Of a stretch of 64,000 nucleotides of DNA, positions 1 to 64,000 are shown piece by piece. The notes beneath the pieces are model-generated. The model did no database searches and was not told the DNA's origin. It saw only the letters and a program-made list of their open reading frames with translations. Every line of letters begins with the position of its first letter. The first letter of the stretch is position 1. A program made the position numbers and the translations under genes. This DNA is from Thalassospira sp. MCCC 1A01148. Lineage in GTDB: Bacteria > Pseudomonadota > Alphaproteobacteria > Rhodospirillales > Thalassospiraceae. The stretch is taken from positions 62,001 through 126,000 of the forward strand of contig NZ_LPVZ01000019.1 of the NCBI RefSeq assembly GCF_001613795.1, given 5' to 3'.

Positions 1-166
1 CACAATTTCCGACCCGTTCATGACAGTCAAGGTGCCGCGACCAAACGCCATGCGCATCTGCCTTGGCGGCGCCCCCGATACACCAACCGCACAGCACGCC
101 CTGATCCAAATTCGCCATACCATGGATCAAATGCCGGGCGTTCATGCCTTCGATGTCATGTATTGA
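1..166 (+). CDS. C-terminal end of a MocR-type (GntR/aminotransferase) regulator, EnuR-like, partial
   Basis: An open frame enters from the left edge and stops with TGA at 164-166, giving the last 54 residues of a protein. The tail contains PNAMRICLGGAPDTPTA followed by an amphipathic helix, which resembles the C-terminal end of the aminotransferase-like domain of MocR regulators. EnuR, a MocR protein, is the known repressor of ectoine/hydroxyectoine catabolic operons, and the ectoine genes begin 150 bp downstream on the same strand. That position, rather than the short sequence, suggests the EnuR role. The DNA-binding domain and the PLP lysine lie outside the window, so the family is likely and the exact identity is inference. 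Confidence 0.6.
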   Translation, partial: TISDPFMTVKVPRPNAMRICLGGAPDTPTAQHALIQIRHTMDQMPGVHAFDVMY

Positions 167-187
167 TTTTGTCTCATGACAAAAATC
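165..187. promoter_or_regulatory. Inverted repeat at the regulator/TRAP junction
   Basis: GATTTTGTC and GACAAAAATC flank a TCAT centre, starting inside the stop codon of the regulator gene. It could be a weak terminator for that gene or an operator for the operon starting at 320. The remaining 130 bp before the TRAP gene hold no ORF. AAGGAGG at 310-316 is the ribosome binding site of the next gene. Confidence 0.4.
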
Positions 188-319
188 TGATTGAACCATC
201 ACAAAGCGTTTTTATTCTGACACGATTGGCGTGAAGCAGAAGACAACCCGTGTGGGGGGAACCAACAGCCACAAAGCACGTTTTGCAATAATGTCTCGCA
301 CGCGCACCAAGGAGGTTCT

Positions 320-904
320 ATGTCAGGTTCAAACGGGGAGGCCCCCGCTCCGAGCGGCGGGGCGTTGGGTATTCTGAGAAAGCTTGATCACGGCTTGTCG
401 TTTGTCGAGCGACAGCTTCTCGGATGGAGCATCGTGATCATGGCGGTGAATACCGTTGCCAACGTGATCATGCGCCTGGGCTTTAATTCGAGCATCTTCT
501 TTTCCGAAGAGCTCAATCAGTTTCTGATCATTCTTGTCACCTTTGTCGGCATCAGCGAGGCCGCCCGCATGGGACGGCACATTCGCATGTCTGCCTTTAC
601 CGACATGCTCGGCCCGCGCGCCAGCAAGGTCATGATGATCATCATCACGCTCGGAACGGCCAGCCTGCTGTTCCTTCTGGCGTGGTATTCGCTTGATTAT
701 GTTTCCTCGTTGATCACATCGAACCGGTTAACCCCGGCATTGCGCATCCCGTATTACCTGACCGTACTGATCGTACCGTTTGGTCTTTGTGTAACCGGTA
801 TCCAGTTTGTCTTGGCCGCGTTGACCAATATCCTCAAGCCCGGGACGCACCTGTCCTATCAGGTCGAGGATAAGTTTGACGACGCCGACGAGCATCATCT
901 GTAA
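320..904 (+). CDS. uehB: TRAP transporter small permease (DctQ family), ectoine/hydroxyectoine uptake
   Basis: A 194-residue protein with four predicted membrane helices, the DctQ/TeaB/UehB layout of TRAP transporters. It would pair with the large permease 13 bp downstream to import a carboxylate-type solute using the sodium gradient. The start is firm: AAGGAGG lies 6 bp before ATG 320. The substrate is inferred from context, because the permease pair is directly followed by eutABC and doeAB. The periplasmic binding subunit (TeaA/UehA) normally precedes this gene, but there is no room for it here: only 153 bp separate this gene from the regulator. It must lie outside the window. Confidence 0.85.
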   Translation: MSGSNGEAPAPSGGALGILRKLDHGLSFVERQLLGWSIVIMAVNTVANVIMRLGFNSSIFFSEELNQFLIILVTFVGISEAARMGRHIRMSAFTDMLGPRASKVMMIIITLGTASLLFLLAWYSLDYVSSLITSNRLTPALRIPYYLTVLIVPFGLCVTGIQFVLAALTNILKPGTHLSYQVEDKFDDADEHHL

Positions 905-917
905 GGGGGAACAGAAA

Positions 918-2201
918 ATGGATTTAGGTACTTCAATCCTTCTGGTGATGCTGGTCCTTCTGGTCCTTGGCTTCCCCATGATGGTGCCGCTTGCAACGGC
1001 CAGCGTCGTTGCCTTCATGTTTTACATGCCCATTCCCGAACGCATCCTGATTCAGCAGATGGTCACGGGCATATCACCGGTCGCCCTGATCGCGGTGCCG
1101 ATGTTTATCTTTGCCGCCGATATCGTGACAAAGGGGCATACGGCCAACCGGCTGATTGACCTTGCCATGACCTTTGTCGGTCATGTGCGCGGCGGCCTTG
1201 CGGTGACCACGGCCCTTGGCTGCACCATGTTCGGTGCCGTATCGGGGTCGACACAGGCCACCGTGGTTGCCATGGGCGGTCCGCTGCGTCCCAAGATGCT
1301 CAAGGCCGGGTACGAAGACAAGTTCGCCATGGCGCTGATCATCAATGCCAGTGACATTGCGTTTCTGATCCCGCCATCGATCGGCATGATCGTGTTTGGT
1401 GTGGTTGGCAAAGTTTCGATCGGTGAACTGTTCCTGGCCGGTATTGGTCCGGGCATTCTCATTCTGATCATGTTCTCGCTGTACTGCATGTACTACGCCA
1501 AAAAGAACAATATCCCGACCATCCCGCGCATGACCTGGGCCGAACGCGGCAAGGCCGTGATCAATGCTGGTCCGGCGATCATGTTCCCGGTTCTGATCGT
1601 GGGCGGCATCTATCTGGGTTGGGTCAGCCCGACCGAGGTCGCGGCCGTTGCCGTTGTCTATGCCATTATCCTTGAAGTGCTGATCTTCAAGTCGGTGAAA
1701 TGGTCTGAACTGCTGGCGATTGCGCGTTCAACCGGCTTGATCACCGCAGTTGTGTTCATTCTGGTGGGTGCGGGCACGACATTCTCGTTCGTGATTTCCT
1801 TTGCCCAGATCCCGCAACATGTGATCGGCGCATTGGGGCTTGAAGGTGCCAATCCGTACATCATTCTGGCTGCGATCTGTGTTGCCTTCTTCATCGGCTG
1901 CATGTTCGTTGACCCGATTGTTGTCATTCTGGTACTGACGCCAATCTTCATGCCGCTCGTCAATGCGGCGGGGCTGGACCCGGTTCTTGTCGGCACACTG
2001 GTCACCCTGCAGGTCGCCATTGGCTCTGCCACGCCCCCGTTCGGGTGTGACATCTTTACAGCCATAGCAATCTTCAGGCGACCTTATGCAGAGGTCATAA
2101 GTGGAACGCCGCCCTTCATCTTCATGCTGCTGCTTGCAGCGGTGATTTTGATCTTCGTTCCGCAGATTGCACTGTTCCTGCCAGAACTTGCCTTCCGCTG
2201 A
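918..2201 (+). CDS. uehC: TRAP transporter large permease (DctM family), ectoine/hydroxyectoine uptake
   Basis: A 427-residue, strongly hydrophobic DctM-type protein with about 12 membrane helices. Family features are seen: an N-terminal GFPMMVPLATASV segment, a GAVSGSTQATV stretch and an ASDIAFLIPPSIGMIVFGVV stretch. The start at 918 is preferred over upstream in-frame codons because AAGGGGG sits at 903-909, just after the stop of the small permease. Together the two proteins form the membrane part of a TRAP importer. Ectoine or hydroxyectoine is assigned from the downstream catabolic genes, as in TeaABC and UehABC, and not from the sequence itself. Confidence 0.85.
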   Translation: MDLGTSILLVMLVLLVLGFPMMVPLATASVVAFMFYMPIPERILIQQMVTGISPVALIAVPMFIFAADIVTKGHTANRLIDLAMTFVGHVRGGLAVTTALGCTMFGAVSGSTQATVVAMGGPLRPKMLKAGYEDKFAMALIINASDIAFLIPPSIGMIVFGVVGKVSIGELFLAGIGPGILILIMFSLYCMYYAKKNNIPTIPRMTWAERGKAVINAGPAIMFPVLIVGGIYLGWVSPTEVAAVAVVYAIILEVLIFKSVKWSELLAIARSTGLITAVVFILVGAGTTFSFVISFAQIPQHVIGALGLEGANPYIILAAICVAFFIGCMFVDPIVVILVLTPIFMPLVNAAGLDPVLVGTLVTLQVAIGSATPPFGCDIFTAIAIFRRPYAEVISGTPPFIFMLLLAAVILIFVPQIALFLPELAFR

Positions 2202-2220
2202 TCGGGTTCTGGCCTGCAAA

Positions 2221-2290
2221 TTCCGGATTTGCCGGAAGCACTTTTGAAAATTTGAAAACGGGATGGTCCTGATACATATCAGGACCATCC
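2221..2290. promoter_or_regulatory. Two intercistronic hairpins between TRAP permease and eutA
   Basis: A small hairpin (TTCCGG, loop ATTTG, CCGGAA, 2221-2237) is followed by a perfect 14-bp palindrome, GGATGGTCCTGATA then TATCAGGACCATCC, at 2261-2290 with only CA between the arms. No T-run follows, so this is not an ordinary terminator. It ends 17 bp before the eutA start and could be an RNA processing or attenuation element, or a regulator site. Confidence 0.6.
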
Positions 2291-2307
2291 GCCTTGTGGA
2301 GTTCAGG

Positions 2308-3111
2308 ATGATGTCCGTATCGCGTGCGGTCACGCCAGAGCCGGTAGATCTGCTGTACTCGCCCGAACCGGTTGGACCGGCAGGGCGGGTCGGCCTGATC
2401 ACACTGGCAACAGATTTCAACAGCGAGGATGACCTGCGCGCCATCCTGCCCGATGATTTGCGCCTGTTCACGACCCGTATTGAAAACGCCAACCCGGTCA
2501 CGGTCGAAAATCTGCAGGCCATGGCCAAGGATTTGCCGCGTGCCGCCAAGACCCTGTTGCCGGGTTATGGCGTTGATGTCGCCATTTTCGGCTGCACATC
2601 CGGCACGGCTGTCACCGGGTCGGACAAGATCGCCGCCCTGATCAATCAGGGCATGCCGGGAACCAAAGTCACCAATCCGCTTCTGGCAAGTGAGCTTGCC
2701 CTTCGCGCGGTCGGAGCACAAAAAATTGCCATCCTGACCCCGTATCTTCCCGATGTGACACAATCGGTCGCGGATGGCTTTGCCGACAAGGGCTTTGACG
2801 TCACGCGTGTGATGGGCTTTGGCCTTGATAATGATTTCGACATGACTGCGCTGCCGCCCAAAGCCATTCTGGAAGGCGCGCTCAAGGTCAACACACCCGA
2901 TGCCGATGCGGTGTTCATTTCCTGCACCGCCATCCGGTCAGCCGAAATCATCGCCGAAGCCGAACGCCTGCTTGAAAAACCGGTCATCACCAGCAATCAG
3001 GCTTTGGTCTGGCACGCATTGAACCTGATTGAATACAAAAAACCGATCACAGGGTTCGGAACCCTGTTTGATCAGGCCCCGCAACCAACCAGTAAAGTCG
3101 AGGTCCCATGA
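2308..3111 (+). CDS. eutA: Ectoine utilization protein EutA (Asp/Glu racemase / maleate isomerase family)
   Basis: A 267-residue protein of the Asp/Glu racemase and arylmalonate decarboxylase superfamily. The two family cysteines are visible in FGCTSGT (Cys96) and FISCTAIR (Cys206). EutA is found with eutB and eutC in strains that consume hydroxyectoine and is thought to help convert hydroxyectoine to ectoine, possibly by an isomerisation or epimerisation; its reaction is not well established. I start at ATG 2308 (GGAG at 2298-2301). An in-frame ATG at 2263 lies inside the 2261-2290 hairpin and has no ribosome binding site. Its stop overlaps the eutB start as ATGA. Confidence 0.85.
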   Translation: MMSVSRAVTPEPVDLLYSPEPVGPAGRVGLITLATDFNSEDDLRAILPDDLRLFTTRIENANPVTVENLQAMAKDLPRAAKTLLPGYGVDVAIFGCTSGTAVTGSDKIAALINQGMPGTKVTNPLLASELALRAVGAQKIAILTPYLPDVTQSVADGFADKGFDVTRVMGFGLDNDFDMTALPPKAILEGALKVNTPDADAVFISCTAIRSAEIIAEAERLLEKPVITSNQALVWHALNLIEYKKPITGFGTLFDQAPQPTSKVEVP

Positions 3112-4097
3112 AAGACCCCATCACATTTGCTGATGTTCTTTCTGCCCGAAAAACCATCTCGGATCATGTGATCCACACCCCTTTGCGCCCGTCTGCCGCA
3201 TTGACCGATCATATCGGCAGCCCGGTCTGGCTTAAATGTGAACAGCAACAATATACCGGCAGCTTCAAGCTGCGCGGTGCCGCCAATGCTGTCTTGCGCC
3301 TGAGCGATGCAGACAAGGCAAAAGGTGTCGTTGGTGTATCTACCGGCAACTATGGCCGGGCACTGGCCTATGCGGCGCGCAATGCCGGGGTGCGATCCGT
3401 GATCTGCATGTCCGAACTCGTCCCGCAGAACAAGGTCGACGGGATCCGCGCCCAGGGGGCCGAAGTCCGCATCATCGGACAATCACAGGACGAAGCCCAG
3501 CAGGAAGTCGACCGGCTGGTCAAAGACGAAGGCATGATCATGCTGCCGCCATTTGACCATGCGGATGTCATTGCCGGGCAAGGCACACTTGGTCTTGAAA
3601 TCATCGAAGCTCTACCCGACGTGGATACCTTGTTGGTGCCTTTGTCGGGGGGCGGGTTGCTGGCCGGTGTCGCGCTGGTCGCCAAATCGGTCAATCCGAT
3701 GATCAGGGTTGTCGGTATCACCATGGAACGTGGCTGTGCGATGATCACAAGCCTTCAGGAAGGCAAGCCAACCGCGGTCAAGGAACTCCCGACACTGGCA
3801 GATAGCCTTGGTGGTGGCATTGGTGACAACAACCAGTACACGTTCGATATGTGTGGCGATCTGACCGACGACTTCGTCCTGGTCAACGAAGCCCAGATCG
3901 CGGATGGCATCCGGGCCGCCTATCTTGATGATCAACAGGTAATCGAAGGTGCCGGTGCCGTTGGCATTGCGGCCCTGCGTGCCGGTTTGGTCGATAATCC
4001 CGGTCGTACGGTGGTCCTGACGACGGGCTGCAATATCGACATGGATCTACACAAACGAATTGTCGGCGGCGAAGACGTCGACCTGATGGCGGAGTAA
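3108..4097 (+). CDS. eutB: Hydroxyectoine utilization dehydratase EutB (PLP fold type II)
   Basis: A 329-residue PLP enzyme of the threonine dehydratase/serine racemase family. The PLP lysine is Lys54 in GSFKLRGAAN and the phosphate-binding loop is GGGLLAG at 181-187. EutB is believed to dehydrate hydroxyectoine as part of its conversion to ectoine, with EutC completing the reduction. There is no C-terminal ACT domain, as expected for this branch. The ATG overlaps the eutA stop by 4 bp, so the two are probably translationally coupled. A plain threonine or hydroxyaspartate dehydratase would look similar; the eutA-eutC-doeA setting decides it. Confidence 0.88.
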   Translation: MKDPITFADVLSARKTISDHVIHTPLRPSAALTDHIGSPVWLKCEQQQYTGSFKLRGAANAVLRLSDADKAKGVVGVSTGNYGRALAYAARNAGVRSVICMSELVPQNKVDGIRAQGAEVRIIGQSQDEAQQEVDRLVKDEGMIMLPPFDHADVIAGQGTLGLEIIEALPDVDTLLVPLSGGGLLAGVALVAKSVNPMIRVVGITMERGCAMITSLQEGKPTAVKELPTLADSLGGGIGDNNQYTFDMCGDLTDDFVLVNEAQIADGIRAAYLDDQQVIEGAGAVGIAALRAGLVDNPGRTVVLTTGCNIDMDLHKRIVGGEDVDLMAE

Positions 4098-4102
4098 CTC
4101 AA

Positions 4103-5095
4103 ATGCCCACGATCAGAATTCTGACCGAAACAGACCTGCGCAAGGTCATTGATCTGGACATGGATGCCATTGATTGCGTCGAAGGCGCATTTAACGCCCT
4201 TGCCACGCAGGACGTCCGCATGCCGCCGATCCTGCGTCTGGATATTGATGAATATAATGGCGAAGTCGATGTCAAAACCGCCTATGTGCCGGGTATTGAT
4301 AGCTTCGCCATCAAAATCAGCCCCGGCTTCTTTGACAATCCCAAGCTCGGCCTGCCATCGGTTAATGGTTTGATGAACCTGTTTTCATCCAGGACCGGCC
4401 TTTTGGAGGCCGTCTTGCTTGATAACGGCTATCTGACCGATGTGCGAACCGCTGCCGCAGGCGGTGTGGCCGCCAAACATCTCGCCCGTGAAGATGCCAA
4501 ACATGCCACCATTTATGGTGCGGGTGTTCAGGCGCGCCTTCAGCTAAAGGCACTGACACTGGTACGCGATATCAGTTCGGCCACCATTTGGGCCCGCGAC
4601 CTTGCCAAGGCCGAAACCTGCGCGAAAAAGGCATCCCTTGAACTGGGTATTCCGGTCACGGCCACCGCGGATGGCAAGGACGCCGCAAACACCGCGGATA
4701 TCATCGTCACCACGACGCCTGCGCGCGAACCGGTTCTGATGGCCGATTGGGTCAGACCCGGTACGCATGTGACCGCCATGGGGTCGGATGCCGAACATAA
4801 AAACGAAATTGATCCTGCCCTGATCGGGCAGGCCGACCTTTATGTCAGCGACAGTCAGGCACAAACGCGTATCCTTGGCGAACTGCACCACGCCATTGAT
4901 GCCGGCACCGTGCCCTCAGACGCGACATTGCCAGAACTCGGCCAGATCATTGCCAAATCCTTGACCGGCAGAACATCTGCAGGTCAGATTACGGTCTGTG
5001 ATTTGACCGGAACCGGTGTTCAGGACACCGCGATCGCCACCCTCGCCCGTCACCGCTGTGATGCAGCCGGTGCAGGGGTCGAGATTAATTCGTAA
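4103..5095 (+). CDS. eutC: Ectoine utilization protein EutC (ornithine cyclodeaminase / mu-crystallin family)
   Basis: A 330-residue ornithine cyclodeaminase-fold protein. The NAD(P)-binding motif GAGVQA is at 139-144 and the family stretch LTDVRTAAAG at 111-120. In hydroxyectoine users EutC acts with EutB, probably as the reductase that yields ectoine from the dehydrated intermediate. The ribosome binding site GGAG at 4091-4094 supports the start. The gene follows eutB by 5 bp and precedes doeA by 57 bp. A true ornithine cyclodeaminase cannot be excluded from sequence alone, but the neighbours argue against it. Confidence 0.87.
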   Translation: MPTIRILTETDLRKVIDLDMDAIDCVEGAFNALATQDVRMPPILRLDIDEYNGEVDVKTAYVPGIDSFAIKISPGFFDNPKLGLPSVNGLMNLFSSRTGLLEAVLLDNGYLTDVRTAAAGGVAAKHLAREDAKHATIYGAGVQARLQLKALTLVRDISSATIWARDLAKAETCAKKASLELGIPVTATADGKDAANTADIIVTTTPAREPVLMADWVRPGTHVTAMGSDAEHKNEIDPALIGQADLYVSDSQAQTRILGELHHAIDAGTVPSDATLPELGQIIAKSLTGRTSAGQITVCDLTGTGVQDTAIATLARHRCDAAGAGVEINS

Positions 5096-5152
5096 CAACA
5101 AAAGGAAAATGGGTCAGGTAGCTGAAACCCCGCCTTTATCTGGAGGCCTGCG

Positions 5153-6334
5153 ATGAGCCAGGTAGAATTGAATTTCACGCGTGAGGAATACGCCGAACGC
5201 CTGGAGAAAACCAAAAAAGCCATGGTGGAAAAGGGCATCGATCTTCTGATCGTGACCGATCCGTCAAACATGGCCTGGCTGACCGGCTATGACGGCTGGT
5301 CCTTTTATGTCCATCAATGTGTGCTGGTTCCAATTGAAGACGACCCGGTCTGGTTCGGGCGTTCGCAGGATGCCAACGGTGCAAAACGCACGGTCTATAT
5401 GCCCCATGACCGCATCATCCCGTATGCGGACTACTATGTGCAATCGACCACGCACCACCCGATGGACTATCTTGCCGAGGTGATTGAACATCGCTGCTGG
5501 GCATCGCGTCGCATTGGCGTGGAAATGGATAACTACTATTTCTCTGCCAAGGCTTTCTTGCAGCTTCAGACCCATCTGCCAAACGCCAAGTTTTCCGATG
5601 CCACCGCACTGGTGAACTGGCAGCGTGCGGTAAAGTCCGAGACCGAAATCTTTTATATGCGTCAGGCGGCCCGCATCGTCGAAAACATGCATGAACGCAT
5701 TTTTGAAATCGTCGAACCGGGCATGAAAAAGAACGAACTGGTGGCGGAAATCTTCCGTACCGGCATCGCGGGCATCGACGGAATTGGCGGGGATTATCCT
5801 GCCATCGTGCCGCTTCTGCCGTCGGGGCAGGATGCCAGCGCACCCCACCTGACCTGGGATGAAAAACCCATTCCGGCCAATGCCGGCACGTTCTTTGAGA
5901 TCGCCGGTTGCTATCGTCGCTATCATGCACCGCTGTCACGCACGGTTTACCTTGGCGATCCCGATCAACGGTTCCTGGATGCCGAAAGTGCCCTGATCGA
6001 AGGCCTTCAGGCAGGGCTTGAAGCCGCCAAACCGGGCAATGTCTGCGAAGACATCGCCATTGCCTTCTTTGGGGTCTTGCAGAAATTCGGCATCGAAAAA
6101 GACAGCCGTTGTGGCTATCCGATCGGGCTTTCTTATCCGCCCGATTGGGGCGAACGCACCATGAGCCTGCGTCCCGGTGACCGCACGGTTCTTGAACCGG
6201 GCATGACGTTCCACTTCATGCCGGGCCTTTGGTTTGATGACTGGGGCATCGAGATCACCGAAAGCATGATGATTACCGAAACCGGGTCAAAAACCCTGAC
6301 CAGCTATCCGCGACAGCTGTTTGTCAAAAACTGA
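5153..6334 (+). CDS. doeA: Ectoine hydrolase DoeA/EutD (creatinase-like M24 fold)
   Basis: A 393-residue creatinase/prolidase-fold protein, close to the usual length of DoeA (about 400). It opens the ectoine ring to N-acetyl-diaminobutyrate. The canonical metal ligands of M24 peptidases are missing: where the family has the D-x(n)-SD-x-TR pattern, this protein reads FFEIAGCYRRYHAPLSRT (248-264). Loss of the metal site fits what is reported for ectoine hydrolases, which use a glutamate nucleophile; Glu249 is a candidate for that role by position. GGAGG about 8 bp upstream supports the start. It lies between eutC and doeB in one transcription unit. Confidence 0.92.
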   Translation: MSQVELNFTREEYAERLEKTKKAMVEKGIDLLIVTDPSNMAWLTGYDGWSFYVHQCVLVPIEDDPVWFGRSQDANGAKRTVYMPHDRIIPYADYYVQSTTHHPMDYLAEVIEHRCWASRRIGVEMDNYYFSAKAFLQLQTHLPNAKFSDATALVNWQRAVKSETEIFYMRQAARIVENMHERIFEIVEPGMKKNELVAEIFRTGIAGIDGIGGDYPAIVPLLPSGQDASAPHLTWDEKPIPANAGTFFEIAGCYRRYHAPLSRTVYLGDPDQRFLDAESALIEGLQAGLEAAKPGNVCEDIAIAFFGVLQKFGIEKDSRCGYPIGLSYPPDWGERTMSLRPGDRTVLEPGMTFHFMPGLWFDDWGIEITESMMITETGSKTLTSYPRQLFVKN

Positions 6335-6447
6335 TCCGCAACCGCACGCCATGACATCGCGACATTTGCGCGGGTCCTGGTGTGCGGTCCCAGATGCCAC
6401 AGCCTGATGACGACGGTCGCGACGTCAGGCTTTTTAAGGATACGACC

Positions 6448-7446
6448 ATGACAAAACCATCACCCATCAGCCCGACGATCCCGCTTGATCAGGATGGCAT
6501 TCACCACGGCTTTTTGAAGCTGCCCTATTCGCGTGATGATTCCGCGTGGGGCGCTGTGATGATCCCGATCACCGTGGTCCGCAATGGCAATGGCCCCACC
6601 GCCCTTTTGACCGGTGGCAACCATGGCGACGAATATGAAGGTCTGGTGTCGCTGTTCAAACTGGCAGAATCCCTGTCCGCTGGTGAAATCAATGGCCGCG
6701 TGATTATTCTGCCTGCCATGAACTATCCCGCATTTCGCAGTGCCTCGCGGACATCCCCGATTGATGCGGGCAATATGAACCGGTCCTTCCCGGGCAAGCC
6801 CGATGGTACGGTGACCCAAAAGATCGCCGATTACGTTTTCCGCTATCTTGTGCCAGAAGCCGACATCGTTCTCGATATGCATTCGGGCGGCAAAACGCTT
6901 GATTTCATTCCGTTCGCGGCCGTTCACGTCCTGCCAGACAAGGAACAGGAAGCACGTTGCGTTGCCGCCATGAAGGCCTTTGGCGCCCCCTATTCGATGA
7001 TGATGCTCGAACTCGATGCCGTTGGCATGTTTGATACCGTCGTCGAGGAAGCTGGCAAAACCTTTGTCACCACCGAACTGGGCGGCGGCGGCTCAACCAC
7101 TGCAGAACGTGTGGCAATTGCAGATCGCGGTGTCCGCAATATCCTTATTCATGCCGGTATCCTCAAGGGCGAGCTCGAAACATCCCCGACCGGGACGGTC
7201 ATGCTTGATATGCCAGATGACGATTGCTTTGTCGCATCCAATGCCAGCGGCCTGTATGAGCCCTGCGTTGATCTGGGGGACCGGATCGAAAAGGGCGACC
7301 TGATTGCACGCATCTATGACGTTGAACGCACAGGCACCCCGCCGCGCGAATATTACGCCCCGCGCGCAGGCATTGTTTCATGCCGTCACTTCCAGGGCCT
7401 GATCAAAACGGGGGACTGCCTGATTGTGATTGCCGAGGTACTCTGA
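6448..7446 (+). CDS. doeB: N-alpha-acetyl-L-2,4-diaminobutyrate deacetylase DoeB/EutE
   Basis: A 332-residue zinc deacetylase of the succinylglutamate desuccinylase/aspartoacylase family. The zinc ligands are visible: His59 and Glu62 in GGNHGDEYEG, and His145 in LDMHSGGK. It removes the acetyl group from the product of DoeA to give 2,4-diaminobutyrate. The start at 6448 has AAGGA upstream and gives the normal family length; an in-frame ATG at 6382 would add 22 unrelated residues. The 113-bp gap after doeA contains a CCTGA/TCAGG hairpin followed by CTTTTT (about 6404-6436), possibly a partial terminator. Confidence 0.92.
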   Translation: MTKPSPISPTIPLDQDGIHHGFLKLPYSRDDSAWGAVMIPITVVRNGNGPTALLTGGNHGDEYEGLVSLFKLAESLSAGEINGRVIILPAMNYPAFRSASRTSPIDAGNMNRSFPGKPDGTVTQKIADYVFRYLVPEADIVLDMHSGGKTLDFIPFAAVHVLPDKEQEARCVAAMKAFGAPYSMMMLELDAVGMFDTVVEEAGKTFVTTELGGGGSTTAERVAIADRGVRNILIHAGILKGELETSPTGTVMLDMPDDDCFVASNASGLYEPCVDLGDRIEKGDLIARIYDVERTGTPPREYYAPRAGIVSCRHFQGLIKTGDCLIVIAEVL

Positions 7447-7448
7447 CC

Positions 7449-7940
7449 ATGATCAGGCTTGATGAGCTGGATCTGAAAATCCTTAAAACCCTGCAACGCG
7501 AAGGGCGCATCACCAAGGTCAAACTGGCCGAGGCGGTGAACCTTTCGCCCAGCCCCTGCTGGGAACGCCTGAAACGGCTTGAGGATCTCGGTGTCATTTC
7601 GGGGTATCACGCCCACCTTAATCTGGAAAAGCTGGTCAAGCCGACGCTGGTTCTGACCGAAGTCACGCTGCGTCATCATCAGCATGATGATTTCCAGATT
7701 TTTGAACGCGCCGTCCAGGACATCCCCGAAATCGTCGAATGCTATGCACTGGGCGGCGGGGTGGACTACATGCTCAAGGTGCTCTGTTATGACGTTGATG
7801 CCTATCAGCGCATGATTGATGGCCTGCTGGTGTCCAATATCGGCATTGACCGGTATTTTACCTATATCGTCACCAAAAAGGTCAAAACCACACCGGTACC
7901 GCCCATCGAAAACCTTGTCGCCCCGCCGGAACGCAAATAA
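7449..7940 (+). CDS. doeX: Lrp/AsnC-family regulator DoeX
   Basis: A 163-residue Lrp/AsnC regulator. The N-terminal helix-turn-helix spans about residues 5-60 (LDLKILKTLQREGRITKVKL, then a recognition helix around SPSPCWERLKRLEDLG), followed by the RAM ligand-binding domain. It starts 2 bp after the doeB stop, and ectoine catabolic operons commonly encode such a protein (DoeX), thought to respond to ectoine breakdown products. This would give the operon two regulators: this one and the MocR protein at the left edge. The start was chosen because the classic Lrp N-terminus begins here, and a GAGGT lies upstream. Confidence 0.88.
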   Translation: MIRLDELDLKILKTLQREGRITKVKLAEAVNLSPSPCWERLKRLEDLGVISGYHAHLNLEKLVKPTLVLTEVTLRHHQHDDFQIFERAVQDIPEIVECYALGGGVDYMLKVLCYDVDAYQRMIDGLLVSNIGIDRYFTYIVTKKVKTTPVPPIENLVAPPERK

Positions 7941-7951
7941 CCTACAAAAAT

Positions 7952-7977
7952 CGGGGCAGGAATACATCCTGCCCCGC
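7952..7977 (-). terminator. Convergent terminator
   Basis: CGGGGCAGGA, loop ATACAT, TCCTGCCCCG: a perfect 10-bp stem. On the minus strand it is followed by GATTTTTG, so it best terminates the leftward TRAP/amidase operon. It may also stop the rightward ectoine operon, whose last gene ends 12 bp before it. Confidence 0.8.
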
Positions 7978-8015
7978 AAGTTGGCTTGCATCCGCAAGGG
8001 TTGCTCCCTTTTGGA

Positions 8016-8201
8016 TCAGTGTGTGTCTTCCTTGTGGCCCATGGCGACATGCCAGATATCCCACCCGGCAAGCCCCACTGTAATCGCGACCATGACCGCA
8101 AGGTCCCAGCGGGTCACGTACCCCACAAGAATGCCGACAAATCCGATAAGAACGACAAAAGCCAGAAGGCCCATGGCACGGTTCAAAAGACTGTTTTCCA
8201 T
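8016..8201 (-). CDS. Small two-helix membrane protein, hypothetical
   Basis: A 61-residue protein with two hydrophobic helices (about 10-30 and 33-50) and a short charged tail ending HKEDTH. I do not recognise a named family. Its ATG shares one base with the amidase stop codon (TAATG), so translation is probably coupled, and it is the last gene of the leftward TRAP-amidase operon, 38 bp before a strong terminator. Those two features argue that it is a real gene. It may be an accessory membrane subunit for the transporter or amidase; no function can be read from sequence. Confidence 0.7.
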   Translation of the reverse strand: MENSLLNRAMGLLAFVVLIGFVGILVGYVTRWDLAVMVAITVGLAGWDIWHVAMGHKEDTH

Positions 8202-9553
8202 TATGCGTTCTCCTGACTGCTAAGATGTGATTTCAACCAGTTTGCGGTGCGCATCAAACGCGCATCATCGCCAACCCGCCCCACAAGCTGAATACCCATC
8301 GGCATCCCGCCTTGCGACCACAGAAGCGGAATGGTCACCGCCGGTGTGCCACAAAATGTCCAGAGCCCGTTAAAGATCGGATTGCCCGTCGTCTGCAAGT
8401 TGGCGGGTGCCGGTCCGGGTGCCGCGGGCGTAATGATCACGTCACACCGTTTGAAAACTTCATCCAGCCCGGCATTCAGCACCTTGCGCCAGTCAAGTGC
8501 CGCCAGATAGTCGCGTGCCTTGACGTCATTGCCCTTGTCGATGGCCTCGCGAATTTCCGGCGAAAGCTGATCACGGCCCCGCTTTTCATAGCTGTAGTAA
8601 TCCTTGGCCATCTCGGCAAAATTGATCCGCGCACGCAGTGCGTTTGCGTCGTCAAATGCCCTTGGCAACGGGGCCTCGAAACACTGATCGCCGAGCATGC
8701 CGGTAATTTCGCCAAATGCCGCGACGGTCTCCGCGTCGGCGACCTCGTCAAATTGTGGCGGGCGGACAAAGGCAAACATCGGCGTGACCAGCGGATCGCT
8801 TGTGGCAACATCGAGAAGCCGCGGTGTCGGGGATGGCACGGTTGCCCGGTCGCCTGCGTCAAAGCCAAACAGGCTTTCCGCCACCATCGCCGCCCCGTTG
8901 ATCGAATTGGCAAACACCCCGATCGTATCAAGGGTCGGGCTTTGGCTGAGAACCCCGGTGCGCGCGATTGCGCCAAACGTCGGCTTGAAACCGACCACGC
9001 CACAGAACGATGCCGGCCGGATGACCGACCCACCGGTTTGGGTTCCCACCGCAAGCGGCACCATGGCTGCTGCCACCGCCGCAGCCGACCCGGCCGATGA
9101 TCCACCCGGTGTATGATCCGGGTTGTGCGGGTTTCGCGTTTTGGACGGATGCATAAAGGCAAGCTCGGTTGAAACCGTCTTGCCCATGATGATCGCGCCT
9201 GCCGCCTTCAGGCGCGATACCAGCACCGCGTCCTCTTCGGGCACGCGCCCCTTGTCAAGGACGGTCCCGTTTTCGGTCGGTATCTTTGCCGTATCGATAA
9301 CGTCTTTCAGACCCACCGGCAGACCATGCAACGGCCCGATCGGTGCGCCTGATTGCCGGCGGGCATCAAGGGCGCGGGCCTGTGTGATCGCATGATCACT
9401 GTCAAGCCAGGCCCATGCCTGAACCTGTGGCTCGACCTCAGCAATACGGGCAAGGCAGGCTTCGACATATTCAACCGCGCGCACCGCCCCGCTGGCAAGG
9501 CGGTCGCGCAGTTCGACAACATCAAGTGTCAGTAGCGGGTTGATATCACTCAT
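8201..9553 (-). CDS. Amidase, amidase-signature (AS) family
   Basis: A 450-residue amidase-signature enzyme. The Ser-Ser-Lys machinery is visible: Lys83 in GLPVGLKDVIDTA, the serine pair in PGGSSAGSAAAVAA (about 152-153), and the nucleophile region TQTGGSVIRPASFCG (171-185). Such enzymes hydrolyse carboxamides. Here it is cotranscribed with a complete TRAP importer, so it probably cleaves the imported amide or supplies its acid. The start at 9553 has AAGGGGG upstream and lies 14 bp after the large permease stop; a longer version from 9580 would overlap that gene. It may instead be a GatA-like transamidase paralog, but no GatB or GatC is nearby. Confidence 0.88.
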   Translation of the reverse strand: MSDINPLLTLDVVELRDRLASGAVRAVEYVEACLARIAEVEPQVQAWAWLDSDHAITQARALDARRQSGAPIGPLHGLPVGLKDVIDTAKIPTENGTVLDKGRVPEEDAVLVSRLKAAGAIIMGKTVSTELAFMHPSKTRNPHNPDHTPGGSSAGSAAAVAAAMVPLAVGTQTGGSVIRPASFCGVVGFKPTFGAIARTGVLSQSPTLDTIGVFANSINGAAMVAESLFGFDAGDRATVPSPTPRLLDVATSDPLVTPMFAFVRPPQFDEVADAETVAAFGEITGMLGDQCFEAPLPRAFDDANALRARINFAEMAKDYYSYEKRGRDQLSPEIREAIDKGNDVKARDYLAALDWRKVLNAGLDEVFKRCDVIITPAAPGPAPANLQTTGNPIFNGLWTFCGTPAVTIPLLWSQGGMPMGIQLVGRVGDDARLMRTANWLKSHLSSQENA

Positions 9554-9566
9554 TACATTCGCCCCC

Positions 9567-10988
9567 TTAGCGTGCGCCATAGAACAGATCAGGCAAATGG
9601 AACACGATTTGCGGGAAGCTGTACATCAGAACCATGCTGACAATGACCATAAACAGGAATGGCATGATCCCCTTGAAGATATCGGTCAGCAATATCCCCT
9701 GTGGCGCCACCCCCTTGAGGTAATAGGCCGACATGGCCATGGGCGGGGTCAGGAAAGATGTCTGCAGGTTCAACGCCACCAGGATGCCAAAGAACAGCGG
9801 ATCAATATCAAACAGCGGCAGCAGCGGCAGGAAGATCGGCACGAAGATGATAATGATCTCCGACCATTCCAGCGGCCAGCCCAGCAGGAAGATGATCAAC
9901 TGTGCAAGCAACAGGAACTGAAGCGGTGTCAGGTCAAGACCCCCGACAAACTCGGCAATCACATGTTCCCCACCAAGGTACGAGAACACCGAGGAGAAGG
10001 TATAGGACCCGACAAACAACCAGCACACCATCGCCGATGTACGCACCGTCAGATAAACCGATTCACGCAGGCGATCAAAGGTCAGCGCCCGATAGGCTGC
10101 CGCCAGGATCATCCCGCCAAGCGCACCGATCGAGGCCGCCTCTGTCGGCGTTGCCAGTCCAAACAGGATCGAGCCCAAAACCGACAGGATCAGGAAGGCC
10201 AGCGGGAAGAACGAGGTCGCCAGCATCCAGAGAACTTTTGGCAGCGGAACTTCTGGCACTTCATCAGAGGTCGGGCGCGGGGCCGCTTTGGGCTGCAGCA
10301 TTGCACGGCCCATGACATACAAAAGATACAGCCCGACAAGGGTCAGACCGGGCAACAATGCCCCGGCATAAAGCCGCACGATCGAAACACCCGAGGCCGC
10401 CGCATACACAATCAGCATGATCGATGGCGGGATCAGAATGCCAAGCGTCCCGCCCGCACAAATGATGCCCGATGCAAAGCTTTTGTTATAGCGCGCCTTG
10501 AGCATGGCTGGCAGGGCCAGCATCCCCATAAGTGTTACCACCGCGCCGACAATCCCGGTCGCGGTTGCAAACAGCGCACAGGTAATCAGGGCGGCAACAC
10601 CAAGCGATCCCGGAATGTTGCGCGCGGCAATATTAAGCGTCGAGAACAGCCGGTTCACGATATTGGCGCGTTCAACGATATAGCCCATAAACAGGAACAA
10701 CGGCACGGCGGTCAGAACTTCGTTCGACATCACCGTGTATGTCTGGTTGATGAACAGATCGAATATTCGGTTGTTAAACGCCCCTTCAAACCACGTTATC
10801 ACCGAGGTCAGGGTCTCGCTGTCCTCGGCCAAGCGGTTAAAGGACCGCCACATGCGGCCTGCATCGAAATAGGCGTAATAGCCAAACCCGATCCCCAGCG
10901 CCATCAGCGTGAAGGCAACCGGGAAACCAAGAAATACCAGTAAAATAAAGATGCCCAGCATCATCAGGGCGACATGTGCGTCAATCAC
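9567..10988 (-). CDS. TRAP transporter large permease (DctM family)
   Basis: A 473-residue DctM-type permease with about 12 to 13 membrane helices. It shows the family segments GFPVAFTLMALGIGFGYY near the N-terminus and GGTLGILIPPSIMLIVYAAAS in the middle. The start is a GTG with GGAG about 8 bp upstream. The gene lies between the small permease (71 bp upstream) and the amidase. The long N-terminal part is typical of the TakP/2-oxo-acid branch, matching the type of binding protein in this operon. A carboxylate substrate is likely; which one is unknown. Confidence 0.9.
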   Translation of the reverse strand: MIDAHVALMMLGIFILLVFLGFPVAFTLMALGIGFGYYAYFDAGRMWRSFNRLAEDSETLTSVITWFEGAFNNRIFDLFINQTYTVMSNEVLTAVPLFLFMGYIVERANIVNRLFSTLNIAARNIPGSLGVAALITCALFATATGIVGAVVTLMGMLALPAMLKARYNKSFASGIICAGGTLGILIPPSIMLIVYAAASGVSIVRLYAGALLPGLTLVGLYLLYVMGRAMLQPKAAPRPTSDEVPEVPLPKVLWMLATSFFPLAFLILSVLGSILFGLATPTEAASIGALGGMILAAAYRALTFDRLRESVYLTVRTSAMVCWLFVGSYTFSSVFSYLGGEHVIAEFVGGLDLTPLQFLLLAQLIIFLLGWPLEWSEIIIIFVPIFLPLLPLFDIDPLFFGILVALNLQTSFLTPPMAMSAYYLKGVAPQGILLTDIFKGIMPFLFMVIVSMVLMYSFPQIVFHLPDLFYGAR

Positions 10989-11059
10989 TTTGGCTGCTCC
11001 GTTCGGGGGCGTGTATCGCGTATGGCACGGGGGTCATGTCGATCGTGATCGTCATCAGA

Positions 11060-11632
11060 TCAGTCTTCCTTGGCCACGCGCTGTTTCATCAGCAGTTCTT
11101 CGGTTTCCTCAACGTCATCATCTGCATTGCGCCAGTACCCTTCACGGATACACAAAATGCAGCGCATCACCTGCGCGATGCCCTGGATGAACAGAAGAAT
11201 ACCGGCTGCGACAATCACCGCCTTGAATTGAAAGATCGGAACACCCGCCGGGCTGTTCACGCTCACTTCCCCATAGCCCCACGATCGGGCGGCATATTTC
11301 CAGCCCGAAAGAATCAGGGCGGTCACACCCGGGAAGAAGAAAAAGATATAAAGAACCAGATCCACCTTGGCCTGGGTTCTGGGCGACCACAGGCGATAAA
11401 GGAAGTCGCCACGGACATGCCCGCCACGCGAAAGGGTATAGGCCCCACCCATCATGAACAGCGTGCCATACATGATAAACGACACATCAAGCGACCATGT
11501 GGTTGGCGCGTTAAATAGGTATCGCGACGCCACCTCATAACTCATGCCAAGCGTCATAAGGATAATCAGCCAGCCAAACGCCTTGCCAAACCAGGCCGAA
11601 AGCTTGTCCGCGAATTCAATAAATCCAATCAT
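11060..11632 (-). CDS. TRAP transporter small permease (DctQ family)
   Basis: A 190-residue protein with four predicted helices. It has the extended C-terminal tail (ending in an acidic segment and LMKQRVAKED) seen in the larger DctQ proteins that accompany TakP-type systems. The start at 11632 has AGGA 8 bp upstream; an in-frame codon at 11677 would run into the intercistronic hairpin. It lies 100 bp after the binding-protein gene and is cotranscribed with the large permease. Confidence 0.87.
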   Translation of the reverse strand: MIGFIEFADKLSAWFGKAFGWLIILMTLGMSYEVASRYLFNAPTTWSLDVSFIMYGTLFMMGGAYTLSRGGHVRGDFLYRLWSPRTQAKVDLVLYIFFFFPGVTALILSGWKYAARSWGYGEVSVNSPAGVPIFQFKAVIVAAGILLFIQGIAQVMRCILCIREGYWRNADDDVEETEELLMKQRVAKED

Positions 11633-11654
11633 GAAATCCTGTCCGTTCGCGTAT

Positions 11655-11697
11655 TGACTGCCCCGCCAGCCAAGCAATCAGGCCAACGGAGCAGTCA
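11655..11697 (-). promoter_or_regulatory. Intercistronic hairpin after TRAP binding-protein gene
   Basis: Read on the minus strand, TGACTGCTCCG pairs with CGGGGCAGTCA, an 11-bp stem with one U-G wobble that is a C/A mismatch on the other strand. The structure is therefore better in the actual mRNA. No T-run follows. It sits between the binding-protein gene and the permease genes, where such structures protect the upstream mRNA and lower downstream expression. Confidence 0.6.
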
Positions 11698-11732
11698 GGA
11701 TCATCGAAACACTGAAAAACCCGAACCGGGGA

Positions 11733-12896
11733 TCAGAGTTTCAGTTTGCCCGGGAAGTAGTGATCATATGCGAGCTGATAATCAGGTGAGTTCATCAGTT
11801 CATAGAATGTCACACGTTCAACCCAGGCACGCTGGCTATCAAGAACACGTTTCATGAACGGATCTTCTTCAAGCGTCGGGATCAGTTTGTCCCAGGCTTC
11901 AAGCTGTGCGGCCAGAATCTCTTTCGAGGTCCGGTGCACTTCAACGCCCTCGTCCTGCAATTTCTGCAGATCCGAGGAATAGTTATCCATCGCCAGTGCC
12001 GTGTTCGACGTCGAAGCCGCCTCGACCGCGTGACGCAGGATCGCCTGCAGATCCGGTTCAAGGTCTTCCATCAAGGAACGGTTGAACAGGAACTCGAAGC
12101 TTTCCGAAGCCTGATGGTACGAAGACAGATAGTAGTTCTTCGCAACATCCTGTGCGCCAAAGCGCATGTCAGAAGACGGGTTGTTGAATTCGAACGCATC
12201 AATCACGCCGCGTTCCATGGCCGGGACGATCTCGCCGCCCGGAAGCTGTGCGACCGACATGCCCATCGACTGCAGAAGGTCTGCGGCAAGGCCCACAGTA
12301 CGGTATTTGAAGCCTTCGATATCGGCGACACTGTTGACTTCCTCCTTGAACCAGCCGAACGGCTGGGCAGGCATCGGGAAGCCAAGTAGACCAATCACGT
12401 CCAGCCCCATCACATCCTGGGTCAGTTCGCGATAGAATTCCTCGCCACCACCGGCATAGAACCAGCTCAGCATGGTGGTTGCAGAACCACCAAACACCGG
12501 ACCGGTGCCAAACAGCGATGCGGCCTTGTTCTTGCCATACCAGTAAACCGGCACGGAATGGGCGATATCAATCACCCCGTCATTCACACCATCAAGAACT
12601 TGGAAGGCGGCAACGACAGCACCCGCTGGCAGAAGGTCGATTTTCAAACGCCCGCCGGACATGGCTTCAACGCGGTCAACATATTGCTGGGCAAAGGTCA
12701 TCCAGATATCGGATGACGGCCAGGAAGTCTGCATTTTAAGAACCATCGGTGCGGGCTGCGCGTGCACAGCCGGTGCGGCAAACATGCCTGTCGCAGCAGC
12801 ACCCCCAGCAACCACGCCAGTCGCCCCTTTGGTCAGGAACGAACGACGGGATACTTCCTTGGACTTCACGTCTTCAGATTTGGTTTTCATTTCCAT
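11733..12896 (-). CDS. TRAP transporter solute-binding protein (DctP family, TakP-like), Tat-exported
   Basis: A 387-residue periplasmic binding protein. The N-terminus carries a twin-arginine signal (SRRSFLTKGATG, about 16-27) followed by a hydrophobic stretch and AHA cleavage site. The mature part has MQTSWPSSDIWMTFAQQYV, WYGKNKAASLFGTGPVFGG and a GGGEEFY segment, which point to the TakP branch; TakP of Rhodobacter binds 2-oxo acids as a sodium complex. The start at 12896 has GGGAGG 5 bp upstream. It is the first gene of the operon. The amidase neighbour makes an amide or its acid a possible ligand; this is inference. Confidence 0.9.
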   Translation of the reverse strand: MEMKTKSEDVKSKEVSRRSFLTKGATGVVAGGAAATGMFAAPAVHAQPAPMVLKMQTSWPSSDIWMTFAQQYVDRVEAMSGGRLKIDLLPAGAVVAAFQVLDGVNDGVIDIAHSVPVYWYGKNKAASLFGTGPVFGGSATTMLSWFYAGGGEEFYRELTQDVMGLDVIGLLGFPMPAQPFGWFKEEVNSVADIEGFKYRTVGLAADLLQSMGMSVAQLPGGEIVPAMERGVIDAFEFNNPSSDMRFGAQDVAKNYYLSSYHQASESFEFLFNRSLMEDLEPDLQAILRHAVEAASTSNTALAMDNYSSDLQKLQDEGVEVHRTSKEILAAQLEAWDKLIPTLEEDPFMKRVLDSQRAWVERVTFYELMNSPDYQLAYDHYFPGKLKL

Positions 12897-13055
12897 TTTT
12901 CCTCCCAGATATACCGTCGCAACGCGCCAACCATTGGCGGAAAACGAACGGTAACTGTCAGCCTTCAAAAGCCCCTGATCTTGATATCCAAGATCGTTTT
13001 TGATGCGCTTGGCCCGTTCCGGGACCTAAAGAAAACGGCACGCATTTTGTTATTG

Positions 13056-13324
13056 TTAGGGTCAGGACCTATTAATTTGGTTCGAATGGTCTCTCAGATT
13101 TGTGCGGATACGCGAAGCAAAACCGCAGGAAGATATTTATCTTTCAAGGTTTTGCGACAAAGTAGACCGTGCAAATCTGAGTGATCCGAAGGACAGAGCT
13201 TATATTTGCAAACTCCTGCGTCATATCCCTTAAGCGGGATACCAACCCGCTTGGCGGCATTTTCCTTGGATTTCACAAATATAAGCTCTGCCATTCTAAT
13301 CAAATTAATAGGTCCTGACCCTAA
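13056..13324. mobile_element. MITE-like element with about 35-bp terminal inverted repeats and two internal arms
   Basis: The ends are inverted copies: TTAGGGTCAGGACCTATTAA at the left and its complement ending CCCTAA at the right. Homology extends about 35 bp with two or three differences. The inner unit is bordered by TA on both sides, as expected for a TA-target duplication (IS630/Tc1-mariner type). Inside are two large hairpin arms: CTCAGATTTG at 13093-13102 with its complement at 13172-13181, and a perfect 15-bp pair at 13194-13208 and 13276-13290. Smaller nested stems lie within (13118-13124 with 13148-13154; 13232-13238 with 13246-13252). No transposase is encoded. It lies between the TRAP promoter and the dehydrogenase gene. 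Confidence 0.85.
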
Positions 13325-13360
13325 AGACTTGAAAAACTGAATTCAGACGGTTCCCCGCCT

Positions 13361-14326
13361 TTAAGCCACCCGGTCACCGGGTTCTTTCCCCTGAAAATAG
13401 GCATCAAGGTTATCAAGCGCGCGAAAGCCCATGGCATCGCGCGTTTCTTCTGTAGCAGATCCTATATGTGGTAACAGGAATACGTTATTCAACGCGCTAA
13501 TCCGTTGATTTCCGCCGGGTTCGTTACAGAACACATCAAGGCCCGCCGCAAACAGCTTTCCGCTCTCAAGGGCGGCCACCAGCGCATCCTCATCCACCAG
13601 ATTGCCGCGCGCTGTATTCACAAGGATCGCGCGGTCGGGCAGCTTCGCAATCGTCTTGCTGTTGATGATGCCTTTTGTCTCTGGCGTTGACGGACAATGC
13701 AGCGACAGCACGTCGGAATGCGCAAACAGATCTTCGATACTGTCATGAAAAACCGCGCCCTTGGCCAGATGGTCGGGCAATGGTTTGCGGTTGTGGTAAT
13801 GGATTTCCATGCCAAACCCGCGTGCCCGTTCGGCGGCAACCTGACCGACACGGCCCATGCCCAGAACCCCAAACCGTTTGCCTGAAACCTGTCGGCCAAC
13901 CATAAAGGCCGGGGACCAGAAATCCCACTTCCCGGCACGCACCATGGCGTCACCTTCGGCCCCGCGGCGCGCCGCCCCAAGCATGCACAGCATGGCAATC
14001 TCGGCCGTGGCATCGGACAACACATCGGGTGTGTTGGTCACGACAATGCCGGCATCCTTCGCCGCAGCCAGATCGACGTGATCGACCCCGACCGAATGGT
14101 TGGCAATGATCCTGAGACTTTTGGGCAGCGCCGCAATGACATCGGCAGAGAAATGCTCTGAATGACAAGGCAGGACAGCATCGACCTGCTGGCATTTCTC
14201 GATCAGCTCCGCGCGTGAGAAAACGCGGTCCTCGTCATTGGTCAAGACCTGATAGTCCCGCGCGGCACGTGCCTGTACGGCATCGCGCAATCGTCGCGTT
14301 ATCAGAAGCTTTGGCTTCTCGGGCAT
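13361..14326 (-). CDS. D-2-hydroxyacid dehydrogenase (glyoxylate/hydroxypyruvate reductase-like)
   Basis: A 321-residue NAD(P)-dependent D-isomer 2-hydroxyacid dehydrogenase. The nucleotide-binding motif GMGRVG is at 156-161 and the catalytic set Arg240, Glu269 and His287 is present in VNTARG, DVFCNEP and LLPHIGS. It interconverts a 2-oxo acid and a D-2-hydroxy acid; glyoxylate/hydroxypyruvate reductase (GhrB type) is the nearest common assignment. GGGAG lies before the ATG. It is transcribed towards the MITE and the 2-oxo-acid-type TRAP operon, but the MITE and the TRAP promoter separate them, so it is probably its own unit. Confidence 0.88.
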   Translation of the reverse strand: MPEKPKLLITRRLRDAVQARAARDYQVLTNDEDRVFSRAELIEKCQQVDAVLPCHSEHFSADVIAALPKSLRIIANHSVGVDHVDLAAAKDAGIVVTNTPDVLSDATAEIAMLCMLGAARRGAEGDAMVRAGKWDFWSPAFMVGRQVSGKRFGVLGMGRVGQVAAERARGFGMEIHYHNRKPLPDHLAKGAVFHDSIEDLFAHSDVLSLHCPSTPETKGIINSKTIAKLPDRAILVNTARGNLVDEDALVAALESGKLFAAGLDVFCNEPGGNQRISALNNVFLLPHIGSATEETRDAMGFRALDNLDAYFQGKEPGDRVA

Positions 14327-14745
14327 GCGGACGCTCCCGGATAAATTCCCTGAAAGTAGTCTTATTTTTTATAAATCTAGGAAACACCTATACGGAAAAT
14401 CCAGCAATAGGCGATCAACTTGACCGCTATTCTTTTTCACTTCGTGGAAAACCACAGGGCACTCAGCACCCTCTAAATGCGCGCATTTGGATTATTAACA
14501 TATTGATTTTAATAGCTTAAATTCGCGCCAAGATGCTTATTGCTGAACGTGTGGGCAATTACAAAATACTGCAAATTGCGCTCGCCAGACTTTTCATCCG
14601 CATGCAGAATCGACCTGAAACGCAAAAAAAGAGCCGCAACCCATAAGGCTGCGGCTCAATCGCCGACAAGACGTCGGTCGGGAAGAACTGTTTCAATGCG
14701 TGGTCACACCCGCCAATCCCCAGATTTAGCAGGCATGGGCATTCA
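14327..14745. other. Gene-free interval of about 420 bp
   Basis: The first 200 bp (14327-14530) are AT-rich and probably hold the promoter of the dehydrogenase gene. I see no convincing ORF or RNA gene. The rest contains the terminator at 14631-14657 and about 90 bp of 3' untranslated sequence for the leftward sugar operon. Confidence 0.5.
14631..14657 (-). terminator. Rho-independent terminator of the sugar operon
   Basis: On the minus strand GAGCCGCAGCC and GGTTGCGGCTC form a stem with an ATAA-like loop, followed by TTTTTTTGCG. It lies 88 bp past the stop of the last gene of the leftward operon. Confidence 0.85.
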
Positions 14746-15909
14746 TCACATTTTGACCCAAACGGCCCCATCCCGCCCGGACCGTACGACGGCCTCAACA
14801 AACTTCATGCCCTTAAGGCCTTCAACCACACCCGGAACAAGAAGCGATGCCGGGTCTGGTTCACTGCCGTTCAGATGGGCCGTCAACTGGTCGGCAAAAT
14901 CCGTGTAAAGGTTGGCGAAACCTTCAAGGTAACCTTCGGGATGGCCCGGCGGAACCCGAACACCCCGAAGCCCCTCTTCGCCGATACCGGCACCACCGCG
15001 TGTCAGCAGTTCCGGGCGACCATCAAGCGGGCTGAAATGCAGATGGTTCGGGTGTTCCTGCGCCCATTCCATTCCGCCCTTGTCGCCATAGATGCGCAGA
15101 CGAAGGCCGTTTTCATGGCCAACGGCCACCTGACTTGCCCACAACATGCCGCGCGCCCCGTTTTCGTAGCGCAGCAGAATCTGAACATTGTCGTCAAGCT
15201 TGCGGCCTTCAACGATGGCATCAACATCGGCACACAGTTCGGTAATGTCCAGACCCGACACAAAGTTCGCAAGGTTATGGGCATGCGTTCCGATATCGCC
15301 AAGCGCACCCCCCATTCCGGCCTTTGCCGGATCGGCGCGCCAACTTGCCTGCTTGTTGTCGGTATCTTCGACCTTTGTTGCCATCCACCCCTGCGGGTAT
15401 TCGACCTGAACAAGGCGAATATCGCCAAGTTTGCCATCCGCCACCATCTGGCGCGCTTCGCGGACCATCGGATAGGCGGTGTAGTTGTGCGTCAACGCGA
15501 ACAAAAGCCCGGTTTGCGCAACCTTGGCCTCGATCTGTTCGGCTTCCTCGACCGTCATGCAAAGCGGCTTGTCACAAATCACGTGAATGCCGGCGTCCAG
15601 CATTGCCATGGCTGCCGGGAAATGCAGGTGATTTGGCGTCACAATGGCGCAGACATCAATACCGTCTTCGCGCGCTGCTTCCTTTTTGGCCATGTCTTCA
15701 AAACTGGCATAGCTGCGGTCCGGATCAATAAACAGCTCTGCTGCCGACGCCGCCGCGACATCGGGCTTTGATGACAACGCACCAGCCACCAGTTCATAGC
15801 GATCATCAAGCCTTGCAGCGATCCGATGAACGGCCCCGATAAAGGCCCCCTGTCCGCCACCAACCATGCCAAGACGCAGGCGACGGCCGGGAGATGTTTG
15901 CTTGCTCAT
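14746..15909 (-). CDS. Gfo/Idh/MocA-family oxidoreductase
   Basis: A 387-residue NAD(P)-dependent dehydrogenase. The N-terminal Rossmann motif is GMVGGGQGAFIG, and the signature CDKPLCMTVEEA carries the usual catalytic lysine of the EKP/DKP motif. Family members oxidise sugars or inositols or act on sugar phosphates. It is the last gene of the ABC sugar operon, 44 bp after a TIM-barrel isomerase; that pairing is common in polyol and inositol catabolism. The start at 15909 has GGAGAG just upstream. The substrate cannot be read from sequence. Confidence 0.88.
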   Translation of the reverse strand: MSKQTSPGRRLRLGMVGGGQGAFIGAVHRIAARLDDRYELVAGALSSKPDVAAASAAELFIDPDRSYASFEDMAKKEAAREDGIDVCAIVTPNHLHFPAAMAMLDAGIHVICDKPLCMTVEEAEQIEAKVAQTGLLFALTHNYTAYPMVREARQMVADGKLGDIRLVQVEYPQGWMATKVEDTDNKQASWRADPAKAGMGGALGDIGTHAHNLANFVSGLDITELCADVDAIVEGRKLDDNVQILLRYENGARGMLWASQVAVGHENGLRLRIYGDKGGMEWAQEHPNHLHFSPLDGRPELLTRGGAGIGEEGLRGVRVPPGHPEGYLEGFANLYTDFADQLTAHLNGSEPDPASLLVPGVVEGLKGMKFVEAVVRSGRDGAVWVKM

Positions 15910-15953
15910 TTCACTCTCCAAAGTCTGGTAGAAAAGTCTTGCCTGTACATCGC

Positions 15954-17009
15954 CTAGCTGATGCCAAGAATGCGGCGATTAGCAGCCTCGTCCGTACCGC
16001 CATCGGCAAAATCGTCAAAGGCCCGCTCGGTCACGCGAATGATGTGGTTCTTGATGAATTCCGCCCCTTCGCGTGCCCCGTCTTCCGGATGCTTGAGCGC
16101 GCATTCCCATTCAAGAACGGCCCAGCCATCAAAATCGATTGCCGCAAGCTTCGAGAAGATCGCGCCAAAATCAACCTGCCCGTCACCAAGGGATCTAAAG
16201 CGTGCTGCACGCCCGACCCAGCTTTGATAGCCGGAATGCACACCCTGACGCCCGGTCGGATTGAACTCGGCATCCTTCACGTGGAACATGCGGATACGAT
16301 CCGCGTAAATATCGATGAAATCAAGATAATCAAGCTGCTGAAGCACGAAATGGCTCGGATCATACAGGATATTCGCGCGCGGATGGTTCTTGACGCGCTC
16401 AAGGAACATCTCGAACGTCGCCCCGTCAAACAGGTCCTCGCCCGGATGGATCTCGTAGCAGACATCAACACCTGCCTCGTCAGCGGCATTCAGGATCGGC
16501 GTCCAGCGTTTGGCAAGTTCGTCAAACGCAGTTTCGATCAAACCGGCCGGACGTTGCGGCCAGGGATAAACAAACGGCCAGGCCAGTGCGCCGGAAAATG
16601 TTGCATGGGCGTTAATACCCATATGTTGCGAAGCCTTGATCGCTGCCTTGACCTGCTTGACGGCCCATTCCTGACGCGCTTTGGGATTTCCGCGCACTTC
16701 CGGGACGGCAAAACCATCAAACATTTCGTCATAGGCCGGATGCACGGCAACCAGCTGACCTTGCAAATGGGTTGAAAGTTCGGTCAACGCCACGCCATGG
16801 GCGGCCAAAGTTCCAACAACCTCGTCACAGTAATCTTTGCTTTCTGCGGCCTTTTCGACATCAAACAGACGTTTGTCCCAACTGGGGATCTGAACACCCT
16901 TGTAACCAAGTGAAGCAGCCCATCGGCCAATGGAATCAAGGCTATTGAACGGCTGTTCATCGTCTGCAAATTGGGCAAGGAAAATTGCCGGTCCCTTAAG
17001 CGTTTTCAT
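15954..17009 (-). CDS. Sugar phosphate isomerase/epimerase family protein (xylose isomerase-like TIM barrel)
   Basis: A 351-residue TIM-barrel protein of the IolE/xylose isomerase-like family. Metal-binding type motifs are seen in YEIHPGEDLFDG, ILYDPSHFVLQ and FHVKDAEF. Together with the Gfo/Idh dehydrogenase it would interconvert keto and aldo sugars or dehydrate an inosose-like compound after import. AGAGG lies 8 bp before the ATG. It follows the binding-protein gene by 90 bp, an interval occupied by a strong hairpin. Confidence 0.85.
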   Translation of the reverse strand: MKTLKGPAIFLAQFADDEQPFNSLDSIGRWAASLGYKGVQIPSWDKRLFDVEKAAESKDYCDEVVGTLAAHGVALTELSTHLQGQLVAVHPAYDEMFDGFAVPEVRGNPKARQEWAVKQVKAAIKASQHMGINAHATFSGALAWPFVYPWPQRPAGLIETAFDELAKRWTPILNAADEAGVDVCYEIHPGEDLFDGATFEMFLERVKNHPRANILYDPSHFVLQQLDYLDFIDIYADRIRMFHVKDAEFNPTGRQGVHSGYQSWVGRAARFRSLGDGQVDFGAIFSKLAAIDFDGWAVLEWECALKHPEDGAREGAEFIKNHIIRVTERAFDDFADGGTDEAANRRILGIS

Positions 17010-17055
17010 CTTAGACCTCTTTGGCTACGTCCTGACTGACATCGGTTGGATCGTT

Positions 17056-17082
17056 TGCGTCGGGCGAAGGCCGCCCGACGCA
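17056..17082 (-). promoter_or_regulatory. Intercistronic hairpin after sugar binding-protein gene
   Basis: TGCGTCGGGCG and CGCCCGACGCA form a perfect 11-bp stem around AAGGC. No T-run follows. It lies between the binding-protein gene and the isomerase gene and probably stabilises the upstream mRNA. Confidence 0.7.
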
Positions 17083-17099
17083 GGATGTTGTGGTTCGGA

Positions 17100-18056
17100 T
17101 CAGAACGGGCTGTCCGGGAAATAGAAGTTCTCGGCATTTTCCTGGGTGACAACAGTCGCGCCCAGAATATAGCGACCTTCAACCGGTGCGTTCGACGTGA
17201 ACTTCATCGCGGTGATGTCCATTGCAGTTGCAATCATCGCCGGCGGATACAGAACGTCGATCGGGGTCAGGTCATCACCTTCCATCACGCGTTTGATGAT
17301 GTCTTTCATGCCTGCACCACCAACGATGAACAGCTCGTCAGTACGATCAGCCTGTTTGACAGCCTCGATCACGCCAAGGGCAATATCGTCATCCTGTGCC
17401 CAGACAGCATCGATTTCCGGGAAACGAGACAGGAAGTCCTGCATGACTTCGTACCCGTCATCGCGGTTCCAGTTCGCGTGCTTCATGTCGAGGATTTCAA
17501 TCTTCGAACCTTCAAGCGCTTCAACAAACGCGTCCACACGTTCGGTATCAATCGTGGTCGGAATGCCACGCAGAACGACGATCTTGCCCTCGTCATTCAG
17601 GCGTTCACGGATATATTCGCCCGAAACACGGCCAAGCTGCGGGTTGTTACCAGCAACATAGACGTCTTCGATACCCGGAAGCGAAAGACCACGGTCGACC
17701 ACGGTGACAAACTTGCCAGCCTGTTTGACCTGCTGGACCGGAACGGTCAGCGGATCGGATTCAAACGGCAGAACCACCAGGGCGTCGATGTCCTGAACCG
17801 ATACCAGATCCTCAAGATCGTTGGCCTGTTCGGACGCACCATTCGCGGTAACCACGATGATGTCGATATTCGGATGGGTGGCTTCGATACGCTTCTCAGC
17901 CTGCTCGGCATGCCAGTTCAGACCACCGGCCCAGCCATGGGTCGCCGCCGGGATTGAAACCCCGATCTTGATCTTTTCCTGTGCGAATGCACCAGTCGAT
18001 ACCAAGCCAAGGCCCAGAACACAGGCGGCCCCCAGATATTTTGTAAACGTTTTCAT
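17100..18056 (-). CDS. Sugar ABC transporter periplasmic binding protein (ribose/xylose-type)
   Basis: A 318-residue type I periplasmic binding protein with an N-terminal signal peptide (MKTFTKYLGAACVLGLGL, cleavage near AFA-QE). The mature start KIKIGVSIPAATHGW is typical of ribose-class sugar-binding proteins. AGGAGG lies 7 bp before the ATG at 18056. The first 15 bases of the gene are identical to the LacI-type operator upstream of the operon (20736-20750). The ligand is probably a monosaccharide or polyol. Confidence 0.9.
   Translation of the reverse strand: MKTFTKYLGAACVLGLGLVSTGAFAQEKIKIGVSIPAATHGWAGGLNWHAEQAEKRIEATHPNIDIIVVTANGASEQANDLEDLVSVQDIDALVVLPFESDPLTVPVQQVKQAGKFVTVVDRGLSLPGIEDVYVAGNNPQLGRVSGEYIRERLNDEGKIVVLRGIPTTIDTERVDAFVEALEGSKIEILDMKHANWNRDDGYEVMQDFLSRFPEIDAVWAQDDDIALGVIEAVKQADRTDELFIVGGAGMKDIIKRVMEGDDLTPIDVLYPPAMIATAMDITAMKFTSNAPVEGRYILGATVVTQENAENFYFPDSPF
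18042..18056. promoter_or_regulatory. Copy of the LacI-type operator overlapping the binding-protein start codon
   Basis: TGTAAACGTTTTCAT is identical over 15 bases to the operator at 20736-20750. Read on the minus strand it is the first five codons of the binding-protein gene. It may be an auxiliary repressor site inside the operon, or a coincidence of the MKTFT signal peptide codons. Confidence 0.35.
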
Positions 18057-18120
18057 TAACGTTTCCTCCTGATCAAAAAAATGATGCGGTTTCTCATTCA
18101 TCCCGGACGTTGATCGCCGG

Positions 18121-19134
18121 TTATTTACTTTTTTTGCGTCGCCAGTCCCCGCGCTGCAGGAATACGGCAACGATAATGATCAGCCCCTGAACCGCTCCGT
18201 TCAGATAATTACTGATCGCATCCGTCAAATTCAGAATATTGCCAATCGTGGTCAGCATGATTGCACCGATCACCGTGCCCCAGATGCGGCCATAACCGCC
18301 CTTGAGCATCGTGCCACCAATGATCACGGCAGCGATTGCTTCAAGTTCCCAAAGCACACCGGTCGAACTCGACGCAGACCCAAGACGCGGCACATAGATG
18401 ATGGTCGCAACCGACACGCACAGGCCCTGGATGATATAGGTCAGGGTCTTCACACGGTCGACATGGATCGCCGAATAGCGCGCAACCTGCTCGTTCGATC
18501 CGATGGCAAAGCATTTACGGCCAAACGGCGTCATGTTCAAAAGCACATAGCCTGCAACTGCCACGGCAAAGAACACAATCACCGGCACGGGAATGCCCAG
18601 AAGGTCGCCGTAATAAACCGGGCGATATACACCGCGCACATCGAAATCAAGCGACAGCGTCCCGCCATCGGCCATATAGGTCACAAGGGATCGGTAAATC
18701 CCCATCGTGCCCAGTGTCACGATAAAGGCTTCGATCTTGCCCTTGGTGCTGACCAGGCCATTCACGGCCCCGGCCGCGATGCCAAGCAACACACTGACCA
18801 GAATACCGATCAGTACGGTCTCGACACCCGCGCCCAAGGTGGCGACAAGCGTGTTCATCACGACAATCATGGCGCCCGAAATAAACGCCGCCATGGAGCC
18901 GACCGAAAGGTCAATCCCGCCTGCGGTGATCACAAAGGTCGCACCTACCGCGATAATGCCGATAAAGGCCGCACGGGTGAAAATGTTTGAAAGGTTGCCA
19001 CCGCTCAGAAACGCATCATTGATGCCTGTGCCGAGAATGAACAGACCGACAAGGGCCAAAAACGGACCCAGCGCTTTGAAATCGATATTAAAACCGCTCG
19101 AAGTCGAAGCTTCGGTGCGCTCAAGGCTACTCAT
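18121..19134 (-). CDS. Sugar ABC transporter permease (RbsC/XylH type)
   Basis: A 337-residue permease of the ribose/xylose family with about 9 to 10 helices. It contains the conserved [20 protein letters not shown] segment and the loop [20 protein letters not shown]. The start at 19134 (MSSLERT) overlaps the ATPase stop by 8 bp. A longer in-frame extension up to 19311 would lie inside the ATPase gene and reads as unrelated sequence. The 64-bp gap to the binding protein holds that gene's ribosome binding site. Confidence 0.9.
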
Positions 19135-20680
19135 GAACAGACACTCCCTGCTTGCCTGAAATTCCTGTCGCGTGCCGCATGATTTCATGTTCATTGCGGT
19201 CGTTGCCTTCGAGAATGCCGGTAATGCGGCCCGCTGCCATGACCGCAATGCGGTCAGACAGGCCAAGCATTTCTGGCATCTCGGACGACAGGAGAATGAC
19301 GGATTTACCACGCTTGGTAAGATCGCCGATGAAATGATAAATCTGGCTCTTGGTGCCGATATCGATGCCGCGTGTCGGCTCGTCGATAATCACAATTTCC
19401 GGGTCGGTCTCCATGACCTTGGCCAGCAGCAATTTTTGCTGATTGCCCCCGGAAAAATCGCCGACTTTGGTTTTGGGGTCGGCGGCACGGATGTCAAAGG
19501 CCTCAATCGCGTTTGCCAGCGCGGCTTCTTCGGCCTTGCGGTCAATGATGACAGACCCGAATTTTTCAAGCGCCAGCAAGGTCAGGTTGGGACGCATATC
19601 CATATTCAGCAACAGGCCACTGCCCTTGCGATCCTTGGTCAGATACGCAATACGGCACTTCTTGGCATCCTGAAGGCTGTTGATTGAAACCGTATTGCCA
19701 TTGCGCTTGATTTCGCCCGATGTGCGTTCGCGCAGGCCGATGATGGCTTCCATCAATGCGGTGCGTCCTGCGCCGACAATCCCGGCAAAACCCAGCACCT
19801 CGCCGCGCCGCAAATCAAAACTGGCGTCACGCACCTGCCCTTCGACAGAGACATCACGCACCGAAAGCGCAACATCGGATGCCTCGACCGGCGCGCGGTC
19901 GGGGAACATCTGCTTGATGTCACGCCCGACCATCAGGCGCGCCATGTCATCTTTTTCAAGATCAGCAACCGGCTCGCTTGTGATCAGACGCCCGTCGCGC
20001 AGCACCGTTACCCGGTCGGCAATCGCCTTGATCTCGTCAAGCTTGTGGGAAATGTAAAGGATCGCAACGCCCTGTTCGCGCAGGCGCTTGACCTGATCAA
20101 ACAGGATATCAACTTCGCGCCCGGTCAGAACTGCGGTTGGTTCATCCAGAATAAGGATATCGGCGTTTTTGGACAGGGCCTTGGCGATTTCAACCATCTG
20201 GCGGTCCGAAACCGCAAGATCCTTGATGCGTGTGCGCGGATCGACATCGCATTGCAACTGGTCCAGAAGCTTTTTGGCCTCTGCGCGCATTGCTGCCTTG
20301 TCAAGGAACCAGCCGCGCTTGATCTCGCGTCCAAGGAAAATGTTTTCCTCAACGGTCAGCTGCTCGGCCAGGTTAAGTTCCTGATGGATCAGGATGACGC
20401 CATGGTTTTCACCGATTTCACTGTCGGCAAATTCGACCGGCGCACCATCCAGGATCAGTTCGCCGCTGGTTGGCTGATGATAGCCAGACAGGATTTTCAC
20501 GAGTGTGGATTTGCCCGCGCCATTTTCACCAAGAAGCGCATGCACTTCACCCGCACGCAAGTCGATTGAAACATCGAAAAGCACCTGCGCAGGCCCAAAT
20601 GACTTGCAAATCTCCCGACCTGAAAGACGCACACGCGCCTGCTGATCGGTGTCAACGGCGTGAACGGCCGCATCCGTCAT
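19127..20680 (-). CDS. Sugar ABC transporter ATP-binding protein (RbsA/XylG type, two ABC domains)
   Basis: A 517-residue protein with two ABC cassettes, as in RbsA. The first has Walker A GENGAGKS near residues 55-62 and Walker [11 protein letters not shown]. The second has the usual degenerate Walker A (GIVGAGRT) and [12 protein letters not shown] followed by [11 protein letters not shown]. It is the first gene of the leftward operon, with GGGAGG 8 bp before the ATG. It energises import with the downstream permease and binding protein. Confidence 0.93.
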
Positions 20681-20735
20681 GAATTTATCCTCCCTAGCGT
20701 CGCATTTTTTGCGATCAACTGCTTATTAAGCTCTG

Positions 20736-20771
20736 TGTAAACGTTTTCATTTTGAATGTAAACCTTTACAT
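20736..20771. promoter_or_regulatory. Tandem LacI-type operators in a divergent promoter
   Basis: Two imperfect palindromes, TGTAAACGTTTTCA (20736-20749) and TGTAAACCTTTACA (20757-20770), have centres 21 bp apart in the 175-bp gap between the ABC operon and the LacI gene. The TGWAAACGTTTWCA pattern is typical of LacI/GalR regulators. The regulator at 20856 is the natural binder. Confidence 0.75.
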
Positions 20772-20855
20772 TTTGAATATTGTGACCAAAATCACCGTCC
20801 GTTTGAAGCGATGAATGCCGCTGGACAGCTTGTGACCGGCGGAGTAGGAAGAAGC

Positions 20856-21890
20856 ATGACAGAGAAAATCGCGACGATTGAAGATGTTGCCCGCCACGCA
20901 GGGGTCTCCATTGCGACTGTGAGCCGGGCCGTGCACAAGCCTGATGTGGTTTCCGAAGCCACGCGGGAAAAAGTGCAAACCGCCATCGCCGCGACGGGTT
21001 ATACGGCCAATGTCATGGCCAGAAACCTTCGCCTGAATCGTTCGGGCATGATCCTGTTGTTGGTTCCCGACATCGGAAACCCTTTCTTTTCCTCGATTCT
21101 GTCGGGAATCGAAAAAGGTGCCAGTCAGGCCGGCTATAACGTTCTGATCGGCGACACCCAAAACGATCCGGAACGCGAAGCAACCTATGCCGCCTATCTG
21201 CGCAGCAATCAGGCCGACGCCATGATCCTGCTCAATGGTCGGCTTCCCGCACCGCTGGCCAAGGCACCGGTAAATGCGACACCGCCTGTTGTCATCGCCT
21301 GTGAACGTATTCCGGGTTGCGCCCTGCCAACCGTCATCATTGATAATGATCAGGCCTCTTTTGTCGCCACGCGCCACCTTCTTGATCTGGGCCATACCCG
21401 CATCGCACATATCAGCGGACCATCGGGCAACATCCTGACCACAGACCGGGTCGGGGGCTATCGCCGGGCGCTGAAAGAAGCCGGAATCGCGCCCGAGCAA
21501 AGTCTGGTTTATCGCGGCGACTTTTCCATCGATTCCGGCATTGCCGCAGGCCGCGCCTTGCTGGCGGATGAAAAAACCCGCCCGACTGCGGTGTGCTGTG
21601 CCAGTGACGGCATGGCGATTGGCGTTATCGTCGCGGCCAAGGAATACGGCTTGCGCATCCCCGAGGATCTGTCGGTTGTCGGCTTTGACGATATTCCGCA
21701 TGCCGCCGCCTATGACCCGCCGATCACCACCGTGCGCCAGCCCCGTCGCCGTCTTGGCGAACAGGCCATCAAGCTGCTACTTGACCGTTTGGGATCAAAG
21801 ACGCCGTTCGTCAATAATGACGACGGCCCGGTGATTGTCCCGACCGAACTGATCATTCGCCAAAGCACCGGCCCCTGCCCCAAACCCTAG
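20856..21890 (+). CDS. LacI-family transcriptional regulator of the sugar ABC operon
   Basis: A 344-residue LacI/GalR regulator. The N-terminal helix-turn-helix (TIEDVARHAGVSIATVSRAV, about 6-25) with hinge is followed by a periplasmic-binding-protein-like sensor domain (LVPDIGNPFFSSILSGIE and SVVGFDDIPHA). It is divergent from the ABC operon, and two TGTAAA palindromes lie between them, so it probably represses both. The start at 20856 has AGGAAG upstream; the 15 in-frame residues further upstream would overlap the promoter. Confidence 0.92.
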   Translation: MTEKIATIEDVARHAGVSIATVSRAVHKPDVVSEATREKVQTAIAATGYTANVMARNLRLNRSGMILLLVPDIGNPFFSSILSGIEKGASQAGYNVLIGDTQNDPEREATYAAYLRSNQADAMILLNGRLPAPLAKAPVNATPPVVIACERIPGCALPTVIIDNDQASFVATRHLLDLGHTRIAHISGPSGNILTTDRVGGYRRALKEAGIAPEQSLVYRGDFSIDSGIAAGRALLADEKTRPTAVCCASDGMAIGVIVAAKEYGLRIPEDLSVVGFDDIPHAAAYDPPITTVRQPRRRLGEQAIKLLLDRLGSKTPFVNNDDGPVIVPTELIIRQSTGPCPKP

Positions 21891-22024
21891 TCCGGCAAAC
21901 CGGCTGCCCACCCCGGATTGACTGGGATCGATTGGGGTGATTTGACTGGTTTTGGCTCAATTCGGGTCGATTTCGCCTGCCCCGGACCGCCCCGGGCTGC
22001 TGGCAAACAGGCACTTCTTGCGGC

Positions 22025-22513
22025 TCAGGCCCCTGAAATCTTTTGCCATTCACCCATGACGGATCGTGCGCGTTCTGCGTGATCTTCGCCGGATTTGGCC
22101 ATTTCAGATGCAAAAATCTCGAACCGGATGCCATTGGGGTCACGCACGAACAGGCGCCGCGACTGTCCATCATCCTCGTTGTGGTAAACAACCTTGTGCT
22201 GGAACAGGTGGTTTTGCCAGGCGATCACATCGCGCGGGCTGTCACAGCGCAATCCGATATGGAACACGTCATCTGGCATCTCCGGATCATCGGGATATGG
22301 CCCGGTATCTGCCGGCCAGTCAAAAAATGACAGGCGCGTCCCGTCGGGCAGCGCAAAGGTAATCAGCAAGTAGTCGCTTTTCCACGACGGGCTGTAACCA
22401 CTTTCGGCATGAACCAGCGTCGCCCCGACCACCTTGGAATAGAAGTGGTCGGTGGCTTCCAGGTCGCGGGTCGGAAAAGCAAGATGATCGACACTTACAG
22501 GTGCAGGTGACAT
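22025..22513 (-). CDS. VOC (glyoxalase/dioxygenase) family protein
   Basis: A 162-residue vicinal-oxygen-chelate fold protein. The N-terminal module reads SVDHLAFPTRDLEATDHFYS and a second metal-type segment is FHIGLRCDSPRDV; the C-terminal half ends RLFVRDPNGIRFEIFAS. These fit glyoxalase I or ring-cleavage-type metalloenzymes, but the substrate is unknown. GGAGGAG lies 4 to 10 bp before the ATG. It stands alone; the 134 bp to the LacI gene contain no ORF. Confidence 0.8.
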   Translation of the reverse strand: MSPAPVSVDHLAFPTRDLEATDHFYSKVVGATLVHAESGYSPSWKSDYLLITFALPDGTRLSFFDWPADTGPYPDDPEMPDDVFHIGLRCDSPRDVIAWQNHLFQHKVVYHNEDDGQSRRLFVRDPNGIRFEIFASEMAKSGEDHAERARSVMGEWQKISGA

Positions 22514-23076
22514 GGGGCTCCTCCGTCTGGTTTGATCTTTAATTCGACAGTCGCCCGGACGCACGCCACACAGCAATGCAATGCGCCACAGGCGGCGCTT
22601 GAAATCCTTGCGTCATCCGGAACATGTTTTCGGACCATTCGTCAACAGGCTGCACGCAGTCCGTGATAAACACATGGGTGAATAGCAACTCAAAATCAAT
22701 GCATTTGCCCCTTGATCAAAGCGTCATGAAACCACAACATGCACAGACGCGTATAATCGCGTTACATAGGGAACATTGCAGTATTGACCGCACCCACGCT
22801 CGCTGCTATTGGGACGCGGCAAATACATGTATCGTAGCGCAGCACATCAATTGAAAGCCTGCGCATTCTGGCAAAACCCGCAAGATGGAGGCATCTGATG
22901 AATGAATACAGTTTATCTGTCTCCGTCTATTGGATGACACACCGTCAGGCTGACCACTAGAAGCCGCGTGCCTTCCACCTGAATGGTGATTTTGCCACTA
23001 CCCGGAACAAAAGACGCCTGATCGCGCATTCCGAGTTCATCCGCATTCCCCGTGACATAGTTGTAGAGAGCCGCCT
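22514..23076. other. Long leader/intergenic interval before the polyamine genes
   Basis: About 560 bp without a long ORF. The first half must hold the promoter of the VOC gene. The second half is the 5' region of the carboxyspermidine decarboxylase gene and contains the short ORF at 22898-22960. I cannot assign any known riboswitch. The unusual length suggests post-transcriptional control. Confidence 0.4.
22898..22960 (+). CDS. Putative 20-codon leader peptide upstream of the polyamine operon
   Basis: ATG at 22898 is preceded by ATGGAGGC (GGAGG 8 bp upstream) and encodes MNEYSLSVSVYWMTHRQADH before TAG at 22958. It ends 116 bp before the decarboxylase start. The strong ribosome binding site and its position in a long leader suggest a regulatory upstream ORF, as known for polyamine genes in other bacteria (speFL). 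Stop-rich flanks mean it cannot be a fragment of a longer gene. Function is inference. Confidence 0.45.
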   Translation: MNEYSLSVSVYWMTHRQADH

Positions 23077-24174
23077 ATGCCCGCAACGCCCTATTACCTG
23101 ATCGACAAGTCCAAGCTGCTGCGCAACATGGAAAAGATCGCCTATGTGCGCGCGCATTCCGGCGCCAAGGCGTTGCTTGCACTGAAATGCTTTGCGACCT
23201 GGTCGGTGTTTGATTTCATGTCGGACTACATGGATGGCACGACGTCTTCGTCGCTCTATGAAGTCAAGCTGGGCCGCAAGAAATTCGGCAAGGAAACCCA
23301 TGCCTACAGTGTCGCCTATTCCGATGACGAGATTTCCGAAGTCATCGAAAATGCCGACAAGATCATCTTCAATTCCATCGGCCAGCTGACCCGTTTTGCC
23401 GATCAGGCATCGGGCATCGTGCGCGGGCTTCGTCTGAACCCGCAGGTCTCGACCTCAAGCTTTGATCTGGCCGACCCGGCCCGCCCGTTTTCGCGTCTGG
23501 GCGAATGGGATGTCGCCAAGGTCGAAGCGGTGATGGATCAGATTTCCGGCTTCATGATCCACAACAATTGCGAGAACGAAGACTTCGATCTGTTTGATCG
23601 CATGCTGACCGATATCGAGGAAAAATTCGGAACGCTTCTGTCGCGTGTTGAATGGGTCAGCCTGGGTGGCGGCATCCATTTCACCGGTGAGGATTACCCG
23701 CTTGATAAATTCTGCGCGCGGCTCAGGGCATTCTCCGAAAAATTCGGCGTGCAGGTTTATCTCGAACCTGGCGAAGCATCGATCACCAACAGCACCACCC
23801 TTGAGGTCACGGTGCTCGATACCCTGTTCAACGGCAAGAACCTTGCCATCGTCGATAGCTCGATCGAAGCCCACATGCTTGATCTTCTGATCTATCGCGA
23901 AAATGCCAAGGTCCTGCCGAACACGGGTGATCACCCCTATATGATTTGCGGCAAATCGTGCCTTGCGGGTGACGTATTTGGCGAATTTGATTTCGAAAAC
24001 GAGATCAAGGTCGGCGACCGTATCTCCATTCAGGATGCGGCCGGTTACACCATGGTCAAAAAGAACTGGTTTAACGGGGTCGGCATGCCGTCCATCGTGA
24101 TCCGGGAACTCGATGGAACAGAGCGCGTTGTGCGTGAGTTCACCTTTGACGACTACGTTTCGAGCCTTTCGTAA
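23077..24174 (+). CDS. nspC: Carboxynorspermidine/carboxyspermidine decarboxylase
   Basis: A 365-residue PLP enzyme of the alanine racemase-fold decarboxylases. The PLP lysine is Lys37 in LLALKCFATW; SLGGGIHFTGEDYP carries the glycine loop and CLAGDVFGEF the active-site cysteine. It removes the carboxyl group from carboxyspermidine (or carboxynorspermidine), the last step of the alternative spermidine pathway. The partner dehydrogenase is directly downstream. No ornithine decarboxylase gene is in the window, so putrescine comes from elsewhere. The ribosome binding site is weak (AGAG), which would fit leader-controlled translation. Confidence 0.92.
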   Translation: MPATPYYLIDKSKLLRNMEKIAYVRAHSGAKALLALKCFATWSVFDFMSDYMDGTTSSSLYEVKLGRKKFGKETHAYSVAYSDDEISEVIENADKIIFNSIGQLTRFADQASGIVRGLRLNPQVSTSSFDLADPARPFSRLGEWDVAKVEAVMDQISGFMIHNNCENEDFDLFDRMLTDIEEKFGTLLSRVEWVSLGGGIHFTGEDYPLDKFCARLRAFSEKFGVQVYLEPGEASITNSTTLEVTVLDTLFNGKNLAIVDSSIEAHMLDLLIYRENAKVLPNTGDHPYMICGKSCLAGDVFGEFDFENEIKVGDRISIQDAAGYTMVKKNWFNGVGMPSIVIRELDGTERVVREFTFDDYVSSLS

Positions 24175-24252
24175 AAAACGAAAGCGCAGTTTTCATAGCG
24201 AACCGGGGAAGTGTTTCCCCACCTCTCAAAACAGGGGAGTTTTTGGCCCGAC

Positions 24253-25494
24253 ATGAAAAAGAATGTTCTGATTATCGGCGCAGGTGGCGTCGCCCAGGTC
24301 GTTGCACATAAATGCGCACAGCATAACGACGTGCTTGGCGATATTCATATCGCATCGCGTACGGCATCAAAGTGCCAGTCCATCATCGACAGCATCCATG
24401 AAAAGAAAAACCTTAAAGAGCAAGGCGTTCTCGAAGGTCACGCCCTCGATGCGACCGATGTCGATGCAACCGCGGCCCTGATCGAAAAAACCGGCTGCCA
24501 GATCGTCATCAATGTCGGATCTGCCTTCATCAACATGCCGGTCATGTCGGCCTGCATCAAAACCGGTGTCGCCTATCTCGATACCGCCATCCATGAAGAG
24601 CAGGACAAAATCTGCGAAACCCCGCCATGGTATGCCAACTATGAATGGAAGCGCCGCGAAGAATGCGAAGCCGCTGGCACGACCGCAATCCTTGGTGTCG
24701 GCTTCGATCCGGGTGTGGTGAACGCCTATGCCAAACTGGCTGTCGAAGATTACTTCGATAAAATTGACTCGATCGACATCATCGACATCAATGCCGGCAG
24801 CCACGGCAAATACTTTGCCACCAACTTCGACCCGGAAATCAACTTCCGCGAATTCACCGGCACGGTCTATTCCTGGCAGGACAGCCAGTGGCAGGCCAAC
24901 AAGATGTTTGAAGTCAAAAAGATCTGGGACATGCCGGTTGTCGGCGAAAGCCAGACCTTCATGACCGGCCATGACGAAGTCCATTCCCTGTCCCAGAACC
25001 TTGACGTGCCAAACGTCCGCTTCTGGATGGGCTTTGGCGATCACTACGTCAATGTCTTCACGGTCCTCAACAATATCGGCCTGCTGTCAGAAAAACCTGT
25101 CACCACGGCCGAGGGCCTCGAAGTCGTGCCGCTCAAGGTCGTCAAGGCCTGCCTGCCGGATCCAAGCTCGCTCGCACCGGACTATACCGGCAAGACCTGC
25201 ATCGGTGATCTGGTCAAGGGTACGAAGGACGGCAAGGAAACCGAAGTCCTGATCTATAACGTGGCGGACCACAAGGACGCCTATAACGAAGTCGGAAGCC
25301 AGGGCATTTCCTATACCGCCGGTGTGCCGCCCGTCGCGGCTGCGATGCTGATCGCCACCGGCGAGTGGGACGTGAAAAAGATGGCAAACGTCGAAGAACT
25401 GCCATCCAAACCGTTCCTCAACCTGCTGAACGGCATGGGTCTTCCGACCCGCATCAAGGACGCCAACGGCGACCGGGCGCTCGATTTCAGCTAA
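24253..25494 (+). CDS. Carboxynorspermidine/carboxyspermidine dehydrogenase (saccharopine dehydrogenase family)
   Basis: A 413-residue saccharopine dehydrogenase-like protein. The nucleotide-binding motif GAGGVAQVVAHK is at the N-terminus, and DTAIHEEQDK and GVGFDPGVVN are typical of carboxyspermidine dehydrogenase. It condenses aspartate semialdehyde with putrescine (or diaminopropane) and reduces the imine, making the substrate of the decarboxylase just upstream. The start at 24253 has AGGGGAG upstream. A second, broken copy of part of this gene lies about 2 kb downstream at 27491-27635. Confidence 0.92.
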   Translation: MKKNVLIIGAGGVAQVVAHKCAQHNDVLGDIHIASRTASKCQSIIDSIHEKKNLKEQGVLEGHALDATDVDATAALIEKTGCQIVINVGSAFINMPVMSACIKTGVAYLDTAIHEEQDKICETPPWYANYEWKRREECEAAGTTAILGVGFDPGVVNAYAKLAVEDYFDKIDSIDIIDINAGSHGKYFATNFDPEINFREFTGTVYSWQDSQWQANKMFEVKKIWDMPVVGESQTFMTGHDEVHSLSQNLDVPNVRFWMGFGDHYVNVFTVLNNIGLLSEKPVTTAEGLEVVPLKVVKACLPDPSSLAPDYTGKTCIGDLVKGTKDGKETEVLIYNVADHKDAYNEVGSQGISYTAGVPPVAAAMLIATGEWDVKKMANVEELPSKPFLNLLNGMGLPTRIKDANGDRALDFS

Positions 25495-25521
25495 GCGTTG
25501 ATATCCGGAACTAACAGTTAA

Positions 25522-25562
25522 AATGGCGGACCAAAATCACTTGGTCCGCCATTCTTTTTTTA
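25522..25562 (+). terminator. Strong rho-independent terminator of the polyamine operon
   Basis: AATGGCGGACCAA, loop AATCAC, TTGGTCCGCCATT: a perfect 13-bp stem followed by C and a run of T. Confidence 0.95.
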
Positions 25563-25599
25563 AGCCAGTTACGCCAAGATACTCAAGGTCAGCTCGTGT

Positions 25600-27321
25600 T
25601 CATATCGTCAGATTGGCAACCCACTTAAGAAGCTGTGCATAATAGCCAAAGCCTGAGGTGATGAGATGATCCAACAAAAGTATCGGCAAGCTGAAGGCCC
25701 AAACTGTCATACAGACCGAACTGGCAATGATGAGTGGGATCCACCATCTCATCCATGTGTCACTTTCTGCTGGTATCCCGCCTGGATTGCCCTGTAGTTC
25801 CAACGCTCTTTCTGCCACGAAGCCGTCCACTTTCTGCCGAATGAATGGAAAAAGATAAAAACTGTGCGTGGCCAATGCACAAAGGCCAAATACGAAATGA
25901 ATCAGGGTTGGCACAAGAGTGGTGAACAGCATGGCAACCACCCAAAAATAGTCTGCATGTGATTGAAAATACTCAACAACTGAACCAGCAGGGGTCAAAA
26001 GGCTATTCTTGATTGCAATCAGATCAATCTCGGTGACAACCCCAAAAGCATCCAAGAGCTTTATGGCACCAATGATTGCAACAAGCAAAAGAGGCACCGA
26101 AAAAAGCGCCACAAGCACATCGACAACCACAAGCCCCGTGCGCATCAACCGCAAATCCAGCTTTAACTGCGTGGCCAACAAAACACGGGTTATGCCCAAG
26201 GAAAACCAATCCAAACAGCCATTGACAAAAGGCAGAAACAAAAGAGGAACTGCAAGCAACAAGTAAAACGCTGGAAAAGAGACGCTATCCGGTTCAAAGG
26301 CGAACAGTGGAAGCAGGGTCACAAGACACGCCACCCCAAAATATGACGTTTTCCGCAAAGGTTTAGATAATCGGTCGAATTGATTGGCAGCAAAACGAAC
26401 GAATAAAATCGCACCTGGACTAGCAACAGCGAAAGCCAAAGCGAAAGCGACAGTGAAAGAGCCATAAAAGGATACAGCGTCAGCGCTAGCGTTAGCGAAA
26501 GAGAGAGCGAAAGAGAGAGAGAAAACAAAAGCGAAAGCGCCAGCGCAAGGGCCAGCGAGAGCGAAAGCGACAGCAACAGCGACAGAAATAGCTAGTATGA
26601 TAGTGAAAGAGAAAGCCTCAGGGATATCGTCACCGACAGAGAAAGTGCCAGCGAGAGCGACAGCGAAAGCGAAAGCGAGAGCGACAGCGACACTGGTAGT
26701 AACAGCGATCAGCAAACTTTTTTTGAGACTTGAAACTTGTCTTGTTTCAATGCGTTTTCTGACCCATCCCCCGATCACATAAAGGATGACAATCGTGGTT
26801 CCGATGCCTAACCGGTCTGCGAATGGCAAATCACTTTCTGCGACCGCCCAAATTACGAATTCTCCCCGATCGGCAAGCACATAGATCATCAACAGGGCAA
26901 TAAGTGGGTAAAGGATTGCCAGCGAAAAACAGGTCTGGAAACTTTTGAAAGTGAACGGACTGTTTTTGGCCAAGGGCGATAAGGATTGCCAGTTTACTTG
27001 GTCGCCGTGTTGCTTGAAATAGTCATCGCCGATGATCCGGTCAAACAATGTAAGGGTTGCACGGATGGCCAACTTCAGCTTTTCCGTTATCCCGCCGGTA
27101 ATTTTCAGAATATCCAGAAAAAATTTGCGTCCCGAATCACCTGGCTGCGCCTTCAAGCATATTTTTGCCACTGTGAAGGTACTCCCTGCGACCAACAAAC
27201 CAAGATAAAACATCCCGGCGATTATGGTTGGGTGAGAAGATCCCATTTGCTTGGCCACGAAATGCGGAACAGCACCAAGACATGTTACTAAAGATGTGAC
27301 TGAGACAATCTCACATTGCAT
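25600..27321 (-). CDS. Large multi-pass membrane protein with Ala/Phe/Val/Ser dipeptide repeats, unknown function
   Basis: A protein of about 573 residues that I do not recognise. I count roughly ten to eleven hydrophobic segments: one near residue 40, one near 130, one near 175, a block at about 195-310, and four or five between 320 and the C-terminus (for example WWIPLIIASSVCMTVWAFSL). Residues about 205-300 are low-complexity Ala-Phe, Ala-Val, Ala-Leu and Ser-Phe alternations encoded by GCTNTC-type hexamers. The ATG at 27321 follows a G-rich stretch (GGGGGCGGGCA); an in-frame TTG lies at 27345. The gene faces the polyamine operon terminator and is bordered on its 5' side by a broken dehydrogenase fragment. 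No enzyme or transporter family can be named. Confidence 0.65.
   Translation of the reverse strand: MQCEIVSVTSLVTCLGAVPHFVAKQMGSSHPTIIAGMFYLGLLVAGSTFTVAKICLKAQPGDSGRKFFLDILKITGGITEKLKLAIRATLTLFDRIIGDDYFKQHGDQVNWQSLSPLAKNSPFTFKSFQTCFSLAILYPLIALLMIYVLADRGEFVIWAVAESDLPFADRLGIGTTIVILYVIGGWVRKRIETRQVSSLKKSLLIAVTTSVAVALAFAFAVALAGTFSVGDDIPEAFSFTIILAISVAVAVAFALAGPCAGAFAFVFSLSFALSFANASADAVSFYGSFTVAFALAFAVASPGAILFVRFAANQFDRLSKPLRKTSYFGVACLVTLLPLFAFEPDSVSFPAFYLLLAVPLLFLPFVNGCLDWFSLGITRVLLATQLKLDLRLMRTGLVVVDVLVALFSVPLLLVAIIGAIKLLDAFGVVTEIDLIAIKNSLLTPAGSVVEYFQSHADYFWVVAMLFTTLVPTLIHFVFGLCALATHSFYLFPFIRQKVDGFVAERALELQGNPGGIPAESDTWMRWWIPLIIASSVCMTVWAFSLPILLLDHLITSGFGYYAQLLKWVANLTI
26422..26709. repeat. Degenerate hexanucleotide repeat tract (AGCGAA/AGCGAC/AGCGAG)
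   Basis: About 290 bp of irregular 6-bp units on the plus strand, in three denser blocks (about 26422-26456, 26478-26600 and 26636-26692). Since the unit is a multiple of three, gain or loss of copies keeps the frame of the membrane protein gene and would change a hydrophobic stretch by two residues per unit. Confidence 0.85.
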
Positions 27322-27490
27322 TGCCCGCCCCCAATGCGAAAGCAAAAAGAAATAAAGTTTTGGCTACTTTAGATTTCATTTCAAGAATTTAAATTCCCTT
27401 ATAAACTTAGATGACAACACTTTTGCAACCGATTGCACCAGTTTTCATGGGCCACGGTTGTTATCACCTGCAATGCGTTATTGAGGGGGA

Positions 27491-27635
27491 ACATCTATTC
27501 CATACAGAATACCCATGGCAGGCCAACAAGATGTTCGAGATCAAGAAAATCTGGGACATGCGGGTGCTGGGTGAAAACCAAACTTCCATGACCCGCATCA
27601 AGGATGCCGATGGCGACCTTGCACTGGACTTTTCC
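27491..27635 (+). pseudogene. Degenerate, internally deleted copy of the carboxyspermidine dehydrogenase gene
   Basis: The stretch encoding WQANKMFEIKKIWDM then LGENQTSMT matches the intact dehydrogenase gene (WQANKMFEVKKIWDM, VGESQTFMT), then jumps in frame to RIKDADGDLALDFS, which matches its very C-terminus. About 480 bp of the intact gene are missing at the join, where both sides share GACC. Nucleotide identity looks like about 80 percent by eye, so this is an old or foreign copy, not a recent duplication. Similarity may begin near 27491 and is clear from 27515. The enclosing frame (27411-27704) has no plausible function of its own. Confidence 0.85.
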
Positions 27636-27715
27636 CAAGCAATCCAGGAACGCGAAACAATCATAGCAAATGGCGGGTTTCGACCCGTCATTCTGCGTTT
27701 TTGATGAAGTCGTCA

Positions 27716-27733
27716 TTCCCGCGCAGGCGGGAA
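27716..27733. repeat. Short REP-like hairpin
   Basis: TTCCCGC, loop GCAG, GCGGGAA, preceded by CGTCA. This GTCATTCCCGCG...GCGGGAA form is a widespread extragenic palindrome type in proteobacteria. It lies between the dehydrogenase remnant and the MFS gene; the rest of 27636-27806 shows nothing else. Confidence 0.6.
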
Positions 27734-27806
27734 ACTCCCGCCATTCAAACCGCTATGGCCTCGATGCTGCGCTTGGCCCTGCATAACGATGTTCGACGGT
27801 CCCGCC

Positions 27807-28970
27807 TCACGCACGTCGCCAACTGACAATCACACCACACATCACCAAAACGGCACCAAACCCGGCCACGGCGGCAAAACCGAACCCGGCATAAATCGGC
27901 CCCATGATCATCGGCCCGGCAAACACCGCCGAATAGGTCACCGCACTATTCAGCCCCATCACCGCCCCGCGCGCATCAGACGCCTGACGGTTAAGCGACA
28001 CCACCATCGCATTCAGACCCAGCTGATTAAGCATCCCCCAGATGGCGGTTCCGGCCATGGCGCTGCTCTGGCTTTGCAGGGTCAATCCCCAGGTGGCATA
28101 GCTCGTCGCAATCGCGATCAACACCAGACACAAATACCCGCGGGTAATTTTGGGCGATATCACCCCCAAAACAAATCCCATGACGCCAAACCCCACGCCA
28201 TAGGCCATAACAAACATCCCGCTGCCCTGCGCTGACAGGTCAAAGGCCGTGCGCACACCCACCCCGAAAAAGGCAAAACAGCCGTAAAACGCGGTCATAT
28301 AAACCAGCATCACCGCCAGCAACTGCCACACACCCGGCAGCCGGAATGCGCGCAAGGGCGATGTCCGCGTGCTCATCCCGCCGCGCACATCCGACAGCAA
28401 AATCACCAGAATACCGGCCACCAGGACCGACAACCCGGCCATCAGGAAATAAACCATCCGCCAGCCAAATTGCTCGGTTATGAACGCTGCGGCGGGGACT
28501 GCCACCACCAACGATAACGCCCACCCGGTCAGAACCACACCAAGCCGCGCGGCCTCGCGCCCCTTGGGGGCTGTGGCGGTGACCGTGGCATAGGATCCCG
28601 GCAACAACACACCAACGGCCACCCCGGCCAGCGCCTGTGACAGACAAAGCCACACCCAATGCTGGCTGAGCCCGCTTGAAACCTGCGCCACCGCCAAAAG
28701 AAGTGCCGCACCGCCCAAAACACGCCCGACCGACATCCGGTCAATCATCCCCGCCAGGGTCAGCGCCGATAGTGCCGTCGCCGCCCCGAACGCCGAAATC
28801 GCCCAGGCCACATGATAGGTTTGCGTCGAAAGCCCGGCCGCCACTTCTGACAGGATCGGGCTTAAAACAAACGAATTCGACCCGACAAGCAACACCGCGC
28901 CAAGCAAGGCCAGAACCTTCACTTGCGCAATGGCATTCGGGTTAATCTCGGCATTTTGGTCAGTCATCAT
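27807..28970 (-). CDS. MFS transporter
   Basis: A 387-residue major facilitator protein with about 12 helices. It has the characteristic loop GMIDRMSVGRVLGG between helices 2 and 3 and PGSYATVTATAPKGREAARLG between helices 4 and 5, as in drug or metabolite exporters of the DHA/arabinose-efflux type. The substrate is unknown. I start at ATG 28970 because homology to the family begins there; no strong ribosome binding site is seen, and ATG 28967 is equally possible. The in-frame extension to 29135 reads as non-protein sequence. Confidence 0.85.
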   Translation of the reverse strand: MMTDQNAEINPNAIAQVKVLALLGAVLLVGSNSFVLSPILSEVAAGLSTQTYHVAWAISAFGAATALSALTLAGMIDRMSVGRVLGGAALLLAVAQVSSGLSQHWVWLCLSQALAGVAVGVLLPGSYATVTATAPKGREAARLGVVLTGWALSLVVAVPAAAFITEQFGWRMVYFLMAGLSVLVAGILVILLSDVRGGMSTRTSPLRAFRLPGVWQLLAVMLVYMTAFYGCFAFFGVGVRTAFDLSAQGSGMFVMAYGVGFGVMGFVLGVISPKITRGYLCLVLIAIATSYATWGLTLQSQSSAMAGTAIWGMLNQLGLNAMVVSLNRQASDARGAVMGLNSAVTYSAVFAGPMIMGPIYAGFGFAAVAGFGAVLVMCGVIVSWRRA

Positions 28971-29333
28971 GCCATGTGATATGATTTGCCCTGTTTTAGG
29001 CAACGCAATTCGATACTTAGCAGATAAAAACGACGTCCGTTCGATAACGGCACCGTCCCCGGCAGGATTGCCGATGATGGCATCACGCACCGTATTGGAT
29101 AAAGCACCGGCGCGATTCACGGCCCAACATGCCAAAACACACCGCCCACATGCGTTAAAACAATGAGTTGCGTCGCAAAATCCGATACGTGCCGAATTCT
29201 ATACCTTTGGTTGATACATTTGCGCACAAGGCTTGTCGCACAAGAATTACGCACGTTTTTAGCCCACCCTTGCGGATAGCTTAAAACCCTACCGCGCCGC
29301 AAAATAAATCGTTCAAAATCAACTATTTGACAA
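28971..29333. other. Divergent promoter interval, no gene seen
   Basis: About 360 bp between the leftward MFS gene and the operators of the rightward ABC operon. It is moderately AT-rich around 29000-29040 and 29290-29333. I see no ORF with a ribosome binding site and no RNA gene. Confidence 0.4.
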
Positions 29334-29384
29334 CCGAAAGCGGTTTCGGATAGCGTTTCCCTGTTCCGAAAGCGGTTTCGGAAC
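29334..29384. promoter_or_regulatory. Two LacI-type operators
   Basis: CCGAAAGCGGTTTCGG occurs twice, at 29334-29349 and 29366-29381, with centres 32 bp (about three helix turns) apart. The second copy is extended by GTT and AAC into a 22-bp near-perfect palindrome. They resemble LacI/GalR operators. The likely binder is the regulator at 29710, which is the first gene of the operon, implying autoregulation and possibly DNA looping. Confidence 0.8.
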
Positions 29385-29419
29385 ACCAAACACCGTCAAA
29401 AAGGCGGTGAAAAGCAGTA

Positions 29420-29684
29420 GAGCCTGTTGCATTAAATTTGCTTCGCTTTGTTTGTTTTTGGCGTGTCGTTTGGCAAGGCACAGCGTGCAGAGCGATGCGG
29501 CGCATCGGTCAAACGGTGTAACGCCGCGAAACGCCGCCAAAAACGAACCCTGTGGGCCGAGACATTCTTCCGCCCCGCAGCGTCAAGGTCCTTGAACCGT
29601 AGCCCCGCTACGCACAGCGGACCTTTCTTTGCCGGACAGAAGGATGTCCTCGGCAAAGTGAGGCAAATTTGATGCAACAGGCTC
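29420..29684. mobile_element. MITE-like element in the operon leader, with 22-bp terminal inverted repeats and several arms
   Basis: The left end GAGCCTGTTGCATTAAATTT and the right end (complement GAGCCTGTTGCATCAAATTT) are inverted copies with one difference, and TA borders each end. Internal stems are GTTTTTGGCG/CGCCAAAAAC (29454-29463 with 29535-29544), a CGATGCG palindrome at 29493-29507, AAGGTCC/GGACCTT (29585-29591 with 29619-29625) enclosing CGTAGC/GCTACG, and CTTTGCCG/CGGCAAAG (29627-29634 with 29651-29658). No transposase is present. It lies between the operators and the regulator start, so the operon mRNA should carry it in its 5' leader. Confidence 0.85.
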
Positions 29685-29709
29685 TAACGAAGACACTCAG
29701 GGAGGTTCC

Positions 29710-30786
29710 GTGCCGCGCGTTCGGAAGCAAAACGAAACCATGTCGATTGCCCGGCTGGCCAAACATCTTGGTTTGTCCGAGGGAACCGTTTCGCGCGCGC
29801 TTAACAATTATCCCGATATCGCCGCAAAGACCGTCGCCCGTGTGCGCAAGGCCGCCGATGAGCTGGGCTATCGCCCCTCGACCACCGCACGGCGTCTTGC
29901 CCGTGGCGTGGTGGAAACCATCGGCTTTGTCCTGCCCGCCCGCGACGGCCATCAGATTGATCCGTTTCTGGCCGAAATTCTCGATGGTCTTGCCACCGAA
30001 CTTGCCCTTTCAGACTGGGACTTGCTGGTCTCCGCCGTTCCCGATGGTCATGACGAGGTCGAAGTCATGGACCGCCTGATCCGCTCAGCCAAGGTCGGCG
30101 GATTTGTTGTTGCCCGCACCAAACGCCATGATCCGCGCATCGATTTTTTGCGCACATCCCACATCCCGTTTGTGGCCCAGGGGCGCACCGAAAACTGCGA
30201 AGACTATGCATGGCTTGATATCGACAACGAAAAGGCCTTTGTCGATGCCGTGAATTACCTTGTCGGTCTTGGGCATCGCAAGATCGCGTTTCTTGGCGGC
30301 GATCCTGAACTCAATTACGCATGGCAACGACGCGCCGGCTATCTTGCCGCAGTCAGTGCCAATGGTTGCGATCTTCCATCGGGCTACCTGCATGACGGCA
30401 TCACCAACGAACTGGCCGCGCGCGATGCGATTTCAGAAATCCTGAAACACCCGGATCGTCCGACCGCCCTTCTGTGCGTCACCGATGCGGTTGCCATTGG
30501 GGCAATGCACGCATTGGCGCATGCCGGTATCGACGTCGGATCGGAAATGTCCGTGATCGGTTTTGATGGCCTGCCCATGGGCGAAGCCATCCATCCCGGC
30601 CTGACGACCATGTCGCAGGCCAGCTATCAGATCGGCCGCGAAGTCGGCCGGATCGTTGTCTCGCAGGCCAACGAACCTGCATCGGAATTTTCCCAAATCC
30701 TGTGGGAAGCATCGCTGACCGTCCGTGGGTCAGCCAACCCGCCAGTAACGAAACTGGCAGAAAATGCCAAGGGAGGCATCTCATGA
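29710..30786 (+). CDS. LacI-family regulator, first gene of the osmolyte-type ABC operon
   Basis: A 358-residue LacI/GalR protein. The helix-turn-helix (SIARLAKHLGLSEGTVSRAL, about 12-31) and the sensor domain (TIGFVLPARDG equivalent near 70; SVIGFDGLPMGEAIHPG near 280) are clear. The start is GTG 29710, with GGAGG at 29701-29705; ATG 29740 is an alternative that would trim only 10 residues. Its stop overlaps the start of the binding-protein gene (ATGA), so regulator and transporter share one transcript. It probably binds the two operators at 29334-29384. Confidence 0.9.
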   Translation: MPRVRKQNETMSIARLAKHLGLSEGTVSRALNNYPDIAAKTVARVRKAADELGYRPSTTARRLARGVVETIGFVLPARDGHQIDPFLAEILDGLATELALSDWDLLVSAVPDGHDEVEVMDRLIRSAKVGGFVVARTKRHDPRIDFLRTSHIPFVAQGRTENCEDYAWLDIDNEKAFVDAVNYLVGLGHRKIAFLGGDPELNYAWQRRAGYLAAVSANGCDLPSGYLHDGITNELAARDAISEILKHPDRPTALLCVTDAVAIGAMHALAHAGIDVGSEMSVIGFDGLPMGEAIHPGLTTMSQASYQIGREVGRIVVSQANEPASEFSQILWEASLTVRGSANPPVTKLAENAKGGIS

Positions 30787-32129
30787 AAACAAGGTTTACG
30801 CGTGCACTGACACTCGCAGCCGCTGGTCTGCTGGTCTCGACCAGCATGGCAAGTGCACAACTGCGCTTCTGGACCACCGAAGAACAACCCGAACGACTGG
30901 CCAAACAAGAAGAAATGGCCAAGGCGTTCGAAGCCAAAACCGGCACTTCTGTTGAAGTCATTCCGGTCACGGAAACCGAACTCGGAACCCGCGCCACCGC
31001 GGCCTATGCCGCCGGTGATCTGCCAGACGTCATTTACCTGACCCTGCAATATGTCCTGCCCTGGTCCGAGGCCGGCATCCTCGATACCGAAGCCAATAAC
31101 GAAGTCGTCAACCAGCTGGGCAAGGACACCTTTGCACCCGCCGCCCTTGGCATGGCCGATTTCGATGGCGAAGTCGCGGCTGTACCGTCTGATGGCTGGA
31201 CCCAGATGGTGCTTTATCGCAAGGACCTGTTTGACGAGGCGGGCCTTGAGGCCCCCAACACCTATGGCAATATCGTCAAGGCCATCGAGGCGCTGCACAA
31301 CCCGCCCGAAATGTACGGCTTTGTCGCTGCGACCAAAATTGACGAAAACTTCATGAGCCAGGTGCTCGAACATGTCTTCCTGGCAAACGGCGCAACCCCG
31401 GTTTCCGCCGATGGATCGGTCGGCTTTGACAAGGCAAAGCTCGTCGAGGCGCTTGAGTTTTATAAAAAACTCGCCAAGGCCTCGCCTCCGGGGGATCTGT
31501 ACTGGAAACAGTCACGCGAAGTCTATTTCGCAGGCAAGGCGGCCATGATCATCTGGTCACCCTTCATCCTTGATGAACTGGCAGGCCTGCGTGACAGCGC
31601 CCCGCCCACCATCAACAATGACCCGACCTCGGGCGAACTGGCATCGAAAACCGGTGTTGTCACCCGCCTGATGGGCCCGTCCAATCCGAATGGCGCAGCA
31701 TGGGGTGACATTCGCTATTTCGGTATCACTAACGATGCTGATACCGACCCGGCGGAAGAATTCGTCAAATTCTCGCTGGATGAAGGCTACACCAGCACGC
31801 TTTCCATCGCGCCCGAAGGCAAATTCCCGGTCCGTCATGGCACCGCCGAAGATCCCGAGAAATTTGTCAAGGCATGGTCGACCCTGCCGGTTGGTGTTGA
31901 TCGCAAAAAGCCGCTGTCAGAGCTTTATGACCCGGCCGTCATCACCGACATCGTTTCCGGCCTTGAAACCGCAAACCGTTGGGGTGTCGCCGAAGGCCAA
32001 TTGGCCATGGCATCGCGCATCATCAACAGTCAGGTGATCAACCGTCTCGTCCGCGAATATATCGACGGCGAACGTGACGCATCGGAAACGGCGGACCTGA
32101 TCAACGAGGAAATCGCCGCTATCAACTAA
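30783..32129 (+). CDS. ABC transporter extracellular solute-binding protein, family 1
   Basis: A 448-residue binding protein with a signal peptide (MKTRFTRALTLAAAGLLVST, cleavage near ASA-QL). The mature N-terminus LRFWTTEEQPERLAKQEEM and the later AGKAAMIIWSPFILDELAGL are typical of MalE/UgpB-class proteins that bind di- and oligosaccharides or glycosides. GGGAGG lies 6 bp before the ATG. The downstream GH63-type hydrolase suggests a glycosylated small molecule such as glucosylglycerate, mannosylglycerate or glucosylglycerol; this is inference. Confidence 0.88.
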   Translation: MKTRFTRALTLAAAGLLVSTSMASAQLRFWTTEEQPERLAKQEEMAKAFEAKTGTSVEVIPVTETELGTRATAAYAAGDLPDVIYLTLQYVLPWSEAGILDTEANNEVVNQLGKDTFAPAALGMADFDGEVAAVPSDGWTQMVLYRKDLFDEAGLEAPNTYGNIVKAIEALHNPPEMYGFVAATKIDENFMSQVLEHVFLANGATPVSADGSVGFDKAKLVEALEFYKKLAKASPPGDLYWKQSREVYFAGKAAMIIWSPFILDELAGLRDSAPPTINNDPTSGELASKTGVVTRLMGPSNPNGAAWGDIRYFGITNDADTDPAEEFVKFSLDEGYTSTLSIAPEGKFPVRHGTAEDPEKFVKAWSTLPVGVDRKKPLSELYDPAVITDIVSGLETANRWGVAEGQLAMASRIINSQVINRLVREYIDGERDASETADLINEEIAAIN

Positions 32130-32139
32130 GCGATCCTGA

Positions 32140-32166
32140 TCCGGGGCGCTGAACCAGCGCCCCGGA
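32140..32166 (+). promoter_or_regulatory. Intercistronic hairpin after binding-protein gene
   Basis: TCCGGGGCGCT, loop GAACC, AGCGCCCCGGA: a perfect 11-bp GC-rich stem 10 bp after the binding-protein stop. No T-run follows, so the permease genes are probably still transcribed, at a lower level. Confidence 0.75.
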
Positions 32167-32195
32167 CGCCGAATTTCACAACGGATAGCAAGACG

Positions 32196-33515
32196 ATGAC
32201 GATGTCCCGAACAACCAAGACATCCCCGGCAACCGCCCCCCCCAACGGCCGAAAAACCGGGCTCGGCCCGATGGCGCGGCGCGAAGCGCGGCTTGCGCTC
32301 TGGATGCTGGCCCCGACATTTCTGATTGTGATGGGCATCGTCCTGTTTCCGTTGCTTGCCAATTTCTGGATTTCGGTCAAGCCGGTCACATTGTCTGACT
32401 TGCGCCCGCCAACCCCTGTTGTGTCCGAACGCGTGCGGGGGGATTTCGATGTTGCCGGGCAGGAATTTGAAATCCAGTACCGCATGCGCAATTCATCGCG
32501 CAAAGGCGACATTACCGACGTCGTCCTGACCGATACATTGCCCGCGGGCATTACGGTCATTGATCCGGGGGATGTTTGTACGGTCACGGGGGCCGCGGTC
32601 CGCTGTGCCCTTGATGGCCTTCCGGCCGGGGAACGCACCCGACTGAAAATGACCGCTGTGGCTGATGAAACGTTTGCCGCCAACCCCGTCTCGCCGCGTG
32701 ACAGCGAACCAACCGTCACCGGCACGGCTGAAAACATTCTGACCAATAACGAATTCACCCTGGAAAACTTCGCGCGAATTTTTGATTCCCGCGAATTCTG
32801 GTCGGTGCTGTGGGTGACGATTGCCTATACGGTGTTTGGTACGCTGGGTGCCCTCGTGCTTGGCCTTTTCGCCGCCCAGATGCTCAACAAACCCTTTGCT
32901 GGCCGCTCGATCATCCGGGGGCTTTTCCTGTTTCCCTATGTCGCACCGGTCATTGCCGTTGCCTTTACATGGGTCATCCTGCTTGATCCGTTCAACGGCA
33001 CCTTCAATGCCATCTTGCAGCGCATGAACATCGCGGATGAAGGCGTAAACTTCTTTGGCCAGCGCGACATTCCCATTGATGTTTTCGGCCTGACCATCGA
33101 TTTTCCGCTGGCACTGGCAACGGTGATTGCCTTTGAAGCGTGGCGCTACTTCCCGCTGTCATTCCTGTTCATTCTGGCCCGGATGCAGTCGATATCCTCT
33201 GACATGTACGAGGCCGCCGAGGTCGATGGCGCCACGCCCTTGCAACAGTTCTGGCACATTTCCCTGCCGCAACTTCTGGGGATCCTGTCGACCCTGTTCC
33301 TGCTGCGCTTCATTTGGACGTTCAACAAGTTCGACGACATCTTCCTGCTGACCGGCGGGGCCGCGGGCACGCGCACACTCACGGTCGATGTCTATGAACA
33401 GGGCTTTGCCCTGTCCAACCTCGGGGCCGGGGCGGCAGTGGCGGTGGCCATCTTCATCCTGCTTCTGGTCTTTGCCGTGTTCTATTTCAAATTCGTCCAT
33501 CGGGAGGATTCGTAA
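32196..33515 (+). CDS. ABC sugar/osmolyte permease (MalF/UgpA type) with a DUF11-like extracytoplasmic insert
   Basis: A 439-residue permease. Helix 1 is about 35-58, then residues about 83-178 form a soluble insert with the DUF11 pattern (ITDVVLTDTLPAGITVIDPG, then VCTVTGAAVRCALDGLPAGE), and the standard permease core follows from about 200. The EAA loop (YEAAEVDGATPLQQFWHISL) is at about 338-357. Ordinary UgpA-type proteins are about 290-320 residues and lack this insert. MalF of enteric bacteria has a different periplasmic P2 domain in the loop between helices 3 and 4. The insert should face the periplasm and may contact the binding protein. The start has only a weak ribosome binding site; the next gene overlaps as TAATG. 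Confidence 0.88.
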   Translation: MTMSRTTKTSPATAPPNGRKTGLGPMARREARLALWMLAPTFLIVMGIVLFPLLANFWISVKPVTLSDLRPPTPVVSERVRGDFDVAGQEFEIQYRMRNSSRKGDITDVVLTDTLPAGITVIDPGDVCTVTGAAVRCALDGLPAGERTRLKMTAVADETFAANPVSPRDSEPTVTGTAENILTNNEFTLENFARIFDSREFWSVLWVTIAYTVFGTLGALVLGLFAAQMLNKPFAGRSIIRGLFLFPYVAPVIAVAFTWVILLDPFNGTFNAILQRMNIADEGVNFFGQRDIPIDVFGLTIDFPLALATVIAFEAWRYFPLSFLFILARMQSISSDMYEAAEVDGATPLQQFWHISLPQLLGILSTLFLLRFIWTFNKFDDIFLLTGGAAGTRTLTVDVYEQGFALSNLGAGAAVAVAIFILLLVFAVFYFKFVHREDS

Positions 33516-34744
33516 TGCGTATCGGTACGGGTCTTCTTCTGGGTCTGCTGACCGGATTGCTCTGGGGCACGATTGCGGTTGCCCTCACCGGCATTTCCCT
33601 GACCCTGATCACCGGCCTTCCGGCAACGCCGATCATATCGGCAGGTGCGCTTGGCGGGGCGGTCAATGCCGCCATCATCATGCTGCGCGCGCCCGCGGAT
33701 CGCACACCGGGGCTTTACCTTGTCGCCTTTGCTGGCGTGATCGTCTCGATGATGCTGGTATCCTTTGGCGCACCGTTCAGTCTGGCCTTATCTGAAAGTT
33801 CGCTTATTCAGGCCTTCGGCGTCGGGTTGATTGCGCTTGCCGTGACCTTTGCCAACCGCGCAGTCCTGATCGACATTCAGTCGGGCATGCTCAAACGGTA
33901 TGCGATTGATCTGGTGATTGTGCGCACACTCAAGGGCTTTGGCTTTGTGTTCTTTAGCGTGATCGTCATCCTGCCCTTCTATGTGATGGTGATGACCAGC
34001 CTCAAGAACCAGCAGGATCTGTTCCTGAACCCGCTGGATCTGTCGATTGATCTGACACAGGGCGCTGCCAGCCTGTTTGACAGCTATGTCGAACTGTTCA
34101 CCAAGTTCAATTTTGGCCGCTTCCTTCTGATTTCGACCATCGTGTCGGTCTGCACCGTTGTGATCACACTCGCCTTTTCGATCCCCGGCGCCTATGCGGT
34201 TGCGCGTTTGAAATTCCCCGGACAAACGGTGCTTTCAAGCTCGATCCTGCTGATCTATCTGGTGCCGATGATCGTTCTGGTCATCCCGCTTTATGCCGTG
34301 TTCAGTCAGCTTGGCCTGCGCAATACGGTGGTTGGCCTTCTGATCGTCTATCCGGCCACCACGGTGCCCGTGGCCCTTTACATGCTTCAGGGCTATTTCC
34401 GTGGCCTTCCGGCCGAACTGGAAGAAGCCGGTTTGATGGATGGTTTGTCGCGCTTTGGCGTGATCTGGAAAATCACCCTGCCACTCGCCTTGCCGGCCCT
34501 GGCATCGGTGTCGCTTTATGTCTTCATGATCGCCTGGAACGAATTCCTGTTTGCCTTCATGTTCCTCGATGATCCCGACATCTTCACCCTGTCACGTGGC
34601 GTGGTGTCGCTCAATTCATCCGAAGTTCCGCGCCAACATCTGATGGCCGGTGCGGTGATCGCAACGGTTCCGATCCTTGTCATCTTCCTGTGGTTTGAAC
34701 GCTTCCTTGTTCAGGGCCTCACCGCCGGGAGCGTCAAGGGATGA
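33515..34744 (+). CDS. ABC sugar/osmolyte permease (MalG/UgpE type) with an N-terminal membrane extension
   Basis: A 409-residue permease; UgpE/MalG proteins are usually about 270-300. The canonical protein begins near residue 135 (RTLKGFGFVFFSVIVILPFY), and the EAA loop is LEEAGLMDGLSRFGVIWKIT. The first 130 residues add about four hydrophobic segments (about 5-30, 38-56, 67-88 and 98-114). I do not recognise them as a known domain. The TAATG overlap with the previous gene and its GGAGG fix the start, so the extension is part of the protein. The stop overlaps the hydrolase start (ATGA). Confidence 0.88.
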   Translation: MRIGTGLLLGLLTGLLWGTIAVALTGISLTLITGLPATPIISAGALGGAVNAAIIMLRAPADRTPGLYLVAFAGVIVSMMLVSFGAPFSLALSESSLIQAFGVGLIALAVTFANRAVLIDIQSGMLKRYAIDLVIVRTLKGFGFVFFSVIVILPFYVMVMTSLKNQQDLFLNPLDLSIDLTQGAASLFDSYVELFTKFNFGRFLLISTIVSVCTVVITLAFSIPGAYAVARLKFPGQTVLSSSILLIYLVPMIVLVIPLYAVFSQLGLRNTVVGLLIVYPATTVPVALYMLQGYFRGLPAELEEAGLMDGLSRFGVIWKITLPLALPALASVSLYVFMIAWNEFLFAFMFLDDPDIFTLSRGVVSLNSSEVPRQHLMAGAVIATVPILVIFLWFERFLVQGLTAGSVKG

Positions 34745-36132
34745 GCCAAATGAGCCAGGCAAGCCTTTCACTCGACCAGCTTACGGGTACTAACAGACGT
34801 GCGGCCGACATCCTGCTTGGCAATGATCGCGGCGGCTATACCGTGCCAAGTGCCAAGCTCTATCCGTTCCAGTGGAACTGGGATAGTGCGCTGGTTGCCC
34901 TTGGCTTTTCCGTATTTGATCCCGATCGTGCCTGGCAGGAAATCGAAAGCCTGCTTTCCGCGCAATGGGACAACGGCATGGTGCCGCACATCATTTTCTG
35001 GAAAGAGGAAAAAAGCTACTTCCCCGGACCGGAACAGTGGGGCACGACCGACATCGCCAAAAGCCCGCCAACATCGGGCATTACCCAGCCGCCCGTTGCC
35101 GCAACCGTGATCGAACGGCTTCTGGCCGAAGACATTGCTGCCCATCGCGACCGGGCGGAAAAGCTTCTGCCCAAACTTGATCGCTGGCATCAATGGTTCC
35201 TTGATGCCCGCGACCCGGATGGGCGCGGTGTGGTTGCGATCATGCATCCGTGGGAAAGTGGCCGCGATAATCTGCCCGACTGGGATCGCCCCTTATCCTT
35301 TATCGATACCACAGGGGTTGGCACCTATCACCGCCGCGACACCGATATCGTCAATCAGGACGAACGTCCGAAAAACGACGACTATGATCACTACATGGCG
35401 CTGGTCAGGTTTGGTCGTGATTGCAATTGGGATACAGAAATCATTGCCCGCGATTGCCCGTTCTGGGTGGCCGAACCGGGCATGAATGCCATATTGCGCC
35501 GGGCCGAACGCGACCTGATCAATATGGCAACGCTTCTGGGGCAGGATGATATCGCCGCCCGCGCCAAAGCCCGCCTTGCCCGTCTCGATGCCGGGTTTGA
35601 ACAGCTTTGGTCTGAGACAGTTGGTGGCTATGTCACGCTTGATTTGCGCCGTGATGAACACGCCACCGGCCTGACATCAGGAAGCTGGCTTGCCCTGTTC
35701 GCTGGCGCGGTCGAACCGGCCCGTGCGGGCAAGATGGCCGCAACGCTTTCACATTGGCTTTCGCAGGTCGAACACAGCGTTCCAAGCTTTGATCCCGGCC
35801 ACGAACTGTTTGATTCCATTCGCTATTGGCGCGGTCCGGTCTGGGCCATGATCAACTGGATGATCGCAACCGGCTTGTCTGAGCATGGCGAGACCGACCT
35901 TGCTGATCGCATCCGGCGTGACACGCAGTCCCTTATCGAACTTTCGGAATTTCGTGAATATTTCTGCCCGGTGACCGGTCGTGGCGGCGGGGGCACCGAC
36001 TTTTCGTGGACGGCATCCATGTCGCTTTATTGGGCGGCCCGTCCCGAAGCCTTGCCAACCGCATCACGCCTGTCCCCATCGACCGCACCATCAGCCTCAC
36101 CAACCGGCACCGCAGATCAGGAGAACACATAA
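34741..36132 (+). CDS. Glycoside hydrolase, GH63/MgH-type (alpha/alpha-barrel), probably for a glycosylated osmolyte
   Basis: A 463-residue (alpha/alpha)6-barrel hydrolase. [16 protein letters not shown] (about 41-56), [14 protein letters not shown] (169-182) and [20 protein letters not shown] (404-423) match the family of mannosylglycerate and glucosylglycerate hydrolases. Asp176 and Glu406 are the likely acid and base. No signal peptide is seen, so it acts in the cytoplasm on imported substrate. It is embedded between permease and ATPase genes, overlapping the former by 4 bp. The low-complexity Ser/Pro/Thr tail (about 435-463) is not part of the barrel. A trehalase-like activity is the main alternative. 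Confidence 0.8.
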
Positions 36133-36133
36133 A

Positions 36134-37198
<1,065 letters not shown>

Positions 37199-37199
37199 C

Positions 37200-37237
37200 A
37201 AAACGCGCATGCCGGATTTCCGATCCGGGCGCGTTTT
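37200..37237 (+). terminator. Terminator of the osmolyte ABC operon
   Basis: AAAACGCGC and GCGCGTTTT flank an inner CCGGA/TCCGG stem, 2 bp after the stop codon. The stem ends in TTTT and is followed by AAATCC. Confidence 0.85.
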
Positions 37238-37330
37238 AAATCCTCATACAATTAAAATGACGGCAAATATGGGTGTCGCGTCGGGCGGGCGCTTGCGGTC
37301 TGATCTTTAACTTATTTTGAATAATGGGCT

Positions 37331-37367
37331 GCATTCTTCAATTTAATTGAAGAATGCACCCCCCCCC
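37331..37367. terminator. AT-rich hairpin followed by a C9 tract
   Basis: GCATTCTTCAA, loop TTTAA, TTGAAGAATGC is a perfect 11-bp stem, followed by A, nine C and five T before the AsnC gene end. It may terminate the leftward AsnC gene or act as a second terminator for the rightward operon. The C9 homopolymer is unusual here. Confidence 0.5.
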
Positions 37368-37375
37368 TTTTTGCG

Positions 37376-37813
37376 CTATTTCAGCGAGCCCAGAACCGCC
37401 AGACTTTCATAGCGTTTGATATAGGGTTCATGAAACACCCGGTCGACAAAGGCGCTGTATTCTTCCATGTCGCTGACCTGAATACGCAGCACAAAATCAT
37501 GCGCCCCGGTCACATGATGACACTGCACAACTTCAGGCATTCTGCCGAATTCCTCGCGCATCAGCATGTAACGATCCGGTCGGTCGCGCTCCATGGTCAG
37601 AAGCACGATCACCATCATCTTCTTGCCAAATACCTTGGGCGATACGATCGCGACATCGCGTTCAATCACCCCGGTTTCACGCAGGCGCTGCACCCGGCGC
37701 AAACAGGCCGCCGATGAAAGGCCAACTTTCGCGGACAGCTCATTACCTGTTAACCGACTGTTTTCCTGCAATAATTCCAGCAGGCGATAGTCAAATTTAT
37801 CGAGTTCCGCCAA
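37376..37813 (-). CDS. Lrp/AsnC-family transcriptional regulator
   Basis: A 145-residue Lrp/AsnC regulator: N-terminal helix-turn-helix (LQENSRLTGNELSAKVGLSS, about 14-33) and a RAM sensor domain (AHDFVLRIQVSDMEEYSAFV). The first codon is a TTG: an in-frame TGA lies just upstream, and family members begin at this point (MAELDKFDYRLLE). No good ribosome binding site is seen. It stands alone between the osmolyte operon and a DUF1127 gene, so its target is unknown. Confidence 0.85.
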   Translation of the reverse strand: MAELDKFDYRLLELLQENSRLTGNELSAKVGLSSAACLRRVQRLRETGVIERDVAIVSPKVFGKKMMVIVLLTMERDRPDRYMLMREEFGRMPEVVQCHHVTGAHDFVLRIQVSDMEEYSAFVDRVFHEPYIKRYESLAVLGSLK

Positions 37814-38025
37814 GGTTCAATATACCAAACGACGCTGTAACATCCTTCGGATAAACATGACCGAAGCCGACAGCGAAAGAAAATCGTTTTTGCCAGATCT
37901 TTGCGAAAATGTCGCACAGATTTGCGAACTTTGCGCACTGTTTCACATAAACGAGGCGTAGATTGTTTGCGGGTTCGAAGGAAACTTTGACCCCTTATTA
38001 GCAAACAAACTCATGAGCCAGCATC

Positions 38026-38259
38026 ATGCCAGCACAGTTTACAAATGGATCCCTCGCCGCCACCACCAATGTCGCGCCGGTATCAGGCGTAACCATCTGG
38101 CGCTGGCTCGTTCTTTTTTCGCGCAAATGGGCGCTGGCCTACAAGGTCGCCCGTGATGCGGAAATGCTTCGCAATGCCCCGCGCGAAGTGCTTGAAGACA
38201 TCGGCATTGACCGCAAAGACGTCGCATTCGTCTGCGAACACGGCCACCTGCCGAGATAA
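38026..38259 (+). CDS. DUF1127 (YjiS-like) small protein
   Basis: A 77-residue protein whose C-terminal half (RDAEMLRNAPREVLEDIGID, about 44-63) is the DUF1127 motif: an arginine-rich helix followed by LxDIGI. Small DUF1127 proteins in alphaproteobacteria have been linked to RNA turnover and to phosphate or carbon control; the role of this one is not known. It is monocistronic, with a strong terminator 41 bp downstream. The 212-bp upstream gap is a divergent promoter region with the AsnC gene. Confidence 0.8.
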   Translation: MPAQFTNGSLAATTNVAPVSGVTIWRWLVLFSRKWALAYKVARDAEMLRNAPREVLEDIGIDRKDVAFVCEHGHLPR

Positions 38260-38299
38260 GCCCAATTCCCCCAACGCAGGTATCCCACCCTGTGCACAA

Positions 38300-38339
38300 A
38301 AAAAGCCTGTCGGTGCCTTACTGCACGGACAGGCTTTTT
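38300..38339. terminator. Bidirectional terminator
   Basis: AAAAAGCCTGTC and GACAGGCTTTTT form the outer stem, with an inner GTGC/GCAC. It lies between the rightward DUF1127 gene and the leftward amidohydrolase gene and has T-runs on both strands. Confidence 0.9.
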
Positions 38340-38361
38340 GCGTTCCAGAACGCTGTGGTTT

Positions 38362-39600
38362 TCATGCGGGTTTAAACAGGCGGGCTGCCGGATGCTCGAA
38401 CGTTACGCGCCCTTCTTTCATGCCCCAGATCGGGCGGCTGATTTCCGAAACCACTTGCGCGCGGCTTTGGGCGGGCAGGACGATGAAGCTTGCCGCTTCG
38501 CCAACCGCGATCTTGCTGGATCGGCCGAGAAGTTTGGCCGGGGCGTCGGACACCATGGCAAAGCAGTTTTCAAGTTCGGCCTCGGTCGCAAGCTGACTGA
38601 CATTGGCATACAGGTTGGCCATGCGCGACAGCGAACAATCACCATAAGGCGTAAACGGGTTCAGCACATTGTTGGTCGCAATCGTGCAACACACACCATG
38701 GGCGGCAAGCTTGTGCGCCGGGGCAACGCCGCACGGTACGGAGTGATCATGATCGCGCCCGGTCAGGAAAAGGTCGGTTGCGGGCAACACGGTCAGGCCG
38801 ATCCCGGCATCGCGCATGATGGCAATCGTGTCTTCAAGTTCGGGTTTGGGCAGCACCGACAATTTGGTCACATGCCCGATCATCACCCGCCCCTGCCAGC
38901 CAAAGGCGATGGATTGTTTTGCCACTTCATCCAAATGCCGCCAGCTGGCATCCAGATCAAAATCAAGATGGAAATCCAGATCGACATCATAGTCGCGCGC
39001 CATTTCAAACAGACGCAGGATCTGGCCATGTGGATCGGTATCCATATAGGGACAACCGCCCAGCAAATCGGCACCACTATCCAATGCCTGGCGCAACAGT
39101 TCCTCGGTCCCGGGATAGTTAAACAGGCCTTCCTGGGGGAAAACGCAAATTTCGATATCCATTGCCCAGGCAAAATCAGCCTTAAGCCGCTTGATGGCGT
39201 TAAAGCCCGCCAAGCCGATGCCCGGATCGATTTCGACATGGGTGCGCACCGCATTGGTGCCCTCGGTAATTGCCTTTTCAATCACGCGGGCACCGCGGGC
39301 GTAAATGTCATCCTTGGTAAAGCCGCTTTTGGCGTTGGCGACGGCACTGATCGCGCCCTGAAGCGTGCCGGTTTCGTTTTTGGCACGGTCAAGAATGCAG
39401 GCCTTATCAAGGTGGATGTGGCTTTCCACAAAGCCGCAACTGATCAGTTGGCCCGCTGCATCAAAGCTTGGCGCATCAAAACTTGGTCCATCGCCGGTAA
39501 TCGACTGGGCAATTTCAACAATTTTTCCATCCGCCACGGCAAGATCGACAAGCGCATTCTCACCATTCAGGCAGGCGTTCCTCACCAGATAGTCAAGCAT
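38362..39600 (-). CDS. Amidohydrolase, cytosine deaminase-like family
   Basis: A 412-residue amidohydrolase of the CodA-like family. HIHLDKA (the HxH metal motif) is near residue 60, THVEIDPG carries a further conserved Glu, and the C-terminal motif is ATNNVLNPFTPYGDC. In E. coli cytosine deaminase the matching region is HDDVFDPW, with the catalytic Asp in DD; here the pair is NN. So the enzyme may not be a cytosine deaminase, or may use another residue. The ATG overlaps the end of the transporter fusion gene by 8 bp, so the substrate is probably what that transporter brings in. A longer start at 39678 lies inside the fusion gene and is rejected. Confidence 0.82.
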   Translation of the reverse strand: MLDYLVRNACLNGENALVDLAVADGKIVEIAQSITGDGPSFDAPSFDAAGQLISCGFVESHIHLDKACILDRAKNETGTLQGAISAVANAKSGFTKDDIYARGARVIEKAITEGTNAVRTHVEIDPGIGLAGFNAIKRLKADFAWAMDIEICVFPQEGLFNYPGTEELLRQALDSGADLLGGCPYMDTDPHGQILRLFEMARDYDVDLDFHLDFDLDASWRHLDEVAKQSIAFGWQGRVMIGHVTKLSVLPKPELEDTIAIMRDAGIGLTVLPATDLFLTGRDHDHSVPCGVAPAHKLAAHGVCCTIATNNVLNPFTPYGDCSLSRMANLYANVSQLATEAELENCFAMVSDAPAKLLGRSSKIAVGEAASFIVLPAQSRAQVVSEISRPIWGMKEGRVTFEHPAARLFKPA

Positions 39601-42172
39601 TCTCGTGTGCTCCCAGTTCCGGGTTTTTATCGTTGGGGGCTTTATCGCCCTGTTCGGCACCACCCAAATAGGCGGCAATCAGGCGTTCATCTTCTCTCAG
39701 ATCGGATGCCTTGCCTTTGGCAACCACCTGCCCCTGTTCAAGGACATAGGCATAATCAGCGACCGAAAGCGCCATGGTCGCCATCTGATCGACCAGAAGG
39801 ATGGTGACCCCTTCGTCGCGCAATTCGCCGAGAATGGCATAGAGTTCCTCGACCATGGCAGGCGCCAGACCAAGCGATGGCTCATCAAGCAACAGCGCCT
39901 TTGGCTTGGCGACCAGTCCACGGGCAATTGCCATCATTTGCTGTTCGCCCCCGGACAAAAGACCAGCCGGGCTGTTGATGCGATCGCGCAGACGCGGGAA
40001 GCGATTCAGGATGGCTTCAAGTTCATCCGAACTGACAGGTTTGGGTTGCTTATAGGCCCCCAGTTCGATGTTTTCGCGCACAGTCAGTTCCGGGAAGACC
40101 TGACGGCCTTCGGGCACCAGAACCAAGCCCTGTTCAACGATCTGATGCGGGGCAAGATCATGGATATATTCGTTGTTGAGAACGATCTTGCCATCCACGG
40201 GGCGCAGCAACCCGGCCAGTGCGGTCAGGAAGGTCGACTTGCCTGCACCGTTTGCCCCCAGAAGCGCAACCATTTCGCCCTGACGGACCTTGAGGTCCAC
40301 GGAATGCAGAACCGGTGCGGCGCCATAGCCAGCCGTCAAGCGCAGGGTTTCGATCACCGGAGAGTCCCCGGCCTCAAACGGGATCGGGCGCGGGCGGGCC
40401 TTCATTTCGCCGTCACCAAGATAGGCGGCGATAACCTGCTGGTCGTTTTGAACCGCCTGCGGGGTGTCAAAGATAATCGGTGTTCCGGCATCCACGGCCA
40501 AAATCTGATCGGAAATGCCCATGACCATTTCCATGTCATGTTCGACCAGCACCACGGTAATTCCGGCATCGGCCAGTTGACGCAGCAATTTCGCCAGCGA
40601 CACCTTGTCAGCATGCATCAGGCCAGCGGCCGGTTCATCCAGCAACAAGACCCCGGGTCTGGTCGCCAGCGACCGCGCAATTTCAACCAGCCTGCGATCA
40701 ACATGCGGCAGGTCACCGGCACGGGCATCGATATCGCCATGATAGCCACAAAAGGCCAGAAGCCCGGCGGCATGGTTGCGGTTGCTATCCGATGCAATCG
40801 CGCTGAAAGGCTTGCCAAAGCGACCGACCGGAAGACCGGCAATGACATTGTCGATCACCGACATGTTTTCAAACAGACGGGTCGCCTGATAGGTGCGCGC
40901 AATGCCATTCCGCGCAGCAAAATCGGTTGGCTTGCCTGCGATGTCCTGATCCCCGATGCGCACGGTTCCTTCGGTCGGTTTGTAGAACCCGCTGATGATG
41001 TTCAAAAGCGTGGTTTTACCAGCCCCGTTCGGACCAATGATGGATGTGACATCGCCCGGCTTGGCGGTGAAGGAAACGGCATTGACCGCCTTCACCCCGC
41101 CAAAGGCGATGGACAGGTTTTCAACCACCAGACCGTCTGATTTGGCGTAATCCTTAAGGCCTGCCTCGATCTCGTGCGCCGGGGTGGCGGTGACACCGCG
41201 CTTGGTCAGCGGAATGAACCGTTCGATCACGCCGACAATCCCGCGCGGGGCAATCAGCAAAACGACAATCAAAAGTCCGCCAAAAATCAGCAGGCGATAT
41301 TCGGCAAAATCGGCCAGAAGTTCGGGCAACAACACCGAAACCGATGCGCCGACCAGTGGCCCCAGAACCGTGCCCGCACCACCCAGAATGACGGCAAACA
41401 AATACAGGATCGACTGGCTGAGCGGGAAGTTTGACGGTGCGATAAACATCATAAGCGGTGCAAACAACGCCCCGGCAAGACCGGCCATGGCAGCGGCAAT
41501 GGCAAAGCCCGATGCCTTGACGGCAAAGGCGTTATAACCAAGCGAACTTGCGGCGATTTCGGCATCGCGCATGCTGGTCATTGCCATGCCCCAGCCACTT
41601 GTCGCCAGACGACGGAAGGCAAAAAGCGCAACCCCGGCCAGAACAACACACAGCATCACAAGATCGCGTTCGCTAAACATATAGCCAAACAGTTCGGGCA
41701 TCGGGAAACCCATCAGGCCGTTTTGCCCGCCGGTCAGTGCGCGCCATTCAATCGCGCCATGTTCGACAATAAAGGCAAAGGCAATCGTCACCATGGCAAG
41801 GAACGGCCCGGCCATGCGCACAGCCGAAAGTGCCAAAACACAGCCCGCCAACCCGGCAATCACGGTCGATGCAATCAGCGCCATCCAGAAATTAAGCCCG
41901 GCCAGCGTCAGAATGGCGCTGGCATAGGCCCCGATGGCAAAGAACCCGACCTGCCCCAGCGACACCAACCCGGTCAGGCCATATAAAACGTTCAGCCCCA
42001 CACACAAAACGGTGGTGATGGCGACAAGGCCGATGACGAACTGGGTATAGCCGCCCGTGATCGTGACACCGATCAAACCGGCAATGATGGCGGCCAGGAT
42101 GGTGGCATCAAGGGCGATGGATTTATTGAGTTTGGGCATCGGATTTTTGAATTTGATTTCGCGTTTCATCAT
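39593..42172 (-). CDS. Fused HAAT transporter protein: LivM permease + LivG ATPase + LivF ATPase
   Basis: An 859-residue protein joining three subunits that are normally separate. Residues about 20-325 are a LivM-type permease (LTGLVSLGQVGFFAIGAYAS). A LivG-type ATPase follows, with Walker A GPNGAGKT at 380-387 and Walker B LLLDEP at 509-514. A LivF-type ATPase ends the protein, with Walker A GANGAGKS at 639-646, signature LLSGGEQQ at 738-745 and a second LLLDEP at 760-765. In the first ATPase the signature position reads LPHVDRRLVEIA in place of LSxGxxR, so one composite ATP site may be degenerate. The start overlaps the livH stop as TGATG. It imports an amino acid or amide-like solute. Confidence 0.92.
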   Translation of the reverse strand: MMKREIKFKNPMPKLNKSIALDATILAAIIAGLIGVTITGGYTQFVIGLVAITTVLCVGLNVLYGLTGLVSLGQVGFFAIGAYASAILTLAGLNFWMALIASTVIAGLAGCVLALSAVRMAGPFLAMVTIAFAFIVEHGAIEWRALTGGQNGLMGFPMPELFGYMFSERDLVMLCVVLAGVALFAFRRLATSGWGMAMTSMRDAEIAASSLGYNAFAVKASGFAIAAAMAGLAGALFAPLMMFIAPSNFPLSQSILYLFAVILGGAGTVLGPLVGASVSVLLPELLADFAEYRLLIFGGLLIVVLLIAPRGIVGVIERFIPLTKRGVTATPAHEIEAGLKDYAKSDGLVVENLSIAFGGVKAVNAVSFTAKPGDVTSIIGPNGAGKTTLLNIISGFYKPTEGTVRIGDQDIAGKPTDFAARNGIARTYQATRLFENMSVIDNVIAGLPVGRFGKPFSAIASDSNRNHAAGLLAFCGYHGDIDARAGDLPHVDRRLVEIARSLATRPGVLLLDEPAAGLMHADKVSLAKLLRQLADAGITVVLVEHDMEMVMGISDQILAVDAGTPIIFDTPQAVQNDQQVIAAYLGDGEMKARPRPIPFEAGDSPVIETLRLTAGYGAAPVLHSVDLKVRQGEMVALLGANGAGKSTFLTALAGLLRPVDGKIVLNNEYIHDLAPHQIVEQGLVLVPEGRQVFPELTVRENIELGAYKQPKPVSSDELEAILNRFPRLRDRINSPAGLLSGGEQQMMAIARGLVAKPKALLLDEPSLGLAPAMVEELYAILGELRDEGVTILLVDQMATMALSVADYAYVLEQGQVVAKGKASDLREDERLIAAYLGGAEQGDKAPNDKNPELGAHENA

Positions 42173-43047
42173 CAGACCTTCTTGATCGCAGCACGGCCAA
42201 ACAGGCCGCTTGGTTTGACGGTCAGAACCGCGATCACAAGCGCGAAGACGACGATGAAGGTGTAGGACGATCCGAGATAGGTGGTCACACCGGCCTCAAC
42301 CAGGCCATAGATAAAGCCAGCCAACATCACGCTATAGGCCGATGTCATGCCGCCCAGAATGGCAACCGCAAAGGCCTTGAGGCCAAAAAGCGTACCCATA
42401 TCCGAATGCACCGAAAACAGCGGCGCAATCAGAAGCCCGGCACAGCCGGCCAGCATCGATGAAATGGCGAAGGATCCGGTCACCATCAGGGTGGTGTTGA
42501 TCCCCATCAGCTTGGCGGCCTGAAGGTTCTGCACGACGGCCAAAAGGGCCCGGCCCTGACGGGTATGACGGAACAGGGCATGCAGTGCGAGTGCCACACC
42601 AATGGCCGCGACCGGGATCAGGATCTGTTGCGGGTAAACGCCGGTGCCAAACACGTTCCAGCTTTCACCGACAAGGGCCGATGGCAGGGTGCGCGGTTCG
42701 TTGCCAAAGGTGAACAGAACCGCGTTATCAAGCAAAATACCGCCCGCGACAGTCGCCATCAGCCAGGCTTCGGAATTGCGAATGGCAAACGGACGAACAA
42801 GGAAAAATTCGACCATGATACCGGCAAGCCCGCAGCACAAAATGGCCAGCGGATAGCCGACAATGACCGGAAAACCGTATCGTTCGCAGAACACAAAGCC
42901 CAGAACAGCGCCCAGCATCACCATCGATCCTTGCGCAAAATTGACCTTGGAGGACACCGAATAGGTGATCTGGAAACCAAGTGCGATCAGCCCGTACATA
43001 CTGCCCAGACCGATCCCGGTTATCAGAGCTGCGATTAAAAGTGTCAT
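42172..43047 (-). CDS. HAAT transporter permease LivH-type
   Basis: A 291-residue permease with about eight helices and the LivH segments GSMYGLIALGFQITYSVS and KVNFAQGSMVMLGAVLG. The start at 43047 has AGGCGG upstream; an in-frame ATG at 43074 is possible. The stop shares a base with the start of the LivM-G-F fusion gene, so the two permease halves are probably made in equal amounts. It lies 103 bp after the binding-protein gene, with a hairpin between. Confidence 0.9.
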   Translation of the reverse strand: MTLLIAALITGIGLGSMYGLIALGFQITYSVSSKVNFAQGSMVMLGAVLGFVFCERYGFPVIVGYPLAILCCGLAGIMVEFFLVRPFAIRNSEAWLMATVAGGILLDNAVLFTFGNEPRTLPSALVGESWNVFGTGVYPQQILIPVAAIGVALALHALFRHTRQGRALLAVVQNLQAAKLMGINTTLMVTGSFAISSMLAGCAGLLIAPLFSVHSDMGTLFGLKAFAVAILGGMTSAYSVMLAGFIYGLVEAGVTTYLGSSYTFIVVFALVIAVLTVKPSGLFGRAAIKKV

Positions 43048-43103
43048 TGCCAGCCGCCTGCCTATGCCGTGCACATGAGTGCATCATTTAAAATGGATAA
43101 ATC

Positions 43104-43138
43104 CCCGAATGGCGCGCATTGGGTACACGCCATTCGGG
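43104..43138 (-). promoter_or_regulatory. Intercistronic hairpin after binding-protein gene
   Basis: CCCGAATGGCG and CGCCATTCGGG form a perfect 11-bp stem with a 13-base loop, 12 bp past the binding-protein stop. No T-run follows on the transcribed strand. Confidence 0.75.
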
Positions 43139-43150
43139 TTAGTAAATCGC

Positions 43151-44338
43151 TTATTTGATCGGAATGATCTGGCCTTCGACGAAATGCGCGAAGGTGTAGT
43201 CTTCGGGACCAAGCGCATCCTGATCGTCCGGGGTGAACGGCTTGTCATAGGTTTTGATCATGCCTTCGACACCGCTGATTTCGTACATCGCTTCGCGGAT
43301 GGCCGGACCTTCGGTCGAACCGGCCTTTTCAATGGCGGCTGCAAGCAGAAGGGTTGCGTCATAGGCATTGGCAATGCCGGTTGCTGGGGTCACGTCGGCA
43401 AGGGTTTCGATTTCCGGGAACTTTTCCTGAAGTTTGACGAACATCGGATTTGCCGGATCGGTAAACAGATAGGTCTGGATGAAGTGGACTTTCTCGCCCG
43501 ACTTGCCAGCCAGTTCGGTGAAGCGGCCACCGGCCGGCCCCCAATGCGATGAAATCGGAACATCCCAGCCCATACGATCAAGCGACTTGATCACCTGTGC
43601 AGTCGGGGCAACGTTGGCAACGACAAACAGGGAATCCGCACCGTTTTCCTTAAGACGGGTCAGCTGCGGGACAACATCGACATCGTTTGATTCAAACTTT
43701 TCGATCCCGGCATGTTCCATGCCACGCTTTTCAAGCGCCTTGAGCAGGCCCTTTTCATTCGACTCCCCCCAAGGGTTGTTGATCAGGATCATGCCCGGTT
43801 TCTTCGCACCGTAATTGGCAATCAGATACTCCGTGATGGCTTCGTCGACATATTCATCAACCGCCGAAACGCGGAAGACATAGTTTTCCTCTGCACCGTT
43901 TTTGGTGATCCCGGTTCCGGCAGCCCACGGGCCAATGAACGGGATTTTCTGCTGGTTCACATAGGGCACGATCGCAAAGGATACCGGCGTATCAAGGCCA
44001 CCAATGATCGCCGCAACGCCTTCGCGCTGGGCCAGTTCACGGGCTGCAACCAGACCCTTGCCCGGGTTGCTTTCATCATCACGCGATACAAGTTCAAGCG
44101 GCTTGCCAAGAACACCACCCTCGGCATTGATCTTGTCAATCGCAAGGGTGATGCCGCGCGTAATGGCTTCGCCCGACTTGGCCGACTGACCGCTGAGTGC
44201 GGCAACAAGGCCAAGCTTCACAGTGTCTTCTGCACGGGCATCGTGGGCAGGCAGGGTGGTGGCGAATATCAGCGCAGCAGCAGCCCCGAGAAGGGCGGCA
44301 CGCCGCGTTATTTTCCGGAAAGGCGAAGAAATAGGCAT
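43151..44338 (-). CDS. HAAT ABC transporter substrate-binding protein (LivK-like)
   Basis: A 395-residue type I binding protein with a signal peptide (KITRRAALLGAAAALIFATT, cleavage near ARA-ED). The arginine pair before the hydrophobic stretch may be Tat-type. Mature features are KLGLVAALSGQSAKSGEAIT and DDESNPGKGLVAARELAQRE. GGGAG lies 8 bp before the ATG at 44338. Its promoter region contains TGCATGCA palindromes likely bound by the GntR regulator at 45145. The ligand may be an amino acid, a gamma-glutamyl compound or a pyrimidine-like amide, judging from the neighbouring enzymes. Confidence 0.88.
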   Translation of the reverse strand: MPISSPFRKITRRAALLGAAAALIFATTLPAHDARAEDTVKLGLVAALSGQSAKSGEAITRGITLAIDKINAEGGVLGKPLELVSRDDESNPGKGLVAARELAQREGVAAIIGGLDTPVSFAIVPYVNQQKIPFIGPWAAGTGITKNGAEENYVFRVSAVDEYVDEAITEYLIANYGAKKPGMILINNPWGESNEKGLLKALEKRGMEHAGIEKFESNDVDVVPQLTRLKENGADSLFVVANVAPTAQVIKSLDRMGWDVPISSHWGPAGGRFTELAGKSGEKVHFIQTYLFTDPANPMFVKLQEKFPEIETLADVTPATGIANAYDATLLLAAAIEKAGSTEGPAIREAMYEISGVEGMIKTYDKPFTPDDQDALGPEDYTFAHFVEGQIIPIK

Positions 44339-44511
44339 GTGAGACTCCCTGATTATGTGTCTGCAGCGTTCGGTGTCGCAAATTCGCGTTGCGCACCAAA
44401 TCGTCACCGCAGTGCAGCAAGCGACATGCCAAGAATCATAATCATTCAAAATCAGAGACTTAGGCGTTTTTCCATCCGGGCAGAAAACAGAATTGCCTCA
44501 TGTATACGCAG

Positions 44512-44547
44512 ATTGCATGCAATTTTTGCATAAAATTAGTGCATGCA
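44512..44547. promoter_or_regulatory. GntR-type operators in a divergent promoter
   Basis: A perfect palindrome ATTGCATGCAAT at 44512-44523 and a second TGCATGCA at 44540-44547 lie between the leftward binding-protein gene and the rightward NTF2-like gene. A near-identical ATTGTATGCAAT stands in front of the GntR gene (45915-45926). Confidence 0.75.
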
Positions 44548-44608
44548 AAATTTCTGCACAGCGTTTATGCTGATGCCAGATCAATTCCCGAAAACAGAGG
44601 CTTTTGAA

Positions 44609-45034
44609 ATGAGCGACCAAACCGCGGAAAATGTGCTTGATACCTTGCCGCCAGAGGCCCAGACCGTGCGTGATTTTCTTGATGCATCCATGAAACCCGA
44701 CCCGGAACTGGCGGCGACATTCATGTCTGATGATGTCGTCATCACCTTTACCGATGGTCAGAAGTACGATCATCCGTCGGGCACCACGGCCTTTAACGCC
44801 GCGCGCTATAAATGGGTAAAAAAGAAGTTCGGTCAGTTTGATGTCGCCCATACCAACGGCCAGACCGTTGTTTACAGCACTGGCTGGCTTTACGGCGAAT
44901 GGCCCGACGGCACCCCGTTTGAAGGCAACCGTTATATCGACCGTTTCGTGATTGAAAACGGCAAGATCATCAAAATGGATGTCTGGAATGAAAGTGCGGA
45001 ACGCATTCTGATCCGCAAGGGTATCAAGGCTTAG
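44609..45034 (+). CDS. NTF2-like / SnoaL-fold protein
   Basis: A 141-residue protein of the NTF2-like superfamily, read from AATFMSDDVVITFTDGQKYD, the WLYGEWPDGTPFEGNRYIDR strand pair and the C-terminal KMDVWNESAERIL. Members are small isomerases, hydrolases or ligand-binding proteins, so the reaction is unknown. It is divergent from the HAAT operon and shares its operator region, so it probably belongs to the same regulon. The start at 44609 has GAGG 8 bp upstream; upstream in-frame codons (from 44543) overlap the operators. Confidence 0.75.
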   Translation: MSDQTAENVLDTLPPEAQTVRDFLDASMKPDPELAATFMSDDVVITFTDGQKYDHPSGTTAFNAARYKWVKKKFGQFDVAHTNGQTVVYSTGWLYGEWPDGTPFEGNRYIDRFVIENGKIIKMDVWNESAERILIRKGIKA

Positions 45035-45093
45035 GCCCGCATATGCCAAATCCGCATCGGCACCTGCCCACCCCCAATCCCTGGAATGCGAAA

Positions 45094-45121
45094 GATCGCC
45101 TGCACTTGCGGACAGGCGATC
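45094..45121. terminator. Convergent terminator-like hairpin
   Basis: GATCGCCTG and CAGGCGATC form a perfect 9-bp stem between the converging NTF2-like and GntR genes. No T-run follows on either strand. Confidence 0.55.
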
Positions 45122-45144
45122 ATGTGCGCGGCGGCACTGTTGCG

Positions 45145-45858
45145 TTATGCCCCGCCGTCGCGCACTTTCCGGGCATAGGGTTCGAGCGCATCAAGATACA
45201 AAAGCGGCCCGCCTTCCTCTGTCGTGAACAGGGCCCTGTCGGCAACCGCCGTCAGATGATGGCGCATCAGTTTGCGCGCGGTGTCTTCGTCCCCCTTGGC
45301 GAGGGCATCAATGATCTGGCGGTGTTCCTGAATGCCGCAATCGGTCGAGTGCGGGCGGGCATAAAGCGAAAGCGTCAAACCACAGCGATAGCCGATTTCC
45401 TCGACATAGCGCAGCAAGACCGGACTTCCCGAAAGACGTGCGAGCAAAATGTGGAATTCGGTGGCAAGCCGGATCGAGATCGGCTCCGACGCGTTTTCGG
45501 CTTCGACTTCCTTGGCAAGATGGGCTTCAAGTTCGCCCAGAATTTCCGGGCTCATATTCTTGATCACCCGGCTGATGACAAGGTCTTCGATCTGGGTGCG
45601 GAGCTCGAAAAGATCACGGGCCTCTTCAAGGCTGGGCTTGGCAACCATCGCGCCCTTGTTGCGGCGAAGTTCGATCAGCCCTTCGGCCGCAAGCCGTTCA
45701 AGCGACTGGCGAATAAGGGTGCGGCTGACGCCGAACCGTTCACCCAAAGAATCTTCGGGCAGCTTCATGCCGGGCATCAGTACACGTTCAAGGATTGCCG
45801 AACGCAATGCCGAACTGATCATGTCTGTACGATGCTTTGCCTTGTCCGCTGCTTTCAT
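45145..45858 (-). CDS. GntR-family regulator (FadR/FCD subfamily)
   Basis: A 237-residue GntR regulator: winged helix (LPEDSLGERFGVSRTLIRQS, about 35-54, then GLIELRRNKGAMVAKPS) and an FCD ligand-binding domain (EFHILLARLSGSPVL and the DEDTARKLMRHHL metal-type segment). The ATTGYATGCAAT palindromes at 44512 and 45915 are its likely sites, so it would control itself, the gamma-glutamyltransferase-like gene next to it, and the HAAT operon. The start at 45858 has GGCGGA upstream; in-frame codons further up overlap the operator. Confidence 0.88.
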   Translation of the reverse strand: MKAADKAKHRTDMISSALRSAILERVLMPGMKLPEDSLGERFGVSRTLIRQSLERLAAEGLIELRRNKGAMVAKPSLEEARDLFELRTQIEDLVISRVIKNMSPEILGELEAHLAKEVEAENASEPISIRLATEFHILLARLSGSPVLLRYVEEIGYRCGLTLSLYARPHSTDCGIQEHRQIIDALAKGDEDTARKLMRHHLTAVADRALFTTEEGGPLLYLDALEPYARKVRDGGA

Positions 45859-45914
45859 CCCGATCCGCCACGTTTCTTGTTTCGAAGATTTTGTAACCTG
45901 CGCTTGTATAAAGG

Positions 45915-45926
45915 ATTGTATGCAAT
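45915..45926. promoter_or_regulatory. GntR operator upstream of the regulator gene
   Basis: ATTGTATGCAAT differs by one base from the palindrome at 44512-44523. It lies between the GntR gene and the divergent gamma-glutamyltransferase-like gene. Confidence 0.7.
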
Positions 45927-45997
45927 TTCGCCACACCCGATCCACGCGCAGTCCGACCCAATTCAAATACAACCTCGTTGACTGAAAGAATGCCCCC

Positions 45998-47590
45998 ATG
46001 ACCGATCAACAGACGGCCTTTAAACATCGCGCCATGGTCACAAGCCCCAGCACGGCGGCCAGCGAGGCCGGTGCAAAAGTTCTGCGCGATGGCGGCACCG
46101 CGATTGAGGCGGTTGTCGCCACGGCATCCGTCCTTGCCGTGACCTACCCGCATTTCTGCGGCATTGGTGGTGATGCGGTCTGGATGGTTTCAGACAACAC
46201 CGGCAAGGTTCAGTCTTTCCTGGGTATTGGTCAGGCCGCCGAAAAAGGCGGCGATACAATCACGCCCGGTACCCCAATTCCGCTGCGCGGTCCGGGCTCG
46301 ACCCTGACCACAGCGTGCACGGTGGATTCATGGCAACACGCGCTTGATCATTCGGCAAAGAACTGGGGCGGGACCAAAAACCTGTCGGAATTGATCACGC
46401 CTGCAATTGCGCTTGCGGAAAACGGCTTTGCGATCAGTCCGTCACAATGTTTCTGGCTTGATTTCCGTAAAGAGGAAATCGCCAATTGGCCGAGCTTTAT
46501 GGACGTTTTCACGCCAAACGGGCGGATGCCCCATGTCGGTGAAACCTTCCATCAGCCGCATTTGGCGCAAAGCCTGAAACGCATTGCCGAGTTTGGCGCG
46601 CGCGATTTCTATGAAGGCGGTCTTGCGGATCAGATTGTCAAAGGTTTGTCAGCCGTCGGATCGCCGATCACCAAGGCGGACCTTGCAAAAACCCGCACCC
46701 GAACGGTCGATGCGGTGTCCCTTGACTATGGTGACGTCACCCTGTTTGCCCCGCCCGCGCCAACGCAAGGATTGGCGACGCTTATGACCATGGGGGTGTT
46801 GCGCGAAATGGGGCAAAAGAACTGGGCCGAGGGAACGGCGGATCATTACCATCTGGTGGTCGAGGCCATCAAACGGGCATTCCTGAAACGCGATCAGATC
46901 GCCGATCCCGATTTTACCAGCACCGATTTTACGGCCCTTCTGGATCACGCCGATCTGGCCGCAGATGCCAAGGACATCTCGCCCACCAATGCGCTTGATT
47001 GGCCGCATCCGTTCCGGCATGGCGATACGGTGTTTCTGGCCGCCAAGGATGCCAATGGCAATTGCGCCAGTGTTTTGCAAAGCACCTATTTCGATTGGGG
47101 CAGCGGGGTGGTCGCGGGCGATACCGGCATTGTCTGGCAAAACCGCGGGGCCGCATTCAGCACCGATCCCAACCACCCGAATGCCTTCGCACCGGGCAAG
47201 CTTCCGTTCTATACGCTTAATCCCGGCATGGCGCTTAAGGGGGGCAAGCCGCATTTGCTGTATGGCACACAAGGGGCCGATGGACAGCCGCAAACCCTTG
47301 CGATGTTGTTGACCCGCCTGCTTGATTTCGGCCTGTCACCGGCGGACGCACTCGCCAAGCCGCGCTTTTTGCTTGGCAAGACGTTTTCCGATGCCAATGA
47401 CAGCCTGAAACTTGAAGTCGATGCCGGGGATGACGTGTTTGACGAGCTGGCCGCACGTGGTCATGTCCTGCGTGCGATTGAGCAGCAAAGTGCCCTTGCC
47501 GGACAGGCCGGGATCATCCGCATTGACGAGGATGGCTTCGTCGACGGGGCACATGATCCGCGCAGTGACGGAAAGGCGATTGGCGTCTGA
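45998..47590 (+). CDS. Gamma-glutamyltransferase-family protein (Ntn hydrolase)
   Basis: A 530-residue member of the gamma-glutamyltransferase family. The N-terminal STAASEAGAKVLRDGGTAIEAV and GIGGDAVWMV are typical. The autoprocessing site is probably the Thr of FRHGDTVFLAAKDANGN (about residue 343), and YFDWGSGVVAGDTGIVWQNR matches the small-subunit core. No signal peptide is seen, so it is cytoplasmic, unlike secreted glutathione-degrading enzymes. Cytoplasmic family members hydrolyse gamma-glutamyl amides (PuuD-like role) or cephalosporin-like acylamides. Divergent to GntR and in the same regulon as the HAAT fusion transporter. Confidence 0.85.
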   Translation: MTDQQTAFKHRAMVTSPSTAASEAGAKVLRDGGTAIEAVVATASVLAVTYPHFCGIGGDAVWMVSDNTGKVQSFLGIGQAAEKGGDTITPGTPIPLRGPGSTLTTACTVDSWQHALDHSAKNWGGTKNLSELITPAIALAENGFAISPSQCFWLDFRKEEIANWPSFMDVFTPNGRMPHVGETFHQPHLAQSLKRIAEFGARDFYEGGLADQIVKGLSAVGSPITKADLAKTRTRTVDAVSLDYGDVTLFAPPAPTQGLATLMTMGVLREMGQKNWAEGTADHYHLVVEAIKRAFLKRDQIADPDFTSTDFTALLDHADLAADAKDISPTNALDWPHPFRHGDTVFLAAKDANGNCASVLQSTYFDWGSGVVAGDTGIVWQNRGAAFSTDPNHPNAFAPGKLPFYTLNPGMALKGGKPHLLYGTQGADGQPQTLAMLLTRLLDFGLSPADALAKPRFLLGKTFSDANDSLKLEVDAGDDVFDELAARGHVLRAIEQQSALAGQAGIIRIDEDGFVDGAHDPRSDGKAIGV

Positions 47591-47623
47591 CGATTAGATC
47601 ATCATTCAGCCCAGACAAAGGAA

Positions 47624-47688
47624 AAGGCCGCGCCCCACAGGCACGGCCTTAACTGTTCCGAAGCCCCCCTTACAACAAAGCTTCGGAA
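47624..47688. terminator. Tandem hairpins between converging genes
   Basis: AAGGCCG/CGGCCTT (47624-47630 with 47644-47650) and TTCCGAAGC/GCTTCGGAA (47656-47664 with 47680-47688). They lie between the rightward gamma-glutamyltransferase-like gene and the leftward HAAT operon and probably stop both. Confidence 0.75.
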
Positions 47689-47732
47689 ACTCCCCCCACA
47701 CAAAACGGGCAAGGTGACCCTAGGTATGTTCC

Positions 47733-48485
47733 CTAGATGGCGAGGTACTGATCGCGCAGTTCCTCGTCATCCAGAACAGCCTGCGCGGTCCCGTCAAAGA
47801 CGATCTCGCCGCTATCCATGATGATGGCGCGGTCTGCCAGTTTCAGCGCTGCAATCGCGTTCTGTTCGACAATAATGGTGGTGATGCCGAGCTTTTTGAC
47901 GTTTTGCAGGGTTCTTTCGATTTCCTGAACAATAACCGGTGCCAGACCTTCATAAGGTTCATCAAGCAGCAGGATCTTGATGTCACGGGCCAGAGCACGC
48001 CCGATGGCAAGCATCTGTTGCTCACCGCCCGAAAGCGTGATCGCCTCCTGCTCCGCCCTTTCACCAAGACGCGGGAACAGTTCATAGATGCGCTGGATTG
48101 ACCAACCATGCGGTTCGGCAATCTGGGCCAGCTCAAGGTTCTGTTCGACCGTCATGCCCGGAATGATGCGACGATCTTCGGGCACAAGTTGCAGACCCAA
48201 ACGGGCGGCCTGCCATGCCTTCATTTCGTGCAATGGCTGGTGATCAAGCCAGATCTCGCCATGTTTGAGTTCCGGGTCCCCCATGCGGGCAAGCGTACGG
48301 AGCGTCGATGTCTTGCCCGCCCCGTTACGCCCGAGAAGGGCCAGAATTTCGCCTTCGCGGATGTCAAAGGACAGCCCCTGAACGATGTAGCTTTCGCCGT
48401 AATAGGCATGGATGTCATAGACCGAGAAAAACGCCGGGTCGCCACCCTGTTTACGGACAGGTTCCTGTTTTGGCAGCGCGTTCAT
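47733..48485 (-). CDS. HAAT ABC transporter ATP-binding protein LivF-type
   Basis: A 250-residue ATPase: Walker A GRNGAGKTS, signature LSGGEQQMLAIGRAL, Walker B ILLLDEPYEGLAP. The EPYEGLAP form is typical of LivF-like subunits for amide or urea-type solutes. It overlaps the LivG-type gene by 4 bp (ATGA) and is the last gene of the operon. Confidence 0.93.
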   Translation of the reverse strand: MNALPKQEPVRKQGGDPAFFSVYDIHAYYGESYIVQGLSFDIREGEILALLGRNGAGKTSTLRTLARMGDPELKHGEIWLDHQPLHEMKAWQAARLGLQLVPEDRRIIPGMTVEQNLELAQIAEPHGWSIQRIYELFPRLGERAEQEAITLSGGEQQMLAIGRALARDIKILLLDEPYEGLAPVIVQEIERTLQNVKKLGITTIIVEQNAIAALKLADRAIIMDSGEIVFDGTAQAVLDDEELRDQYLAI

Positions 48486-49243
48486 ACCGTTTCCCCTCCG
48501 AGATAGGCTTCCTTGACCCGTGGGTCGTTACGTACTTCTTCAGGTGTGCCTTCACAAATGATGGCACCCTGGGCCAGAACGCTGATGCGATCGGCCAGAC
48601 TGAACACAACATGCATGTCGTGCTCAATGATCACCTTGGTCATGCCACGTTCCTTGATCCGTTTAAGCAGATCAATCGTGCGGTTGGTATCATGGCGCGA
48701 CATGCCTGCGGTCGGTTCATCAAGCAAGAACAGTTTCGGCTGTTGCCCAAGGCACATGGCAAGTTCAAGACGGCGCTTGTCACCACGTGACATCGAACCG
48801 GCAAGATGATCCTTGTGCTGAAGCAAGCCGACATCTTCAAGAAGGTGTTCAGCATGTTCGAGGACTTCTTTTTCCGAGAACAGGCTTTTGATGAAGTTCA
48901 TCTTGAAAATGCCTTCGCGCTTGGCAAAGGCCGGAACCATCACATTTTGCAAAAGCGACAGTTCCGGGAAGATTTCCGGCGTTTGGAAAACACGCGCGAC
49001 ACCAAGCTGGTTGATCTCGTGCGGTTCCTTGCCAGTCAGCACCTGATCGCCAAGAAGCACACGGCCACGGCTGGGTGCCAGACGCCCGACAATCACGTTC
49101 AGCAATGTCGATTTGCCAGCCCCGTTCGGCCCGATAATCGCGTGCACGGTGCCTTCCTTAACCCGAAGGTTAATATCGGAAAGCGCCTGCAGACCGCCAA
49201 AGTTCTTGTCAACGTCGGTGACGTCAAGAATGTATTCGGACAT
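48482..49243 (-). CDS. HAAT ABC transporter ATP-binding protein LivG-type
   Basis: A 253-residue ATPase: Walker A GPNGAGKST, signature region MSRGDKRRLELAMCL, Walker B LFLLDEPTAGMSRHDT. It pairs with the LivF-type protein to drive import. It starts 3 bp after the LivM-type gene and overlaps the next gene as ATGA. Confidence 0.93.
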   Translation of the reverse strand: MSEYILDVTDVDKNFGGLQALSDINLRVKEGTVHAIIGPNGAGKSTLLNVIVGRLAPSRGRVLLGDQVLTGKEPHEINQLGVARVFQTPEIFPELSLLQNVMVPAFAKREGIFKMNFIKSLFSEKEVLEHAEHLLEDVGLLQHKDHLAGSMSRGDKRRLELAMCLGQQPKLFLLDEPTAGMSRHDTNRTIDLLKRIKERGMTKVIIEHDMHVVFSLADRISVLAQGAIICEGTPEEVRNDPRVKEAYLGGETV

Positions 49244-49246
49244 GGA

Positions 49247-50425
49247 TCAGACCTCCCCCGCCGATGTTTGTTCTTTTTCTTTGTTTTCATGACCGTCGGA
49301 CTTCGGCTCGGTTTTCTCGCGTTTGAAGAGCAGACGCGACAGGCGGCTGATACCCTCCATGATGCCACCGGGCAGGAAGATCACGATCAGCATGAAGACA
49401 AGGCCAAGGGTCAGATGCCAGCCTTCGCCAACAAACAGGCCAACCACGGATGCAATCGGGTGTGCCAGCCAGTCCGGCAGGAAGGAGAATGCATTGAGCA
49501 GCACGGTATCGTTAAAGGCCGAGAAGATGTTCTCGAAATACTTGATGATACCAGCGCCCAGAAGCGGACCAATCAAGGTGCCAACACCGCCAAGGATCGT
49601 GATCAGAACGACCTCGCCCGATGCAGTCCACTGCATGCGCTCGGCCCCGGCCAGCGGATCGGTTACCGCCAGAAGCGAACCGGCAAGACCGGCATACATG
49701 CCCGAGATGACAAAGGCGGTCATCAGATATGGACGGGTGCTGAACCCGGTATAGCCCATGCGGTTCTGGTTTGACTTGATCGCGCGCAGCTTAAGCCCGA
49801 ATGGCGAGCGGAAGATACGCAGGTAAATGAAGAACGAAATCAGCATCAGGGCCGCACAGATATAGAAGCCCGAATAACCGATCCCCTCGATCCCGAACAG
49901 GTTCGGGGTCGGAAGCGATGCGTCCGCTTCGATGCCAGACATGCGATCGAGAACACGCGGATCCGCCTGTTCAAGCTGCAGACCGGTTTCACCATTGGTG
50001 ATCGGGGTCAGAACCGAATAGGCCAGGTTATAGGACATCTGTGCAAAGGCCAGTGTCAGGATCGAGAAGTAAATCCCCGAACGACGCAAGGACACAAAAC
50101 CGATGGCCAGCGCGAACAGCCCCGAAAGGACCGTGCCAAAGATCAATGCCGGAATGACATTCATCGACAGCAGCTTGAACGACCAGACGGCGGTGTACGA
50201 CCCCACACCCAGAAAGGCTGCGTGACCAAAGGACAGATAGCCGGTCAGGCCAAACAGAATGTTATAGCCGATGGCAAAGATGCCAAAGATCATGAACTTC
50301 TGCATCAGGTCGGGATAGGCCGCCCCGAAGGGCTGCAACCACAGCGGCATGGTCAGGACCACGGCCGACAGGATGGCCATGAAGATCATATCCTTCTTGG
50401 GCGAGACGATTTTTGTATTTGACAT
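49247..50425 (-). CDS. HAAT ABC transporter permease LivM-type
   Basis: A 392-residue permease with about ten helices. It has [20 protein letters not shown], as expected of LivM proteins, and a charged C-terminal tail rich in Lys and Glu. It follows the LivH-type gene by 3 bp. The extra segment between helices (about 140-175, with [19 protein letters not shown]) occurs in the amide/urea-like branch of these permeases. Confidence 0.92.
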
Positions 50426-50428
50426 TTT

Positions 50429-51445
50429 TTAGCTCTCCATCACGCCCCGGCGTCCCAGCAGACCGCGCGGACGGGTCAGCAGAATGACGACGGCAACAAG
50501 GTAGATGATGATCTGGTCAATCCCCGGGAAGATGTCTTTCACCTCGGTCATGGATGAGAAGGACTGCAAGATCCCCAGCAGGAAGCCAGCGGCCACCGCA
50601 CCGGGCAAAGAGCCCATGCCACCCACAACAACCACGACGAATGACAGTACCAGGAAGTCCATGCCCAGATGATAATCCGGGGGCAGAACCGGCGTGTACA
50701 TCACGCCTGCCAGACCCGCGACCACGGCCGCGATGCCAAACACAATCGTAAAGCGACGTTCAATATTGATGCCCAGAAGCTCGACCGTTTCACGGTCGGC
50801 CATCCCGGCGCGCACCACCATCCCGTAGGTGGTGAAATGCAGGAACGAGAATACAAGGCCAATGGTAATCAGCGAGAACGCCAGATAAATCAGACGCCAC
50901 CACGGATAAACAACAGCTTCACCAAGACCAAAGATCGCGCCAACGGCTGCAGACCCCGAAACGATATCAGGTGCCCCCTGCGGGATCGGGTTCGCGCCAA
51001 AGGCTGCCTTGACCAGTTCCTGAAGAACAATGGCCAGACCAAAGGTCACAAGAATCTGCTCGGCATGAGGACGCTTGTAGAAATACCGGATGAGCGAGCG
51101 TTCCATGACAATGCCGATTAACAACATCACCGGTACTGCCAGGATGATCGATAACGGTACCGACCAGTCAATGATCGCCGTCCCGGTATCACCAAACCAC
51201 AGTTCGAGGTATGGCGTTTCCTTGTAGGCGTCAAAGAAGGTGACCGACTCATCCTTGACCTTGACCGAAAGGGTCAAAAGTTTTTCCAGAGTGACCGCGC
51301 AGAATGCGCCCATCATGAAGATGGCACCGTGGGCAAAGTTCACCACGCCGAGCGTGCCAAACACCAGGGTCAGACCAAGTGCAATCAGTGCGTAGGCACC
51401 GCCCTTGTCCAGACCATTCAGGATTTGAAGAAATATAGCGTCCAT
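50429..51445 (-). CDS. HAAT ABC transporter permease LivH-type
   Basis: A 338-residue permease with the LivH features GGAYALIALGLTLVFGTLGV, VNFAHGAIFMMGAF and VVVGGMGSLPGAVAAGFLLG. An insert after helix 2 (about residues 58-85, VKVKDESVTFFDAYKETPYL) makes it longer than LivH of E. coli. It lies 119 bp after the binding-protein gene, separated by a hairpin. Confidence 0.92.
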   Translation of the reverse strand: MDAIFLQILNGLDKGGAYALIALGLTLVFGTLGVVNFAHGAIFMMGAFCAVTLEKLLTLSVKVKDESVTFFDAYKETPYLELWFGDTGTAIIDWSVPLSIILAVPVMLLIGIVMERSLIRYFYKRPHAEQILVTFGLAIVLQELVKAAFGANPIPQGAPDIVSGSAAVGAIFGLGEAVVYPWWRLIYLAFSLITIGLVFSFLHFTTYGMVVRAGMADRETVELLGINIERRFTIVFGIAAVVAGLAGVMYTPVLPPDYHLGMDFLVLSFVVVVVGGMGSLPGAVAAGFLLGILQSFSSMTEVKDIFPGIDQIIIYLVAVVILLTRPRGLLGRRGVMES

Positions 51446-51513
51446 CAGTTATCCGCCGCGTATTCGTAAGGGACTTAGTCAAAAGTCGTATAGGCCGAGG
51501 CCAGAGGGCAAAC

Positions 51514-51541
51514 GGGCCGACCATTGGGAGATGGCCGGCCC
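51514..51541 (-). promoter_or_regulatory. Intercistronic hairpin after binding-protein gene
   Basis: GGGCCG-A-CCAT pairs with ATGG-C-CGGCCC around TGGGAG, giving an 11-bp-class stem with one mismatch. It lies 23 bp after the binding-protein stop and has no T-run. Confidence 0.6.
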
Positions 51542-51564
51542 TACTTGCATCAATTTTGGGTGTA

Positions 51565-52926
51565 TCAGACTTGATACGGCCCCAGTTCCCCGCCGAACAT
51601 ATCGGCCGGATATTCGACCTGTGCACGCGGAACGTTTTTAACGACTTCAAGAAGGTCAAAGTTGGACTGCGGGTTTTCTTTACCACGCACAACCAGAACG
51701 TCCTTGAAGCACTGGTGGTCTTCTGCACGATACAGGGTCGGGCCGTTGCCCGCGCCATCGAACTCGAAGCCTTCGAGCTGCTTGATGACTTCCCAAGGTG
51801 CAAAGGTACCGGCCATTTCGCAGGCGTTTGCATACAGCAGCGTCTGGACGTAGCAGGTATGTGCAGCCTGGGACGGCGGGAAGCCGTATTCCTGACCGAA
51901 CGATTTGACGAAGGCCTGCGAACCGGCGTCGGTCAGCGACCAGTGCCAGTTGGTGGTACCAAGGATACCTTTTGCAGCTTCGCCAGCACCCTGTGCCATC
52001 AGGCGGGAATACAGCGGAACAACGATTTCGAAGTTCTTGCCATTCACCTGCTTGTCACGCAGACCGAACTGAACAGCCTGGGTCAGGGAGTTGACCATGT
52101 CCTTACCATAGTGGTTCAGGATCAGGACATCTGCACCAGAGTTCAGAACCGGGGTGATGTACTGCGAGAAGTCACCAGCACCAACCGGGGTACGAACCGT
52201 GTTGACGGTTTCCCAACCGATATTCTCGGTTGCGGCCTTGATCGATTCTTCCTGAGTCCAGCCCCAGGTGTAATCGGCCGTCAGGTGATAAGCGCGGCGT
52301 TCGTTGCCGTACTCGTCAAGCAGAACCGGCGCGATCGCCTGACCGGACATGTAAGCGTTGAAGAAGTGGCGGAAGCCATAACGCTTTTTGTCTTTACCGG
52401 TGGTGTCATTCGAGTGGGTCAGACCCGCCATGAAGATGACGCCCATTTCCTGGCAAAGACCCTGCACGGCAATTGCCACACCAGAGGACGAACCACCGGT
52501 AACCATTGCCACATTGTCTTTTTCAATCATACGCTTTGCAGAAGCACGCGCAGCATCGGACTTGGTCTGGGTATCACCGGTTACGAACTCGACCTTTTTG
52601 CCGAGGATACCGTTACCCTTGAGCTCAAGCGGCTTCATGGTATTGAGCATACCACCATCGCCTTCGCCGTTGATGTGCTTGACTGCAAGCTGATAGGCGC
52701 GCAGTTCGTCAGCACCCTCATCGGCATACGGACCGGTCTGCGGAACGTTAAAGCCGAGTTTGACGCTGGAAGCGCTACCCGGATCGCCACGGAAGGTCTG
52801 GGCATGCGCGTTCTTGATGAAATGCATCGGGAAAGTGCCGCCAATGAGGGCTGCACCCGTTGTTGCCGCGGACCCTTTCAGGATCGTACGACGAGATACA
52901 TTTCCGATAAGCTTAGTCTCCGACAT
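51565..52926 (-). CDS. HAAT ABC transporter substrate-binding protein
   Basis: A 453-residue type I binding protein, longer than LivK. A twin-arginine signal is visible (NVSRRTILKGSAATTGAALI, about 9-28, cleavage near AHA-QT). The mature part has SVKLGFNVPQTGPYADEGAD, SSSGVAIAVQGLCQEMGVIF and YHLTADYTWGWTQEES. GGGGAGG lies 5 bp before the ATG at 52926. It is the first gene of the operon and faces the ScfR-type regulator at 53129. The ligand is unknown; a short acyl, amide or amino acid compound would fit the regulator type. Confidence 0.9.
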   Translation of the reverse strand: MSETKLIGNVSRRTILKGSAATTGAALIGGTFPMHFIKNAHAQTFRGDPGSASSVKLGFNVPQTGPYADEGADELRAYQLAVKHINGEGDGGMLNTMKPLELKGNGILGKKVEFVTGDTQTKSDAARASAKRMIEKDNVAMVTGGSSSGVAIAVQGLCQEMGVIFMAGLTHSNDTTGKDKKRYGFRHFFNAYMSGQAIAPVLLDEYGNERRAYHLTADYTWGWTQEESIKAATENIGWETVNTVRTPVGAGDFSQYITPVLNSGADVLILNHYGKDMVNSLTQAVQFGLRDKQVNGKNFEIVVPLYSRLMAQGAGEAAKGILGTTNWHWSLTDAGSQAFVKSFGQEYGFPPSQAAHTCYVQTLLYANACEMAGTFAPWEVIKQLEGFEFDGAGNGPTLYRAEDHQCFKDVLVVRGKENPQSNFDLLEVVKNVPRAQVEYPADMFGGELGPYQV

Positions 52927-53064
52927 GGTTTTCCTCCCCAATGTCTTGGGATCTGTTTCAGAGAAATCTGAGGTCTGTATTTTGGTTCTTTTTCTTATCG
53001 ACCTGTCAAAACAATGAGGAGCATTTGAAAATGAATCAACACCTAGTTGATATAAAACAACTTT

Positions 53065-53104
53065 TTTGTAAATATATAGATGGCCCTTGTGAAAATTTGT
53101 AAAT
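53065..53104. promoter_or_regulatory. Direct repeats TTTGTAAAT in a divergent promoter
   Basis: TTTGTAAAT occurs at 53065-53073 and 53096-53104, 31 bp apart (three helix turns), just before the ScfR-type gene. RamB/ScfR-type regulators bind AT-rich sites of this kind, so these are candidate operators for both directions. Confidence 0.5.
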
Positions 53105-53128
53105 CTTGTCAACAGGTAAGACTTTAGT

Positions 53129-54706
53129 ATGGCGCGTCAGGCCCCCATCGGACACCGCATTCGCGGACGACGAAAAGACATCGGAATGACCCAGAACGCC
53201 CTGGCGAAGGCTGCGGGCATCTCGGCATCCTATCTTAATCTGATCGAACATAACCGTCGCTCTATTGGCGGCGGATTGTTGATGCGAATTGCCGAGGCAC
53301 TGGAAATTCACCCGCATACGCTGTCCGGGTCAGAGGAAAGCCGATTGCTTTCCGACCTTGCCGAAGTCGCATCCGACCCCGTCTTTCGCACCACCCCGGT
53401 CGAAAGCCGCGACTTCCCGGCCATGATCGCCGCCGCACCGGGCATGATCACGGCGTTCCTGTCGCTGTACCGCGCATATCGCAGCGGCCTTGATGACATT
53501 GATGCCCTGTCCGAACGGCTTAGCCACGATCCGTTCCTGACCGAGGCCAGCCATTCGATCCTGACGCGCATCACGTCGATCCGCACCGTGGCGGAAATCT
53601 TTGATGATTATGATGATCTGTCGCCCGATCAGCGGGCACGCTTTAACGCGACACTGGTACAGGAATCCCAGCGCCTTGCTGAATCCGCGACCGAGATTTT
53701 CAACTTTCTTGAACGAGGCGAAGCCGGTCGCCCCGCCGCCAGCCCGGCCGAGGAAGTCGATGACCTGCTGTATGACAATGCCAACCATTTCCCCAGCCTT
53801 GAAGACCACGCCCACAAGATGCGCCCGGTGATTGATCCGGATGGCGGGCTCTATCTGACTGACCTGATCAACTATCTTGAGGACCGCCACAAAACCCGGA
53901 TCGAACGCCTGCCGTCCGAAGATTTCCTGACAAGCGGCCATCAATGGGATGCCAAAAACAACACACTGCGCGTATCGCGCGCCCTGCCGATCACCTCGGC
54001 CCGTTTTCAGGCGGCCCGCACCATTTGCCGCCTTGAGGCTGCCGAGCCAATCAATGAAATCCTTGATCAGGCCCAGGTCAGCAGCGAAGCAGGCCGGGTT
54101 CGCGCATCAGAAGCCCTGATTTCATATGCGGCGGCGGCATTGCTGTTTCCCTATGAGCCGTTTTTGGATGATGCGCGCAGCATGCGCCACGATATCGAAC
54201 TGCTTCAGCAACGCTATGCCGCAAGCTGGGAGCAAGTTTGCCACCGCCTGACCACGCTTCGCCGCCCCGGAGCCGAAGGCATTCCGTTTCATCTGGTGCG
54301 AACGGATATTGCCGGAAATATTTCCAAGCGCTTTTCGGCATCCGGCCTGCAATTGCCACGCTATGGCGGCGCCTGCCCCCGCTGGGTCGTGCACGAAGCC
54401 TATACCGCGCCCGAACGTGTTATTCCGCAATTTGTCCGCCTGCCCGATGACAGTGAATATCTGTTTGTCGCGCGTGCCCTGCGATCAGGCGCCGGGGGGT
54501 ATGGGGTGCCGCGATCGGTTCATTCGGTGATGATCGGATGTGATACGGTGTTCTCGAATGATGTCGTCTATGGTGACCGTTTGTCGCTTGATCGACCGGA
54601 ATCAGCCGTTCCGGTTGGTATATCGTGCCGACAATGCCCACGTAATGACTGTGCGCAACGCGCTTATGAAATGGCGGAAGGCACACCCAAAATGGCTGCG
54701 AAATGA
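53129..54706 (+). CDS. ScfR/RamB-type short-chain fatty acyl transcriptional regulator (XRE + C-terminal Cys motif)
   Basis: A 525-residue regulator. The N-terminal XRE helix-turn-helix (RKDIGMTQNALAKAAGISAS, about 15-34) is followed by a long ImmA-like/DUF2083 region and a C-terminal CxxCx4C motif (Cys500, Cys503 and Cys508 in ISCRQCPRNDCAQRAYE). ScfR and RamB proteins control acetate, propionate or other short acyl-CoA genes. Here it is divergent from a complete HAAT importer, which it may control. The cysteines suggest a metal or Fe-S site; that is inference. Confidence 0.87.
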   Translation: MARQAPIGHRIRGRRKDIGMTQNALAKAAGISASYLNLIEHNRRSIGGGLLMRIAEALEIHPHTLSGSEESRLLSDLAEVASDPVFRTTPVESRDFPAMIAAAPGMITAFLSLYRAYRSGLDDIDALSERLSHDPFLTEASHSILTRITSIRTVAEIFDDYDDLSPDQRARFNATLVQESQRLAESATEIFNFLERGEAGRPAASPAEEVDDLLYDNANHFPSLEDHAHKMRPVIDPDGGLYLTDLINYLEDRHKTRIERLPSEDFLTSGHQWDAKNNTLRVSRALPITSARFQAARTICRLEAAEPINEILDQAQVSSEAGRVRASEALISYAAAALLFPYEPFLDDARSMRHDIELLQQRYAASWEQVCHRLTTLRRPGAEGIPFHLVRTDIAGNISKRFSASGLQLPRYGGACPRWVVHEAYTAPERVIPQFVRLPDDSEYLFVARALRSGAGGYGVPRSVHSVMIGCDTVFSNDVVYGDRLSLDRPESAVPVGISCRQCPRNDCAQRAYEMAEGTPKMAAK

Positions 54707-54824
54707 GAGGCCGACACCATCAACAGCAATACCTTATGTATACCACCCCAAAGTAGCATTATCATTCAGCGCATTAGCCGCTAGGATTGGGGGTATAACA
54801 ATCCGAAAAATCGGGAGAACGTCC

Positions 54825-55208
54825 TTGAATGAGAGACCAAAGGTCTTGATTGCCGAAGACGAGGAAACCATTGTCGAGTCCCTGAGCTTCCTGATGGAGA
54901 AGGAAGGCTATGATGTCAGCGTCGCCACCGATGGGCGCACCGCGATTTCCATGATTGCGCGCGACATTCCGGACATGGTTTTACTTGATGTCATGATGCC
55001 TGTTTGCGATGGGTTTGAAGTCGTGCGCGCCGTGCGCGGCGATTCCAACACCCGGCAAGTGCCGATCATGATGCTCACCGCCAAGACACGCGAAGTGGAC
55101 CGTCGCAAGGGTCTTGAGCTTGGTGTCGATGATTTTGTGACCAAGCCATTTTCCACACGCGATGTTGTGTCCCGGGTCAAGGCCCTGCTGGAACGCAACG
55201 CGAACTGA
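54825..55208 (+). CDS. Single-domain response regulator (CheY-like)
   Basis: A 127-residue receiver domain with no output domain. The acidic pocket is Glu11-Asp12, the phospho-acceptor is Asp55 (MVLLDVMMP), and Thr85 and Lys107 (TKPF) complete the site. I use TTG 54825 as start: the conserved sequence begins LNERPKVLIAEDEE and GGGAG lies about 8 bp upstream, while no ATG or GTG fits in this frame. Its kinase is probably the fused protein at 55475. Single-domain regulators of this kind pass phosphate on or act through protein contacts. Confidence 0.88.
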   Translation: MNERPKVLIAEDEETIVESLSFLMEKEGYDVSVATDGRTAISMIARDIPDMVLLDVMMPVCDGFEVVRAVRGDSNTRQVPIMMLTAKTREVDRRKGLELGVDDFVTKPFSTRDVVSRVKALLERNAN

Positions 55209-55249
55209 AACGCGCGTTCGCGTTCCCCATCAACCGGCAGGAGGCGCCC

Positions 55250-55471
55250 ATCACACCGCCACGCAGACTTACCGAACGCGCCCTTGTCCTGATGCTGGTG
55301 GCCCTGTTCATCTGGCTGCCACCAATCGTGGGCATGTTTTCGCTTGATGGCACGATCCTTGGCCTGCCGATCCTGTTTGTCTATTTTTTTGTCGGATGGG
55401 CCATACTGATTGCGCTGTGTGCTGTTCTAACAAGCGCACTTCGCAACGCTGCCCAGACCGAGAGGAAATAG
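55250..55471 (+). CDS. Small two-helix membrane protein between response regulator and symporter-kinase, apparent ATC start
   Basis: A frame ending at TAG 55469-55471 encodes RRLTERALVLMLVALFIWLP, a loop (MFSLDGTILG) and a second helix (LPILFVYFFVGWAILIAL). Small proteins of this type, with an RRLTERA start, sit before solute-symporter histidine kinases in other alphaproteobacteria, as far as I recall. AGGAGG at 55239-55244 is followed 5 bp later by ATC 55250, which gives 73 residues including the RRLTERA part. The first in-frame ATG (55292) has no ribosome binding site and would cut that part off. The next gene starts 3 bp after its stop. Confidence 0.65.
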   Translation: MTPPRRLTERALVLMLVALFIWLPPIVGMFSLDGTILGLPILFVYFFVGWAILIALCAVLTSALRNAAQTERK

Positions 55472-55474
55472 CCC

Positions 55475-58240
55475 ATGCTGTCCTCGGAACTGGTCATCCT
55501 CGTTTCGCTGATTTATGTCGGGCTGCTTTATGCGATTGCATGGTGGGGCGACAAGCGCGCGCGTGACGGACATTCCTGGGTCCGCAACCCGACGGTCTAT
55601 ACATTATCCATCGCGGTTTACTGCACGTCCTGGACGTTTTATGGCGCTGTTGGCACGGCAGCACGCAACGGGCTTGAATATCTGACGATCTATCTGGGAC
55701 CGACCGTGATCTTTCTGGGCTGGTGGTTTTTGCTGCGCAAGATGCTGCGCATTTCCAAGGCCCACCGTATCACGTCAATCGCTGACTTTATCTCGTCACG
55801 CTATGGCAAAAGCACCCAGCTTTCCGTCCTTGTGACCCTGATCGCGGTGATTGGCACCACGCCCTATATCGCGCTTCAGCTCAAGGCAATCGCCACCAGC
55901 TATACGGTGCTGACGGCCTGGGATCACGGCATGATCGAGCCGGTCCGCGAGACCGTCAGCGTCTTTTCCGACAGTGGCTTTTGGGCCGCTGTTGGCCTGA
56001 CGCTTTTTGGCATTCTGTTTGGCACGCGCTTTATTGATGCCGACGAACATCACGAGGGCATGGTTGCTGCCATCGCCTTTGAAAGTCTGGTTAAGCTGTT
56101 TGCCCTTCTGGCCGTTGGTTTCTTTGTCTCGTTCGTGATGTATGACGGGCTTGGCGATCTGTTTGCGCAATCAGCCGAAAACGCCGATACGGCAAAACTT
56201 TTGATGCTGCCGGAAAATGGCAGTTCACGCTGGCTGACGCTTATGATGCTGTCGATGGCTGCCATCCTGTGTCTGCCGCGCCAGTTTCAGGTCATCATCG
56301 TTGAAAATGTCGATGAACGTCATCTCGCCACCGCAAGCTGGGCGTTCCCGCTGTATCTTCTGGCGATGAACCTGTTTGTTCTACCAATTGCCCTTGCCGG
56401 GCTTGGCGCACTTCCGGTCTGGTCGGACCCGGATTTCTTTGTGATTTCCGTCCCGCTTTTTGAAGACCAATCCTTGCTGGCCCTTCTTGCCTATGTTGGC
56501 GGACTTTCGGCCAGTACCAGCATGGTGATTGTTGCGACCATCGCCCTTTCCACCATGGTATGTAACGACCTGATTGTCCCGGCCCTGTTGCGTATTCGCC
56601 CACTGCGCCTGACCGAGCGTGATGACCTGACCGGGCTTTTGATCTTTATCCGCCGCGCCTCCATCGTTGTCGTGGTGTTTATGGGCTTTGCCTATTACCG
56701 GTCTGCCGGGGCCAGCGATGCCTTGGCTGAAATCGGCCTGATTTCCTTTGCCGCCATTGCCCAGTTCATCCCGATCATGATTGGCGGCCTGTACTGGAAG
56801 GGTGGCACACGCACCGGTGCGCAGGTCGCACTGACCATCGGCTTTGCCGTTTGGGGCTATACCTTGTTGCTGCCATCGCTTGCCGACAGTGGCTGGATGG
56901 ATCCGTCATTAATTCTGAACGGCGCGTTTGGCCATCCGTGGTTGCGCCCCGAAAGCCTGTTTGGCCTGACCGATTTTGCGCCGTTGACCCATGCCCTGAT
57001 CTGGTCGATTTCGCTTAATACTGCCGCCTATGTCCTGATCAGCCTGTTTACCGTACCAAGTGCGCTTGAACGCATTCAGGCAACCCTGTTTGTCGATGCC
57101 TTTTCGCGCAAAGGTCAGGATACGGTGATCTGGCGGTCATCGGCCTCGGCCAATGATCTTTATGAACTGGTTGAACGGTTTTTGGGCCGGGATCGCGCCT
57201 ATCAGTCCTTCCGCCAGTTTGACCGAAGCATTGATCCTTCGTGGCGGGGCAAGGGCGAAGCCGATGCCGACATGATCGCCTTTACCGAACGCCTGCTGGC
57301 GGGGTCCATCGGGGCGGCATCGGCGCGTGTCATGGTGTCATCTGTTGCCAAGGGGGAGATGGTCAGTCTTGATGAAGTGCTTGAGATTCTTGAAGAAACA
57401 TCGCACGTCATCGAGTATTCCCAACGCCTTGAAACCAAGTCCCGAGAGCTTGAAAAAACCGCCGCCGAGCTGCGCGCGGCCAATGAACGGCTCAAGGAAC
57501 TGGACCGGCTCAAGGATGAATTCCTGACAATGGTCAGTCATGAATTCAGAACCCCACTGACATCGATCCGGTCCTTCTCCGAGATTCTGGTCGATTCGCC
57601 CAACCTTGACCCGAAACAGGCCGACCACTTCCTTGAGATTATTGTCCGTGAAAGCGAACGTCTCACACGCCTGATTGATGATCATCTTGATCTTGCCCGT
57701 CTGGAAGCCGGTCATTCCGACTGGCGTGCGGTCGAGGTGGACCCGCGTACGGTGCTTGATGAAAGCATCGATGCGGTCAAAGGCCTGTTTGATTCCAAGG
57801 GCGTGGTGCTGACCACGGAATATTCGCGCAACTCGGTATTGTTGCATGTCGACCGGGACCGCCTGACACAGGTCTTTATCAACCTGCTTTCCAACGCGGC
57901 CAAGTTCTCTGACCCCGATCATCCCGAGGTCTCGGTCCGGGGCGAGGCCATGGATGGCGGTTATCTGGTGTCGATCACCGACAACGGCAACGGCGTTGCC
58001 CCCAACGAGCTTGAGATCATCTTTGACAAATTCTCGCGGGGCGGAAAATACGCCGACGACAAACCCAAACCATCCGGTTCCGGCCTTGGACTGGCAATCG
58101 CCAAACATGTCGTCGAACATTGTCAGGGCAAAATCTGGGCTGAAAGCCCGGCAGGACAGGGGGCGACGTTCCGCGTTTTCATCCCCGGCGAGATGATGGA
58201 GTCCATTGCCCCGGCAAGACCCGATACCCTGGCCAAGTAA
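55475..58240 (+). CDS. Sodium:solute symporter-fused sensor histidine kinase
   Basis: A 921-residue protein. Residues about 1-550 form a 13-helix SSS-family (PutP-like) symporter domain (SIAVYCTSWTFYGAVGTAAR, ITSIADFISSRYGKS). A linker and coiled coil (about 650-680) lead to a HisKA domain with His689 in VSHEFRTPLTSI, then a HATPase domain with the N box INLLSNAAKF, DNGNGV and SGSGLGLAIAKH. It should sense or carry a solute and phosphorylate the response regulator encoded upstream. CbrA-like proteins have this design. The ligand is unknown. Confidence 0.92.
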   Translation: MLSSELVILVSLIYVGLLYAIAWWGDKRARDGHSWVRNPTVYTLSIAVYCTSWTFYGAVGTAARNGLEYLTIYLGPTVIFLGWWFLLRKMLRISKAHRITSIADFISSRYGKSTQLSVLVTLIAVIGTTPYIALQLKAIATSYTVLTAWDHGMIEPVRETVSVFSDSGFWAAVGLTLFGILFGTRFIDADEHHEGMVAAIAFESLVKLFALLAVGFFVSFVMYDGLGDLFAQSAENADTAKLLMLPENGSSRWLTLMMLSMAAILCLPRQFQVIIVENVDERHLATASWAFPLYLLAMNLFVLPIALAGLGALPVWSDPDFFVISVPLFEDQSLLALLAYVGGLSASTSMVIVATIALSTMVCNDLIVPALLRIRPLRLTERDDLTGLLIFIRRASIVVVVFMGFAYYRSAGASDALAEIGLISFAAIAQFIPIMIGGLYWKGGTRTGAQVALTIGFAVWGYTLLLPSLADSGWMDPSLILNGAFGHPWLRPESLFGLTDFAPLTHALIWSISLNTAAYVLISLFTVPSALERIQATLFVDAFSRKGQDTVIWRSSASANDLYELVERFLGRDRAYQSFRQFDRSIDPSWRGKGEADADMIAFTERLLAGSIGAASARVMVSSVAKGEMVSLDEVLEILEETSHVIEYSQRLETKSRELEKTAAELRAANERLKELDRLKDEFLTMVSHEFRTPLTSIRSFSEILVDSPNLDPKQADHFLEIIVRESERLTRLIDDHLDLARLEAGHSDWRAVEVDPRTVLDESIDAVKGLFDSKGVVLTTEYSRNSVLLHVDRDRLTQVFINLLSNAAKFSDPDHPEVSVRGEAMDGGYLVSITDNGNGVAPNELEIIFDKFSRGGKYADDKPKPSGSGLGLAIAKHVVEHCQGKIWAESPAGQGATFRVFIPGEMMESIAPARPDTLAK

Positions 58241-58258
58241 TCCACCTTCCAGATACAA

Positions 58259-58323
58259 CAAGGGCGCGCAAAACAAACTTTGCACGCCCTTGCTCATTCT
58301 TGCTCATTGCGATGATCGCAATG
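58259..58323. terminator. Convergent hairpins after the histidine kinase and mmsA
   Basis: CAAGGGCG/CGCCCTTG with an inner GCAAA/TTTGC (58259-58292), then CATTGCGA/TCGCAATG around TGA (58305-58323), lie between the converging genes. Only short T-runs follow. Confidence 0.65.
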
Positions 58324-58336
58324 CTTAACCCGTCGC

Positions 58337-59836
<1,500 letters not shown>

Positions 59837-59943
59837 TGGGTTTCTCCCGATAAACCTGATGATCCGTGGGACGATCTTGATACTTAATATAAGTGGGGGT
59901 TTTACCCCTCATAACCTGTACCCATTATGACTATGCACAGGGA

Positions 59944-59980
59944 TGCACATCAATTATCATTTCCGCAAACTCGATGTGCA
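59944..59980. promoter_or_regulatory. Inverted repeat in the mmsA-LysR promoter
   Basis: TGCACATC (59944-59951) and GATGTGCA (59973-59980) are inverted copies 21 bp apart. They lie 33 bp before the LysR start and could be its binding site. Confidence 0.5.
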
Positions 59981-60012
59981 AAATTTAAAGTCACCACAGG
60001 ACCAGACCCGTC

Positions 60013-60900
60013 ATGGATTGGGATCGTTTCCGCATCTTTCTGGCTGTTGCCCGCCAAGGCCAGATCCTTGCCGCTGCCCGGCAGCTTGGCCTGAACCACG
60101 CAACGGTGGGCCGGCAGCTGACGGCACTTGAACAGGAACTTGGCACCAAGCTGATTGAACGGCGCACCACCGGATCGGACCTGACCCCGGCGGGACAGGA
60201 GTTGATGCAGGCGGCAGAGGCTGCTGAATCGGCTTTCTTGCGCGCCGGCAATGCCGTTTCCAACCAGTCCGAAATGATCAGCGGCACGGTCCGCGTCGGC
60301 GTACCGGATGGATTGGGCAACTATTTTCTGGCAAGTGAGTTGGCTCACTTTGCGTCAAACCACCCGGACCTTGTCATTCAGCTGGTGCCGCTGCCACGCA
60401 CCTTTTCGCTGTCCCAGCGCGAAGCCGACATTGCCATTACACTTGACCGCCCCAAGCAGGGCCGGCTCGTAATCCGCAAACTCACCGACTACACGTTGAG
60501 TGTCTATGCCACGAAATCCTATATCGAACGCTTTGGCGCGGTCGAAACCGAGGCCGATCTGACGGACCGCCTGTTTGTCACCCATATCGAGGATCTGATT
60601 TACAGCCGCGCGCTGGATTATGCCGCCCGCCTTGGCAAACTGATGAAGCGTCGCTTTGAATGCGGCAGTGTGGTGGCCCAGATGGAGGCGGTGCGCAACG
60701 GATATGGTATTGGCATCCTGCATGACTACGCCACCGAAGGCATCCCCGACCTTGTCCGCCTGCTGCCTGAAATCCGCTTCACCCGAAACTACTGGATGCT
60801 CCAGCATCCGGACACCAAGGACACCCGGAGCGTCGCGGCAATTGCAGAGCATATTACCAAGGTTGTGCGCACAGCACGCGCCAGATTTATCGTCGAATGA
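60013..60900 (+). CDS. LysR-family transcriptional regulator
   Basis: A 295-residue LysR protein. The N-terminal winged helix-turn-helix ([20 protein letters not shown], about 18-37) and the effector domain are complete. The gene is divergent from mmsA across a 176-bp gap with an inverted repeat, so control of mmsA is likely. The effector may be a semialdehyde or a branched-chain intermediate. Confidence 0.9.
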
Positions 60901-61032
60901 CCAACACCGGTGCAAAGCCGAAATGCACAGCTAAGTCGTCCGACGTCATACGCGCGAACACCTTCCTGACGTCAACAGGTTTGCAACTGGGCCTGCAAAC
61001 AGAAACCAGCCTTTGGCTACCTTAACAAACAC

Positions 61033-61062
61033 AAAAGCCCGTTCAAAACTGAACGGGCTTTT
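61033..61062. terminator. Bidirectional terminator
   Basis: AAAAGCCCGTTCA, loop AAAC, TGAACGGGCTTTT: a perfect 13-bp stem. It lies between the rightward LysR gene and the leftward unknown gene. Confidence 0.93.
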
Positions 61063-61086
61063 GAAGTATCAACAAATGACGATTGT

Positions 61087-61500
61087 TCATTTATTTCGCC
61101 AATCGATCTCGAACTTGGCCTGCGGCGACAGGGTCCGCAGCTTTTGTTCGAAATAGGCCTGCATTTCAGCAAGACTTTCCTCGTCAGCGGCAGACATTGC
61201 AACCGTCAAAAACAGGTAGGTCGCGCTCAGCTCGCAGGCGCCTTTTTCAAAGGCCAGCAAACCGGCATCTGGTTTGCGCAGCGAAACCTCGACATTATCG
61301 CCGCGGGCTTGCAGCAACATACCCTTCAAAAAGCAAGGCGCATTGCGCAGATAAATGTCTGCAAACGCAAAGCTGTCAACATTATCTTGTTGCTTGGAAG
61401 TTTCAGAAACAGGGGAGGCGTCTTCAATCGAAACATCCATTGATTCGACTGCAGCCGGCCAGGACTCCTTCACATTAAACGCAAGATTAGACATATGCAT
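61087..61500 (-). CDS. Hypothetical protein, cytoplasmic, PilZ- or chaperone-like size, no family recognised
   Basis: A 137-residue soluble protein that I do not recognise. It has an acidic N-terminal part (SMDVSIEDASPVSETSKQQD) and an alpha/beta-looking C-terminal half (ATYLFLTVAMSAADEESLAE, then LRTLSPQAKFEIDWRNK). No signal peptide or membrane helix is seen. AGGATT lies before ATG 61500; ATG 61494 is an alternative. It is monocistronic, with its own strong terminator 24 bp past the stop, so it is likely a real gene. Confidence 0.65.
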   Translation of the reverse strand: MHMSNLAFNVKESWPAAVESMDVSIEDASPVSETSKQQDNVDSFAFADIYLRNAPCFLKGMLLQARGDNVEVSLRKPDAGLLAFEKGACELSATYLFLTVAMSAADEESLAEMQAYFEQKLRTLSPQAKFEIDWRNK

Positions 61501-61842
61501 CACCAATCCTTTAAGGGCGCATTCGCGCACGGTATCCCCATACCCCTTGGACACGCATCTCATATCGTGTTTTCGTCAAACAATGATGACTATTAGTCAC
61601 TTACACTGCAGAACAAACCAACGTCAATGCACTTTGTCCTGTAGAAAAATGTCCCAAATCGGGCAAACCGCAAGGTCCGTGGCAACATTTTTTGTCGCCA
61701 CGGAGTTCTGCATCGCACAAATCCAAGCTTTTGGCGGCTTAAAGCCTTTGGGCATCGCCGTTCACGGCAGTTGCCGGACGCCCATCACAATCGTGTGAAA
61801 CTTTTGTGCAACAAGGAATTTATCGAATATACCCGCCTGTCG
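61501..61842. other. Interval without a gene
   Basis: About 340 bp between two leftward genes. It must hold the promoter of the unknown gene. A hairpin CCGTGGC/GCCACGG (61677-61683 with 61697-61703) lies about 140 bp past the FAH-family stop and may mark the end of that transcript. Nothing else is visible. Confidence 0.4.
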
Positions 61843-62685
61843 TTACCCTTGGACGACGTCCTGGCGTTGCGCACCCAAGCCCTCGATTCCAAGTTCCACG
61901 ACATCACCCGGCTTGAGGTAAACTTGCGGGTTCTGTCCCATGCCAACACCAGGCGGCGTACCGGTCGAGATGATGTCACCCGGCTGCAAGCTCATGAAGC
62001 ACGACAGATAGCTGACCACATGGGCCACGCCATACACCATGGTTTTCGTACTGCCGTCCTGATAGCGCACACCATTGACATCAAGCCACATGGCAAGGTT
62101 TTGCGGATCCTCGATCTCGTCGCGGGTCACAAGCCACGGACCCGTCGGGCCAAAGGTATCAGCACTTTTGCCTTTCACCCACTGACCGGAATGCTCAAGC
62201 TGGAAAGTGCGCTCCGAGACATCATTGATCAAACAATAGCCTGCGACATAATCAAGCGCGTCGGCTTCATCGACATATTTGGCATGCTTGCCAATCACAA
62301 TGCCAAGCTCGACCTCCCAGTCGGTTTTTGTCGAACCGCGCGGGATTTCGATGGCATCATTCGGGCCGCACACGGCCGACGTCGCCTTAAAGAAAATGAT
62401 TGGTTCGGGCGGAACGTCCATACCAGCCTCAGCCGCATGGTCCGAATAATTCAACCCGATACAAATGAACTTGCCCGGCTGGCCGACACAGGCCCCAATG
62501 CGCGGGTTGCCCGACACAACAGGCAGACTTTCAGGATCAAGTGCTGCAATACGCGCAAAGGTTTCATCAGAAATCGTGGTCGGATCAAAATCATCAACCA
62601 CACCCGACAGATCCCGAATGACACCACCAACATCACAAAGCCCCGGTTTTTCTGCCCCCAATGGGCCATAGCGCAAAAGCTTCAT
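61843..62685 (-). CDS. Fumarylacetoacetate hydrolase (FAH) family protein
   Basis: A 280-residue FAH-fold enzyme. The metal ligands are Glu124, Glu126 (DWEVELGIVIG) and Asp155 (LINDVSERT); CIGLNYSDHAAE (75-86) and FGPTGPWLVTRDE (178-190) are typical. Members include ureidoglycolate lyase, 2,4-diketo-3-deoxy-L-fuconate hydrolase, acylpyruvases and oxaloacetate decarboxylases. Sequence and context do not separate these; the L-fuconate/ureidoglycolate subgroup is nearest in length and motifs. It is divergent from the dienelactone hydrolase gene. Confidence 0.88.
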   Translation of the reverse strand: MKLLRYGPLGAEKPGLCDVGGVIRDLSGVVDDFDPTTISDETFARIAALDPESLPVVSGNPRIGACVGQPGKFICIGLNYSDHAAEAGMDVPPEPIIFFKATSAVCGPNDAIEIPRGSTKTDWEVELGIVIGKHAKYVDEADALDYVAGYCLINDVSERTFQLEHSGQWVKGKSADTFGPTGPWLVTRDEIEDPQNLAMWLDVNGVRYQDGSTKTMVYGVAHVVSYLSCFMSLQPGDIISTGTPPGVGMGQNPQVYLKPGDVVELGIEGLGAQRQDVVQG

Positions 62686-62915
62686 GAATTCTCTCTCCTG
62701 AGTTCGTCATTGGGATGATTTGCGCGTCTTGTTCTTCGCCAAACGCTGCAAAAAGATGGGTTATTCCTCATACAATATTGATGTCATATCATGTTCCCCC
62801 AAGGCAAGCCTCTTGGACAAAACATTATCCAATTAATTCAACAGCATTGTTCTGGTCCGGCAATTCGATATCATCGCAGCCAAAATCAGTTCGGCATGAA
62901 ACGGAAACGACGACC

Positions 62916-63572
62916 ATGATGAAAACCATAACTGCGGCTGATGGCCATACACTGGATTGCTGGTTTGAAGACCCTGTTGGCGCGCGCCGCGGCGGTATCG
63001 TGATCCTGCAAGAAATCTTTGGCGTCACCGATCAACTCAAGGGTGTTGCAAGAAAGTATGCTGAACTTGGCTATGAGGTTGCCGTCCCTGCCCTGTTTGA
63101 CCGGATTGAACCCAAGGCGGCTGTCGACTTCAACGATTTCGAGCGGGCCCGCGCCTTGATGATGGCGTCTGACCTGTCAGACAATCTTTGTGACATTGAT
63201 GCCACCATCAACGCCCTCAAGGCCAATGGCGGCAAAGTTGCGGTGATCGGTTTTTGCTGGGGCGGTGGTTTGGCTTTGCGCTGTGCCCAAAGCCTTGATA
63301 TCGCGGCAGCTGTGGCATTTTACGGGACACGGCTGAACCTGTATCTGGACCGCCCGTTGGCCAAGCCGTTCCTTGGACATTTTGGCCTTGCCGACAGTCA
63401 CGTGCCGATCGAGATGATCGAAGAGGCAAAGGCCGCCATGCCCGACATGGAAATCCACATGTATGAAGCCGGTCATGCCTTCGCCAACGAAGCGCGCACA
63501 GCCTATGTCCCCGCCGCTGCTGAAGTGGCCCATGCCCGCACGCAAGAATTTCTGGCAACGCATTTGAAGTAG
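62916..63572 (+). CDS. Dienelactone hydrolase family protein
   Basis: A 218-residue alpha/beta hydrolase of the dienelactone hydrolase family. The catalytic cysteine is Cys114 (GFCWGGGLALRC), with Asp160 (GLADSHVP) and His187 (EAGHAFAN) completing the triad, and Glu33 (ILQEIFGV) is the conserved activating residue. It hydrolyses cyclic enol lactones or related esters; carboxymethylenebutenolidase is the classic case. The start at 62916 (ATG ATG) is where family homology begins; the long in-frame extension up to 62715 reads as non-coding. Confidence 0.88.
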   Translation: MMKTITAADGHTLDCWFEDPVGARRGGIVILQEIFGVTDQLKGVARKYAELGYEVAVPALFDRIEPKAAVDFNDFERARALMMASDLSDNLCDIDATINALKANGGKVAVIGFCWGGGLALRCAQSLDIAAAVAFYGTRLNLYLDRPLAKPFLGHFGLADSHVPIEMIEEAKAAMPDMEIHMYEAGHAFANEARTAYVPAAAEVAHARTQEFLATHLK

Positions 63573-63682
63573 TCTGCTTGCCGCCCGCATTTCGCGTAGA
63601 GGATATCTGCGGATCCCGTGGCCCGTGCCCTTGGCCCGAAGACAGCACCAACAAAACCGCGTCACCTGGATTTAGTGGTTGC

Positions 63683-63721
63683 AAAACACCCCCGTCACAT
63701 AACGAATGACGGGGGTGTTTT
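63683..63721. terminator. Bidirectional terminator
   Basis: AAAACACCCCCGTCA and TGACGGGGGTGTTTT form a perfect 15-bp stem between the converging dienelactone hydrolase and DhaL genes. Confidence 0.95.
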
Positions 63722-63738
63722 GATGCAAGCTTGTTGTT

Positions 63739-64000
63739 TTACTGGGCGCTGAGCTGTTCGAACAAACGGGCTACGGCCTCGGCCCCGGGGTCAATATGAC
63801 CTTCAAGCTGTTCGGCATTGATATAGGATGCGCGCCCGGCTTTTGCCTTCACAATGGTCGAGGTATGAACAGCCCCCTTGCGCGCAGCATCTGCCGCAGC
63901 CGAAAGGTCTTTTTCTTCAAGAGCATTCAGTGCGGGTTTCAGGGCATCAACCATGGTGCGATCACCAAGCTCAGCCCCCCCGATTTGCTGCATCCGCTCC
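63739..64000 (-). CDS. DAK2/DhaL-domain dihydroxyacetone kinase, C-terminal end, partial
   Basis: The last 86 residues of a protein that continues past the right edge. GGAELGDRTMVDALKPAL and AKAGRASYINAEQLEGHIDP are the nucleotide-binding loop and C-terminal signature of the DAK2 (DhaL) domain. It could be free-standing DhaL, or the end of a fused DhaK-DhaL kinase for dihydroxyacetone or a tetrulose sugar. The codons before the in-frame ATG at 63993 are open, so the gene does not start there. Confidence 0.85.
   Translation of the reverse strand, partial: ERMQQIGGAELGDRTMVDALKPALNALEEKDLSAAADAARKGAVHTSTIVKAKAGRASYINAEQLEGHIDPGAEAVARLFEQLSAQ

Follow-up and report, generated by a model that had tools for sequence, protein, structure and literature searches.

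A DUF11/CLIPPER-like domain inserted after helix 1 of a MalF-type ABC permease

The permF operon

The window, the whole 64,000-nucleotide stretch of Thalassospira sp. MCCC 1A01148 DNA that was analysed, contains an operon with genes in the order LacI-family regulator, substrate-binding protein, permF, permG, GH63-like hydrolase and ATPase, an order that is conserved with small variations. Start/stop codon overlaps join the successive genes from permF through the ATPase in the window, and the binding-protein gene adjoins permF in 98 of 98 loci. The features are listed by position in the window.

29710..30786, + strand: LacI-family regulator (domain models)
30783..32129, + strand: substrate-binding protein (SBP_bac_8), with which the insert presumably pairs (Pfam, synteny)
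32196..33515, + strand: permF, MalF/UgpA-type ABC permease, 439 aa (ORF call, Pfam, motif reading)
32292..32378, + strand: transmembrane helix 1 of permF, about residues 33–61 (hydropathy; AlphaFold2 helix 25–61)
32403..32735, + strand: DUF11/CLIPPER-like beta-sandwich inserted in permF, residues 70–180 (Pfam, profiles, AlphaFold2, fold search)
32427..32429, + strand: Glu78 of permF, where adhesin DUF11 repeats have the isopeptide lysine (ortholog alignment, hhalign)
32577..32579, + strand: Cys128 of permF, invariant in 58 orthologs (alignment)
32604..32606, + strand: Cys137 of permF, invariant in 58 orthologs (alignment)
32853..33485, + strand: transport core of permF, BPD_transp_1, residues 220–430 (Pfam)
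33515..34744, + strand: permG, MalG-type permease extended at its N-terminus by ~140 residues (domain models, alignment)
34741..36132, + strand: GH63-type hydrolase, MGH1-like (domain models)
36131..37198, + strand: UgpC/MalK-type ATPase (domain models)

The permF reading frame is intact in the ORF list of the window. Residues 220–430 matched BPD_transp_1 in Pfam with 62.5 bits against a curated cut-off of 26.4, and the EAA motif, EAAEVDGATP, can be read at residues 339–348. Because the core match lies above the cut-off and is accompanied by the EAA motif and a conserved operon, permF falls in the type I importer permease class, and in this sugar importer it represents the MalF-type subunit. 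Its orthologs are named 'sugar ABC transporter permease' in RefSeq. The hydrolase matched PF22422 with 357.8 bits, and its nearest NCBIfam model, glucosylglycerate hydrolase, was reached with 334.6 bits against an equivalog cut-off of 550. Since the hydrolase is nearest to this model, albeit below its cut-off, the substrate of the importer is likely to be a small glycoside, and the enzyme suggests uptake of a compatible-solute glycoside.

The permG product has an extension of its own (33515–33949), in which several hydrophobic segments, corresponding to roughly four helices, lie ahead of the MalG-like core. In 71 of 80 orthologs the alignment began close to the N-terminus, the Nonomuraea relative is without the extension, and no Pfam family matched it.

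Homology and predicted structure of the insert

In permF the insert forms a separate domain that follows helix 1 and precedes the transport core. With the whole protein as the query, DUF11 was matched in Pfam at residues 88–185 below the threshold (E 4.6e-4), and the insert alone scored 24.5 bits (E 3.5e-5) against a curated cut-off of 24.6. Taken singly, this match, the sole DUF11 match in the source genome, is real but borderline. Across the family, 50 of 58 non-redundant inserts matched DUF11 at E <= 0.1 (best 5e-10), and 40 of the 58 whole permF orthologs matched it as well (best 6.9e-9).

In the reverse direction, a profile built from the 58 inserts was searched against 398 Pseudomonadota genomes at E <= 1e-3 per genome, a search in which about 0.4 chance matches are expected. 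The profile retrieved permF in 16 of the genomes, and the remaining 14 loci all encode DUF11 or DUF7933 proteins, mostly as large open frames; 13 of them exceed the DUF11 cut-off and the other is a member of DUF7933, a related family. These are surface proteins of the DUF11 type. Several of the 14 loci are tandem repeats with the spaced cysteine pair of the insert, and alignment of the insert profile with one of them gave E 3.9e-6 over 91 columns (hhalign). A sequence search of the PDB with the insert or its profile as the query gave no significant match, and 9ifr was missed. The Pfam and profile comparisons, more than a fold ranking, which alone would not prove homology, identify the permF insert as related, though divergent, to DUF11 (PF01345), the family that was renamed CLIPPER in 2025 and for which the crystal structure 9IFR is available (PMC12617251).

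For the insert AlphaFold2 predicted an eight-stranded sandwich, in keeping with the CnaA-like beta-sandwich of 7–9 strands that characterizes DUF11/CLIPPER domains. In the full permF model, built on the ortholog alignment, the pLDDT of the insert was mostly 94–97, whereas the membrane core was modelled with only moderate confidence (mean pLDDT of the whole 74.4, pTM 0.54); the insert modelled alone had eight strands and a mean pLDDT of 90.3. The top fold match in VIA-align was 9ifr both times, with Z 11.2 and 10.7, an rmsd of 2.4 and 17% identity over 104–105 residues, and this structure was found by the fold search only. Other beta-sandwiches, those of AP-2 mu, a TRAP subunit, CBM2 and integrin, ranked after 9ifr, within Z 1. 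The earlier note had proposed a DUF11-like domain at about residues 83–178. The domain, its location and its kinship are confirmed by the family-wide Pfam matches, the reverse profile, the model and 9ifr, while the proposed limits proved slightly short, as the model and residue conservation place them at about 70–180.

The insert shares with DUF11/CLIPPER domains (9IFR) the fold, the DTLPxG motif, the YxxxN strand and the Asp of the catalytic position, D113 in permF, which is the Asp of the DTLP motif. The TNTA of the adhesin repeats is TGTA in the insert. The paper on the CLIPPER structure reports an isopeptide bond between Lys715 and Asn806, with Asp748, and states that the bond is missing from some DUF11 domains (PMC12617251). 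In permF, the Lys–Asn pair, common but not universal in DUF11, is absent, since the lysine position is occupied by Glu in 57 of the 58 non-redundant orthologs on which all residue counts are based. Cys128 and Cys137 probably form a disulfide, and many adhesin DUF11 repeats likewise contain a C-x8-C pair. We infer that the insert would have this disulfide instead of an isopeptide bond. Residues E78, Y95, R96, R98, N99, S101, D113, P116 and R147 are nearly invariant among the 58 orthologs, as are the linkers KPV.L.DLR.P and N.LT..FTL.NF across permF orthologs; the charged residues of this set are specific to the permease and are not kept by the adhesin repeats. A further difference is that DUF11/CLIPPER proteins are long surface proteins, often with tandem stalk repeats, whereas the permF insert is a single copy in an inner-membrane permease. 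This takes the known range of DUF11/CLIPPER domains beyond adhesin stalks and into a membrane transporter.

Distribution of the insert and comparison with MalF P2

All 98 orthologous loci examined, defined as permF orthologs of >50% identity with a few organisms counted twice, carry the insert, so it is not a peculiarity of one gene but is fixed in the whole orthologous group. When one genome per species was scanned, at least 80 loci proved to encode permF relatives, all aligned through the insert, and additional genus-level orthologs were present among 60 related genomes. A full-length permF profile scored 664–755 bits in 16 of the 398 Pseudomonadota genomes and then <=185 bits, and the matches at <=185 bits cover the core only. 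These 16 genomes are identical to those found with the insert profile. The insert was found in no other permease among the 398 genomes. The permF-type importer occurs in many, largely marine, alphaproteobacteria: most orthologs among the matches listed are alphaproteobacterial (Thalassospira, Roseibium, Stappia, Rhodobacteraceae and SAR116), and a few are gammaproteobacterial (Leucothrix and Granulosicoccaceae).

The closest outgroup permeases found in plasmid records are those of Nonomuraea (47% core identity) and haloarchaea (41–43%), and in both the first loop is short and without a domain. The simplest reading is that a single insertion occurred after the split from relatives of this type and has been retained since. 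Recent acquisition of foreign DNA was considered and rejected, as the GC content of the insert region resembles that of its surroundings and its presence in all orthologs points to an old insertion. The importer of Nonomuraea gerenzanensis (L142, match 5001–5621) shows ~47% identity in the cores of both permeases and 39% for the binding protein, and a partial GH63-like match lies on the opposite strand of this locus; the importer would make a plausible sister system, lacking the insert, against which to compare. More generally, UgpA/SugA-type permeases (7cad chain A and the Nonomuraea relative) resemble permF in their six-helix core and EAA motif, with an alignment that spans the core and helix 1, but they have a short first periplasmic loop without a domain.

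Detailed knowledge of large periplasmic domains in ABC importers comes mainly from P2 of E. coli MalF, a domain that has been described as Ig-like and that, in the title of Grote et al. 2009, is said to communicate substrate availability to MalK. In Pfam, P2 is PF14785 (residues 100–260). The domain spans residues 91–271, and its segment 240–249 is in direct contact with MalE (PMC3150292). MalF is, like permF, a type I importer permease with an alignable core, permF 190–431 aligning with MalF 262–506. A single helix precedes the insert in permF, and TM3–TM4 of MalF correspond to TM1–TM2 of permF, MalF having two further N-terminal helices. As the helices that follow the two domains align, the insertion sites are equivalent, and MalF has a folded periplasmic domain at the same place. 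P2 is larger, however, and belongs to another Pfam family. No similarity between the insert and E. coli P2 was detectable (hhalign probability 0.3%), so homology of the two is unsupported by sequence, and PF14785 was matched neither by permF or its insert nor by any of the 289 class members that were searched. The VIA-align fold matches listed did not include MalF, which is uninformative either way. The insert is thus a domain of another sequence family at the P2 site in a separate lineage. The earlier note knew of no described permease with this arrangement; this does not hold for a folded domain at the site, given MalF P2, but a DUF11-type domain there seems undescribed in the literature searched. 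A text search of part of the literature turned up no account of a permease with a DUF11 domain, and the words 'permease' and 'transporter' are absent from the CLIPPER paper (PMC12617251). The novelty seems to lie in the type of domain, which has no sequence relationship to P2, and in the fact that it is fixed within a single orthologous group.

Possible roles of the insert

The insert should face the periplasm, as the earlier note had also expected; the helix count, the two invariant cysteines and the homology to surface domains point that way. By analogy with MalF P2 at the equivalent site, we lean with modest confidence towards an independently acquired, P2-like docking domain that would present the binding protein to the permeases. 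A DUF11/CLIPPER-type Ig-like domain would have been inserted into the first periplasmic loop in an ancestor of the permF orthologous group, where, as a rigid platform stabilised by the disulfide, it would jut into the periplasm and hold or orient the loaded binding protein above permF and permG. The conserved linkers could then relay a docking signal, as MalF P2 does with MalE, and the Lys-to-Glu change may have removed the isopeptide cross-link, a permease having no need to withstand pulling. If the insert and P2 do the same job, they would constitute a natural convergence experiment on the recognition of a loaded binding protein. Against a need for docking by such a domain, many related importers function without one at this site.

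Co-divergence was compared among the operon products. The insert evolves ~3.7 times faster than the core (mean distance), and its divergence showed no link specific to the binding protein, the partial correlation given the core being 0.06, compared with 0.28 for permG and 0.36 for the ATPase. That the cytoplasmic ATPase scores highest makes the method weak and warns that it mainly measures shared history. The lack of binding-protein-specific co-divergence would accord with an insert that binds another envelope component, such as peptidoglycan, an outer-membrane protein or a periplasmic partner, and positions the importer instead of docking, and DUF11 domains are indeed known in surface and adhesin stalks (PMC12617251). 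We nevertheless regard this as improbable, as the conserved operon lacks a gene for such a partner, MalF P2 provides a precedent for docking at the same site, and DUF11 repeats are mainly stalk modules and not known binding modules. Contact with the cell wall, which the earlier note had considered possible, gained no evidence in this analysis.

An equally improbable role is that of a structural brace for the permF/permG pair without contact with the binding protein. The divergence of the insert follows permG more than the binding protein, permG has extra N-terminal helices of its own, and the Nonomuraea outgroup has neither the insert nor the extension of permG; yet the ATPase is tracked just as strongly, so that the correlation with permG probably reflects shared history, and the location of the insert suits a reach into the periplasm. 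We give the same low weight to a broader idea, that an adhesin-stalk Ig-like domain was captured as a new partner-binding device, for example a periplasmic or cell-wall tether or a brace with the helices of permG, which would alter the coupling between importer and binding protein by a route unlike that of MalF P2.

CBM-like binding of sugar by the insert, which would concentrate substrate near the importer, is very unlikely. Although CBM2 was among the fold matches (6qfs, Z 10.2–10.7), the 17–19% identity indicates no more than a shared fold. Conserved aromatic residues are not conspicuous on the surface; apart from Tyr95, the near-invariant residues are charged, and a small substrate is what the hydrolase points to. 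Chance resemblance, or an annotation or assembly artefact, might be read from the single-sequence Pfam score 0.1 bit under the curated cut-off, but is scarcely credible and was rejected on the family-wide matches, the reverse search, the model, 9ifr and conservation over 98 loci.

At the Paroceanicella profunda locus of the same importer, the GH63-type gene is missing from its usual place, and the importer is flanked by genes of the alpha-amylase (GH13-like) and dihydroxyacetone kinase families (L147:610-2310 and L147:8920-10593), which would fit a glycerol-containing glycoside.
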